Shown: one piece after another, positions 1-41,155 of the stretch
Position numbering within the stretch: the first letter of the stretch is position 1
How the letters are laid out: every line of letters starts with the position of its first letter
Assembly (NCBI GenBank): GCA_020627685.1
Contig: JAHDGK010000042.1
Span: forward strand, 1-41,155
Direction of reading: 5' to 3'
DNA from: Granulosicoccus sp.
GTDB taxonomy: Bacteria > Pseudomonadota > Gammaproteobacteria > Granulosicoccales > Granulosicoccaceae
DNA: 41,155 nucleotides
Translations under genes and position numbers: made by a program
The notes under the pieces: generated by a model
Told to the model about the DNA's origin: nothing
Seen by the model: the letters and a program-made list of their open reading frames with translations, nothing else
Database searches by the model: none

Positions 1-268
1 GGCCATTACCCCACCAACTAGCTAATCCGGCTTAGGCTCACCCAATAGTGAGAGGTCCGAAGATCCCCCTCTTTCCACCGTAGTGCGTATTCGGTATTAG
101 CGTGAGTTTCCCCACGTTATCCCCAGCTACTGGATAGATTCCTAAGTATTACTCACCCGTCCGCCACTCGCCATCAACAGAGCAAGCTCTGTCATGCTGC
201 CGTTCGACTTGCATGTGTTAAGCATACCGCCAGCGTTCAATCTGAGCCAGGATCAAACTCTTCAGTTT
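1..268 (-). rRNA. rrs: 16S ribosomal RNA, 5' part (cut by window edge)
   Basis: Read on the minus strand, this is the beginning of a bacterial small-subunit rRNA. It contains the universal 27F primer site (AGAGTTTGATCCTGGCTCAG, complement of about 244-263), then the conserved 'AACGCTGGCGG' and 'ACATGCAAGTCGAACG' blocks, a short V1 hairpin, and 'GGCGAGTGGCGGACGGGTGAGTAA'-type sequence. It runs off the left edge about 268 nt into the gene. The 5' end is set by similarity to the E. coli start (AAA..TGAAGAGTTTGATC). The bases are enough to say Gammaproteobacteria-like, but not to name a genus from memory. The gene lies downstream of and co-oriented with tyrS. Confidence 0.98.
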
Positions 269-640
269 AATAGTTTTCGTTAGTCTCCTAACGGCGTCCT
301 TCGACGCTAAAGCTATTGAACGAAGGTCCTCTCCTAAGCTAAACAATTCATAACCAGTCTCATACGAGCGAAGCTATAAACTGCCAATTAAAGCTTAAGC
401 TAGGTACTTCATTTACATCATTTGCCGAAAAGCAACCAATGCAATACAAGCACCCATTTAAATTACTTGATCTAATTGTAAAAGAGCGGGCTGAACCACC
501 AAAACACCGTGAAGTGCTTCGTGTCTGCCGAGTCCGAGGAGTGTACCACGAACTTTTTTAAAAACAACTAAAAACTTAACTTATTTACTGCCTAACTCAT
601 CGTTGCTGAACACCGTTCGGTGAGCTGCCCCGTGAGCGAG
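269..640 (-). other. rRNA operon 5' leader
   Basis: About 370 nt between the putative rRNA promoter and the mature 16S 5' end hold no gene. The stretch contains the boxA-like antitermination element described separately and short hairpins. One of them (GCGTC/GACGC near 293-307) is close to the 16S 5' end, where the RNase III processing stem normally forms. A transcribed, processed leader is inferred from its position. Confidence 0.75.
474..487 (-). promoter_or_regulatory. boxA-like rRNA antitermination element
   Basis: The minus strand reads GCTCTTTTACAATT, close to the bacterial rrn boxA consensus (TGCTCTTTAACAATT). It lies about 205 nt upstream of the 16S 5' end and downstream of the putative promoter, the expected place for NusB/NusE loading. 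Confidence 0.65.
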
Positions 641-646
641 ATGCGT

Positions 647-674
647 ATTCTACGGACTCAAATTAAAAAGGCAA
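647..674 (-). promoter_or_regulatory. Putative rRNA P1-type sigma-70 promoter
   Basis: The minus strand shows TTGCCT (669-674) and TAGAAT (647-652) with a 16-nt spacer. A GC-containing discriminator (ACGCATC) follows, and an A/T-rich tract lies just upstream (about 676-700) that could be an UP element. The 16-nt spacer and this discriminator are typical of stringently controlled rrn promoters. The start point would be near 640. It sits between the end of tyrS and the rRNA leader, so the rRNA operon need not depend on tyrS transcription. Confidence 0.7.
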
Positions 675-788
675 CGGCTTTTATGAAAATATAATGACGA
701 TAGAACAGACAGCACTCTTGCCCACACGGAACAGATAGCTTAGAGCCTCGCAGACCGCCAGTTGTTAGCGACCATCAAGGCCCGGTAT
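675..788. other. Short intergenic region, tyrS 3' end to rRNA promoter
   Basis: About 115 nt with an A/T-rich block next to the rRNA promoter. I see no convincing hairpin with a T-run to terminate tyrS, so some readthrough into the rRNA operon is possible. Confidence 0.5.
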
Positions 789-2018
789 TTAGACAAGAGA
801 GACCTTTGCTACCTTTCTTTTGCCAACCTGCATCACGATGGTTTCACCGGCAAGCAAAGATTGACGACCGTCTTCAATCTTTTCGCCATCTATACGGACA
901 GCACCTTGCTTGATCATTCGGTGGCTTTCTGAAGTTCCGGACGTCAGTTTGGCATCCACCAACACATTGGCAATTGCCCGCCCCTCATCTCCGACGGATA
1001 TCTCGATAGTTTCAAGATCCTCAGGCAGCTGGCCTTGCCGGAATCTTTGTATGAACGCTTCTTTGGCCGCCACCGCTGCCGAGGCTCCGTGGTACGTCTC
1101 GACAATCTCTAAACCTAACTCGTACTTGATATCGCGCGGGTTCATCCCCTCTTCTGCCGCTTGCTTAAGCTTCTCAATATCTTCATTCGACTTCACGCTG
1201 AGTAATTCGAAGTATCTCCACATAATCGAATCGGGAATAGACATCAACTTGCCAAACATATCGTTGGGCTCATCATCCACGCCAACATAGTTGTTAAGCG
1301 ACTTCGACATTTTTTGCACGCCATCGAGACCTTCTAACAACGGCATGGTTAAGACAATCTGAGGTTTTTGACCGTTACCTTTTTGGAGCTCCCGCCCCAT
1401 CAGCAAATTAAACTTCTGATCCGTGCCGCCCAGCTCGACATCGCATTCAAGCGCGACAGAATCGTAACCCTGCACCATCGGATAGAGGAACTCGTGCAAC
1501 GCAATAGGTTGTTGTTCCTTATAACGCTTCGAAAAATCATCGCGCTCCAACATCCTTGCCAACGTCTGTCGAGAGGCTAAACGTATGAGGTCGCTGGCAC
1601 TCATCGGCCCAAACCATTCGGCGTTGAATCGAACTTCAGTCAATTCCGGATCTAGAATTTTGTAGACCTGCTCTTTATATGTCTGCGCATTCTCAAGAAT
1701 GGCTTCGTCGTCCAACGCGGGTCGCGTGACGTTACGACCGCTGGGATCTCCGATTCGCCCGGTGAAGTCGCCTATCAAGAAGATTACCTGATGACCCAAT
1801 TGTTGAAACTGGCGCATCTTGTTAAGCAGGACGGTATGCCCCAAGTGCAAATCAGGCGCAGTGGGATCGAATCCGGCTTTAATACGAAGAGGCTTACCGG
1901 CTTTAATGCGATCTCGCAGTTCGCTTTCCAGCAGAATCTCATCCGCCCCGCGTCTCAGCAACGCCATTTGCTCGTCTACGTCTACGCTGATTGCGCCGCT
2001 GGTGGTATCCGATGACAT
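789..2018 (-). CDS. tyrS: Tyrosyl-tRNA synthetase
   Basis: Cytoplasmic class I aminoacyl-tRNA synthetase that charges tRNA-Tyr with tyrosine using ATP. The 409-residue protein has the class I HIGH-type signature as HLGH (residues 58-61) and KMSKS (236-240). It ends in an S4-type RNA-binding domain (roughly residues 340-405, with '[13 protein letters not shown]'). The conserved blocks '[16 protein letters not shown]' and '[15 protein letters not shown]' agree with the TyrZ-like subfamily found in Pseudomonas. The start is ATG with AGGA a few bases upstream. The N-terminus is about 13 residues longer than I expect for the family, so a later start is possible. It is divergent from the M23 peptidase gene and directly precedes the rRNA operon, as in Pseudomonas. 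Confidence 0.97.
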
Positions 2019-2091
2019 GTCCTGATTACAACTCCAATAATTATTAACGGGCTAATGATGAGAGTAGACAACAATAAATGTCTGATAGCGA

Positions 2092-3957
2092 TTGAATTGC
2101 TGTCAAAAAGTGCCAAGTGTTCTACACTTGTCATGTGCTATCGCTTGTGAAAGCGACTATAACGAAAAAAAGCGCACCAAACTCATAATCCGAACCTTTG
2201 AACGGGCACTCGCGTTGACAAACAAAAACGCTCAATACCGTCCGCACTGTGTGGACTTGACGCCTAGAGCATTTGCTCAGACAGGCAATACTCGTGATAA
2301 CACTGCATCACGACGTTATGCCGAGGCAGCAGAGCGGCACTCGCGCAGACGGCCTCGTGCCCGCCCGGCAAAAGCCGGCAACGGTCAACTTGGCGCGGTC
2401 AGACTCAGCGCACCTCCCGAGGAGCACGGATTCAATCACGTTGGAAAAGTCACGGCTGCATTAGCCTGCATTGCCAGCGGAATTTTCTGGACAACAACCA
2501 GCACCGGTAAAACAGCAACTGCGGTTGAAGCAGCAGCTGAACCTGAACCACTCGTCATAGAAAAAGTGGTGAAAACACCCACATTTTTCTTTGACGATTC
2601 CGTCGATGCATTAGCCGCTCACTTTCCTAATCAAGATGACAACACGGTGCAGGCGCCCACTACGCTCTCTGCTGTGTCAGTCCCCAACGGCCTAGAAAAA
2701 CTGGATTCAGTCTTCGAACCCTTACTCCCAGCGCCTGCGCTTCCAAACATCACCCAGCATGAACCGGAATCAGTAAATCCTCTAGCGGACCACCCTTCCA
2801 TTTCAGCTGTCCGCAACCAAGCTATTGCACCGGAAGGTTCGAGCACGACAACTGTAAAAGTGGCTTCGGGCAATACGCTGTCCGGAATACTGAATAATCA
2901 TGGCGTAAAGATCGACCAAATGCCTCAATTGCTCACTGATGACGTCGTAAAAGAGAACTTGTCGAATCTGCGTATCGGTCAGGAGCTGGAAATCACCCAA
3001 CTACCCGGTGGTGAATTCCATAGTCTGACTGCCAGGGTCGGTAACGACAAGAAAATAACCATTCGCCGTTCCGCCAATGATTTTGCCGTCGCATCTATCG
3101 ACCTACCGGTCGAAAAAGAGCGTGTTGTTACCTCCGGCACCATTGAGCAGTCTCTATACCTTGCAGCAGAACAAGCCAACTTGAAGCAGTCCACGATTAT
3201 GGAGCTGGCTGACATTTTTCAATGGGAATTGGATTTCGCAAGAGATATTCGTAAAGGTGATCGATTCGCCCTTGTGTACGACCGACTCTACCGCGATGGT
3301 AGCTACATCGGCGACGGCGACATTCTTGCAGCGGAATTCGCGCGCGGCGGCAAAGTTCACCGCGCTATTCGTTTCACGACCGATGACGGAAAAACCAGCT
3401 ACTACAGTCCTGAAGGTGAGTCCTTACGCCGAACCTTCATGAGGCACCCTGTCGACGTGGTTCGTATCACATCGCACTTCAACCCAAACCGATTGCATCC
3501 TGTACTCCACAAAATACGCGCCCATCGCGGTGTTGATTACGGTTCACCCCACGGGTCGCCTATCTATGCGACCGCCGATGGCACGGTCAAACTAGCCGGA
3601 ACAAAAGGCGCCTACGGAAAAACCGTCATTCTGCAACACGGTCAACGCTTCAGCACCTTGTACGCTCATATGTCCAAGATTTCTTCGAAATCGAAAGTTG
3701 GAAAAAAGGTGAAGCAAGGTGATGTGATTGGATATGTCGGTAAGACGGGCCGCGTGACAGGTACTCACCTGCACTATGAATTCCGCGTGAACAATGAGCA
3801 GATTGATCCGCTGAAAGTGGAGCTGCCTGCGGCTAAACCACTGGCTAAGCAGTATCTGCCAGAATTGAAGTCGATTTCTTCTCAGATGACTGCACAAATG
3901 CAAAGCGTGCTAACCGATATCGACAAGGTTGCTGCGGCGACAGGCGCAACGCAATAG
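2092..3957 (+). CDS. mepM: M23-family murein DD-endopeptidase (MepM-like); start uncertain
   Basis: Periplasmic peptidoglycan cross-link hydrolase with a C-terminal LytM/M23 zinc peptidase domain (about residues 480-580). Its metal-site motifs are visible as HRGVDYGSPHGSPI (HxxxD) and HLHYE (HxH), with YAHMSK between them. Upstream is a LysM/OapA-like region ('SGNTLSGILNNHGVKIDQM'), also usual for this family. A hydrophobic segment (HVGKVTAALACIASGIFW) around residues 116-133 should be the signal anchor. The frame opens with TTG at 2092 and has no ATG before the anchor. TTG 2215, GTG 2251 and TTG 2257 are alternatives and none has a clear ribosome binding site. The roughly 80 arginine-rich residues before the anchor are therefore doubtful. 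The gene is divergent from tyrS and convergent with erpA. Confidence 0.88.
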   Translation: MNCCQKVPSVLHLSCAIACESDYNEKKRTKLIIRTFERALALTNKNAQYRPHCVDLTPRAFAQTGNTRDNTASRRYAEAAERHSRRRPRARPAKAGNGQLGAVRLSAPPEEHGFNHVGKVTAALACIASGIFWTTTSTGKTATAVEAAAEPEPLVIEKVVKTPTFFFDDSVDALAAHFPNQDDNTVQAPTTLSAVSVPNGLEKLDSVFEPLLPAPALPNITQHEPESVNPLADHPSISAVRNQAIAPEGSSTTTVKVASGNTLSGILNNHGVKIDQMPQLLTDDVVKENLSNLRIGQELEITQLPGGEFHSLTARVGNDKKITIRRSANDFAVASIDLPVEKERVVTSGTIEQSLYLAAEQANLKQSTIMELADIFQWELDFARDIRKGDRFALVYDRLYRDGSYIGDGDILAAEFARGGKVHRAIRFTTDDGKTSYYSPEGESLRRTFMRHPVDVVRITSHFNPNRLHPVLHKIRAHRGVDYGSPHGSPIYATADGTVKLAGTKGAYGKTVILQHGQRFSTLYAHMSKISSKSKVGKKVKQGDVIGYVGKTGRVTGTHLHYEFRVNNEQIDPLKVELPAAKPLAKQYLPELKSISSQMTAQMQSVLTDIDKVAAATGATQ

Positions 3958-3973
3958 GCTCTTGCCGGAGCCT
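3956..3973 (+). terminator. Hairpin at the end of the mepM-like gene
   Basis: AGGCTC and GAGCCT flank a 6-nt loop and overlap the stop codon of the M23 peptidase gene. The T-run that follows is poor (TAGCTAATATTTG), so this is a weak intrinsic terminator candidate. Confidence 0.4.
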
Positions 3974-4037
3974 TAGCTAATATTTGTTGAGAAATGTTTT
4001 AGCGGACCAACGTCGGCGGGATTGTTTCGTTGGTTTA

Positions 4038-4063
4038 GTCCCGAGCCTAAAGCAGCTCGGGAC
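4038..4063. terminator. Perfect 9-bp hairpin between convergent mepM and erpA
   Basis: GTCCCGAGC and GCTCGGGAC pair perfectly around an 8-nt loop, 12 nt beyond the erpA stop. It lies between two convergent genes, so it could end transcription in both directions. Neither side has a strong T-run. Confidence 0.5.
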
Positions 4064-4075
4064 CCAAATATCTAT

Positions 4076-4441
4076 CTAGACTGAGAAAGATGAACCGCAA
4101 CCGCAAGTTGTCGTTGCATTGGGGTTTCTGATCACAAACTGTGACCCTTCCAAACCTTCGGTGTAGTCAATTTCTGCACCCGTCAGGTATTGAAAACTCA
4201 TGGGATCGATCAACAATTTGACCCCCTCTTTCTTCACTTCTGTATCACCGTCGTTTATGACTTCGTCGAACGTGAATCCGTACTGAAAACCACTGCACCC
4301 GCCGCCCGAGACAAATACTCGCAGCATAAGATCAGGATTTCCCTCTTCATCGATCAGTTCTTTAACCTTTAGTGCCGCAGCTTCTGTAAAGACCAGGGCA
4401 TCAGGCATTTCGAAGTCGTCAATGCTGACTTCTGCACTCAT
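4076..4441 (-). CDS. erpA: Iron-sulfur cluster insertion protein ErpA (A-type carrier)
   Basis: Small cytoplasmic A-type carrier that delivers Fe-S clusters to apo-proteins, for example enzymes of isoprenoid synthesis. The 121-residue protein carries the three invariant cluster-ligand cysteines of the HesB/IscA/ErpA family. These are C49 in [12 protein letters not shown] and C113/C115 in the C-terminal [12 protein letters not shown]. The acidic N-terminal extension before the core is typical of ErpA rather than IscA. The ATG is preceded by AGAGGA at a good distance. It lies 135 nt downstream of argC on the same strand but has its own likely promoter with an inverted repeat (4472-4502). Confidence 0.96.
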
Positions 4442-4471
4442 TTGGGAATTCCTCTCATTCGCATGTTCGCC

Positions 4472-4502
4472 AGTTTACTTGACCTAGCAATTTAGTCAAG
4501 TA
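4472..4502 (-). promoter_or_regulatory. erpA promoter overlaid by an inverted repeat (possible IscR-type operator)
   Basis: On the minus strand TTGACT (4494-4499) and TAAACT (4472-4477) are separated by 16 nt, a plausible sigma-70 promoter about 30 nt before the erpA start. Perfect 8-bp arms TACTTGAC and GTCAAGTA (4476-4483 and 4495-4502) lie exactly over it with an 11-nt spacer. The left half, ATACTTGACTAAATT, fits the left half of the E. coli type 1 IscR consensus as I remember it. The spacing to the second half is 4 nt longer than that consensus. IscR control of erpA is known in E. coli. Here it is inference. Confidence 0.55.
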
Positions 4503-4576
4503 TTACCACATTCACCTTTTGGGCCCCCATTTAACCCGGGGATTCAACTCAGGATCATGCCTACAAAGCCATATAA

Positions 4577-5602
4577 TTAGGGCATAAGTGCAGGTTGCAA
4601 TAGCCCCTCGGTTTCCGGCATTCCCAACATCAGGTTCATATTTTGAACGGCCTGTCCGGCAGCACCTTTAACTAAATTGTCCTCAACTGCCAATACGACC
4701 GCGGTGTTGCGGCCTTGAGGCCTGTGAACTGCTAAGCGACAAACATTAGTGCCCCGCACCGAACGCGTCTCAGGATGGGATCCGGCTGGCAGAACATCAA
4801 CAAAAGGCTCGTTTTTGAATCGCTCTTCAAAAAGCGCCTGCAAATCCGCATCTTCGAGCAATTGGGCATACAGGGTTGAGTGAATGCCCCGAATAATGGG
4901 CAACAGATGCGGTGTGAAGGTTAAATTGACATCGGCCTCTGTCATTCCTTTGAGCCCCTGCTCTATTTCCGGAAGATGTCGATGACCGGCAACCCCGTAA
5001 GCCTTGAAGCTATCGCCGGCTTCGGCCAGAAGATTCGCAACCGATGCGCCTCTGCCTGCCCCGGTAATACCCGACTTTGCGTCAGCAATCAGGGAATCTG
5101 TATTAACGATTCCCGCTTCGAGTAGAGGCAGAAAACCAAGCTGAACTGTTGTTGGGTAGCATCCTGGATTTGCAACCAATTGTGCATCACGAATTGTCGC
5201 GCGGTGTATTTCCGGCAAACCGTAAGCGGCCTCAGCCACAAGAGACGGACAATGGTGCTCCATGCCATACCACTGCTCCCAGACGGAAATATCTTGTAAT
5301 CGAAAATCGGCTGACAGATCGACAATTTTGGTGCCTTTCTCCAACAAGGCCGGCGCTTGATACATGGCAGTGCCATTAGGTGTTGCGAAAAACACCAGGT
5401 CGCATTGCGCATCTTTAACATCGTCGGGATCTGAAAAAGACAGATCGACGTGACCTCTCAGGCTTGGGAACAATGAATCAACACGGTTTCCTGCCTGCGC
5501 GCGAGAACTGATAAAAACAATTTCAATATCACGTCGCGGGCTCAACAGACGCAGCAATTCAACACCGGTATACCCTGAACCTCCGATAATTCCGATTCTC
5601 AT
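4577..5602 (-). CDS. argC: N-acetyl-gamma-glutamyl-phosphate reductase
   Basis: Third enzyme of arginine biosynthesis, reducing N-acetylglutamyl-5-phosphate to the semialdehyde with NADPH in the cytoplasm. The 341-residue protein starts with the Rossmann glycine motif [17 protein letters not shown]. It has the catalytic cysteine C148 in NPGCYPT and the conserved histidine block GHRHLPEI. The length is usual for the family. A GAGGAG-like site (TCGAGGAGTCGC) precedes the ATG. Downstream on the same strand is erpA, as in Pseudomonas. Confidence 0.97.
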
Positions 5603-5632
5603 TGGCTTGCTGCGACTCCTCGATTGTTTTAT

Positions 5633-5653
5633 TCAGGCCCGAAACGGGCCTGA
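5633..5653. terminator. Perfect 9-bp inverted repeat between the lipoprotein gene and argC
   Basis: TCAGGCCCG and CGGGCCTGA flank AAA. It lies about 80 nt after the stop of the beta-propeller lipoprotein gene and about 30 nt before argC (both minus strand). The stem is strong, but only ATAAAAC follows on the transcribed side, so termination is plausible but not proven. It could instead be a regulatory site in the argC leader. Confidence 0.45.
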
Positions 5654-5733
5654 TGGAGTTTGGATTATTGCATAGCTGGCGAACGCGGAACATTTAACAG
5701 CATCGCATTCACGAAGCCTATGAACAACCACCC

Positions 5734-7908
5734 TTAACGAGCGACAGATGAATTGGACAAGTCGTCCCAATGAGCCGCGTACACTTTCGAGTCGCGGATG
5801 TAATACACCGCATTGTTCAACATAACCGATCTGTCCTGACCGTAGCCGCTACCAAAAGGGTTGGATGTTTCTACGCGAAGTACTCCGCGGGAGATTATCT
5901 CGGCATCTGCACCTACCCGAACATCAAAGCCATGCAGACCTGAATAGTTGTAGTCATAGTATCTCGTTGCTGATTCGATATCTGTGGGGCGCGCTCCACC
6001 CACATCACCGTATACATCGATACCAAAACTTATCCGCAAAGGATGCGCATCGGTTGCCGCTTGTATACCAATGGCACGATGGTCATTCAGGACTGCGCTG
6101 CTGGTTCCTCGTTGACCGATCAACATTGATTGGATCTCTGCAGGAGCGGTTGGATCGCTGACATTAAACAACGACAGTTTCATACCTTGCACCAACGCTC
6201 CACGATCTCCGTCAGCATAGGCATCCCGCCCGATACCCAGTAGATAATTTTCACTAACAGGGTGCAGGTAATCACTGTAGCCTTCAATTTCCAACTCTCC
6301 GGCTATACCCGGGTTCGAAGGCTCTGTTAAATCGATAACGTATAGTGGATCTGTTTGCCGAAAGGTCACAAGGTAAGCTCTATTACCGACAAATCGTGAT
6401 GCGTAAAGCTGCTCACCGGGTTTGCCAATGTGAGCTGTTTTTTGCGCATTGGGAAGTGAAGAGACTGTCTCCAGAGCGCCCTGCCCATTGGATTTAAGCA
6501 CCGTCATCAGGATAGGACTGTGGCCGGGTCCCTGTTCGTCATTCATTGTCGCCACTCTCAGGTAGCCATTTTGCTCACTCATACGAAACGGTTTTCGCAA
6601 CGCGTTCCAACCCAAGTGACCATCAACCTTGCCTGAACCTTCGTAGCTCAGCTGCCCTGACTGAATATCAAACTGATGAATGTCTGTGTCTACCCTGGGA
6701 TCACGCCAAATGATATCGGCAGGAAGATCCGCGTTATCTGTATCTATTGCTGTACCGTTACCATCCACTGGTCCCGAGGAATAGTCGTATCGTGTTGTCG
6801 CTAAAAAGACGGCGTTAGCAGATGCATACAGTGTTTCGGTTGCACCTAGAAAACATTCGCTATCGTTAAGTTGCATTGTTTCCAAATCAATAACACCCAA
6901 GGTGATAATGTCTGGGGAGTAATAACTATCCGTAGAATTATTGTCAGCCACAAAACACTGTGAGGGATTGATTAACTGCGTACCGGTGTCTGATCCATTC
7001 ACGTAATACTTTGGCAGCACCGTTGATAGATCCGCACTGTCGACTTGTGCCGCCCAGTCCTCGGCACTTTGAGTCCAGGGTTGAATACCTGGCAATGCCG
7101 GGTAGTAGCGCGAGACAAAAAACAGATGCTTGCCTATGCGCCGGCTGGAAACCATCTGACCGTCAAATGCGAATGAAGCATCAATTGCAGGAGCAGCCGA
7201 ATTAGCTACGTTCACCCGCGTAATAAGACTATCCACACCAGTAAATGCCGCTGAATCATTCCAAAAAGACCAATAGTTTGTTCCGGATGCGGTGACATAA
7301 ACCGACGCACTACCCGCGTTTTCATACAAGTAGAAGCCCTGTGCATACCGGCCTTCTAAATTGAGATCAAAGTCGATGACGCTCGTTGAATCCGGTGTTT
7401 CATCGTCAAGACTCAGAATTCTTAGCTGACTAGTGTAAGACTGCGGAATCGCTATGGATGACCGTGCGCTTAAGGCAAGAGCGTCATCAAGAGGCTCGGG
7501 GATATAGTTTGAGTTGTACTCACTTTTCAACACAAACAGCTCATCACCCGCTGCATTTTGCTTTACCCAATCTTGCTCATCGACACCTTGTTCCTGAACA
7601 TTGGTGCTGGTTGTTTCATTGCCGCTACTTCCACCGCCCGATGTAGAGCTGCTGTTATCAGACGCTGATGCCGAATCGGACTCCGCCGTAACAAACGCGA
7701 TTGCACCATCACCACTGGATTGACTCTTCAAAGCCTGACTCAAAGCCGTATAAAACTCCGAGTCGGAACCCACTGGTTTTAATGCGCGAGAAGTCGGATC
7801 AATGGTTGGATTGCCCCCGGAACCGGAACCGGTTCCGGAATCCGATCCGCAGGCAGAAACCAGGAGCGTAGTCGCCGAAGCGATAAAGCAAAGTCTCAGA
7901 AACTTCAT
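5734..7908 (-). CDS. Beta-propeller domain lipoprotein (Beta_propel family)
   Basis: A 724-residue exported protein of unknown role. The N-terminus MKFLRLCFIASATTLLVSAC is a lipoprotein signal peptide ending in the lipobox LVSAC. A Gly/Ser-rich linker follows, to about residue 100. The segment TNVQEQGVDEQDWVKQ (about 106-121) matches the hallmark of the secreted beta-propeller family PF09826, as I remember it. The rest consists of repeated strands such as 'KTAHIGKPGEQLYASRFVGNRAYLVTFR' (shown here only to its key words KTAHIGKPGEQLYA), fitting a propeller blade series. The start has AAGGGA about 8 nt upstream. It is alone between argC and the Chp operon with its own promoter. The C-terminus has no recognisable enzyme motif. 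Confidence 0.82.
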   Translation of the reverse strand: MKFLRLCFIASATTLLVSACGSDSGTGSGSGGNPTIDPTSRALKPVGSDSEFYTALSQALKSQSSGDGAIAFVTAESDSASASDNSSSTSGGGSSGNETTSTNVQEQGVDEQDWVKQNAAGDELFVLKSEYNSNYIPEPLDDALALSARSSIAIPQSYTSQLRILSLDDETPDSTSVIDFDLNLEGRYAQGFYLYENAGSASVYVTASGTNYWSFWNDSAAFTGVDSLITRVNVANSAAPAIDASFAFDGQMVSSRRIGKHLFFVSRYYPALPGIQPWTQSAEDWAAQVDSADLSTVLPKYYVNGSDTGTQLINPSQCFVADNNSTDSYYSPDIITLGVIDLETMQLNDSECFLGATETLYASANAVFLATTRYDYSSGPVDGNGTAIDTDNADLPADIIWRDPRVDTDIHQFDIQSGQLSYEGSGKVDGHLGWNALRKPFRMSEQNGYLRVATMNDEQGPGHSPILMTVLKSNGQGALETVSSLPNAQKTAHIGKPGEQLYASRFVGNRAYLVTFRQTDPLYVIDLTEPSNPGIAGELEIEGYSDYLHPVSENYLLGIGRDAYADGDRGALVQGMKLSLFNVSDPTAPAEIQSMLIGQRGTSSAVLNDHRAIGIQAATDAHPLRISFGIDVYGDVGGARPTDIESATRYYDYNYSGLHGFDVRVGADAEIISRGVLRVETSNPFGSGYGQDRSVMLNNAVYYIRDSKVYAAHWDDLSNSSVAR

Positions 7909-7944
7909 ATGAAAATCCCTTAGTGATTTGGGTTATTTTTCCCA

Positions 7945-7972
7945 ATAATACACTTTCAACGGCAGATAGCAA
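7945..7972 (-). promoter_or_regulatory. Putative sigma-70 promoter of the beta-propeller lipoprotein
   Basis: On the minus strand TTGCTA (7967-7972) and TATTAT (7945-7950) are 16 nt apart, placing a start about 30 nt before the ATG at 7908. This is consistent with transcription separate from chpA, which ends at 8043. Confidence 0.5.
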
Positions 7973-8042
7973 GCCAAATCAAGGCTGTTGACACATCCGA
8001 AAGGTAATTTGCAACCTATTTCACAGCGCTCGGAGAGCGGTA

Positions 8043-11000
8043 CTAGGCGATGGTAATGTCCGGCAATCTTAGGCCCGCAGCCTCGACGGCCTCTTGCAAC
8101 TGGCTCTGTGTGTATGGCTTGGCAAGGAATCTCACCGCCCCCATTGACTTTAACTGTTGACGATTTTCACGGTTATCGCGACTGCTGATAATAATGACCG
8201 GCGGACAAGCATCGCCATACTCTTCTGTGATTCTCTTCAAGAAAGCTTTGCCATCCAGCCTTGGCATCTCGAGGTCCAGCAGGATTAAGTTAGGCAGCGC
8301 GGTTTCCATACTCTCCAAGGCTTCAACACCATCGCGAGCAAGACGCGCGGCAATACCACATTGTTGCAATACACCCTCAGCAGCCACTCGCATGGTTAAA
8401 GAATCGTCAACGATCAACGCCACAGGCCTTAGCGACTCACGCGCAGGTTTTATTCCAACAGCCGGAATAGAATCTTGGTTTTCCAGTATTTGGTGCAAGT
8501 CGAGAATCAGCACCTGACGACCGTCTGATAAAACACTACCGCCCGAATAACGCTTTAAAGAAGCCAACTGTGGCCCCAGAGCCTGCGTGACAAGTTCGCG
8601 GTAACCGATTACCTGATCGATCTCCAACGCCATAGACACACCTGCCGCCGTCACCAAGACAGCCGACCGTTGCTGCTTTGCGTCTCTCCTTGCTGTGATG
8701 GCTCGTTGTGACATTAACGCTGAAAGTGACGATCGTTTGTATCGCTCTGGAATGCTGCTGGATGCGCCGGCCGCAACTCGTACCGCATCGACAAAGTTCA
8801 CCGGCAAAGCAAACAACACACCTTCATTTTCTACAAGCACAACCTGATTAACGACAATCCTCTGTGGAATACGCAAAGTCAGGCGCGTTCCAGCTCCCGG
8901 CTCAGTCGCTAACTGAATTCTGCCACCTAGGTATTCAATGGCTGATTTGACAGCAGCCAACCCCAAACCATGGCCGGCCAATTCTGTTGGCGTTGCAACG
9001 GTTGAGAATCCTGATTGAAAAAGCAGACTTTGAAGATCCACATGACTTTCCAATGAGGACTCTCCTCGTTGGCGCAGAACTTCACTCATGTCATCTCGTT
9101 TTATACCCCGACCATCATCTGAGAAACGAAGAACCAGATCGGTACCATCTACAGATGCGGACAACAGAATATCGCCACAGGATGCCTTGCCCAAGGAGAG
9201 TCTTTCTTCGGCGCTTTCGATGCCGTGGAAAACTGCATTACGGGCCAGGTGCTGCAACGGCGCAAGTAGTTGCCGAAACAGTGATCTATCAAGTGTAATT
9301 TCACCGCCTTCCATGCGAAGCCTTGCGACCCGACCGGTGCTCTGCGCTGAATCTTCAACAGTTTGGGATAAGCGATCGAACAATTCATCGACTCTAACTA
9401 AGCGAGTACGGATAAGGCTTTGTTGCAAACTCGCGCTGGCACGAGAAGCCTGCTGCTGTTCCCGCTCAGCCTGACGCAATGCTCCACGCATCACCCCCCT
9501 TGCCGCTTCCAAGTCAGCGAGAATTTCATTAACTTCTGGATTGCTTCTTAATGAAACAGATGACGGTAAGGCCTTGAACCGGACTACCGTGGTTTCTATG
9601 TCCTGATAGACCTCTCGCATACGAGCCAACTCATCGCTGAGGCGCGCCTGGTTTACCGTGACGTCGGTGGCTAAATCTAGGAGTGCATCAAACGCAGTAT
9701 CGCTGACCGATAGCGAGTCAGTAGAGGTGTTAGCTGTGTCGGTTATTACGCTTTTAGCTTGTGCTTGCGCAACAAACTGCTTTACATCGGACTGTGTAAT
9801 CAAGTCACGCAAAGTTCCGAAACCTTCACGAAGCGCTTCTGATTGTCCTTGCACACTGTCAATACTTTGCAACTCGCTTTCAAGCGCATGCGCATGCTCA
9901 GCTATTGCTGCGCGCCCTGCCATTCGGGCACTTCCTTTCAACGTATGCAGCAAGGCTAAAGCGTTCTGAGTGTCGCCCACATCGTACTGCGCTGAATTTA
10001 CTGTTGCGCGCAATCGGTCGAGCAATTCACCCGCTTCTTCACCAAAGACATCATCAAGTGAGCGGACATTTGCAGCGATACCAAGGCCACTGTCTACTGA
10101 ATCGGAGCCGGGAATGGATGCAGACAAAAAGCTACCGAGCTTCTGCTCTATGGTCAAAACACTTTGTCCAACGGGTTCGCCACTGTTCAGCGATTCAAGG
10201 CGAGCACGCAAAGCAACAACTAAGTCACCGATAAATCGAGTTTCATCAGCATCAAAAAAATTCCCGAGACGCTGCCTGGCTAGCGCTGCTCTTTGCAGTG
10301 GCTGAACTATTGCCACAATGTGCGGAGCATCGACCGTTTGAGCACTACCGGTTAAGGTATGAAGCGCTCTGAGCATTTGCTCGGACGGAAGCTTTTGCAA
10401 ACTTTCAGATTCAGACTCTAGCGCTGTTCTTACTGATTCGTCCAGAGACTCGAGATGACTTAAACATTCATGATAAAAAACATGTTGCAACGTTTGATCA
10501 AATCCGGTGACCTCCGAATCATCAAGCGTTGAAGACAACAATTTATCATCAACATTAAGTGTAAGCTCACGTGCTTCTTCATCGGTGAGAGTGCTAGCGC
10601 TGTCCTCGATAGAAAGCAGACGCTCCATCAAGTCATCAAAGTCTCGCACGTTATCCGAACCGCTGAGCATCTGATCGAATAACTGAGGCACTACCGCATG
10701 AATTTCATCAAGCAATTGAAGTTCACTCGCGTCAATGTTCTCAACATGCCCGGTTTTGTTTTTACACCACAACACAGCTGCGTTGGCCAGTTCATTGATG
10801 GGTGAGCCGGACTGATCTCTACTGGAATCGGCTAGTAGCGTTAGCGCATGAGTAATGTGGGCAAAGGACACCTCAGATTTATCTTTCCTGAAGTCAACGA
10901 TGCCGGCACCTAGGCTATCCATATGCGGCAGCAAGACACTGATGCGTTGCTCCCATTCGGCTTCGCTTAAATTCACCGGCATGTTCGCAGCCTCGCCATT

Positions 11001-12737
11001 GAGTTCGGCTAAGGCTTTAACCAATGCATCTTCGGCGTCCAGCAATAGCTGGCTGGCGGCTGCTTGTGGCTGCAGAACACACCCAAGGTAGTAGTCAACC
11101 GACACCAATAAGGTGGCAATATCTTCTTGTACCGAATCGTATACATCGACCGTATTGTTTCCCTGCCGTGTGCTTAGTTGTAATCGCGTTAGCACATCTC
11201 CTAAACCAAGCAATAAGGGGCTGACCTCCGGCAGTGGCAGAATTTGCAATGCATTATCGATAAGCTGCAATTGCTGTGTAATGAGATGGCTCTGCCCGGG
11301 TGCTAATGAACCGCTTCGAATAATAGTTTCCAGCGATTCAGCTATTTTTTGCAGCCCCTGGCGAGCTTCCCTTAAGCATGCATCGGTTGCGATATCAACG
11401 AAGACTTCTTCAGCTGTAACGCTTGATGCGGACGTAACAGGCTGCCGCGTAATGCTTTGACGAGCCGCTTTATCGAGTAATGCATCGAGCAACAACAAGG
11501 ATTCGGCCAATGACAATCGGGCATCGACATCAGGTGTCGATTCTCCGTCAAGATCTGTCAAACCTTTGTTAATTGATTTCAAACACTCCAGCGCATCTGT
11601 CGCACCCATTAAGGTTAGAACAGGTTCTAATTGCGTAAGCCGGACACGAAGGCGAACGACTTTAGGATGATCGGCACGAGTAGGCGCTTGATCTAACCAT
11701 TCTTTCAGTGCTTGTGTTTCTGTCGAAATACTACTTCTGATAGCACTGGCTAAATGGTAGCCAACACCTATGGTGGGCGTTGACTGGTTGTCGGCGAATG
11801 TACCCACTTGACGTACACGGTCTAGTCGAAATCGCCGTCTTAGCTCTACCGCCGACTGCGCATTAGAATCGACTTGCCCTACGTAGTACAAAAAATTTCG
11901 CAGTAAATCGCCGGGCAACAGATCATCCGGAGCGGCGACCAAAATACATCGGTGCACATGACGTTCAAGCTGGGCAAATAATTTTCGAAGTGCGGGTCCG
12001 TCTACAACCTCTTGCTTTGCAATGGCATCAGCCACAATCGATGCAGATTGGAACAACGGAACGAGAACACCCAAGTACTCACGCGACTTACAAAACTCCA
12101 CAAACAAATGCAATTGCGGTGGAACTTCCAAAGCTTTTTCAAGATTATTGGTTTTCCACCAATCAAGCAGTTTTTTGGCAAGCTTGGAGTGCTGCTCGGA
12201 TGCAAAGTCGACCCACTCAATTCGTTGTTCTTGCCAATGCTCATCAGAGACACTGGCATACAGTGGTTCTGGTAACTTGATACCAGCCGCTAATACCAAG
12301 TTATCTGAAAGCAGCTCTTCTTCCCGGCAAGCCCGGCTATCGTTGACTAACGGCAACATGGACAGCGCATTGTCTAAAGAGCTGTCTTGTTGAAGCTTGG
12401 CAACATGCCCGCTAAGCTCGTCCGCAGCATTAAGGAGCACTCTTGCCAGCTCAGTGCGGTTTTCAATCGTCCCGTTAGCATCGGCGTCAAGAAGTTGAAG
12501 AAGCTCCTCTGCAACATAAACAGCCGCCGCTTTATCTAACAGCACAAGCGTATTCCGAAAGCGCTGTAAATCTTCCTTTAATACATCTCTGTTGCTATCG
12601 ATCGCAGAGTTCAGATAGTTTTTGACGTGCAACTCAAACGTATCGCTTTGCACTTGTAAATGGGCTAGAGCCTCGTGACTGAAGTCCGGGACAACGGTCG
12701 ACTGTTCGTCACCTCCTTCGCCACCGATTCTACTCAT
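8043..12737 (-). CDS. chpA: Hybrid chemotaxis histidine kinase ChpA/PilL (multi-Hpt, CheA, CheW, REC)
   Basis: Sensor kinase of the Chp system that controls type IV pilus twitching. The 1564-residue protein begins with about 760 residues of helical, degenerate Hpt-like segments. Two canonical phosphotransfer domains follow: His793 in HTLTGSAQ and His931 in HTLKGSARMAG. The CheA core comes next, with N box HLARNAVFHGIE (about 1165), G1 DDGRGI (about 1208) and G2 GHGLGLAAV (about 1255). A CheW-like domain (about 1300-1420) precedes a C-terminal receiver with the phospho-acceptor D1488 in LLDLEMP and a KPY lysine. P. aeruginosa ChpA is far longer (about 2470 residues with more Hpt domains), so this is a shortened version. 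The ATG overlaps the pilJ stop by 4 nt, showing translational coupling. Confidence 0.93.
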   Translation of the reverse strand: MSRIGGEGGDEQSTVVPDFSHEALAHLQVQSDTFELHVKNYLNSAIDSNRDVLKEDLQRFRNTLVLLDKAAAVYVAEELLQLLDADANGTIENRTELARVLLNAADELSGHVAKLQQDSSLDNALSMLPLVNDSRACREEELLSDNLVLAAGIKLPEPLYASVSDEHWQEQRIEWVDFASEQHSKLAKKLLDWWKTNNLEKALEVPPQLHLFVEFCKSREYLGVLVPLFQSASIVADAIAKQEVVDGPALRKLFAQLERHVHRCILVAAPDDLLPGDLLRNFLYYVGQVDSNAQSAVELRRRFRLDRVRQVGTFADNQSTPTIGVGYHLASAIRSSISTETQALKEWLDQAPTRADHPKVVRLRVRLTQLEPVLTLMGATDALECLKSINKGLTDLDGESTPDVDARLSLAESLLLLDALLDKAARQSITRQPVTSASSVTAEEVFVDIATDACLREARQGLQKIAESLETIIRSGSLAPGQSHLITQQLQLIDNALQILPLPEVSPLLLGLGDVLTRLQLSTRQGNNTVDVYDSVQEDIATLLVSVDYYLGCVLQPQAAASQLLLDAEDALVKALAELNGEAANMPVNLSEAEWEQRISVLLPHMDSLGAGIVDFRKDKSEVSFAHITHALTLLADSSRDQSGSPINELANAAVLWCKNKTGHVENIDASELQLLDEIHAVVPQLFDQMLSGSDNVRDFDDLMERLLSIEDSASTLTDEEARELTLNVDDKLLSSTLDDSEVTGFDQTLQHVFYHECLSHLESLDESVRTALESESESLQKLPSEQMLRALHTLTGSAQTVDAPHIVAIVQPLQRAALARQRLGNFFDADETRFIGDLVVALRARLESLNSGEPVGQSVLTIEQKLGSFLSASIPGSDSVDSGLGIAANVRSLDDVFGEEAGELLDRLRATVNSAQYDVGDTQNALALLHTLKGSARMAGRAAIAEHAHALESELQSIDSVQGQSEALREGFGTLRDLITQSDVKQFVAQAQAKSVITDTANTSTDSLSVSDTAFDALLDLATDVTVNQARLSDELARMREVYQDIETTVVRFKALPSSVSLRSNPEVNEILADLEAARGVMRGALRQAEREQQQASRASASLQQSLIRTRLVRVDELFDRLSQTVEDSAQSTGRVARLRMEGGEITLDRSLFRQLLAPLQHLARNAVFHGIESAEERLSLGKASCGDILLSASVDGTDLVLRFSDDGRGIKRDDMSEVLRQRGESSLESHVDLQSLLFQSGFSTVATPTELAGHGLGLAAVKSAIEYLGGRIQLATEPGAGTRLTLRIPQRIVVNQVVLVENEGVLFALPVNFVDAVRVAAGASSSIPERYKRSSLSALMSQRAITARRDAKQQRSAVLVTAAGVSMALEIDQVIGYRELVTQALGPQLASLKRYSGGSVLSDGRQVLILDLHQILENQDSIPAVGIKPARESLRPVALIVDDSLTMRVAAEGVLQQCGIAARLARDGVEALESMETALPNLILLDLEMPRLDGKAFLKRITEEYGDACPPVIIISSRDNRENRQQLKSMGAVRFLAKPYTQSQLQEAVEAAGLRLPDITIA

Positions 12738-14188
12738 GCGTTGACAGCTCGGTCTGCGGCACGACGCGCCACGCTCATCGTAGAGTTTTTCGAACCTGGA
12801 CGCCTGTGTGCCTCTGGCATCTGGTAACCGACGATCGCATTACGCATCTCGACCGCTAACTTTTGTAACTCATCTAACGAGACAGCGTTTAGTGCCAGGC
12901 CGTCTATTGTCTGATCAGAGATCTGATTAATCTCATCCATGCTCTCGGTAATTTTGCGGGCGATTCCAGTTTGCTCAACACAACGTTCCGTCATTTGCAC
13001 CACGCTTTCGTGCAAGGAGTGGGAACTACCTTGAATAACGTCCAGCGCATCGCTGGCTTGTTGGGTTTGCTCCACCCCTGAGGCAAGCTCTGAAGCAATG
13101 TGCTCCATTGATTGAACCGTTCCAGAAGCATCCTGAGTGATTGTGCGGGTTATGGCACTGATATCGCGCGTCGCCTGCCCAAGAACCTCAGCAAGCTGTG
13201 CGACCTCATCGGATAATCGACCCAGATCGGCCGCGGCATCATTGACGGTCGCAGCTCTTGAACCTGCGGATGCGCGGATAGTTGTGTTCAACGCCAAAAG
13301 ATCTGTTTGCTTGGCGACATCCTGAATCACAGTGATGCATTCATCAATGGCTGAAACATTTTCTGCCAACCGATGCATCACTCGAGTCGTGCTATCCGCT
13401 TCATCTCTGATCGCAGATAATCGATGCAGGCTGGCACTCAGGGCGACGCCACCGGCTTCAGCTTTTTCAACGGCCGTTTTGGCTGCATAAGATGATTCCG
13501 CCGCATCGGCAGAAAGGCCCGACATTGTCGCGCTCATCGAGAACAAATCATTCGATGACAAATGTATGCGCCTGGATTGTTCAGAACACGCAGACGAGAC
13601 TTTATCGGCTGACTCTCGAGACTTATCGAGCGATTCAGCCAACTGTTCGGCGGACGAACTAAGAGTTGCAACCAGCCAACGAAGCTCAGCAACAGCATGA
13701 TTGAATGTTTTGGCGACAGGACTGGTGACGTCGGTGGTCTCTGTTGCACTGGAACGCAAATCACCGTTTAGCAAAGGTGACGTTTCAGTGTCTAATCGGC
13801 CCAAGGCAGAGTCTTGAGAACGATGAATACCGGACTGCAATTCAGCCTTTGCCCTGAATAAGTTTCGTGCGGCAATTGCCACCCAAACAAGCAGCAAAAA
13901 GCTAAGAGCTGCCAGACCAGCAGCCCAGAGATTAGCGCTCTGAAGTAATGGCACTTCGACAATGTTCGCCGATAGGACATTGGTCGCACTTGCGGCCTCG
14001 CTACCAGACACGGAATCGCTTTGCAGCGTTTGCCAGGCTGCGTGCATATCCATGGCTCGCTGTTGGGCTGCTGTGGTAGATGTCACGATACCGAAGATCG
14101 AAACACTCAAGGCACACAAAGCGAGTGCCAGACACACAATGGCTATTCCCAGTGAACGACTATTCGAATTGTTGTTTGTATCTGCCAC
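12734..14188 (-). CDS. pilJ: Methyl-accepting chemotaxis protein, short PilJ-like
   Basis: Membrane chemoreceptor of the Chp/type IV pilus system. Two transmembrane helices (about residues 13-36 and 86-108) enclose only about 50 periplasmic residues, whereas P. aeruginosa PilJ (about 680 residues) has a large periplasmic sensor. The cytoplasmic part is a long coiled coil. The signalling hairpin is recognisable from VAKQTDLLALNTTI (291-304) and DEVAQLAE (327-334). The normally near-invariant tip (EAARAGEQGRGFAVVA) is replaced by RASAGSRAATVNDAAADLGR and is several residues longer. The start is GTG, directly after the pilI stop, with no strong ribosome binding site. Placement between pilI and chpA supports the PilJ name despite low similarity. 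Confidence 0.85.
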   Translation of the reverse strand: MADTNNNSNSRSLGIAIVCLALALCALSVSIFGIVTSTTAAQQRAMDMHAAWQTLQSDSVSGSEAASATNVLSANIVEVPLLQSANLWAAGLAALSFLLLVWVAIAARNLFRAKAELQSGIHRSQDSALGRLDTETSPLLNGDLRSSATETTDVTSPVAKTFNHAVAELRWLVATLSSSAEQLAESLDKSRESADKVSSACSEQSRRIHLSSNDLFSMSATMSGLSADAAESSYAAKTAVEKAEAGGVALSASLHRLSAIRDEADSTTRVMHRLAENVSAIDECITVIQDVAKQTDLLALNTTIRASAGSRAATVNDAAADLGRLSDEVAQLAEVLGQATRDISAITRTITQDASGTVQSMEHIASELASGVEQTQQASDALDVIQGSSHSLHESVVQMTERCVEQTGIARKITESMDEINQISDQTIDGLALNAVSLDELQKLAVEMRNAIVGYQMPEAHRRPGSKNSTMSVARRAADRAVNA

Positions 14189-14192
14189 CTGT

Positions 14193-14636
14193 TTAAGGTT
14201 GCTCCGTGATATTCAAGAATTCAGGTGACTGAACTAAGGAGCCGATGTCCAGCACGCGATGATTGCGCCCCTTGTTGACAATGGCTCTTTCAGAGAAAGT
14301 CAATTTACCGACACTTAGTGCGTCGTTTTCGGCATCAGATAATGGAACGTTGTCAGCTTCCTCGTCGCTCAAACCGACGATGTTGTCCACCTGTAAGCCG
14401 GCAATACTGGCTGACGGGTCGAGCTCGAGTGTTCGGCCTGAAGAAGATCGTCTTCCAGCGAATGCTCCCATGTCTGTGACTGGCAGCAGCTTGCCGTGCG
14501 CCACTGCCAACCCTCTAAACCAGTGGCTGGTACCGGCTACAGCTTGAATGTTTAGATCTTCATGGATCGCTTTTACAAGACTCGATGGCGCTGCTAGGTC
14601 TAACCCTCCTGCATCAAACAACAAGTACTGAGTCAT
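14193..14636 (-). CDS. pilI: CheW-like coupling protein PilI
   Basis: Cytoplasmic adaptor that would link PilJ to ChpA. The 147-residue protein has the CheW fold pattern. It opens with YLLFDAGGLDLAAPSSLVKAI, of which the key part is YLLFDAGGLDLA. Then come FRGLAVAHGKLLPVTDMGAF (the 'G..P..D' strand) and a second strand block 'IAGLQVDNIVGL'. It is slightly shorter than typical PilI. It lies 21 nt after pilG and 4 nt before pilJ on the same strand, so the four genes form one operon. AGG about 10 nt upstream of the ATG supports the start. Confidence 0.88.
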   Translation of the reverse strand: MTQYLLFDAGGLDLAAPSSLVKAIHEDLNIQAVAGTSHWFRGLAVAHGKLLPVTDMGAFAGRRSSSGRTLELDPSASIAGLQVDNIVGLSDEEADNVPLSDAENDALSVGKLTFSERAIVNKGRNHRVLDIGSLVQSPEFLNITEQP

Positions 14637-14657
14637 TAGTAAATGCCTATCGGTTTA

Positions 14658-15137
14658 TTAAGCGTCAGATGTTTCGTGCACTACCGCAACTGTGGAACTT
14701 TTAACTGAACCCTTGACAGTATCTCCTAAGTGATCTGACACAGCTGCAGTCAGGGTCTCTGCTGTAAACGGTTTGGAAAGATGAGCATCACTACCAACAA
14801 CGCGTGCTCTCGCCTTATCAAACAAGCCATCTTTGCTTGAGAGCATAACAATCGGTATGTCCCGGTAGTCCGCATTGTTTTTTATAAGCGCACAGGTTTG
14901 GTAGCCATCAAGGCGAGGCATCATGATATCGGCAAAAATTATGGCAGGCTTATGCTCAACAACTTTGGCAAGGGCCTCGAAACCGTCGACCGCCGTAACT
15001 ACGTTATAGCCTGCAGTACTCAAAAAATTACTAGCCGAACGACGTATGGTCTTACTGTCGTCAACTAACAAGACCGTAATATCACCAAGCGAATCTGTCG
15101 GGGGAACGGCATTGATCAGGTTGTCTGAACCTTTCAT
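14658..15137 (-). CDS. pilG: Response regulator PilG
   Basis: Single-domain CheY-like regulator thought to promote pilus extension when phosphorylated by ChpA. With the ATG at 15137 it is 159 residues. The acidic pocket is LLVDDSKTIRR and the phospho-acceptor is D70 in FADIMMPRLDGYQTCALIKN. The following LSSKDGLFDKA and the LSKPF lysine are also present. The DGYQTCALIKNN and SSKDGLFDKA blocks are, from memory, nearly identical to P. aeruginosa PilG and unlike PilH. A GTG at 15167 would add 10 residues but has no ribosome binding site, whereas GAGAG lies about 6 nt before the ATG. It has a 25-residue C-terminal tail. It is divergent from gshB, as in Pseudomonas. No pilH follows. Confidence 0.94.
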   Translation of the reverse strand: MKGSDNLINAVPPTDSLGDITVLLVDDSKTIRRSASNFLSTAGYNVVTAVDGFEALAKVVEHKPAIIFADIMMPRLDGYQTCALIKNNADYRDIPIVMLSSKDGLFDKARARVVGSDAHLSKPFTAETLTAAVSDHLGDTVKGSVKSSTVAVVHETSDA

Positions 15138-15284
15138 GTAAAGCTCTCGTGTGTGAAGCCTACTCACCGGCTGATTAAGGGTATCCGATTAGTGCACCAG
15201 ACGTCACGAGAAATACACGATTAACACGCAATTTTAACGCTACATGCGATACTGGACAGCTACAACATCAGGCTTTGAACAACG
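15138..15284. promoter_or_regulatory. Divergent intergenic region, pilG / gshB
   Basis: About 150 nt must carry promoters for the Chp operon (minus) and the gshB run (plus). I see only weak hexamers, such as TAAAAT on the minus strand and GATACT on the plus strand. I do not assign exact promoters. Confidence 0.4.
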
Positions 15285-16280
15285 ATGAGTATCACGATTG
15301 GAATCGTGATGGATCCGATTGAGTCCATCACGCCTTATAAAGACACCACGCTGGCCATGATGCTGGCCGCGCAAGCACGCGGATGGACCGTCCACTGTAT
15401 CGATCAAAAGGATATGTATCTTGATCAGGGACGCGCTTTTGCCAGCCGCCGAAAGGTTAAGGTATTTGATGACAATGAGCATTGGTTTGAAGCGGAAGCG
15501 TATACGGACGCCCCGTTAAGCGAACATGACATCATCCTGATGAGAAAGGACCCCCCTTTCGATATGGATTTCATTTACACCACGTACATCTTGGAAAGGG
15601 CTGCTACTGAAGGTGTCTATGTCAGCAACCGGCCCAACTCTTTGCGCGATGTGAATGAAAAACTCTATACCGCTTGGTTTAGCGAATTCTGTCCACCCAC
15701 ATTAGTAACAACAAGCTCCGCAAGGTTGAAAGAATTCATTGTCCATCATCAAGACGCCATCATTAAACCTCTGGACGGGATGGGTGGTGCCGGCATTTTC
15801 CGCCTCACGCCAACCGACCCGAACTTAAATATTATTTTGGAACAGGCCACTCTTAACGACTCACGCCAGATCATGGCTCAGCGTTACGTTCCAGAAATCA
15901 AAGATGGCGACAAACGCGTACTTGTGGTCAACGGGCAAGCGATGCCGTATGCCTTGGCAAGAGTTCCAGCACAAGGCGAGACCCGCGGTAATCTAGCAGC
16001 CGGTGGAAGAGGCGTTCCTGTCGCAATCACTGACACGGAGCGACGTATTGTTGACGCTGTTTCGCCCTATCTTCTAGAGCGTGGCCTGCTCTTCGTTGGC
16101 CTGGACGTCATTGGTAGCTACTTGACAGAAATCAATGTGACTAGCCCCACCTGCGTTCGCGAACTCGATGCGCACATGCATAAGGAAAATGCAGACGCCG
16201 GCAACCCATCTGATGGCTACACTCCGGGTATTGCAGATATTTACCTAGATGCTCTGGAAGCAACTATAAAAGATACATGA
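15285..16280 (+). CDS. gshB: Glutathione synthetase
   Basis: ATP-grasp ligase that joins gamma-glutamylcysteine and glycine to make glutathione in the cytoplasm. The 331-residue protein shows the family's N-terminal MDPIESITPYKDTTLAMMLA. It also has the MRKDPPFDMDFIYTTYILE block, the ATP-grasp lysine loop IIKPLDGMGGAGIFR, and the C-terminal GLDVIGSYLTEINVTSPT with metal-binding acidic and Asn residues. Length and motifs are standard. It leads a plus-strand run and overlaps the next gene by 4 nt (ATGA). Confidence 0.97.
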   Translation: MSITIGIVMDPIESITPYKDTTLAMMLAAQARGWTVHCIDQKDMYLDQGRAFASRRKVKVFDDNEHWFEAEAYTDAPLSEHDIILMRKDPPFDMDFIYTTYILERAATEGVYVSNRPNSLRDVNEKLYTAWFSEFCPPTLVTTSSARLKEFIVHHQDAIIKPLDGMGGAGIFRLTPTDPNLNIILEQATLNDSRQIMAQRYVPEIKDGDKRVLVVNGQAMPYALARVPAQGETRGNLAAGGRGVPVAITDTERRIVDAVSPYLLERGLLFVGLDVIGSYLTEINVTSPTCVRELDAHMHKENADAGNPSDGYTPGIADIYLDALEATIKDT

Positions 16281-17158
16281 CAGCAGCCGTCCTAACCGAC
16301 TCCGATCGACAACCCGATGTACTGGCAATTGCACTTTTTGCTGCAGCCGCCCTACACGCGATCGTATTGCTGGGAGTCAGCTTCAAACCCTTTCTGGAAG
16401 AACTGCGTACGCCTCCTTCTCTGGAGGTTGTACTGGTTCAAAAAGCCCCGGAAGCAGAAGAACCGGAAGAAGCTGATTACCTGGCCCAGGCATCTCAGGA
16501 TGGAGGCGGTGAAACCGATGAAAATACTCGCCCCTCTTCTCCGTTTGCGAGCGAATTTGAAACCGACATAGACGGCGTGGCCGCCGCGCCCGTTGAAGCC
16601 AGCGCCCCGGCCCCCTCGGAGGACGCTGCCGAAGAAATCGTCACAGCCGTTTTCGCAAATACGCTGGTAGAAACACAGGTGAGTAGTGAGGCGACCGACG
16701 AAATAGATGCTCCCAGCAGCAAATTCCTCGTGGAGCAAAGCTTGGCTATCGCCAACCTCACAGCCGAGATCGATCGCCAACAAGAAGAATTTGCCAAGCG
16801 GCCGAAGAAAAAGCATGTCAACGCACGTACCAAGGAAGCCGCCTCTGCCGAATACATGTACCGATGGGTCGAGCAGGTCGAACGTGTGGGCAATTTGAAC
16901 TACCCGGATGCCGCCAGACGAAACAAGCTAACCGGAGCACTTATTCTGGTTGTCGGAATTTTTAAAAACGGGGAAATTGAAAGTGTCACCGTGGACGAAT
17001 CCTCCGGGCATAAGTTACTCGATGATTCAGCGGTCCGAATCGTGGAGCTTGCCGCACCTTTTGAGCCCATGACTGGTAAGCTTGCCGAGGAAACAGACAT
17101 TTTGTACATCGTCCGGACCTGGGAATTCCAAAGCTCCAACTCCGTCATCAGCTACTAG
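16277..17158 (+). CDS. TonB-family energy transducer (TonB3-like)
   Basis: Inner-membrane protein with one N-terminal helix (about residues 15-36, IALFAAAALHAIVLLGV). A long acidic, Pro/Ala/Glu-rich periplasmic stretch follows (about 50-170), then a short basic segment (KRPKKKH). The C-terminus is a TonB-type domain (about 205-290: NYPDAARRNKLTGALILVV, FEPMTG). TonB proteins pass proton-motive energy to outer-membrane partners. The position beside gshB and the Chp genes corresponds to P. aeruginosa tonB3, which has been linked to twitching motility. No ExbB/ExbD genes are visible here. It is translationally coupled to gshB. Function by position is inference. Confidence 0.88.
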   Translation: MTAAVLTDSDRQPDVLAIALFAAAALHAIVLLGVSFKPFLEELRTPPSLEVVLVQKAPEAEEPEEADYLAQASQDGGGETDENTRPSSPFASEFETDIDGVAAAPVEASAPAPSEDAAEEIVTAVFANTLVETQVSSEATDEIDAPSSKFLVEQSLAIANLTAEIDRQQEEFAKRPKKKHVNARTKEAASAEYMYRWVEQVERVGNLNYPDAARRNKLTGALILVVGIFKNGEIESVTVDESSGHKLLDDSAVRIVELAAPFEPMTGKLAEETDILYIVRTWEFQSSNSVISY

Positions 17159-17208
17159 AATTTGCCGAAACTTGCTAAACAGTGTCAGCCGATTCATAAA
17201 CGCAAACC

Positions 17209-17760
17209 ATGAATCTGACTCATCACTTCCTAGTTTCGATGCCCCAGCTGCAAGACGGCTGTTTTAAGGACTCGCTGGTATACATTATTGACCACAGCCA
17301 AAACGGTGCTTTTGGTGTGATTGTTAACCAGGAAATGGAAATGAGCCTGGGTGAGATTTTCTCGCAGCTCTCGATCACCACAGCCGACGACACACTTGGC
17401 GAGAACGCAGTTCTCAAAGGCGGCCCGGTCGATGAAAGCCATGGTCTGGTGCTGCACAAGCCCGGTCAAAAATTTGAAATCACCCAGGACTTCAAAGGCG
17501 GTGTTTCAGTGTCCAGTTCGCGGGATATCCTTGAGTCAATTGCAAAGCGCGAGACGCACTCCGATTACCTTGTGGTGCTCGGTCATGCCGGCTGGGCTGC
17601 CGGGCAACTGGAAATGGAAGTTGCCGACAACGCCTGGCTCACTGTTGAGGCCTCCACCAACATATTATTCGACACACCCATTGCAGAAAGGCGTCAGGCT
17701 GTCGGGAATATTATTGGAGTGGATCTGAGCACACTGGTTGGACACTCCGGAAATGCCTGA
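17209..17760 (+). CDS. yqgE: YqgE/AlgH family protein
   Basis: A 183-residue cytoplasmic protein of the widespread UPF0301 (YqgE/AlgH) family, whose biochemical role is not firmly known. Family marks are the N-terminal HHFLVSMPQLQDGCFKDSLV, the GAFGVIVNQ strand, 'LKGGPVDESHGLVLH' and the 'LGHAGWAAGQLEMEV' block. It is 50 nt after the tonB-like gene, and its end overlaps the start of yqgF, the usual gammaproteobacterial pair. Confidence 0.95.
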   Translation: MNLTHHFLVSMPQLQDGCFKDSLVYIIDHSQNGAFGVIVNQEMEMSLGEIFSQLSITTADDTLGENAVLKGGPVDESHGLVLHKPGQKFEITQDFKGGVSVSSSRDILESIAKRETHSDYLVVLGHAGWAAGQLEMEVADNAWLTVEASTNILFDTPIAERRQAVGNIIGVDLSTLVGHSGNA

Positions 17761-18199
17761 GCGCGCCAAAGGCACCTGCGTGGCTTTCGATTTCGGAACC
17801 CGCAGAATAGGTCTTGCAGTCGGTGAATTCAGCCTCCAAACAGCCTCGCCTATTGGCGTCGTCAAAAATACTAACGGCACACCAGATTGGCCCTCCATTG
17901 ACGATTACATCGAACAATGGAAACCCAGCGACCTTGTCGTCGGTTGGCCGTTGACAGAGGATCTGCAGGAACAAACCATTACCCATCACGTAAAAGGCTT
18001 TATTAAACGTCTGACCAAACGTTACGGCCTTCCGGTTCATAAAGCCGATGAGCGATTCAGCTCGATGGCCGCACAAGCCGAAATTAAAAATATGCGAAGC
18101 ACTGGGCAGCGGAAACGCAAGACAACACATGCAGATGTCGATACACTCGCGGCCGCCCTTATACTCGAATCTTGGTTTGCCATGGAATCTCAACAGTGA
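17753..18199 (+). CDS. yqgF: RuvX/YqgF family RNase H-fold nuclease
   Basis: Putative pre-16S rRNA nuclease or Holliday-junction resolvase-like protein with an RNase H fold. Visible catalytic acidic positions are the Asp in AFDFGTRRIGLAVG, the Glu in DERFSS and the Asp in HADVDTLAAALILE. The chosen ATG at 17753 overlaps the yqgE stop by 8 nt and gives 148 residues. A TTG five codons earlier is also in frame. In E. coli YqgF is needed for 16S 5'-end maturation. Its gene overlaps both neighbours, so it is part of the gshB-pyrC' transcription unit. Confidence 0.94.
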   Translation: MPERAKGTCVAFDFGTRRIGLAVGEFSLQTASPIGVVKNTNGTPDWPSIDDYIEQWKPSDLVVGWPLTEDLQEQTITHHVKGFIKRLTKRYGLPVHKADERFSSMAAQAEIKNMRSTGQRKRKTTHADVDTLAAALILESWFAMESQQ

Positions 18200-18729
18200 A
18201 CGAGACCGGTACAACAGTTTTTGATACTCAAACCGTCAACAGTTGGCTCGACGGCATGCTAGCCCCTTTGATGCAATTATTTGATGAGCAAACGCCAATT
18301 GCCCTCATCGGCATCCGGCGAGGCGGCGTCGATGTAGGAACCCATTTACTTGCAGAATTGAAAGCACAAGGTGTGGCGGTCGAAGAAGAACTGGGTGAAC
18401 TCAACATCGCGTTTTACAGAGATGACTTCAGCTCCGTTGGTCTGCATCCAGTCGTTGGTCCATCGCAAGTACCATTCGATATTGAAGACAAACACATTGT
18501 TCTCGTCGATGACGTGTTGGGGACAGGGCGTACCGTGCGTGCAGCCATGAATGAGATATTTGACTATGGCCGCCCGGCAAAAATTACGCTTGCCGTATTA
18601 GTTGAACGGCAGGGGCACGAGCTTCCTATTCGCGCCGATGTTGTCGGGCACTCTCTGGATGTCGGCAAGAATGAATACATCGATCTGGACGCGTCAACGA
18701 TGCAAGTTAGTGTGGGCAAAAAATCATGA
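18196..18729 (+). CDS. pyrR: PyrR bifunctional pyrimidine regulator / uracil phosphoribosyltransferase
   Basis: Type I phosphoribosyltransferase-fold protein that converts uracil and PRPP to UMP, and in Gram-positives also controls pyr attenuation. The PRPP loop is intact as [18 protein letters not shown], with the family blocks [23 protein letters not shown] and [17 protein letters not shown]. The GTG at 18196 overlaps the yqgF stop (GTGA), which I prefer over a TTG 8 codons earlier. The gene is coupled by a 4-nt overlap to pyrB. Regulation of pyr genes by PyrR in this lineage is not proven. Confidence 0.94.
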
Positions 18730-19706
18730 GTCTTGCAGATCCGCAGTTTAACGCGCTGGGTGAGCTACATCATTTCATCGATATCGATGGGTTGGATAAA
18801 AGTCTACTCACGCAAATTCTGGACACGGCAGAAGGCTTTGCAGGTGTTAACGATCGCACCATTAAAAATGTGCCATTACTGCGTGGCAAAACGGTCGCGA
18901 ATTTGTTTTTCGAGAACAGCACGCGAACACGTACCGCGTTTGAACTTGCCGCCAAACGACTGAGCGCCGATGTACTCAATGTTGATTTAGTGACCTCTTC
19001 AACGAACAAAGGAGAATCCTTGCTCGACACCTTGCATGTCCTAGAAGCACTTCAATGCGACATGTTTGTTGTGCGACATGGTGAGTCTGGAGCTGCCCAC
19101 TTTATCGCCCGGCACGTCTCACCTTCCATTAATGTCATCAATGGCGGTGACGGACAACACTCCCACCCGACTCAGGGCATGCTCGACATGTTCACTATCA
19201 GAAGACATAAGGGAGACTTCAGCAATTTGTGTGTTGTGCTCATCGGTGATATTCGGCATTCGCGGGTTGCCCGATCAGATATATCAGCGTTGGTAAAACT
19301 CGGGACCGGTGAAGTGCGCGTAGTTGGCCCCAGAACACTTGTCCCATCCGATGTTGAATCTTTGGGCGTTACTATTTTTCCAACCTTGGAAAAAGCCTTA
19401 GTCGGCGCCGATGTCATTATGGGACTGCGACTTCAAAAAGAACGCATGCGCACGGCAACAGTACCAAGCTCTGGCGAATTTTACCGAACCTATGGCTTAT
19501 CACCAGAGAGGCTAGCGTTGGCAAAACCCGATGCCCTCATCATGCACCCTGGCCCGACCAATAGAGGGGTAGAGATAGCTGGCAGTGTTGCGGACGGAAA
19601 ACAATCAGTAATCCTTGAGCAAGTGACCTACGGAATTGCAGTGCGCATGGCGGTGATGTCCATTGTCATGGGCAATGCCACTAACCTGCGGCGGGCACAG
19701 TCGTGA
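18726..19706 (+). CDS. pyrB: Aspartate carbamoyltransferase catalytic subunit
   Basis: Catalyses carbamoyl phosphate + aspartate to carbamoyl aspartate, the committed step of pyrimidine synthesis. The 326-residue protein carries the carbamoyl-phosphate loop [17 protein letters not shown], the [10 protein letters not shown] block, the RHSRVARSD aspartate-site region and [10 protein letters not shown] near the C-terminus. The ATG overlaps pyrR by 4 nt and the stop overlaps the pyrC' start (GTGA). No pyrI regulatory subunit is present. In Pseudomonas the PyrB is held in a dodecamer with the inactive PyrC', and the same arrangement is expected here. Confidence 0.97.
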
Positions 19707-21019
19707 GCGTAACTACCGAACAAGTTATCATCATCGACCGGGTTCAACTACTCGATAACGATACCGAGCACCGGATTACTATTCGTGATGGTCACGTTGA
19801 ATCTATCGTCGCCAGCTCGGATGCGTCCAAAGAAACCGGACCTAATGTTCTAGTCATTGATGGGCAGGGACAAACAGCGGTACGTGGACTCTGCGATTTA
19901 TACTCGCGTCTGCGCGAACCCGGGCTCACACGCAAAGGGTCCATTGCCACCGAATCGCAAGCGGCCCTCGCATCAGGCTTTACCAAGGTGCTTTGTTCAC
20001 CGGATACTCAGCCCACCATCGATAGCATTGCAACCGTTCAGCTTATACGACAACGTGCAGAAGCTGCCCAAGGCGCAGAGATACTTCCCATTGCAGCCTT
20101 AACGGTCGGTTTAGCAGGCGAACAACTCAGTGAACTGGCAACCCTACAAGCAGCGGGTTGCCCTGCTGCAAGTCAGGCCGATGTCCCCGTGGGCAACACG
20201 AATGTTCTGTACAGCGCCATGGAGTATGCAGCATCCTTTTCCATGCCTTTGTTCATGACTGCCCGAGATTCTCAGCTAGGTGCCGGTGGTTGTGCGCACG
20301 CGGGAGCGATGGCGACGAAACTTGGGCTGCCAAGTATTCCTGTCGCTGCGGAAACAGTGGCACTGGCACGCTTGTTGGAGCTGTGTCGTGAAACCGAGTG
20401 TCGTCTGCATATTTCACGCATAAGCTCGGCACGTTCTCTTCAGATGATCGATGCCGCGAAGCAAGCTGCCTTGCCGGTTACTTGCGATGTTGCGCTTCAT
20501 CACCTGTTCTTCACTGACGAGCAGTTGGCTGGATACGATTCAACCTTCCACAGTGAAGTGCCATTTCGGAGCCTTGCCGATCGTGACGCTTTGCGAGAGG
20601 GTTTACGCGCAGGGATCATCGACGCGATCTGTACCGATCATGCGCCGCATGATAGAGATGCCAGCCTCGCGCCTTTCCCTGCCACCGAGCCGGGATTGTC
20701 TGCCTATCACTGGGCACTGCCCTTAATCTTACAGTTGCCCGAATTGGTAGGCCTGCCATTAAATCAGGTATTCGAAAAACTCAGCGCAGCGCCTCGCAGA
20801 ATTATTGATGGCGCAGAGCACACCGGTATGACTGAAGGTGAGCAGGCTGACTTTTTCTTATTGAACAAAGATGCAGCCGTTGACCCAATGAAAGTGTCGC
20901 TTGAGTCTGTCGGCACTAATCACCCACTGAATATTCACAGTGCAGAATCGCTCGGCCTGAGCCCCATGCTTGGGCGAGTTTCACATGCGTTTCTGCAATC
21001 ACGACACCACCCGTTTTAA
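19703..21019 (+). CDS. pyrC': Dihydroorotase-like protein PyrC' (probably catalytically inactive)
   Basis: Amidohydrolase-fold homologue of dihydroorotase (438 residues). The metal-binding HxH of active type I enzymes is lost: the motif D-x-H-x-H-LREPG reads [10 protein letters not shown], with Tyr67 and Arg69 in place of both histidines. The usual HCED block is replaced by ARDSQL, and the second His of the HIAH motif is Arg in HISRISSA. The late motif ICTDHAPHD is kept. The same loss is known for the Pseudomonas pyrC' product, which is required structurally for ATCase assembly. The gene is coupled to pyrB by a 4-nt overlap. An active PyrC should be encoded elsewhere. Confidence 0.93.
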
Positions 21020-21037
21020 AACCAGGTATATAACTCC

Positions 21038-21640
21038 ATGAGAGACGCAGAAGAACATAAAAAAGCCATGCAGTCTCTGCAGGAAGAGCAAAAGAAAAAG
21101 GTCAAGGAAGCTGAACACGCTGACCGCGGTTTAGTTCTGGTTCATACCGGCAACGGCAAAGGTAAATCCAGCTCCGCATTCGGTGTGGCGGCTAGAGCGT
21201 TGGGCTGGGGTAACCAAGTTGCCGTCGTACAATTTATTAAAGGCACTTGGAAAACGGGAGAACGTGAATTTTTCAACAAATTCCCGGAGCAGTTGCATTG
21301 GCATACTATGGGTGAAGGCTTTACCTGGAATACACAAGACCTTGATAGAGATATTGCTGCCGCAACTGCCGCCTTTGAAAAAGCCGTAACTATTATGCAA
21401 AGTGGTGACTACGATCTTGTCATTCTTGACGAAATCAATATTGCGCTGCGCTATGACTATTTAGACGTGGAAAAAGTCATTGCCGGGGTGCAATCACGCG
21501 ATGCTCGGACCAGTGTCATCCTAACAGGACGGGATGCTAAGCCTGCATTGATGGACATGGCTGATCTTGTCAGCGAGATGAAAGAAATCAAACATCCTTT
21601 TCAGGCAGGCATAAAAGCCAAACAAGGAATTGATTTCTAG
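21038..21640 (+). CDS. cobO: Corrinoid adenosyltransferase (CobO/BtuR/CobA type)
   Basis: Transfers the 5'-deoxyadenosyl group of ATP to reduced corrinoids, in cobalamin synthesis or salvage. The 200-residue protein begins with a charged helix. The variant P-loop HTGNGKGKSSSAFG follows, then VVQFIKGTWKTGE, 'LVILDEINIALRYDYLD' and TGRDAKPALMDMAD, all family hallmarks. It starts 18 nt after pyrC' and is followed 39 nt later by cobQ. Together they place corrin activation and amidation in the same transcription unit as pyrimidine genes. The SD is weak (AGGT about 11 nt upstream). Confidence 0.95.
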   Translation: MRDAEEHKKAMQSLQEEQKKKVKEAEHADRGLVLVHTGNGKGKSSSAFGVAARALGWGNQVAVVQFIKGTWKTGEREFFNKFPEQLHWHTMGEGFTWNTQDLDRDIAAATAAFEKAVTIMQSGDYDLVILDEINIALRYDYLDVEKVIAGVQSRDARTSVILTGRDAKPALMDMADLVSEMKEIKHPFQAGIKAKQGIDF

Positions 21641-21679
21641 TTTTTAGTCCCTGCCCACTTTGTTGATGAATGAGCGGCC

Positions 21680-23185
21680 ATGACTGCGCGCGTACTTATG
21701 TTCCAGGGCACAGGCTCTGATGTTGGAAAATCCACATTAGTTGCGGGACTGTGTCGAATAGCTAAACGACAAGGGATCTCCGTCGCCCCTTTCAAGCCGC
21801 AAAACATGTCTAACAATGCAGCCGCCTGTATTGACGGAGGTGAAATAGGTCGCGCCCAAGCTTTGCAGGCACGGGCTGCAGGCCTTGAACTACACGTTGA
21901 CTTCAACCCTGTACTACTCAAGCCGCAAAGTGACCGTACAGCTCAGATTGTTGTTCACGGCAAAGTGTTGGATACCATTTCTGCCGCAGATTATATGAAC
22001 AAGCAGCGACAACACCTCATGGATTCCGTTGTCGATAGTTTTAAGCGTCTGAGTAATAGCTACGATTTGGTATTAGTAGAAGGCGCTGGTAGCACCGCAG
22101 AGACCAATTTACGTTCACGTGATATAGCCAATATGGGCTTTGCGCAGCGTGTCAAATCTCCTGTTTGTTTGATTGGCGATATCGACAGAGGCGGTGTTAT
22201 CGCCTCTATTGTGGGTACCAAAACGGTCATTGATGCCAGCGATGCTGCGTTAATTAAAAGCTTTGTGATTAACCGGTTTCGCGGTGATCCTAGATTGTTC
22301 GATGACGGGGTGATTGACATTGAAACCATGAGCGGATGGCCCTGCAGAGGTGTAGTCCCATGGTTACCGTCTGCATTAAAGCTTCCACAAGAGGATGCCG
22401 TCGTATTAGAACAACATCACGAGTCAGAAGGCAGGCAAAGCGTTAAAATCCGAATAGCGGTTCCTATGCTCTCGCGGATTGCCAATTTTGATGACATGGA
22501 TCCCTTAAGACTAGAGCCGAATGTTGAGCTGGGTTTTGTAAGACCCGGCACCCCCATCCCCAAAGACATAGATGCCATCATCATTCCTGGAACTAAGTCC
22601 ACAGTTGGTGATTTAGCCTTTTTAAAAGCGCAAGGATGGCATCACGACATCATTGCATTCGCTCGGCAAGGTGGACATGTGACTGGAGTATGCGGCGGCT
22701 ATCAGCTACTTGGAAAACACATTCATGATCCTGAAGGTGTTGACGGTGACGCTTGCAGCGTTGAGGGGCTTGGGTTGTTAGATATAGACACGACCATGCT
22801 TGCAAACAAACAGACACGCCAAGTTCATGGTACTTGCAGCCGAAGTGGTGCGCCACTATCAGGTTATGAAATACACGTGGGTACAAGTACCGGGCGCGAC
22901 ACGCAAAAACCCATGACCATACTCAATAACACTCCCGATGGCGCCGTGAGCGCGCAAGGCAACGTTGAAGGTACCTACGTCCACGGCTTATTCAGCAGTG
23001 ATGAGTTTAGAGCGAGCTGGTTAAACCGGCTTAAGCGGGACACAGCGAGTGGTCTTAACTATGAAACAACCGTTGAAAACGAACTGGACACTCTCGCTGA
23101 TGGTTTAGAAGAATCGCTAGACGTGGCTGCGCTTTTCAACGATGCTGCTGTACCTCAAATTCCCCAGGCTAGCCAAACTCACTGA
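21680..23185 (+). CDS. cobQ: Cobyric acid synthase (glutamine-hydrolysing)
   Basis: Amidates four carboxylates of adenosyl-cobyrinic a,c-diamide using glutamine and ATP. The N-terminal half is a dethiobiotin-synthetase-like ATPase with P-loop [17 protein letters not shown] and [10 protein letters not shown]. The C-terminal half is a class I glutamine amidotransferase with nucleophile C338 in [11 protein letters not shown] and His435 in TYVHGLF. The 501-residue length is usual. Its stop overlaps the end of the convergent tdk gene by 7 nt. No other late cobalamin genes (cobD, cobC, cobU and others) are in view. Confidence 0.97.
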
Positions 23186-23763
23186 GCGCTTGCCATAACC
23201 TGACGATGATGTCGTCGGCACTTGGATTCGTAGCGATCATTACCGCCGATCTCCACCTGAGCACCTGAGGCTATTGCCTCCCCCGCCTCATTGACTCGCA
23301 CAGTCATGGTAGCTTTTCGTCCACAGGTGCAAACCGTTTTAAGTTCGGACAACTTATCGGCGATTGCTAGAAGCCTGGTGGAGCCGGGAAACAACTCCCC
23401 TTTAAAGTCAGTGCGGATACCAAAACACAATACCGGCACGTTAAGCTCGTCGACAACTTGAGCCAACTCATCAACTTGCTCTCGTGCCAGAAACTGCGCC
23501 TCATCAACCAAAACACACGCTAACGGTGTTTGTTCATGCTGTAGCTTTAACGGTTGATAGAACGCAGTTTGATCATCAAAGAGTGCAGCAGATTCTTGCA
23601 GTCCAATACGAGAGCGGATGACGCCCCGCCCAAATCGATCATCAATGGCAGCTGTGTACAGTGCCACTTGCATACCTTGCTCGCGATAGTTATGCGCTGA
23701 CTGCAGCAAGGAGGTGGACTTACCCGCATTCATCGCAGAGTAGTAGAAATAAAGTTGTGCCAA
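23179..23763 (-). CDS. tdk: Thymidine kinase (type II)
   Basis: Phosphorylates thymidine with ATP in pyrimidine deoxynucleoside salvage. The 194-residue protein has the P-loop [17 protein letters not shown] and the lid/Walker B segment VLVDEAQFL. It also has the conserved [14 protein letters not shown] and a C-terminal zinc site (CTCG and CRRHH). It begins 3 nt after the mutarotase stop on the same strand, so it appears to be the last gene of a DUF5060-Kelch-fucU-tdk run, and it converges on cobQ. Confidence 0.97.
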
Positions 23764-23766
23764 CGA

Positions 23767-24219
23767 TCAAACCTCAGGTGGGACGACGCCTTTAGTCAAA
23801 ATGAAGCAACCATAGAAACGTCGCTCACTCGTTGCCAGTACGGCATAACTTGTACTGGCTTTATCATAAAACGCGAAGCGCTCTAACGGTGAGAGTTTAA
23901 ACCCTTCTCCTTCATGCTGATTGATTTTCGCCTGAACTTCTTGTTGAACGTCAGGTTGTGCATCCGGGTCACCCACCACCTCCATACACTGGGCAGCATT
24001 ATCGATAAAGGTATCTAAGGGCAATAACGACAGAACAGCATCGGCTGCGTCAACAACATTTGCGCCGTCCATGCGAAGCACTTTGCCATGAGTGGTTTTT
24101 TTCGCCACGCTTTCGGACGGAAAGTTCGCATCGGCCAGAACCAGTGTATCCCCGTGCCCCATGGCCGCCAGCACTTGCAACACATCGGGATTAAGCAGTG
24201 GGTTAATATTTTTTAACAC
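23767..24219 (-). CDS. fucU: FucU/RbsD family sugar mutarotase
   Basis: Interconverts sugar anomers (L-fucose for FucU, ribose/pyranose forms for RbsD), speeding supply of the anomer used by kinases or isomerases. The 150-residue protein opens with the family signature LLNPDVLQVLAAMGHGDTLV followed by LADANFPS, carrying the catalytic His and Asp. The C-terminal half has ERFAFYDKA and a late aromatic strand. FucU is a closer match than RbsD by length and the ADANFP motif. The start is GTG with AGAGGT about 10 nt upstream, inside a possible hairpin. No fucose catabolic genes are nearby, so the true sugar is unknown. Confidence 0.88.
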   Translation of the reverse strand: MLKNINPLLNPDVLQVLAAMGHGDTLVLADANFPSESVAKKTTHGKVLRMDGANVVDAADAVLSLLPLDTFIDNAAQCMEVVGDPDAQPDVQQEVQAKINQHEGEGFKLSPLERFAFYDKASTSYAVLATSERRFYGCFILTKGVVPPEV

Positions 24220-24229
24220 GGCTTTGGCT

Positions 24230-24253
24230 ACCTCTTTTATCAGGCTAAGAGGT
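24230..24253 (-). promoter_or_regulatory. Inverted repeat containing the fucU ribosome binding site
   Basis: On the minus strand ACCTCTT and AAGAGGT (7-bp arms, 10-nt loop) form a hairpin in which the second arm is the Shine-Dalgarno sequence of the mutarotase gene. It could sequester the site or act as a weak terminator after the Kelch gene. No T-run is present. Confidence 0.4.
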
Positions 24254-24291
24254 CACCACACTAAACCGACTGACTTAAGAGCGCAAGCGAA

Positions 24292-25437
24292 CTACCGGTG
24301 TCGCTTGCGACCCTGACGACGAAGCAACCCTACCACCGCTAAAAGTGGCAATAACAATAAAGTAACGGCACCCGATTTTGATCTAGGTGTGTCGGTGTCC
24401 GGCACTTCATCAGGAACTTCGTCGGGGCCTTGTATCTCTGGCAAACTCAGATTTTCAATCGTGTTGCTTTCCGAACTGGGACTGCCGCCAATCGTCGTTG
24501 ATCCGGACATGGCATAAAAACGCGAATCAACTAATCCGCCTCCCCCGCCATGTCGACCTACCGTCATGGGCGGTAAGGTCTGCCACGAATCCGATTCAAC
24601 ATCGTAGGCCTCTACTACTCGCAAGGCATCATTGCTGGTATTGATCTCACCGCCGGCTACGATGACATAATCATCGTAGGCAACCGTCATAACACCAGCG
24701 CGTCCTGTGGGGATATCTGCACCAGAGGTCCACTGCCCCGACGTAAAGTCGTAAACATCCGTTGCAAGCACCGGATTTGCCGATGGATTAGGCAATCGTG
24801 TTTGACGACCGCCAGCGGCGACTAATCGATCTCCCACCATAACGGCTGAGAAATGATCTCTAGCATTGGGTGCATCTGCCAGTATTGTCCACTCTCCCGT
24901 TGCAGGATCGAATTCATCAAACCATGCCACGGCTCCACCATCGTGCCCTTGAGTATTTCCACCGATCAAATATATTTTTTCATTCCTGACCACGGCAGCG
25001 GCACTGCCTCGAAGTCTTGCCAGCGGTTGACTACCCTCGACCGACCAAGTATTCGTCGTGGTATCGAAGACATGAATTTCGGGGACTAATTGCTCATTCG
25101 GGTAGCAGCACGTAAACGCGCCCACGATGTATATATCATTATCAATGGCAACAGCCTGCATGTGATGTAGCTCCAGCGGCGCGGCTCCTAGATCGTCCCA
25201 TTGCCTGGTATCCGTTGAGTAGCGCTCCACTGAACGGGTTCCACGCCCACCCAGCAAATACAGATAATCACCTACCACGATACCCGTAGCTTCGTGGCGA
25301 GGACTCAACCGAGAGCCGTCGTTACTCGCCTCAAGCTGCCATTGGCTGTTGACGGTAAGCGCAGCGCTGGCCAGAGCTGACACTGTCAGACAAGCTGCAA
25401 GAACGGAATAATTCAGTGTTCGGTAAATTAGTTTCAT
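24292..25437 (-). CDS. Secreted Kelch-repeat protein with C-terminal membrane/sorting tail
   Basis: A 381-residue exported beta-propeller protein. A signal peptide (about residues 1-25, ends in ALASA) precedes at least five Kelch blades with the typical 'YLLGGRG...VERY', 'IYLIGGNTQG', 'LVAAGGRQT' and 'VIVAGGEIN' Gly-Gly strands and WxxLPPM-type turns. The C-terminus has a Pro/Asp/Glu linker (PDEVPDEVPDTDTP), a hydrophobic helix (AVTLLLLPLLAVVGLL) and a basic tail (RRQGRKRHR). That three-part pattern resembles GlyGly-CTERM or similar sorting signals. Some bacterial Kelch proteins such as NanM are sugar mutarotases, but the role here is unknown. It is 58 nt after the DUF5060 gene and 72 nt before fucU. 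Confidence 0.85.
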   Translation of the reverse strand: MKLIYRTLNYSVLAACLTVSALASAALTVNSQWQLEASNDGSRLSPRHEATGIVVGDYLYLLGGRGTRSVERYSTDTRQWDDLGAAPLELHHMQAVAIDNDIYIVGAFTCCYPNEQLVPEIHVFDTTTNTWSVEGSQPLARLRGSAAAVVRNEKIYLIGGNTQGHDGGAVAWFDEFDPATGEWTILADAPNARDHFSAVMVGDRLVAAGGRQTRLPNPSANPVLATDVYDFTSGQWTSGADIPTGRAGVMTVAYDDYVIVAGGEINTSNDALRVVEAYDVESDSWQTLPPMTVGRHGGGGGLVDSRFYAMSGSTTIGGSPSSESNTIENLSLPEIQGPDEVPDEVPDTDTPRSKSGAVTLLLLPLLAVVGLLRRQGRKRHR

Positions 25438-25495
25438 GCCCTGTTAACGGCAAATTCCTAAAATTCCGATGTGACGCCGGTAACAAGGGTGTGGT

Positions 25496-27961
25496 TTAGC
25501 GTGTGACGAGCACCTCGACAATCAAAGTATCGCTCAATGCCTCATTGTCGCTATCGACCGCTATGAAAGTCAGCGTGAACAATCCTATATCGGCTTCCGT
25601 CGGCATCCAGTAGAACGTACGAGAACCATCACCATTGTCGTCAAATCGTGCACCGGCGGGAGGATTTAAAACTCTCAACGCTGGTGGCACCCCGTCTGCG
25701 TCATCTGCTTCTATTCTGTGAACCAGTGTTCGCCCGACCTGAATTACCAGTCCTGGCGTATTGCGGAAGACAGGTGCTGCACTGGCTGTCGGGCGCATTA
25801 TATTTTCTACAGGATTAGCAATAGGGTCCTCTGACGTTCTGCCTAGAACGTTTATTGTCATCGTTTGAGAGTTTCTGACTGAGGAGTCTGTTGCCCGAAT
25901 AGCAATCAACTCAAAACTAACGCTTGCGGGCGCATCGACAGGAACATCCCACTCGATGGCCAACTGACCGTTACCCAGTCCTTGCAGTTGCATCCCCGAC
26001 GGTAGTGAAGCCGCAGTAACACTCGGAGACGTACCGTCAACATCTATTGCATTAAGTGTGATCGAGTAGTTCTGGCCAGCCTGAACAGACGGCGTTGGAA
26101 TATTAGTAAAGCTCGGCTTTTGCGCAACAGGTGAAGTTTCAACACCAGGAGTCTCAATGACTGTTGAATCCATTCGCTTGACCAACACTACCCAATCTTC
26201 GCCTTGCTCTTCGGGTGCAGCTCCCAATGACAATCTTCCATTTGCCGGCAGGTTAACAGCACCATTTGTAAAATTCCCTGTACGCGGATTAAACCAACGC
26301 AGCTGAAAGTTTCCATCTACATTGTCCAAATTCAACCACTCGGCACCATTACTGGCTGGCAGGTAAACCGCATAAATTTCACCGTGTGCGGCGAATACTT
26401 CACCACCGCCGAAGGTATCGTTATCGCCATGGAGCAAGGCATCATCGGGTTCCATTCTCCAGAAGGGAAGCTCTGATTCCATCATCTGTCGCGCAAAGCG
26501 CATTTGATCCCACATGGCTTCCCGAAGCCGGAAATCCCCGGCACTAACATCTCCGCCAATGGGTAATGGGTTATAGCCGAAGTACCACTCAATATTACCG
26601 CCACTGAACAACACATCGTAAAGAATTTCTTTTCGTCTTTCAGCAGTATCAATCGGTGCAAGACCATTGGTGTTTTCATCCATATCGATAACCCAAGGGC
26701 GACCGGCAAGCCGACTATTGCGACGCCACTGTTCGACAAACTGCCCGGCAAACTCCGCGTCATATTGAATAGAAGACGCGCTGTAACGAGAGTCTCCAAC
26801 GATTTCACCGTACCGATAAAATTGGTTGATGTGGGTATGAACAGCAATGGGTTTCGCACTCCAATCAATGGCCTGCAGGTAATCGGAATGCTTGTCTAGT
26901 TCGACGCGAGGAAAATCATTCTCTTCCCCCAGATTCCATTTCACAGCCAGTAGATATCCGAACCGTGCCACCAACTCACGAAAAAACAGCTTACGTTCAA
27001 CACCCAACTCGCCGTTATCAAGCCACTGCTCATTCGCAGTTTCCGTTTCACTCAGTACGATGTTTAATGCAATACCCTGCTCCTGTGCGTGATTTAACAC
27101 AAGATTCCATTGATGCAATTTGCTGATATCGTAGTGCGTCTTATTAAAATGATTGTTCGCTGCACCGACAAACGGATACGTCTCTTGTCCGTCCCCACCC
27201 AGATTCATGGGCAGAAAATAAACTGAATTAACACCTTTCTCACCCAAATAATTCAATGCCCCGATAAGACCACGACTATCAGCTCCGGTTGTTGCGTGAG
27301 TAAACAATGGGTCAGATTCATTCCAGTCACCTCTGTGAGCAGAATAGTCATGAAGGAAGTTTGCCTCCACGCCTCCGTGATCATAAGTACCGTCGATTCC
27401 TGAAAATCCCAATAAGTTTTCCGGACTGTCCGTTCCACCTTTTATCCAGTAAGGACCATCACGAAATTTCAGGTAGTGATCACCTACATATTCCAGTCTG
27501 CCATGTCGTAAAAATTCGGGAGCATCGTTGGACACTGGTGTGATAATGAACGTACCTTCACCCTCGTCAACGATAACCGGGTTACCTGCACCCGAGTCTA
27601 GACTGATGGCAATGTCAGTTCCGGAACGAAGCGAAGCACGGTATCGCCATTGGCCCACCTCATCGGCTGAAAAACGGGCGCGCCATATGCGGCCACTCCC
27701 ATTGCCGCGGCCATCTCCAGCGAAGAAGCCCGGCACCGTCGTTACGGCACCACTCGGTGCAGTTAATTCAACATTTAAGCGGTAGTCCAAAAACGGATTT
27801 ATTGATGTATCCGTTTCAGACGCTGCAGGACCTATGAAGTCGATTTCAACCGGATGCCATTTAGCAAGCTCACCACTAACAACAGCTGCAGATGACAACT
27901 GCCAAACAGTGCTAAAAGCTAATGCACACGCAAACTGCATCAGCCGGATACATGGGATCAT
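25496..27961 (-). CDS. Secreted DUF5060 glycoside-hydrolase-like protein with Ig-like tail
   Basis: Large exported protein, 821 residues from the preferred ATG at 27961. The reading frame extends 24 codons further, but the signal peptide MIPCIRLMQFACALAFSTVW begins here. Domains, by eye: a DUF5060 beta-sandwich (about residues 30-130, 'WHPVEIDF', 'RIWRARFSADEVGQWRYR'), then a TIM-barrel-like region (about 150-470). The barrel contains candidate acid residues in KWNLGEENDF and VIDMDENTNG, and WYFGYNPLP. A small beta domain like the putative collagen-binding domain of DUF4038 proteins follows (about 510-600, WFNPRTGNF). Two cadherin/Ig-like domains end the protein. Activity on an extracellular polysaccharide is inferred. 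The substrate is unknown. Confidence 0.8.
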   Translation of the reverse strand: MIPCIRLMQFACALAFSTVWQLSSAAVVSGELAKWHPVEIDFIGPAASETDTSINPFLDYRLNVELTAPSGAVTTVPGFFAGDGRGNGSGRIWRARFSADEVGQWRYRASLRSGTDIAISLDSGAGNPVIVDEGEGTFIITPVSNDAPEFLRHGRLEYVGDHYLKFRDGPYWIKGGTDSPENLLGFSGIDGTYDHGGVEANFLHDYSAHRGDWNESDPLFTHATTGADSRGLIGALNYLGEKGVNSVYFLPMNLGGDGQETYPFVGAANNHFNKTHYDISKLHQWNLVLNHAQEQGIALNIVLSETETANEQWLDNGELGVERKLFFRELVARFGYLLAVKWNLGEENDFPRVELDKHSDYLQAIDWSAKPIAVHTHINQFYRYGEIVGDSRYSASSIQYDAEFAGQFVEQWRRNSRLAGRPWVIDMDENTNGLAPIDTAERRKEILYDVLFSGGNIEWYFGYNPLPIGGDVSAGDFRLREAMWDQMRFARQMMESELPFWRMEPDDALLHGDNDTFGGGEVFAAHGEIYAVYLPASNGAEWLNLDNVDGNFQLRWFNPRTGNFTNGAVNLPANGRLSLGAAPEEQGEDWVVLVKRMDSTVIETPGVETSPVAQKPSFTNIPTPSVQAGQNYSITLNAIDVDGTSPSVTAASLPSGMQLQGLGNGQLAIEWDVPVDAPASVSFELIAIRATDSSVRNSQTMTINVLGRTSEDPIANPVENIMRPTASAAPVFRNTPGLVIQVGRTLVHRIEADDADGVPPALRVLNPPAGARFDDNGDGSRTFYWMPTEADIGLFTLTFIAVDSDNEALSDTLIVEVLVTR

Positions 27962-28049
27962 AGGGGGTCCGGAAAAAGACAAATAACTAGGCTCAGAGTA
28001 TGCAGGGCCCCCACAAACCGAGTACGGCACCACTTATCACTCTGCCCAC

Positions 28050-28065
28050 CGTTAATCAATTAACG
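28050..28065. repeat. 16-bp palindrome in divergent intergenic region
   Basis: CGTTAAT-CA-ATTAACG lies upstream of the DUF5060 gene, within the 194-bp (or longer) divergent region shared with the exostosin-like gene. The size and symmetry suit a dimeric repressor operator. No regulator gene is adjacent. The rest of the region is A/T-rich with no clear promoter. Confidence 0.4.
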
Positions 28066-28227
28066 TGAAGTCGATCAAGTGCAAAGACTGCATAAAACCG
28101 TTCACAAATCGTTAAATTTAGACAGGTTTCACACTAGAGATTTTCTAAAAGGCCAAGTCCTCTTATACCGCTTGATATGGACATTATTTAATTAACTTGT
28201 TACCGAATGCGTCGATAAGAAATTATC

Positions 28228-29178
28228 ATGAAACTATTTTTGACATCGGCATATAGCACGCACACGGGCTTAGATATTCTTCGCCAATATGCAGCTTTGG
28301 ACTCGGTGGGAAATCATTTCATTAGCGATAACCCTGAAGAGGCCGATGCCATTTTATTTGTTGAGAACACACAGTTCGACGACATTTTATTCAGAACGCT
28401 ACTGAACCACGAGCTTATACAGAAGTACCCTGAAAAGGTCTTCATGTATAACGAAATGGATCGTCCATGGGATGTACTGCCGGGACTGTATTGCTGCATG
28501 ACCCGCAAGCATATTAATACAGACAGACACGCTGCCTTCGCGTACTTGTACACTCCTAATCCATACATCAAAGATATTCACACGAACGATATCGACAAGC
28601 AGTGGTTGTATTCGTTTATGGGCAGCATGAGTCACTCTTGCCGCCGTACCGTTATGAAATTGGACCACCCAGACGGGTATGTGCAAGACACCTCTGAATT
28701 CAATGTTTGGCGTAGCGATGATGCGGAGCTTGCAGCACGTGGTCAATCTTATGCCCACAATTTAGCGGAAAGCCAGTTTATCTTGTGCCCTAGAGGTATC
28801 GGATGCTCATCTATTCGTTTGTATGAAACACTAGAAGCCGGACGAGTACCGGTCATTATTTCAGACGACTGGGTACCACCTGCAGAAACAGACTGGAGCT
28901 TTGCTATAAAGGTAGAAGAGCGTCGAATCACTTCTATACCCGGCATATTGAAAAGTCTGCAAGGTGAATCGGAAGAGCGTGGATATGCCGCCAGGCAAGC
29001 ATGGGAGGCGAGTTATGCGCCGCAGACTCTGTTCAATACTGTCGGTGAATCTTTAAGCGTATTGGTTGAAGGCGAGGCCTATCGACACAAAAGCTCACAG
29101 GGTGCAAGCTTACAAAAGTGGATTACAACCGGCGGACTTTTCACACGAAGTGCGGCGCAGCGATTGCGCGGCGGCTGA
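28228..29178 (+). CDS. Exostosin-family (GT47-like) glycosyltransferase
   Basis: A 316-residue cytoplasmic or peripheral glycosyltransferase-like protein with no signal peptide. The nucleotide-sugar-binding block FILCPRGIGCSSIRLYETLE, followed by AGRVPVIISDDWVPP, is the exostosin/GT47 C-terminal signature, with the conserved acidic residues and proline. GT47 enzymes transfer uronic acids, pentoses or hexosamines from NDP-sugars, mostly in eukaryotes, with scattered bacterial members in surface polysaccharide loci. It stands alone on the plus strand and converges on the nucleotidyltransferase gene 42 nt away. Its donor could be the NDP-sugar made by that pair, but this is inference. Confidence 0.82.
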   Translation: MKLFLTSAYSTHTGLDILRQYAALDSVGNHFISDNPEEADAILFVENTQFDDILFRTLLNHELIQKYPEKVFMYNEMDRPWDVLPGLYCCMTRKHINTDRHAAFAYLYTPNPYIKDIHTNDIDKQWLYSFMGSMSHSCRRTVMKLDHPDGYVQDTSEFNVWRSDDAELAARGQSYAHNLAESQFILCPRGIGCSSIRLYETLEAGRVPVIISDDWVPPAETDWSFAIKVEERRITSIPGILKSLQGESEERGYAARQAWEASYAPQTLFNTVGESLSVLVEGEAYRHKSSQGASLQKWITTGGLFTRSAAQRLRGG

Positions 29179-29220
29179 GTATTATCAGCGAACACCCTGT
29201 AATACATAAGGGGTGACAGA

Positions 29221-29949
29221 CTAACCCTTTTGCGGCACCTGCCATTCATCCGGTGCGCTTTGTATTAATCCTTTTGCTGAACCACCCTTTGCCAACCACT
29301 CATTGATAGCATATTGAATCTCCGTCTCGCCCCGTGGGGATAACGGAACTGCCGCGATAAAAGGTGCAAGAGATGAAGGCAATACAAATGTCAGGTTTGC
29401 ACCTATCGAACTTGGAGCGGTCCCCGGAGCAGGCTTTTCCACAATTTCTTCAATAGTGTCGTTATCACCAAATCGTACGCTTGAACGGCCAGCCAATTCA
29501 CTCTCTGGCAATGCTTTCAAACTTACCGTTAATTCAGCCGTATGATTCGCATGAAACTGTATTAGATCGCTAAAGAAACTTTCAGGTACGAGATAATCTG
29601 TAGCGCTTAAAATGTAAGGCTCTTGCACGAAGTCTGGATACGCTTCAATGACGCATTGCATGGCATTAGCGGTACCCTTTAAAGCGGGTTGTCTAACGCA
29701 GCGTACGAGCTGCTCGGAAACTTCTGCTCGACGCTTTGCATACTCTTCTACTTGCTCATGCAAATGATGAGTTACTAGCACAACGTCATCGATCCCTGCT
29801 TGTTGCAGAGAGTCCATGAGGTAGTCCAATGTCGGTTTCCCCAGGTGCTTCAGCAGCGGTTTAGGGGTATTGTCAGTGTGTGGTCTTAATCGTTTACCAC
29901 GACCCGCCGCGAGAAGTACAGCTCGCCTTACTACTGTTTTCCCGGTCAC
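29221..29949 (-). CDS. Sugar-1-phosphate nucleotidyltransferase
   Basis: A 242-residue GT-A-like nucleotidyltransferase that should form an NDP-sugar and pyrophosphate from NTP and a sugar-1-phosphate. The signature AVLLAAGRGKRLRPHTDNTP followed by KPLL (residues 10-33) binds the nucleotide. Asp in SATDYLVP is a likely metal ligand, and the 'IEEIVEKP' block is standard. There is no left-handed beta-helix acyltransferase extension. The ATG overlaps the stop of the upstream GHMP kinase by 4 nt, so the two are translationally coupled. It probably acts on the kinase product. MurU-like or HddC/RmlA-like relatives are alternatives for its exact family. Confidence 0.88.
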   Translation of the reverse strand: MTGKTVVRRAVLLAAGRGKRLRPHTDNTPKPLLKHLGKPTLDYLMDSLQQAGIDDVVLVTHHLHEQVEEYAKRRAEVSEQLVRCVRQPALKGTANAMQCVIEAYPDFVQEPYILSATDYLVPESFFSDLIQFHANHTAELTVSLKALPESELAGRSSVRFGDNDTIEEIVEKPAPGTAPSSIGANLTFVLPSSLAPFIAAVPLSPRGETEIQYAINEWLAKGGSAKGLIQSAPDEWQVPQKG

Positions 29950-31151
29950 GGTTGAATCACCCGCACAGTGCTTTCAGATTCAGCAATTAGCACCTTTGCA
30001 ATTCCTTGTAGATCCGGATAACGCTCTAGGTATTTTGAAAGCAGGGTATCGGCAATAGCCTCGACCTTGTCTGAATCTACAAGCATAAACAAACAGCCGC
30101 CATATCCCCCGCCACTAAACCGATTTCCATGGACACCTGGAATGTCTCTAGCAATTTCGTGTAAAGCAATGAGCCATTCACTTCCACTTTCATAGTGATG
30201 AATAGAGCTCTGACAGGATTCATTCATCAGTTGACCAAAGCGGCTGATATTTCCTTCCTGCCAAGCCTTTGCTCCCTCCTCTACCCGTGCCATTTCACTA
30301 AACACATGCTTAGCCCTTCCGGCGATAGGCTCAGGTAGTTCATCAAGCATGACTTGCTCGCGGCATTGAGCGGGAACCTCACCTAAATGCTTTGCGCCAG
30401 GGTGAAGTATTTCAGCTGCTTGCTGACATTCAGCAACCCGAGTGTTGAATGGAGACCCGCCCAGATCTCTGGATACACCGGAGTAGCACATGAGAAATCT
30501 ATACCGGTCCGACAGGGAGGGATCTTTGATGGACAACGCGGTGACATTCTCTACATCAAGTTTAACGATATGCTCTTGTTGCCCGAAAACAATAGACATC
30601 TGATCTTGAATACCATTGTTCAAGCCCCGGTAATCATTCTCGACACGTCGCGACAACTCAACCAGCTCCTCACTGGATAGATCGATATTGTTAACGTCGG
30701 CTAGTGCAGATAGGTAGGCAAGAATAACCGATGCAGATGAGCTGAGCCCGCAACTGACCATGGTACCGAAGACAACCGCTTCAACACCTGTCTCGAGGGT
30801 TGAAAAATCATAAAGAGCCGCACTTGATGCACGCGCCATAGAATCCCAACCAAATTCGTCTTCCGTTTCAACAGGCAGGAACCGCGTATGCTGCCAATCA
30901 CCATTATTGATTCGCGCATAGACCACTGAGGCAAGCTCACGTGCCGGCCAGAAACACAGCACCGTGTACTGGTTTAAACAACGCGCGAGTACTTGACCAC
31001 CCTGATGGTCGATGTGAGCACCAAGAGGATTGAATCGATAGGGAGAAACAACGACTTTAGGCTGGCTTTGCCTGCCGGTCAGTTGGCGCGCTTGATTAAC
31101 ACAGTCATCGATCAACTCCCTGATCGGCTGAGCATCCAGACTGCTTGTCAT
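29946..31151 (-). CDS. GHMP sugar kinase, galacturonokinase-like
   Basis: A 401-residue anomeric sugar kinase of the galactokinase branch. Motif 1 reads VVVSPYRFNPLGAHIDHQGG (33-52), where galactokinases have R-x-N-L-I-G-E-H-x-D-Y. The Glu that contacts the galactose hydroxyls is Ala45. Motif 2 is GLSSSAS (135-141), the catalytic Asp is in GIQDQ (D183), and motif 3 is SGGGYGGC (346-353). From memory, the Ala and the blocks RVAECQQAA, SEMARVEEG and GVHGNRFSGGG closely follow plant galacturonokinase. It should phosphorylate C1 of a free sugar, plausibly D-galacturonate or another uronate. It is coupled to a nucleotidyltransferase and ends 107 nt from pilU. Substrate not proven. Confidence 0.85.
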   Translation of the reverse strand: MTSSLDAQPIRELIDDCVNQARQLTGRQSQPKVVVSPYRFNPLGAHIDHQGGQVLARCLNQYTVLCFWPARELASVVYARINNGDWQHTRFLPVETEDEFGWDSMARASSAALYDFSTLETGVEAVVFGTMVSCGLSSSASVILAYLSALADVNNIDLSSEELVELSRRVENDYRGLNNGIQDQMSIVFGQQEHIVKLDVENVTALSIKDPSLSDRYRFLMCYSGVSRDLGGSPFNTRVAECQQAAEILHPGAKHLGEVPAQCREQVMLDELPEPIAGRAKHVFSEMARVEEGAKAWQEGNISRFGQLMNESCQSSIHHYESGSEWLIALHEIARDIPGVHGNRFSGGGYGGCLFMLVDSDKVEAIADTLLSKYLERYPDLQGIAKVLIAESESTVRVIQP

Positions 31152-31258
31152 AACGGCTAGTCAATTCACGAGTTAGAAGCGCGTTATTTTGCAACACTCG
31201 GCGCTCTTTACGCAAACTAATCCGCCTAGCGACTCACCACTTATGAGCGGTGGCGATA

Positions 31259-32425
31259 TTAGCCGTATTTCTGCTCGTTGGGATTAGTGTCTTCTAAAGA
31301 CATGTCCCCGGAGATCATGTCATCGAGTGTGCCCGAACTACTGGCAGAGTCAAGTTTTATCCTGAGCCGCAAGTCATTCACGGAGTCCGCATTGCGCATC
31401 GCTTCTTCAATGGTTATTGCGTTCTCTTTAACCAAATCAAACAAAGCGTTGTCAAACGTACACATGCCCTGATCCTGACTCCGTTTCATGAGATCCTTAA
31501 TTTCATGAATCTCACCTCGCATAATCAAATCGGCCATAAGCGGGGTATTCAGCAAAATCTCAATGGCCGCACGCCTGCCCTTTCCACTCGGTGTGGGTAG
31601 AAGTCGCTGCGAGATAAACGCTTTGGCGTTCAATGAAAGGTCCAACAACAGTTGTTTATGACGGGCTTCCGGAAAGAAGTTGATAATCCGATCAAGCGCC
31701 TGGTTAGTATTGTTAGCATGCAAGGTTGCCAGACAGAGATGACCTGTTTCAGCAAACGCAATAGCATGCTCCATCGTCTTTTGATCTCGAATCTCACCGA
31801 TTAGAATGACATCAGGTGCCTGACGCAAGGTATTTTTCAGTGCGATTTCAAAAGATTCTGTGTCTGTCCCGACTTCCCGTTGAGTGACAATACACCCCTT
31901 GTGTTGGTGAACAAATTCAACAGGGTCTTCCACGGTAATAATATGCCCGTTGGAATTTTCATTACGGTAGTCAATCAATGAGGCAAGACTGGTTGATTTA
32001 CCCGAACCGGTACCACCTACAAAGATCACCAAACCTCGTTTAGTCATGGCTATCTGGCTCATGATATCCGGCAGATGCAAATCAGCAAATGAAGGGATAT
32101 CGTTCGGGATGATCCTAACGACCAACCCGGCACTGCCACGCTGCACCAGTGCATTCACGCGAAAGCGCGATATCTTCGGCAGAGCAATCGCAAAATTACA
32201 TTCTTTGTTCTTTTTAAAATCTTCTTTCTCAATGTCAGTCATCAAACACTGCGTGAGGGCCAACGTGTGCTCGGGGGTGAGGATCTTATCCATCACCGGG
32301 CTAACCTTTCCATGGATTCTCATGGATGGAGCTGCACCTGCAATGATGAATAGATCTGATCCGCCTTTTTTGTACAAGCTGACAAGCAGCTCGTCCATAA
32401 AACGCTTCGCAACCTTAAGATCCAT
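31259..32425 (-). CDS. pilU: Type IV pilus retraction ATPase PilU
   Basis: Hexameric cytoplasmic ATPase that assists PilT in pilus retraction. The 388-residue protein has an N-terminal PAS-like domain, then Walker A GGTGSGKSTSLASLIDYR, an Asp box (VEDPVEF), Walker B-like VILIGEIRDQ and the His box AFAETGHLCLATLHANN. The C-terminal NDLRLRIKL segment and IVTQREVGTDT agree with PilU rather than PilT. An AGAATGAT-type site precedes the ATG. It follows pilT by 50-90 nt on the same strand, the usual pair order. Confidence 0.96.
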   Translation of the reverse strand: MDLKVAKRFMDELLVSLYKKGGSDLFIIAGAAPSMRIHGKVSPVMDKILTPEHTLALTQCLMTDIEKEDFKKNKECNFAIALPKISRFRVNALVQRGSAGLVVRIIPNDIPSFADLHLPDIMSQIAMTKRGLVIFVGGTGSGKSTSLASLIDYRNENSNGHIITVEDPVEFVHQHKGCIVTQREVGTDTESFEIALKNTLRQAPDVILIGEIRDQKTMEHAIAFAETGHLCLATLHANNTNQALDRIINFFPEARHKQLLLDLSLNAKAFISQRLLPTPSGKGRRAAIEILLNTPLMADLIMRGEIHEIKDLMKRSQDQGMCTFDNALFDLVKENAITIEEAMRNADSVNDLRLRIKLDSASSSGTLDDMISGDMSLEDTNPNEQKYG

Positions 32426-32475
32426 TAATCATTCTCCGTCATTACCACTTTCGTCTGTGCCCGTAAATCGATCAG

Positions 32476-33513
32476 TTACATCAAGCTTTCAGGGTTTGCC
32501 GCTTTCAATCTGGCTTCAGCCAGATCTACCTGACCGCGGCTAACAAGCTCTTTAAGATTCTGATCCAGGGTCTGCATACCGTGCGCCTGACCGGTCTGAA
32601 TAGCCGAGTACATTTGCGCTACCTTGTCCTCTCGAATAAGGTTTCGAATAGCCGGCGTCCCCATCATGATTTCGTGTGCGGCGACACGTCCGCCACCGAC
32701 CTTCTTCATGAGTGTCTGTGAGACAACCGCGCGCAATGACTCCGACAACATCGAGCGGACCATCGGCTTTTCACCTGCTGGAAAGACATCGACAATTCGA
32801 TCCACGGTTTTGGCGGCTGAACTGGTGTGCAGTGTTCCGAATACTAAGTGCCCGGTTTCTGCTGCTGTCAGTGCCAGTGAGATGGTTTCCTGGTCACGCA
32901 TCTCACCAACGAGAATGACATCGGGATCTTCTCGCAAAGCTGAGCGAAGAGCCTCACCGAATCCGAGTGTATCGCGATGAACTTCGCGCTGATTAATCAG
33001 ACACTTTTTGCTTTCATGTACAAATTCGATGGGATCCTCAATCGTCAGGATGTGGCCTAACTCGGACTCGTTCTTGTAATCCATCATGGCAGCCAACGTC
33101 GTCGACTTACCTGAACCTGTAGGACCTGTGACCAAAACGATGCCACGTGGTAGTGAGGCAATATCCTGGAAGATTTTGGGCGCACCCAGCTGCTCTAATG
33201 AAAGAATCTCTGAGGGGATCGTTCTGAATACAGCGCCACAGCCACGATTCTGATTAAAGGCGTTAACACGAAATCGGGCAGTTTCAGGAATTTCAAAAGA
33301 GAAGTCCGTCTCCAACTTTTCTTCAAAATCCTTTCGTTGCTTATCATTCATGATGTCGTACACCATGGCTTGCACGGCCGCATGATCAAGAGCAGGCACG
33401 TTTACGCGCCGCATATCACCATCCACGCGTATCATGGGAGGCAAACCGGCTGACAGATGCATATCTGAAGCGCCATGCTTTACACCAAATGTCAGAAGCT
33501 GAGCGATATCCAT
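32476..33513 (-). CDS. pilT: Type IV pilus retraction ATPase PilT
   Basis: Motor ATPase for pilus depolymerisation and twitching. From the ATG at 33513 the protein is 345 residues, the normal PilT size, starting MDIAQLLTFGVKHGASDMHL. A longer frame to 33618 adds 35 residues with no similarity, and AAAGG lies about 8 nt upstream of the chosen ATG. Motifs are Walker A TGPTGSGKSTTLAAMMDYKN, IEDPIEF, Walker B VILVGEMRD, and the His box AAETGHLVFGTLHTSSA. The conserved C-terminal EIMMGTPAIRNLIRE is also present. It is divergent from yggS, as in Pseudomonas. Confidence 0.97.
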   Translation of the reverse strand: MDIAQLLTFGVKHGASDMHLSAGLPPMIRVDGDMRRVNVPALDHAAVQAMVYDIMNDKQRKDFEEKLETDFSFEIPETARFRVNAFNQNRGCGAVFRTIPSEILSLEQLGAPKIFQDIASLPRGIVLVTGPTGSGKSTTLAAMMDYKNESELGHILTIEDPIEFVHESKKCLINQREVHRDTLGFGEALRSALREDPDVILVGEMRDQETISLALTAAETGHLVFGTLHTSSAAKTVDRIVDVFPAGEKPMVRSMLSESLRAVVSQTLMKKVGGGRVAAHEIMMGTPAIRNLIREDKVAQMYSAIQTGQAHGMQTLDQNLKELVSRGQVDLAEARLKAANPESLM

Positions 33514-33698
33514 GAAACTAACCTTTACTGATTCGGGGCAGGCCTCTATGGCCAGCCAAAGTAAGAAGAGACTCGAACGCGACACAACAGGTTTACGTCC
33601 CTGTCTTAATGTCGGCATCGCGACGGTTTTTCTTAGTTAACCCCTAAGCCGATTACCCTGCTCCACTGACTTAACCACCCGTACAGAGGCCCCTTTAC
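33514..33698. promoter_or_regulatory. Divergent intergenic region, pilT / yggS
   Basis: About 185 nt that must hold promoters for pilTU (minus) and yggS (plus). Small inverted repeats are visible (ACAGG/CCTGT and CTTAG/CTAAG types), but no convincing -35/-10 pair. Confidence 0.4.
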
Positions 33699-34397
33699 GT
33701 GACCGACTCCACATCTTCGACGGCATTCTCGCTAGAGCGTGTAACGCAAGAGCTACGAGAATTTGAAAAAAAACATGCCCGGGCAAGCGGTAGCGTGAAT
33801 TTGCTGGCGGTTAGTAAACGCAAACCCATCAGTGCGATCCAGGAGGCGATGAGCGCCGGACAGCGCTCTTTCGGTGAAAATTACGTCGATGAGGGCGTAG
33901 AGAAAATACAGACTATCAATGACAGCTCCATCGATTGGCATTTCATCGGTGCCATACAGTCCAGAAAATGTGGGCAGATTGCTGAACATTTCAGCTGGGT
34001 TCACGGTGTCGATCGCTTAAAGGTTGCTATCCGCTTGTCTAACGCGCGGCCCGAAGATGCACCGCCACTCAATATCTGCCTGCAAGTTAACCTCGATGGT
34101 GAGGCAAGCAAGGCCGGCATACCGGAAAGCGAGATACAGGAACTTGCCTTGGCATGCTCGGTGCTGCCAAAGATTAAAGTTCGCGGCCTTATGGCAATCC
34201 CGGCCCCACGCGATAATTTCAATGAGCAGCGACAGGTCTTCGCACGTCTACGTAACGCACTGAGCTCACTTAAAAACGAATTACCAGAGCTGGATACACT
34301 GTCGATGGGTATGAGTGCAGACATGGAAGCCGCTGTTGCCGAAGGTGCAACCATCGTCAGGGTTGGAACTGCGATATTCGGTGCTCGCGACAGATGA
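33699..34397 (+). CDS. yggS: PLP homeostasis protein YggS (PROSC family)
   Basis: Cytoplasmic pyridoxal-5'-phosphate-binding protein that buffers PLP, with the fold of the alanine racemase N-domain. The 232-residue protein has the Schiff-base lysine in LLAVSKRKP. It also has QRSFGENYVDEGVEK, WHFIGAIQSRKC, 'VRGLMAIPAP' and the phosphate-binding 'LSMGMSADMEAAVAEGATIVRVG' block (key part SMGMSADMEAA). The GTG start at 33699 has AGAGG upstream. It is followed by a transaldolase gene and then proC. In Pseudomonas yggS is directly followed by proC. Confidence 0.96.
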   Translation: MTDSTSSTAFSLERVTQELREFEKKHARASGSVNLLAVSKRKPISAIQEAMSAGQRSFGENYVDEGVEKIQTINDSSIDWHFIGAIQSRKCGQIAEHFSWVHGVDRLKVAIRLSNARPEDAPPLNICLQVNLDGEASKAGIPESEIQELALACSVLPKIKVRGLMAIPAPRDNFNEQRQVFARLRNALSSLKNELPELDTLSMGMSADMEAAVAEGATIVRVGTAIFGARDR

Positions 34398-34446
34398 CGC
34401 CGACACATTCTTGTTAAACTAGTCACATCTAAACAGGTAAATCATC

Positions 34447-35562
34447 ATGAGTCAGAACAATCCTCTTGCAGAAGCGTACGGTCTAGGACAAAGCATGTGG
34501 CTGGACTACATTCAAAAAAGCCTCTTCACCGGCGAACTTCAGACCATGATCAAGGAAGACAAGGTCATGGGACTGACGTCTAACCCGGCAATTTTTGAGC
34601 AGGCTATTGCCAAGACGAATGAGTACGATGATGCGATAAACACGATTGTTGCTGCAGATAGTTCCGTTTCATCACTAGAGTTGTTTAACCAGCTGGCCAT
34701 TCCCGATATTCAGGCGGCCGCAGATGCATTCGCTGAAACGTACGAAGCCACTGACGGCGTAGACGGTATGGTGAGTTTCGAAGTCACACCCGATCTGGCG
34801 CACGATGCGGCAGGCACTATCGCTATGGGTGTTGAGCTTCACAAGCGCGTCAACCGCCCCAACCTCATGATCAAAGTGCCCGGCACCTCAGAAGGTGTCA
34901 AAGCGTTCGAAGCACTGACTGCCCTGGGCATAAACGTCAATGTCACGCTACTTTTCAGTGTTTCCCGTTACCGTGAAATTGCGCAAGCCTATATCCGTGG
35001 ACTCGAGCGTCGTCACGCAGACGGACATTCAGTGGCACGAATTGCCTCAGTTGCCAGCTTTTTCGTTAGTCGGGTAGATGTCAGTGTTGATGATGCACTC
35101 ACCCAAAATGGCAGTGATGCAGCATCGGAGCTGAAAGGAAAAATAGCTATTGCCAATGCAAAAGTTGCCTACGGCCATTTCGTGAACTTATTTGGTAGCG
35201 AGCAATTTGCCAAACTTAAAGCGCAAGGTGCTCGACCGCAGCGTCTTTTATGGGCCAGTACCGGCGTTAAAAATCCGGACTACTCTGATGTCCTCTATGT
35301 TGAGGAATTAATCGGGCCGGACACCGTTAACACGCTACCACCCGCCACAATGGCTGCTTTCAAAGATCACGGCGTTGCAGAATCCAGACTCACGCAGCAA
35401 CTGGCTCAGGCCCACAAAGATATGTCCGCATTGTCTGAGTTAGGCATTCCCCTAAATGACATCACCGATAAATTAGAAGCGGACGGGATCACCTCATTTG
35501 TCGAAGCATTCGATCGACTGCTCAGCGTTTTGGAAGATAAACGCAAAGCAGTAGCCAGCTAA
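34447..35562 (+). CDS. tal: Transaldolase (long type)
   Basis: Transfers a dihydroxyacetone unit between sugar phosphates in the non-oxidative pentose phosphate pathway. The 371-residue protein belongs to the longer transaldolase class common in actinobacteria and cyanobacteria, not the about 317-residue TalA/TalB type. Evidence is the N-terminal LGQSMWLDYIQKSL, GLTSNPAIFEQAI, VSFEVTPDLAHDA, and the Schiff-base lysine in LMIKVPGTSEG. The 'LLWASTGVKNPDYSD' block is also present. An AGGT site lies about 9 nt before the ATG. Its stop shares one base with the proC start (TAATG). It interrupts the usual yggS-proC pair. Confidence 0.95.
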   Translation: MSQNNPLAEAYGLGQSMWLDYIQKSLFTGELQTMIKEDKVMGLTSNPAIFEQAIAKTNEYDDAINTIVAADSSVSSLELFNQLAIPDIQAAADAFAETYEATDGVDGMVSFEVTPDLAHDAAGTIAMGVELHKRVNRPNLMIKVPGTSEGVKAFEALTALGINVNVTLLFSVSRYREIAQAYIRGLERRHADGHSVARIASVASFFVSRVDVSVDDALTQNGSDAASELKGKIAIANAKVAYGHFVNLFGSEQFAKLKAQGARPQRLLWASTGVKNPDYSDVLYVEELIGPDTVNTLPPATMAAFKDHGVAESRLTQQLAQAHKDMSALSELGIPLNDITDKLEADGITSFVEAFDRLLSVLEDKRKAVAS

Positions 35563-36410
35563 TGAACTGGGTCTTTGTCGGAGCTGGAAACATGGCAAGC
35601 AGCCTCATTGGAGGCTTGCTTGGCAGTGGGGCTAATGCGAAAAGCATCGCAGTCGTCGACCCGGATAACTCAGCCTGTGCACGAGCCGTTGAACGATTCG
35701 GCATTCACGCTGCAGAGGATTTACCCAGCGCATTAAACGCCTTGTCCGATGATCAGCTGGGTATCGTGCTCGCCGTCAAGCCACATATTATTGAATCGGT
35801 TTGCGCGGCAATTAAAGAGTGCGCTGCAAAAAGCGCCTTTGCAAATGATTCCTTACCTATGGTGATTTCAGTCGCTGCGGGCGTACGGGCCAGCAGCATG
35901 CAAACATGGTTACCGGAAAATACCGCACTCGTAAGGTGCATGCCGAATACGCCAGCCTTATTGGGTTTAGGTGCAACCGCTTTATTTGCAAACGATAGCT
36001 GCAGCGCCGAACAAAAGGTCAGCGCTGAATCATTACTAAAAACAGCAGGTATGGCTATTTGGGTAGAAGCGGAGCAAGAACTCGATGCCGTGACCGCTGT
36101 ATCAGGTAGTGGCCCGGCGTACTTTTTTTATCTTATCGAGCACATGGCATCAGCTGGCGCAGCGTTGGGCCTCGATGAGTCGGTTGCCCGGGATTTAGCC
36201 ATTGAAACCGCTTTTGGTGCGGCGAGTATGGCACGTGCAAAAGAACACTCCCCTGCGGTTTTACGTGAAAACGTAACCTCGAAGGGCGGTACAACTGCCG
36301 CTGCATTAGCCGTCTTCAACGAAAGCGAGGTACCTGCAATTGTTGAGAAAGCGATGCAAGCTGCAAAAGATAGAGCCAGTGAACTTGGCGATCAGTTAGC
36401 ACCGAAGTAA
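35562..36410 (+). CDS. proC: Pyrroline-5-carboxylate reductase
   Basis: Final step of proline synthesis, reducing pyrroline-5-carboxylate with NAD(P)H. The 282-residue protein starts with the Rossmann motif FVGAGNMASSLIGGLL. It shows LAVKPHII, VRCMPNTPALLGLGATALFA and the conserved C-terminal 'AVSGSGPAYFFYLIEHM' and 'VTSKGGTTAAAL' segments. It is translationally coupled to tal by a one-base overlap, and yggT follows after 73 nt. Confidence 0.97.
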   Translation: MNWVFVGAGNMASSLIGGLLGSGANAKSIAVVDPDNSACARAVERFGIHAAEDLPSALNALSDDQLGIVLAVKPHIIESVCAAIKECAAKSAFANDSLPMVISVAAGVRASSMQTWLPENTALVRCMPNTPALLGLGATALFANDSCSAEQKVSAESLLKTAGMAIWVEAEQELDAVTAVSGSGPAYFFYLIEHMASAGAALGLDESVARDLAIETAFGAASMARAKEHSPAVLRENVTSKGGTTAAALAVFNESEVPAIVEKAMQAAKDRASELGDQLAPK

Positions 36411-36483
36411 CTCAATGCAGCACGGTTTGTGCTTTTAAGCATCGTGACACAACAGTAATAATCCACCTTCCGGAGAATGTTAA

Positions 36484-37089
36484 ATGGGAAATCCAGCACT
36501 GAGCGCACTCGCGTTTATTCTTGGCACCCTGTTCAATTTATACGCAACTGTCGTGGCTGTACGTTTTGTCATGCAAATTGTCAGAGCTGATTATTACAAC
36601 CCACTGGCTCAGGGAATCGTGAAAATAACCGACCCACTACTGGTTCCTTTGCGTCGCATTGTGCCCAGTATCAAGCGATACGACACAGCCTCCTTATTGC
36701 TTTGCTTCGGCGTACTGTTGCTAAAACTAGCTATTTTTAAAGCCTTAAGTTTGGGTGCTGTGCCTAGTATGGGTAAGCATCTCTATGTCAGCCAACTTCC
36801 TGTGGCAGGCTTATTTATTGTCGCCTTCCTCGACATGGTGCATCAGTTTTTTAATGTCTTTATCTATGCTCTCATCATTCAGGCAGTGATGAGCTGGATT
36901 CCAGGCAGCACTGCAAATCCTGTGTATGGCTTAGTTTCTTCTATCAGCGCTCCAGTTTTACGCCCTCTTAGAAATCTTATTCCTCCCATTGGCGGCATAG
37001 ATCTAACCGTATTTTTTACCATTATCGGACTGTTCGCTTTGCAGATATTCTTAGTGGGTACGCTCCAGGTAATGTTCGGCTTAGGTTAG
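36484..37089 (+). CDS. yggT: YggT family membrane protein
   Basis: A 201-residue integral inner-membrane protein with two repeats of the YggT domain, each with a pair of hydrophobic helices. Visible pieces are 'ATVVAVRFVMQIVRADYYNP' in repeat 1 and 'IIQAVMSWIPGS' in repeat 2. Each is followed by a 'PLLVPLRRIVP' or 'APVLRPLRNLIPP' motif. The family has been tied to osmotic tolerance or cell-envelope functions, without a defined activity. GGAG lies about 8 nt before the ATG. It is the last gene of the yggS-tal-proC-yggT run and is followed by an A/T-rich hairpin with a T-tail. Confidence 0.93.
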   Translation: MGNPALSALAFILGTLFNLYATVVAVRFVMQIVRADYYNPLAQGIVKITDPLLVPLRRIVPSIKRYDTASLLLCFGVLLLKLAIFKALSLGAVPSMGKHLYVSQLPVAGLFIVAFLDMVHQFFNVFIYALIIQAVMSWIPGSTANPVYGLVSSISAPVLRPLRNLIPPIGGIDLTVFFTIIGLFALQIFLVGTLQVMFGLG

Positions 37090-37136
37090 AAAAACACTGC
37101 ATACACAGCAATTTTTTACATGCCGAGCCTGTTTTT

Positions 37137-37162
37137 ACTGAAAAAATAGTGTTTTTTTCAGT
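37137..37162 (+). terminator. A/T-rich hairpin with T-tail after yggT
   Basis: ACTGAAAAAA and TTTTTTCAGT (10-bp arms, 6-nt loop) lie about 50 nt after the yggT stop and are followed by TTTTCTTCT. This is the best intrinsic terminator shape in the window, although the stem is A/T-rich. Confidence 0.6.
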
Positions 37163-37184
37163 TTTTCTTCTATAAATGCTGACT

Positions 37185-37200
37185 ATAGATAAGTATCTAT
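37185..37200. repeat. 16-bp palindrome upstream of the HU-like gene
   Basis: ATAGATA-AG-TATCTAT lies about 110 nt before the HU-like start, in an otherwise featureless A/T-rich stretch. It may be a protein-binding site or part of the promoter region. No clear -35/-10 pair could be assigned. Confidence 0.4.
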
Positions 37201-37309
37201 GGTATTTTTCGCGCGCCTTGGTAACGGCACTACATTGATCGAAAAACACTAGCATTCCAGCGTTTTTCTACAATTTTCAAATTTCATTTTTCAAACGAGG
37301 ATCTAACGT

Positions 37310-37723
37310 ATGGCGGCTAAGAAAAAAGCAGCGGCTAAGAAGAAACCAGTAGCTAAGAAAAAAGCAGTAGCTAAGAAAAAGTCAACTGCTAAGAAAAAAG
37401 CAACAGCAGCTGCAGGTGTAAAGAAGCCACCTACCAAGTCAGAAATCATGACGTCTATTGCTGAAACTACTCAGCTAAGCAGAAAAGAAGTTGCGTCAGT
37501 TTTCGAAGCTTTGAACGGCCTCATTCAGGACAACCTGAAGCCACGTGGACCTGGAACTTTCAGCGTACCCGGCCTCATGAAAATCCGAGTGAACAAGAAG
37601 CCTGCTACTAAAGCACGCAAAGGCATCAACCCTTTCACTGGTGAAGAAACCATGTTCAAGGCAAAGCCAGCTCGTAAAGTTGTAAAAGTTCTTCCTTTGA
37701 AAAACCTGAAGGACATGGTGTAA
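37310..37723 (+). CDS. HU-family DNA-binding protein with N-terminal lysine-rich (H1-like) tail
   Basis: A 137-residue nucleoid protein. Residues 2-31 are five hexapeptides of the form (A/V/T)AKKK(A/P/S), resembling eukaryotic histone H1 tails. From about residue 42 the HU/IHF fold follows (KSEIMTSIAETTQLSRKEVA, a beta-arm region KIRVNKKPATKARKG, and NPFTGEE). The arm tip lacks a clear RNPxTG and reads RKGINPFTGEE, close to it. HU proteins bend DNA, and the tail likely adds non-specific charge binding. GAGGA lies about 9 nt before the ATG. The gene stands alone between yggT and gspC with a hairpin on either side. Confidence 0.9.
   Translation: MAAKKKAAAKKKPVAKKKAVAKKKSTAKKKATAAAGVKKPPTKSEIMTSIAETTQLSRKEVASVFEALNGLIQDNLKPRGPGTFSVPGLMKIRVNKKPATKARKGINPFTGEETMFKAKPARKVVKVLPLKNLKDMV
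37313..37402 (+). repeat. Five 18-bp tandem repeats encoding AKKK hexapeptides
   Basis: Imperfect 18-nt units based on GCTAAGAAAAAAGCAGTA encode residues 2-31 of the HU-like protein. Such in-frame repeats can vary in copy number between strains. Confidence 0.85.
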
Positions 37724-37748
37724 CTCTTACACTCGTTCATTCAACCGG

Positions 37749-37771
37749 CTCGCGGTGACCATCGCCGCGAG
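37749..37771 (+). terminator. Hairpin after the HU-like gene
   Basis: CTCGCGGTGA and TCGCCGCGAG pair (10 bp including one G-T wobble) around a CCA loop, 26 nt after the stop codon. A T-run is lacking (TCGGTCTCATC), so it may stop RNA decay rather than, or as well as, transcription. Confidence 0.5.
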
Positions 37772-37813
37772 TCGGTCTCATCATTACCCCTAAGAAACCT
37801 CTCAGCCCGCAAC

Positions 37814-37827
37814 GCCAAACATTTGGC
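37814..37827. repeat. 14-bp palindrome upstream of gspC
   Basis: GCCAAA-CA-TTTGGC is a perfect palindrome about 160 nt before gspC, followed by a partial copy (CCACTTGGCG). It is a possible operator for the type II secretion genes. The remaining 260-nt gap shows no gene or certain promoter. Confidence 0.35.
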
Positions 37828-37985
37828 ACACTCAATTTGGCCACTTGGCGTCAATATTGAAACGTAGCAGGCAATGCCCTCTCGCAGTACACTGCACCGT
37901 TCGGTTGTCTATTATTAGAACTTCCGTGCAGTACCAGAGGTCAACACCTTGCCTCTTTAATTCTTTTTGTCGGGACTGATACTCA

Positions 37986-38888
37986 ATGAGCGCTACTGCT
38001 TCATCAATAGGAGCCACAGATAAGCCAGCACGATTGCCACGTGCAGTGAACACACTGCTCGTAATCGGTATCGGCGTGGCGCTAGCCGTTGTCTCGCTTA
38101 AACTACTACCAAGCTCGGCCCCACAACCTGTCGGCGAAATTACCCCTACTGCGTCCAACAGAGCTAACAGCCCGGGCCCAGTGCAGCTGGCTCAAATTAT
38201 TGTATCCAAACACCTTTTCGGCGATGCGAGTAAAAAGCCTGTTGTCGTCGAAGCGCCTAAACGGCAGGAGCCTCTGCGCAAAACCAGCCTTAATTTGCAA
38301 CTTGCCGGTGTTTTCGCCTTCGAGCCGCAAGAAAAAGCGTTTGCCATCATAAGCTCTGGAACAGCTGAGCAAAATGCCTACGGAATTGGCGACAAAATCA
38401 GCGGTGAAACCACGCTTGAGGCCGTGTACGCCGATCATGTGGTGCTAAAAAATCGTGGCAAACTGGAAAAGCTTCTCCTTCCTGAGAATGTCACGCCAAT
38501 AGCGATGCGACCGGTACAAACCGCAACCACGACTCAGAGCAACGCCAACGACAACAGTCAGCCGGTCGAATTACCGACCAATCCACGCGAACTCAGAGAT
38601 ACACTTGCCAGAAATCCAGCCATGCTGGGACGTGTCGTCGCGGCAGAGCCGTACCAGGAAAACGGCAAATTGGTGGGTTATCGCATTACACCTAAGCAAA
38701 ATCCGGAAATTCTCGAAGCTCAGGGAATCATTGCCGGAGACGTAATAACACGTGTAAATAACATCCAGTTAAACAGCCAAAAACAAGGCATAAGGGCGCT
38801 ACGTAACGCTGTGAAGGCAGAAAACTTAGAAGTCGTTGTACTTCGAGATGGTATAGAAGTACCCATAAGTATTTCCTTGGCTCAGTAG
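37986..38888 (+). CDS. gspC: Type II secretion system protein GspC
   Basis: Inner-membrane clamp protein linking the T2SS platform to the secretin. The 300-residue protein has a short cytoplasmic N-terminus and one membrane helix (about 22-41, TLLVIGIGVALAVVSLKLL). A homology region follows (about 65-160, IVSKHLFGDAS, LNLQLAGVFAF, 'AYGIGDKISGETTLEAVYADHVVL'). A C-terminal PDZ domain (about 205-298, 'GYRITPKQNPEILEAQGIIAGDVI' region) completes it. The ATG at 37986 has only a weak ribosome binding site (GGGAC). gspD follows after 70 nt. Confidence 0.94.
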   Translation: MSATASSIGATDKPARLPRAVNTLLVIGIGVALAVVSLKLLPSSAPQPVGEITPTASNRANSPGPVQLAQIIVSKHLFGDASKKPVVVEAPKRQEPLRKTSLNLQLAGVFAFEPQEKAFAIISSGTAEQNAYGIGDKISGETTLEAVYADHVVLKNRGKLEKLLLPENVTPIAMRPVQTATTTQSNANDNSQPVELPTNPRELRDTLARNPAMLGRVVAAEPYQENGKLVGYRITPKQNPEILEAQGIIAGDVITRVNNIQLNSQKQGIRALRNAVKAENLEVVVLRDGIEVPISISLAQ

Positions 38889-38958
38889 TCTTTCTATGAC
38901 GTAAATTCGTCATTGCGTATTAAGCAGCTACACTCCATGGGATACCGAATGACCCAAG

Positions 38959-41155
38959 ATGACAATGTTTAAACCGCTTTTAAAATCTACAGTTCTAAGT
39001 CTAGCCATCGCGACTGCAACAATGTCGTCTGCGCATCTGTATGCGCAGGAAGGCACGTTCACGCTGAATCTTAAGAACGCAGATATACACTCTTTGATTC
39101 AGACTGTGTCCAGACAGTCCGGCAGAAACTTTGTTGTAGATCCTCGGGTTAAGGCTCGTGTTACCGTAATATCGTCTACCCCGCTCAATTCAGACGAACT
39201 GTACGAGACTTTCTTGTCGGTTTTGCAGGTGCACGGCTATGCGGCCGTGCCTAGCGGCGACCTCACTAAGATCGTTCCCGACGTCAATGCGAAGCAAGGT
39301 CCGGTACCCGCGTTTACTGAGGACGCAAGCTCATCCGATCAACTAGTGACTAAAGTCATCAAGGTTGCGAATGTGCCTGCGGCACAACTTGTTCCTATAT
39401 TGCGTCCCCTAGTACCTCAACAGGGCCATCTAGCGGCGTATGCATCCACGAACACGCTGATTGTCACTGACCGCGCGTCCAACATCGACCGACTGACAAC
39501 CATCATCAACGGTATCGACCGACCCGATAACGACGAAGTCGAGCTCGTGCGCCTTAGTCACGCCTCTGCCAGCGAAATCATCCGCATCATGCAGTCCCTG
39601 CAGAGCCGTGGCGGTCAAATCGACGGAACACCGGGTTCAGTACGCTTCGCAGCCGATGAGCGGACTAACAGCATTCTACTCAGTGGTGATCCTTCCGCGC
39701 GGACACGCATGCGCGGCATCATTATGAATCTGGATACACCCGTTGAATCGGGTGGCAACACACGTGTTGTCTACCTACGCTATGCAAACGCCCCAGATCT
39801 ACTGGCCATATTGACCGGCGTGTCAGCGGGTCAGGCAAAAATCGGCACTTCTGCAGACTCGGGTACTGAGGGCGGTGCGGCAACTACCACTACGGCTGCG
39901 ACGGCGACACCTTCCGCAGCTGGTACGCAGGCCCCTGCTGTACCCACTGCCTCTCTAATTCGTCGCGCTACTCAGGAAAATGATCGCCCTAACGTCGATA
40001 TTCAAGCTGATGAAGACACCAATGCCCTGATTATCACCGCGCCACCAGATGAAATGCGCAGTATTCTTGCGGTTGTAGAGCAATTGGATATTCGCCGTGC
40101 GCAGGTGTTGGTTGAAGCCATCATCGCAGAACTATCCACCAACAATAGCTCTCAATTAGGCGTTAACTTTGCCGTTGACGGTACCGGCGACAACCGCCCG
40201 GCAGCCTACACCAACTTAGGCGGCGCTACTCAAGCGCTGGTGGGCACCGTGGCGAGTCAAGGCGCGTCGTTGTCACAAGGGTTATCGTTAGCTTTAGGGC
40301 GGTTTGGTTCAGGTGGCATCGATTTCGGCATATTGTTATCGGCCATAGCCTCAGACACTGACAACAATATTCTGTCTACTCCAACGCTTGTCACCATGGA
40401 CAACCAGGAAGCAGAAATCGTTGTGGGTCAGAACGTACCGTTTGTCACCGGTACGCAGCTGTCTTCCGCAAACAACAATCCTTTCCAGACCATTGAACGT
40501 CAAGACATTGGTATCAGCTTGAAAGTTAAGCCTCAAATCAATGAGGGTGACAACATCAAGATGGAAATCGAGCAGGAAGTCTCGGATGTGAGCAACACTG
40601 CCATCAGCGGTGCCACTGACATCACTACAAACAAGCGTTCAATCAAAACCACGGTATTGGTTGAAGACGGACAAACGCTGGTATTGGGTGGTCTTATCGA
40701 CGACCAAATTAACGATACCCGAGAAAAAGTGCCGTTCTTAGGTGATGTACCTTTGCTTGGCAGCCTGTTCCGATACCGCACAACGCGCAAAAACAAGCGC
40801 AACTTGATGGTCTTTTTACATCCGACCATTCTCAGAGATCCTGAAACAGCCGATTTTTACAGCCGCAGTAAGTACGACGACCTAAGAGGCGCGCAACTGG
40901 GCTTGTTTGATCAGGATGAAGATTTCAACCAGAGAATTCGACCCACCCTGCCTGAATTGCATATGTACTTCCAAGGCCAAAGAGTCACGAATCAAGCAAA
41001 CCAGTTCAACACCATTCTGCCAACCTCTAACGCGATAAAAAGCGTTGAGCCGCAGCTGGTAGTAGATCCTTCTGAGAGCGCTGTGTTGAGCCCAGAGTTA
41101 CAACTAGAGACGGTGCTGCCTACAGCCGCAGTTGCACCCGCAGTTGCACCCGCAG
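38959..41155 (+). CDS. gspD: Type II secretion system secretin GspD (3' end beyond window)
   Basis: Outer-membrane channel of the T2SS. The frame is open from the ATG at 38959 (an ATG two codons later is equally possible) to the window edge, 732 codons. A signal peptide (ends near residue 29, AHLYAQE) precedes N0 (TLNLKNADIHSLIQTVSRQS), N1-N2 and N3. A Thr/Ala-rich insert at about 299-334 lies in an N3 loop. The secretin domain spans about 375-625, with VEAIIAEL, ILSTPTLVTMDNQEAEIVVG and the VPFLGDVPLLGSLFRY signature. A C-terminal extension ends in a repeat cut by the edge. The protein is longer than many GspD (about 650-710). Confidence 0.96.
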   Translation, partial: MTMFKPLLKSTVLSLAIATATMSSAHLYAQEGTFTLNLKNADIHSLIQTVSRQSGRNFVVDPRVKARVTVISSTPLNSDELYETFLSVLQVHGYAAVPSGDLTKIVPDVNAKQGPVPAFTEDASSSDQLVTKVIKVANVPAAQLVPILRPLVPQQGHLAAYASTNTLIVTDRASNIDRLTTIINGIDRPDNDEVELVRLSHASASEIIRIMQSLQSRGGQIDGTPGSVRFAADERTNSILLSGDPSARTRMRGIIMNLDTPVESGGNTRVVYLRYANAPDLLAILTGVSAGQAKIGTSADSGTEGGAATTTTAATATPSAAGTQAPAVPTASLIRRATQENDRPNVDIQADEDTNALIITAPPDEMRSILAVVEQLDIRRAQVLVEAIIAELSTNNSSQLGVNFAVDGTGDNRPAAYTNLGGATQALVGTVASQGASLSQGLSLALGRFGSGGIDFGILLSAIASDTDNNILSTPTLVTMDNQEAEIVVGQNVPFVTGTQLSSANNNPFQTIERQDIGISLKVKPQINEGDNIKMEIEQEVSDVSNTAISGATDITTNKRSIKTTVLVEDGQTLVLGGLIDDQINDTREKVPFLGDVPLLGSLFRYRTTRKNKRNLMVFLHPTILRDPETADFYSRSKYDDLRGAQLGLFDQDEDFNQRIRPTLPELHMYFQGQRVTNQANQFNTILPTSNAIKSVEPQLVVDPSESAVLSPELQLETVLPTAAVAPAVAPA
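41128..41155 (+). repeat. 12-bp tandem repeat in the gspD 3' part
   Basis: GCAGTTGCACCC occurs twice in a row plus a partial copy at the window edge, coding Val-Ala-Pro-Ala units in the GspD C-terminal extension. The copy number is not known because the sequence ends here. Confidence 0.75.

Follow-up and report, generated by a model that had tools for sequence, protein, structure and literature searches.

The window analyzed here, a stretch of 41,155 nucleotides from Granulosicoccus sp. (contig JAHDGK010000042.1, assembly GCA_020627685.1), contains two genes on the reverse strand that appear suited to activating a free sugar acid, one for a galacturonokinase-like kinase of the GHMP family and one, directly downstream, for a small sugar-1-phosphate nucleotidylyltransferase (Table 1). 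The genome comprises 4.93 Mb and is 99.5% complete. The initial annotation had recognized both ORFs, the sequence PLGAHIDHQGG with alanine in the position of the galactokinase glutamate, and the start of the transferase gene inside the kinase stop codon, and all of these observations hold up: the motif PYRFNPLGAHIDHQGG is present with Ala45 occupying the Glu position of GEHTDY, and the last two bases of the transferase GTG are the first two of the kinase TGA stop, an arrangement that would allow translational coupling.

Table 1. Features of the kinase-transferase locus and its neighbors; positions refer to the window.
Feature	Position	Strand	Evidence or remark
DUF5060/Collagen_bind_2 glycoside-hydrolase-like protein, syntenic neighbor	25496..28033	-	PF16586, PF12904
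GT47/exostosin-domain protein, convergent neighbor	28228..29178	+	PF03016 1.7e-16
Sugar-1-phosphate nucleotidylyltransferase, 242 aa, GTG start	29221..29949	-	PF00483 1.1e-24, AF2 pLDDT 95.2, fold
Nucleotidyltransferase signature LLAAGRGKRLRPHT	29875..29916	-	L13, A15, G16, R20, P23 invariant in 54 rows
4-nt GTGA overlap, transferase start within kinase stop codon	29946..29949	-	putative translational coupling
GHMP-family anomeric sugar kinase, galacturonokinase-like, 401 aa	29946..31151	-	Pfam, AF2 model, fold comparison
Asp183, catalytic-base position of galactokinases	30603..30605	-	D in 78/78 family rows, 54/54 galactokinases
GHMP ATP-binding motif GLSSSAS, residues 135-141	30729..30749	-	G135, S138, S139 invariant, 78 rows
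Sugar-site motif P37-YRFNPLGAHIDHQG-G52, Ala45 replacing galactokinase Glu	30996..31043	-	A45 in 77/78 family rows

In the kinase, the Pfam domains GHMP_kinases_N (PF00288), GalKase_gal_bdg (PF10509) and GHMP_kinases_C (PF08544) are all found above their cut-offs, and in VIA-align the AF2 model (pLDDT 95.0) matches human galactokinase 6zfh_E with a Z of 49.8 and an rmsd of 2.1 over 379 residues and the GalNAc kinase 2a2c with a Z of 45.2. The GHMP/galactokinase fold and the ATP motif that a galacturonokinase should have are thus both in place, and Asp183 presumably acts as the catalytic base, a role known from galactokinase structures. The sugar motif GEHTDYN of galactokinases is not found; the kinase reads GAHIDHQ instead. 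Its nearest named relative (71%) stems from a MAG of an uncultured Granulosicoccus.

The protein scores below the cut-offs of all five galactokinase models matched in NCBIfam (175.2 bits with a cut-off of 385, 167 with 226.65 for TIGR00131, 162.8 with 443, 162 with 499 and 122.4 with 509), and it resides outside the galactokinase clade in two trees. The first, with 60 rows (the window protein, 35 of 77 family loci, 23 of 54 galactokinases and a provisional Arabidopsis galacturonokinase sequence that is no database copy), splits the family from the galactokinases at 100/100, while a quick tree of 132 rows (78 family members and 54 galactokinases, free of the provisional sequence) gives the same split with an SH-aLRT of 100. 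As both trees lack an outside root and other GHMP families, they show the groups to be separate without giving a direction. A placement firmly inside the galactokinases, which the initial annotation had named as a possible refutation, is not observed, and we reject an assignment as galactokinase proper in view of the sub-threshold NCBIfam scores together with the separate clade in both trees. A second, galactokinase-like gene of 403 aa with the motif GEYTDF is located elsewhere in the genome, flanked by ORFs for a GH36-type alpha-galactosidase and galT (names given by eye, as were those of pilT/pilU, YggS, ProC, transaldolase and LarA-like genes).

The family alignment holds 78 rows, with loci L075 and L085 at contig ends omitted, and P37, R39, G44, H46, D48, H49, Q50, G51 and G52 are invariant throughout, a conservation that is owed in part to selection, as the retrieval patterns included GAH[IV]DHQG. 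Subject to that share of selection, conservation throughout the family rules out a chance motif. Position 45 is A in 77 of the 78 rows, whereas 52 of 54 galactokinases have E there, and seven columns are at least 85% conserved within each group yet different between the two: P42, A45, H49, Q50, V239, W297 and F345, of which A45, H49 and Q50 fall within a search pattern and the other four do not. No family row departs from R39, H46, D48 and D183, which correspond to sugar-binding and catalytic residues in galactokinases. The galactokinase Glu at the position of Ala45 presumably contacts the 6-hydroxyl group, and the loss of its negative charge would suit a carboxylate at C6. Phe235 of the window kinase, at a position held by Tyr in 53 of 54 galactokinases, is no mark of the family because the members are mixed there (F in 44, Y in 34).

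The transferase combines the NTP_transferase domain (PF00483), detected above its Pfam cut-off, with the GxGxRL...PK signature, and G16, R20, P23, K30 and D118 are invariant in an alignment from which L105, L082, L135 and loci with uncallable transferase starts were excluded. In VIA-align, several UDP-glucose pyrophosphorylases tie as the best match to its model, 5i1f heading the list with a Z of 28.7 and an rmsd of 2.6 across 229 residues. Of the 42 NCBIfam families with a match, 25 were listed, and the transferase falls short of the threshold for every one of these, including GalU, MurU and RmlA-long; the NCBIfam models shown give a curated name to neither protein of the pair. When the window genome was searched with the transferase at 1e-8, no other match appeared.

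The two genes lie side by side in most relatives. A nucleotidyltransferase gene lies directly downstream of the kinase gene in 67 of 76 testable loci, in which 300 nt or more of contig remained; three of 79 were set aside for ending within 300 nt of the kinase. It was not found there in the remaining nine, namely two Dadabacteria, four Thermodesulfobacteriota/'Deltaproteobacteria', one Myxococcales, one Clostridiales and one Symploca record. Among the 56 kinase-transferase pairs with script-callable starts, the overlap of four nucleotides recurs in 40. Two transferase types, only about 20-30% identical to each other, fill the same slot, with the window type present in Granulosicoccaceae and Chloroflexota, and the occurrence of such divergent types in the same place points to selection for both activities together.

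When 84,980 species were scanned, each represented by a single genome, 79 kinase loci emerged among the best 80 of 102 relatives. Judged by record titles, the family spans at least nine bacterial phyla, a lower bound given that it is based on the best 80 of 102 relatives: Pseudomonadota (Granulosicoccaceae and a Bugula symbiont), Chloroflexota, Thermodesulfobacteriota or Dadabacteria, Myxococcota, Bacillota, Spirochaetota, Acidobacteriota and, with one MAG each, Planctomycetota and cyanobacteria. Most family records are MAGs, and single cases may therefore be misbinned. Within the window's own taxonomic family, 23 of 48 genomes, that of the window among them, contain a match that reaches at least 1e-40. 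Among 299 genomes spread across the phylum, 29 yield one at 1e-20; outside the window genome the motif could be read in 27 of 28 loci, and all 27 are of the galactokinase type, one of them with GDHTDY. In 398 genomes of the phylum of locus L133, L170-L172, the first being the L133 gene itself, score at least 620 bits and stand clear of the rest at no more than 273 bits; each of the 27 further loci retrieved from these genomes has a motif of the galactokinase type, in one case GGHTDY. In two further loci, L200 (only 5.2 kb) and L201, the search recovered the transferase and no context gene. Matches in phage records number 11, at 22.6-29.2% identity, and those in plasmid records 78, the first listed being Lactococcus garvieae plasmid CP066001 (L143), where the pair is annotated as two hypothetical proteins.

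Some relatives feature gene arrangements that bear on the question of which sugar is activated. We compared 80 loci (the 79 and L143) with 16 neighbor proteins and found informative neighbors in 13, four with genes for hexuronate catabolism, five with only a cupin or TRAP/Tct genes and four with a dehydrogenase plus an epimerase. The other 67, some of them short contigs, show no clear hexuronate link, and some hold only a generic SDR, a GH4 gene, or an epimerase or TRAP DctM gene located at a distance. A cupin gene just upstream of the kinase (assigned to Cupin_2 by Pfam and unmatched in NCBIfam) occurs in five of the 80 loci, Tct genes in three and TRAP DctP in four. The richest case is L094 from Desulfobacterales, where cupin, kinase and transferase are accompanied by Eda (KDPG aldolase), a PfkB kinase, TRAP DctP/Q/M, an SDR and, at the border of the stretch examined, uronate isomerase. 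The SDR is 65% identical to that of L128, a locus that also has the cupin; the L128 SDR has D-mannonate oxidoreductase as its best NCBIfam match (247.9 bits with a cut-off of 281). In L108 and L091, uronate isomerase is encoded upstream and Tct transporters are present as well, the L091 isomerase being a piece of 56 residues at an assembly gap, and L093 combines cupin and Tct, L110 has the cupin only and L098, L116 and L121 contain TRAP genes. In L094 and L108, the start of the uronate isomerase gene uxaC is no more than about 10.5 kb from the kinase. UxaC is encoded in 15 of the 28 locus genomes searched (28 of 79), and a UxaC neighbor within about 11 kb in three of them greatly exceeds the some 0.4% per genome expected by chance, by our own reckoning of 22 kb in about 5 Mb.

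A different context is met in L114, L133, L135 and L143, where a UDP-glucose/GDP-mannose-dehydrogenase family gene and an epimerase gene reside within 2.5 kb of the kinase, the L135 dehydrogenase being only 31% identical to that of L114. The best match by far for the epimerases of L114 and L143 is 5u4q, titled dTDP-glucose 4,6-dehydratase, followed at 1e-38 or better by WbgU entries and 6zl6, which we take to be the Bacillus UDP-GlcA 4-epimerase. The epimerases of L114, L133 and L143 fall below the cut-offs of all NCBIfam models shown; from sequence features, we assume them to be UDP-GlcA 4-epimerases. A match of at least 55% to the L114 epimerase is present in eight of 12 such genomes, that of L114 included. 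Two unlike contexts, catabolism on the one hand and synthesis of nucleotide-activated uronates on the other, thus both name hexuronates.

Among the loci of the Granulosicoccaceae type, counted as 18 distinct ones since L073 repeats L140, the pair adjoins pilU/pilT in 13, and in five of these (five of the 18 compared), all close relatives of the window, genes for the GT47 and DUF5060 proteins stand beside it. A clear hexuronate neighbor is absent from the Granulosicoccaceae loci examined, L064 and L067 having nothing beyond a match to TRAP DctM at a distance of over 6 kb. Neither UxaC nor a GH28 polygalacturonase nor a PF05426 alginate lyase was detected when the window genome was searched, and free galacturonate therefore has no evident source there; recycling of the organism's own glycans or uptake of the monomer would fit. 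Bacteria usually obtain UDP-galacturonate by oxidation of UDP-glucose followed by 4-epimerization. As the window genome encodes an epimerase sharing 56% identity with the L114 enzyme, adjoining a UDP-glucose/GDP-mannose-dehydrogenase family gene, UDP-galacturonate is plausibly a native metabolite of this organism. Granulosicoccus coccoides was isolated from seagrass leaves, as indicated by a reference title in PMC9238374.

Galacturonokinase (GalAK) is an enzyme known from plants, and its founding paper is reportedly that of Yang et al. from 2009. According to PMC8636097, Arabidopsis has one GalAK gene, At3g10700, and the activity was confirmed by NMR. In all our comparisons, GalAK is represented by a provisional Arabidopsis sequence and not by a database copy. 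This provisional sequence is 36% identical to the window kinase and 51% identical over 398 residues to the Planctomycetota protein L106. Scores against it range from 184 to 377 bits for the 78 family rows and from 74 to 135 bits for the 27 of 54 galactokinases taken into the comparison. It carries the family residue at seven of seven discriminating columns and is placed inside the kinase family in the 60-row tree, grouping with L106 at 100/99. It is unlikely that an erroneous sequence would match an unseen protein at 51%, but we regard the plant link as a lead. Whether the overlapping genes form a bacteria-wide, unrecognized module for galacturonate salvage, leading from the free acid via galacturonate-1-phosphate to NDP-galacturonate, is in our judgement evenly balanced; such a module would feed surface-glycan synthesis in some lineages and adjoin genes for uronate catabolism in others, and plant GalAK would be a branch of the bacterial family, nearest here to the Planctomycetota protein and acquired without the transferase.

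For the pair itself, we consider it fairly probable that it serves to salvage a hexuronic acid in its free form, with D-galacturonate as the best candidate, by means of an anomeric kinase and a sugar-1-phosphate nucleotidylyltransferase that probably forms a UDP-sugar. A kinase-transferase route, possibly for galacturonate, had already been suggested in the initial annotation and gains support from the hexuronate context of relatives. A hexuronate is the likely substrate, and from the likeness to galactokinases and to GalAK we infer galacturonate rather than glucuronate. Using ATP, the kinase would phosphorylate the anomeric hydroxyl group to give galacturonate-1-phosphate, relying on its galactokinase fold and the catalytic Asp, and the change from Glu to Ala in the pocket would remove a negative charge where the carboxylate of the substrate would sit. 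The nucleotidylyltransferase would then join galacturonate-1-phosphate and a nucleoside triphosphate, probably UTP, to UDP-galacturonate with release of pyrophosphate. The product would presumably enter a glycan, possibly through the neighboring GT47 protein, although naming this protein as the user is speculative.

We regard it as unlikely that the pair acts on D-glucuronate, or on both uronates, and provides UDP-glucuronate. The neighbor genes would fit either acid, UxaC acting on galacturonate and glucuronate alike, and a UDP-glucose dehydrogenase would make UDP-glucuronate. The closest published pairing found is a glucuronokinase-nucleotidyltransferase fusion from zebrafish (PMC3938481). 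Galacturonate is favored, in a comparison drawn with galactokinases, by the close relation of the window kinase to these in fold and motif order and by the position of the provisional GalAK inside the kinase family. In PMC3938481, Arabidopsis GalAK is called very diverse in sequence despite a substrate highly similar to glucuronate.

Quite unlikely in our view is that the kinase is a galactokinase that has diverged, or a C1-kinase of broad range, acting on neutral sugars of galacto configuration such as galactose, GalNAc, L-arabinose or fucose, with the transferase making the matching NDP-sugar. Such an enzyme would explain the close structural match to both human galactokinase and GalNAc kinase and the retention of R39, H46, D48 and D183. 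It is harder to reconcile with the separate clade, the replacement of the pocket Glu by Ala, the scores below all galactokinase cut-offs, the separate galK-like gene in the genome and the hexuronate neighbors in some relatives. That the pair catalyzes a biosynthetic step towards a modified sugar acid or amino sugar of surface glycans instead of plain galacturonate salvage, as the Butyrivibrio and Spirochaetales loci might suggest (in Butyrivibrio L109 the pair is surrounded by PseB-like, DegT and GNAT genes, and in L135 the transferase is fused to a DegT aminotransferase), is highly improbable, with a DegT gene in just three of 80 loci (L109, L135 and, remotely, L080) and with dehydrogenase and epimerase beside the kinase in L135 as well, although the context of L109 indicates that parts of the kinase family may act on another sugar.

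If the pair does serve galacturonate salvage, a cell could reuse galacturonate derived from pectin or capsules directly in its glycans, in competition with catabolism. A name would be available for a family that curated models place only near galactokinases, a bacterial origin of the plant enzyme would become testable, and small enzymes for making UDP-galacturonate would be at hand. The literature searched, mostly open-access and in part seen as excerpts, yielded no report of a bacterial galacturonokinase, the papers on 'galacturonokinase' found there all dealing with plants or animals by title.

Several known systems resemble the pair in part. Galactokinase GalK of the Leloir pathway has the fold and the catalytic residues in common with the window kinase, which differs by Ala in place of Glu, by His-Gln in place of Tyr-Asn after the HxD motif and by its separate clade; the partner of GalK is galT, that of the window kinase a nucleotidyltransferase. 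AmgK and MurU work like the proposed pair, an anomeric kinase being followed by a small nucleotidyltransferase that yields a UDP-sugar, but AmgK, unlike the window kinase, is not known as a GHMP kinase. Membership of the window transferase in the MurU family is ruled out by a score of 67.4 bits with NF045761, the cut-off being 250. The physiological role of AmgK-MurU is the recycling of cell-wall sugars (PMC5371407). FKP likewise unites a GHMP kinase and a pyrophosphorylase for salvage of a free sugar, but it is a single fused protein and uses L-fucose and GTP (PMC6468028 and PMC11982464), and its kinase is the weaker fold match (9iip, Z 30.5, rmsd 2.6 over 310 residues). In zebrafish DrGKUP, a GHMP uronate kinase is joined to a nucleotidyltransferase of bacterial type; in contrast to the window pair, this animal protein is fused with the transferase first and is specific for glucuronate, and the standard assay revealed no pyrophosphorylase activity (PMC3938481). 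Plant GalAK, as represented by the provisional sequence, would be a GHMP kinase with the same motif and the seven discriminating residues. Plants make UDP-galacturonate via a general UDP-sugar pyrophosphorylase (PMC8636097 and PMC6329318), whereas the bacterial kinase is paired with a small nucleotidyltransferase gene of its own. The pair from Granulosicoccus would thus represent a bacterial variant of the plant enzyme with a dedicated partner.

Beside the kinase-transferase pair, the genes for the GT47/exostosin protein and the DUF5060/Collagen_bind_2 protein hold their position in five Granulosicoccus-type genomes, and a kelch protein is likewise kept in place in four of the five. These neighbours and the pair look as if they made up a single carbohydrate cassette.

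In one Butyrivibrio locus, the pair is surrounded by PseB-like, DegT aminotransferase and GNAT genes, hinting at a different end product for this pair. A DegT aminotransferase domain is fused to the transferase in a Spirochaetales MAG. The kinase on Lactococcus garvieae plasmid CP066001 resides within a capsule-type cluster and is annotated as two hypothetical proteins. At L091, a locus from another record, the N-terminus of uronate isomerase continues across a masked stretch into pyruvate phosphate dikinase, a run-through that is probably a scaffold join.

Coordinates of the features discussed
Feature	Locus	Positions
Neighbours of the pair	window	24292-29178
Butyrivibrio pair region	L109	7607-12472
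DegT-transferase fusion	L135	11148-13148
L. garvieae kinase	L143	7995-9171
Uronate isomerase run-through	L091	6953-9274
Planctomycetota protein	L106	2684-3961

The galactokinase-like gene of the window's own genome, located on another contig (L033, G000:C18), encodes GEYTDF in place of GEHTDY. Among the rows compared, the Planctomycetota protein is closest to a presumed plant (Arabidopsis) galacturonokinase sequence (51%).
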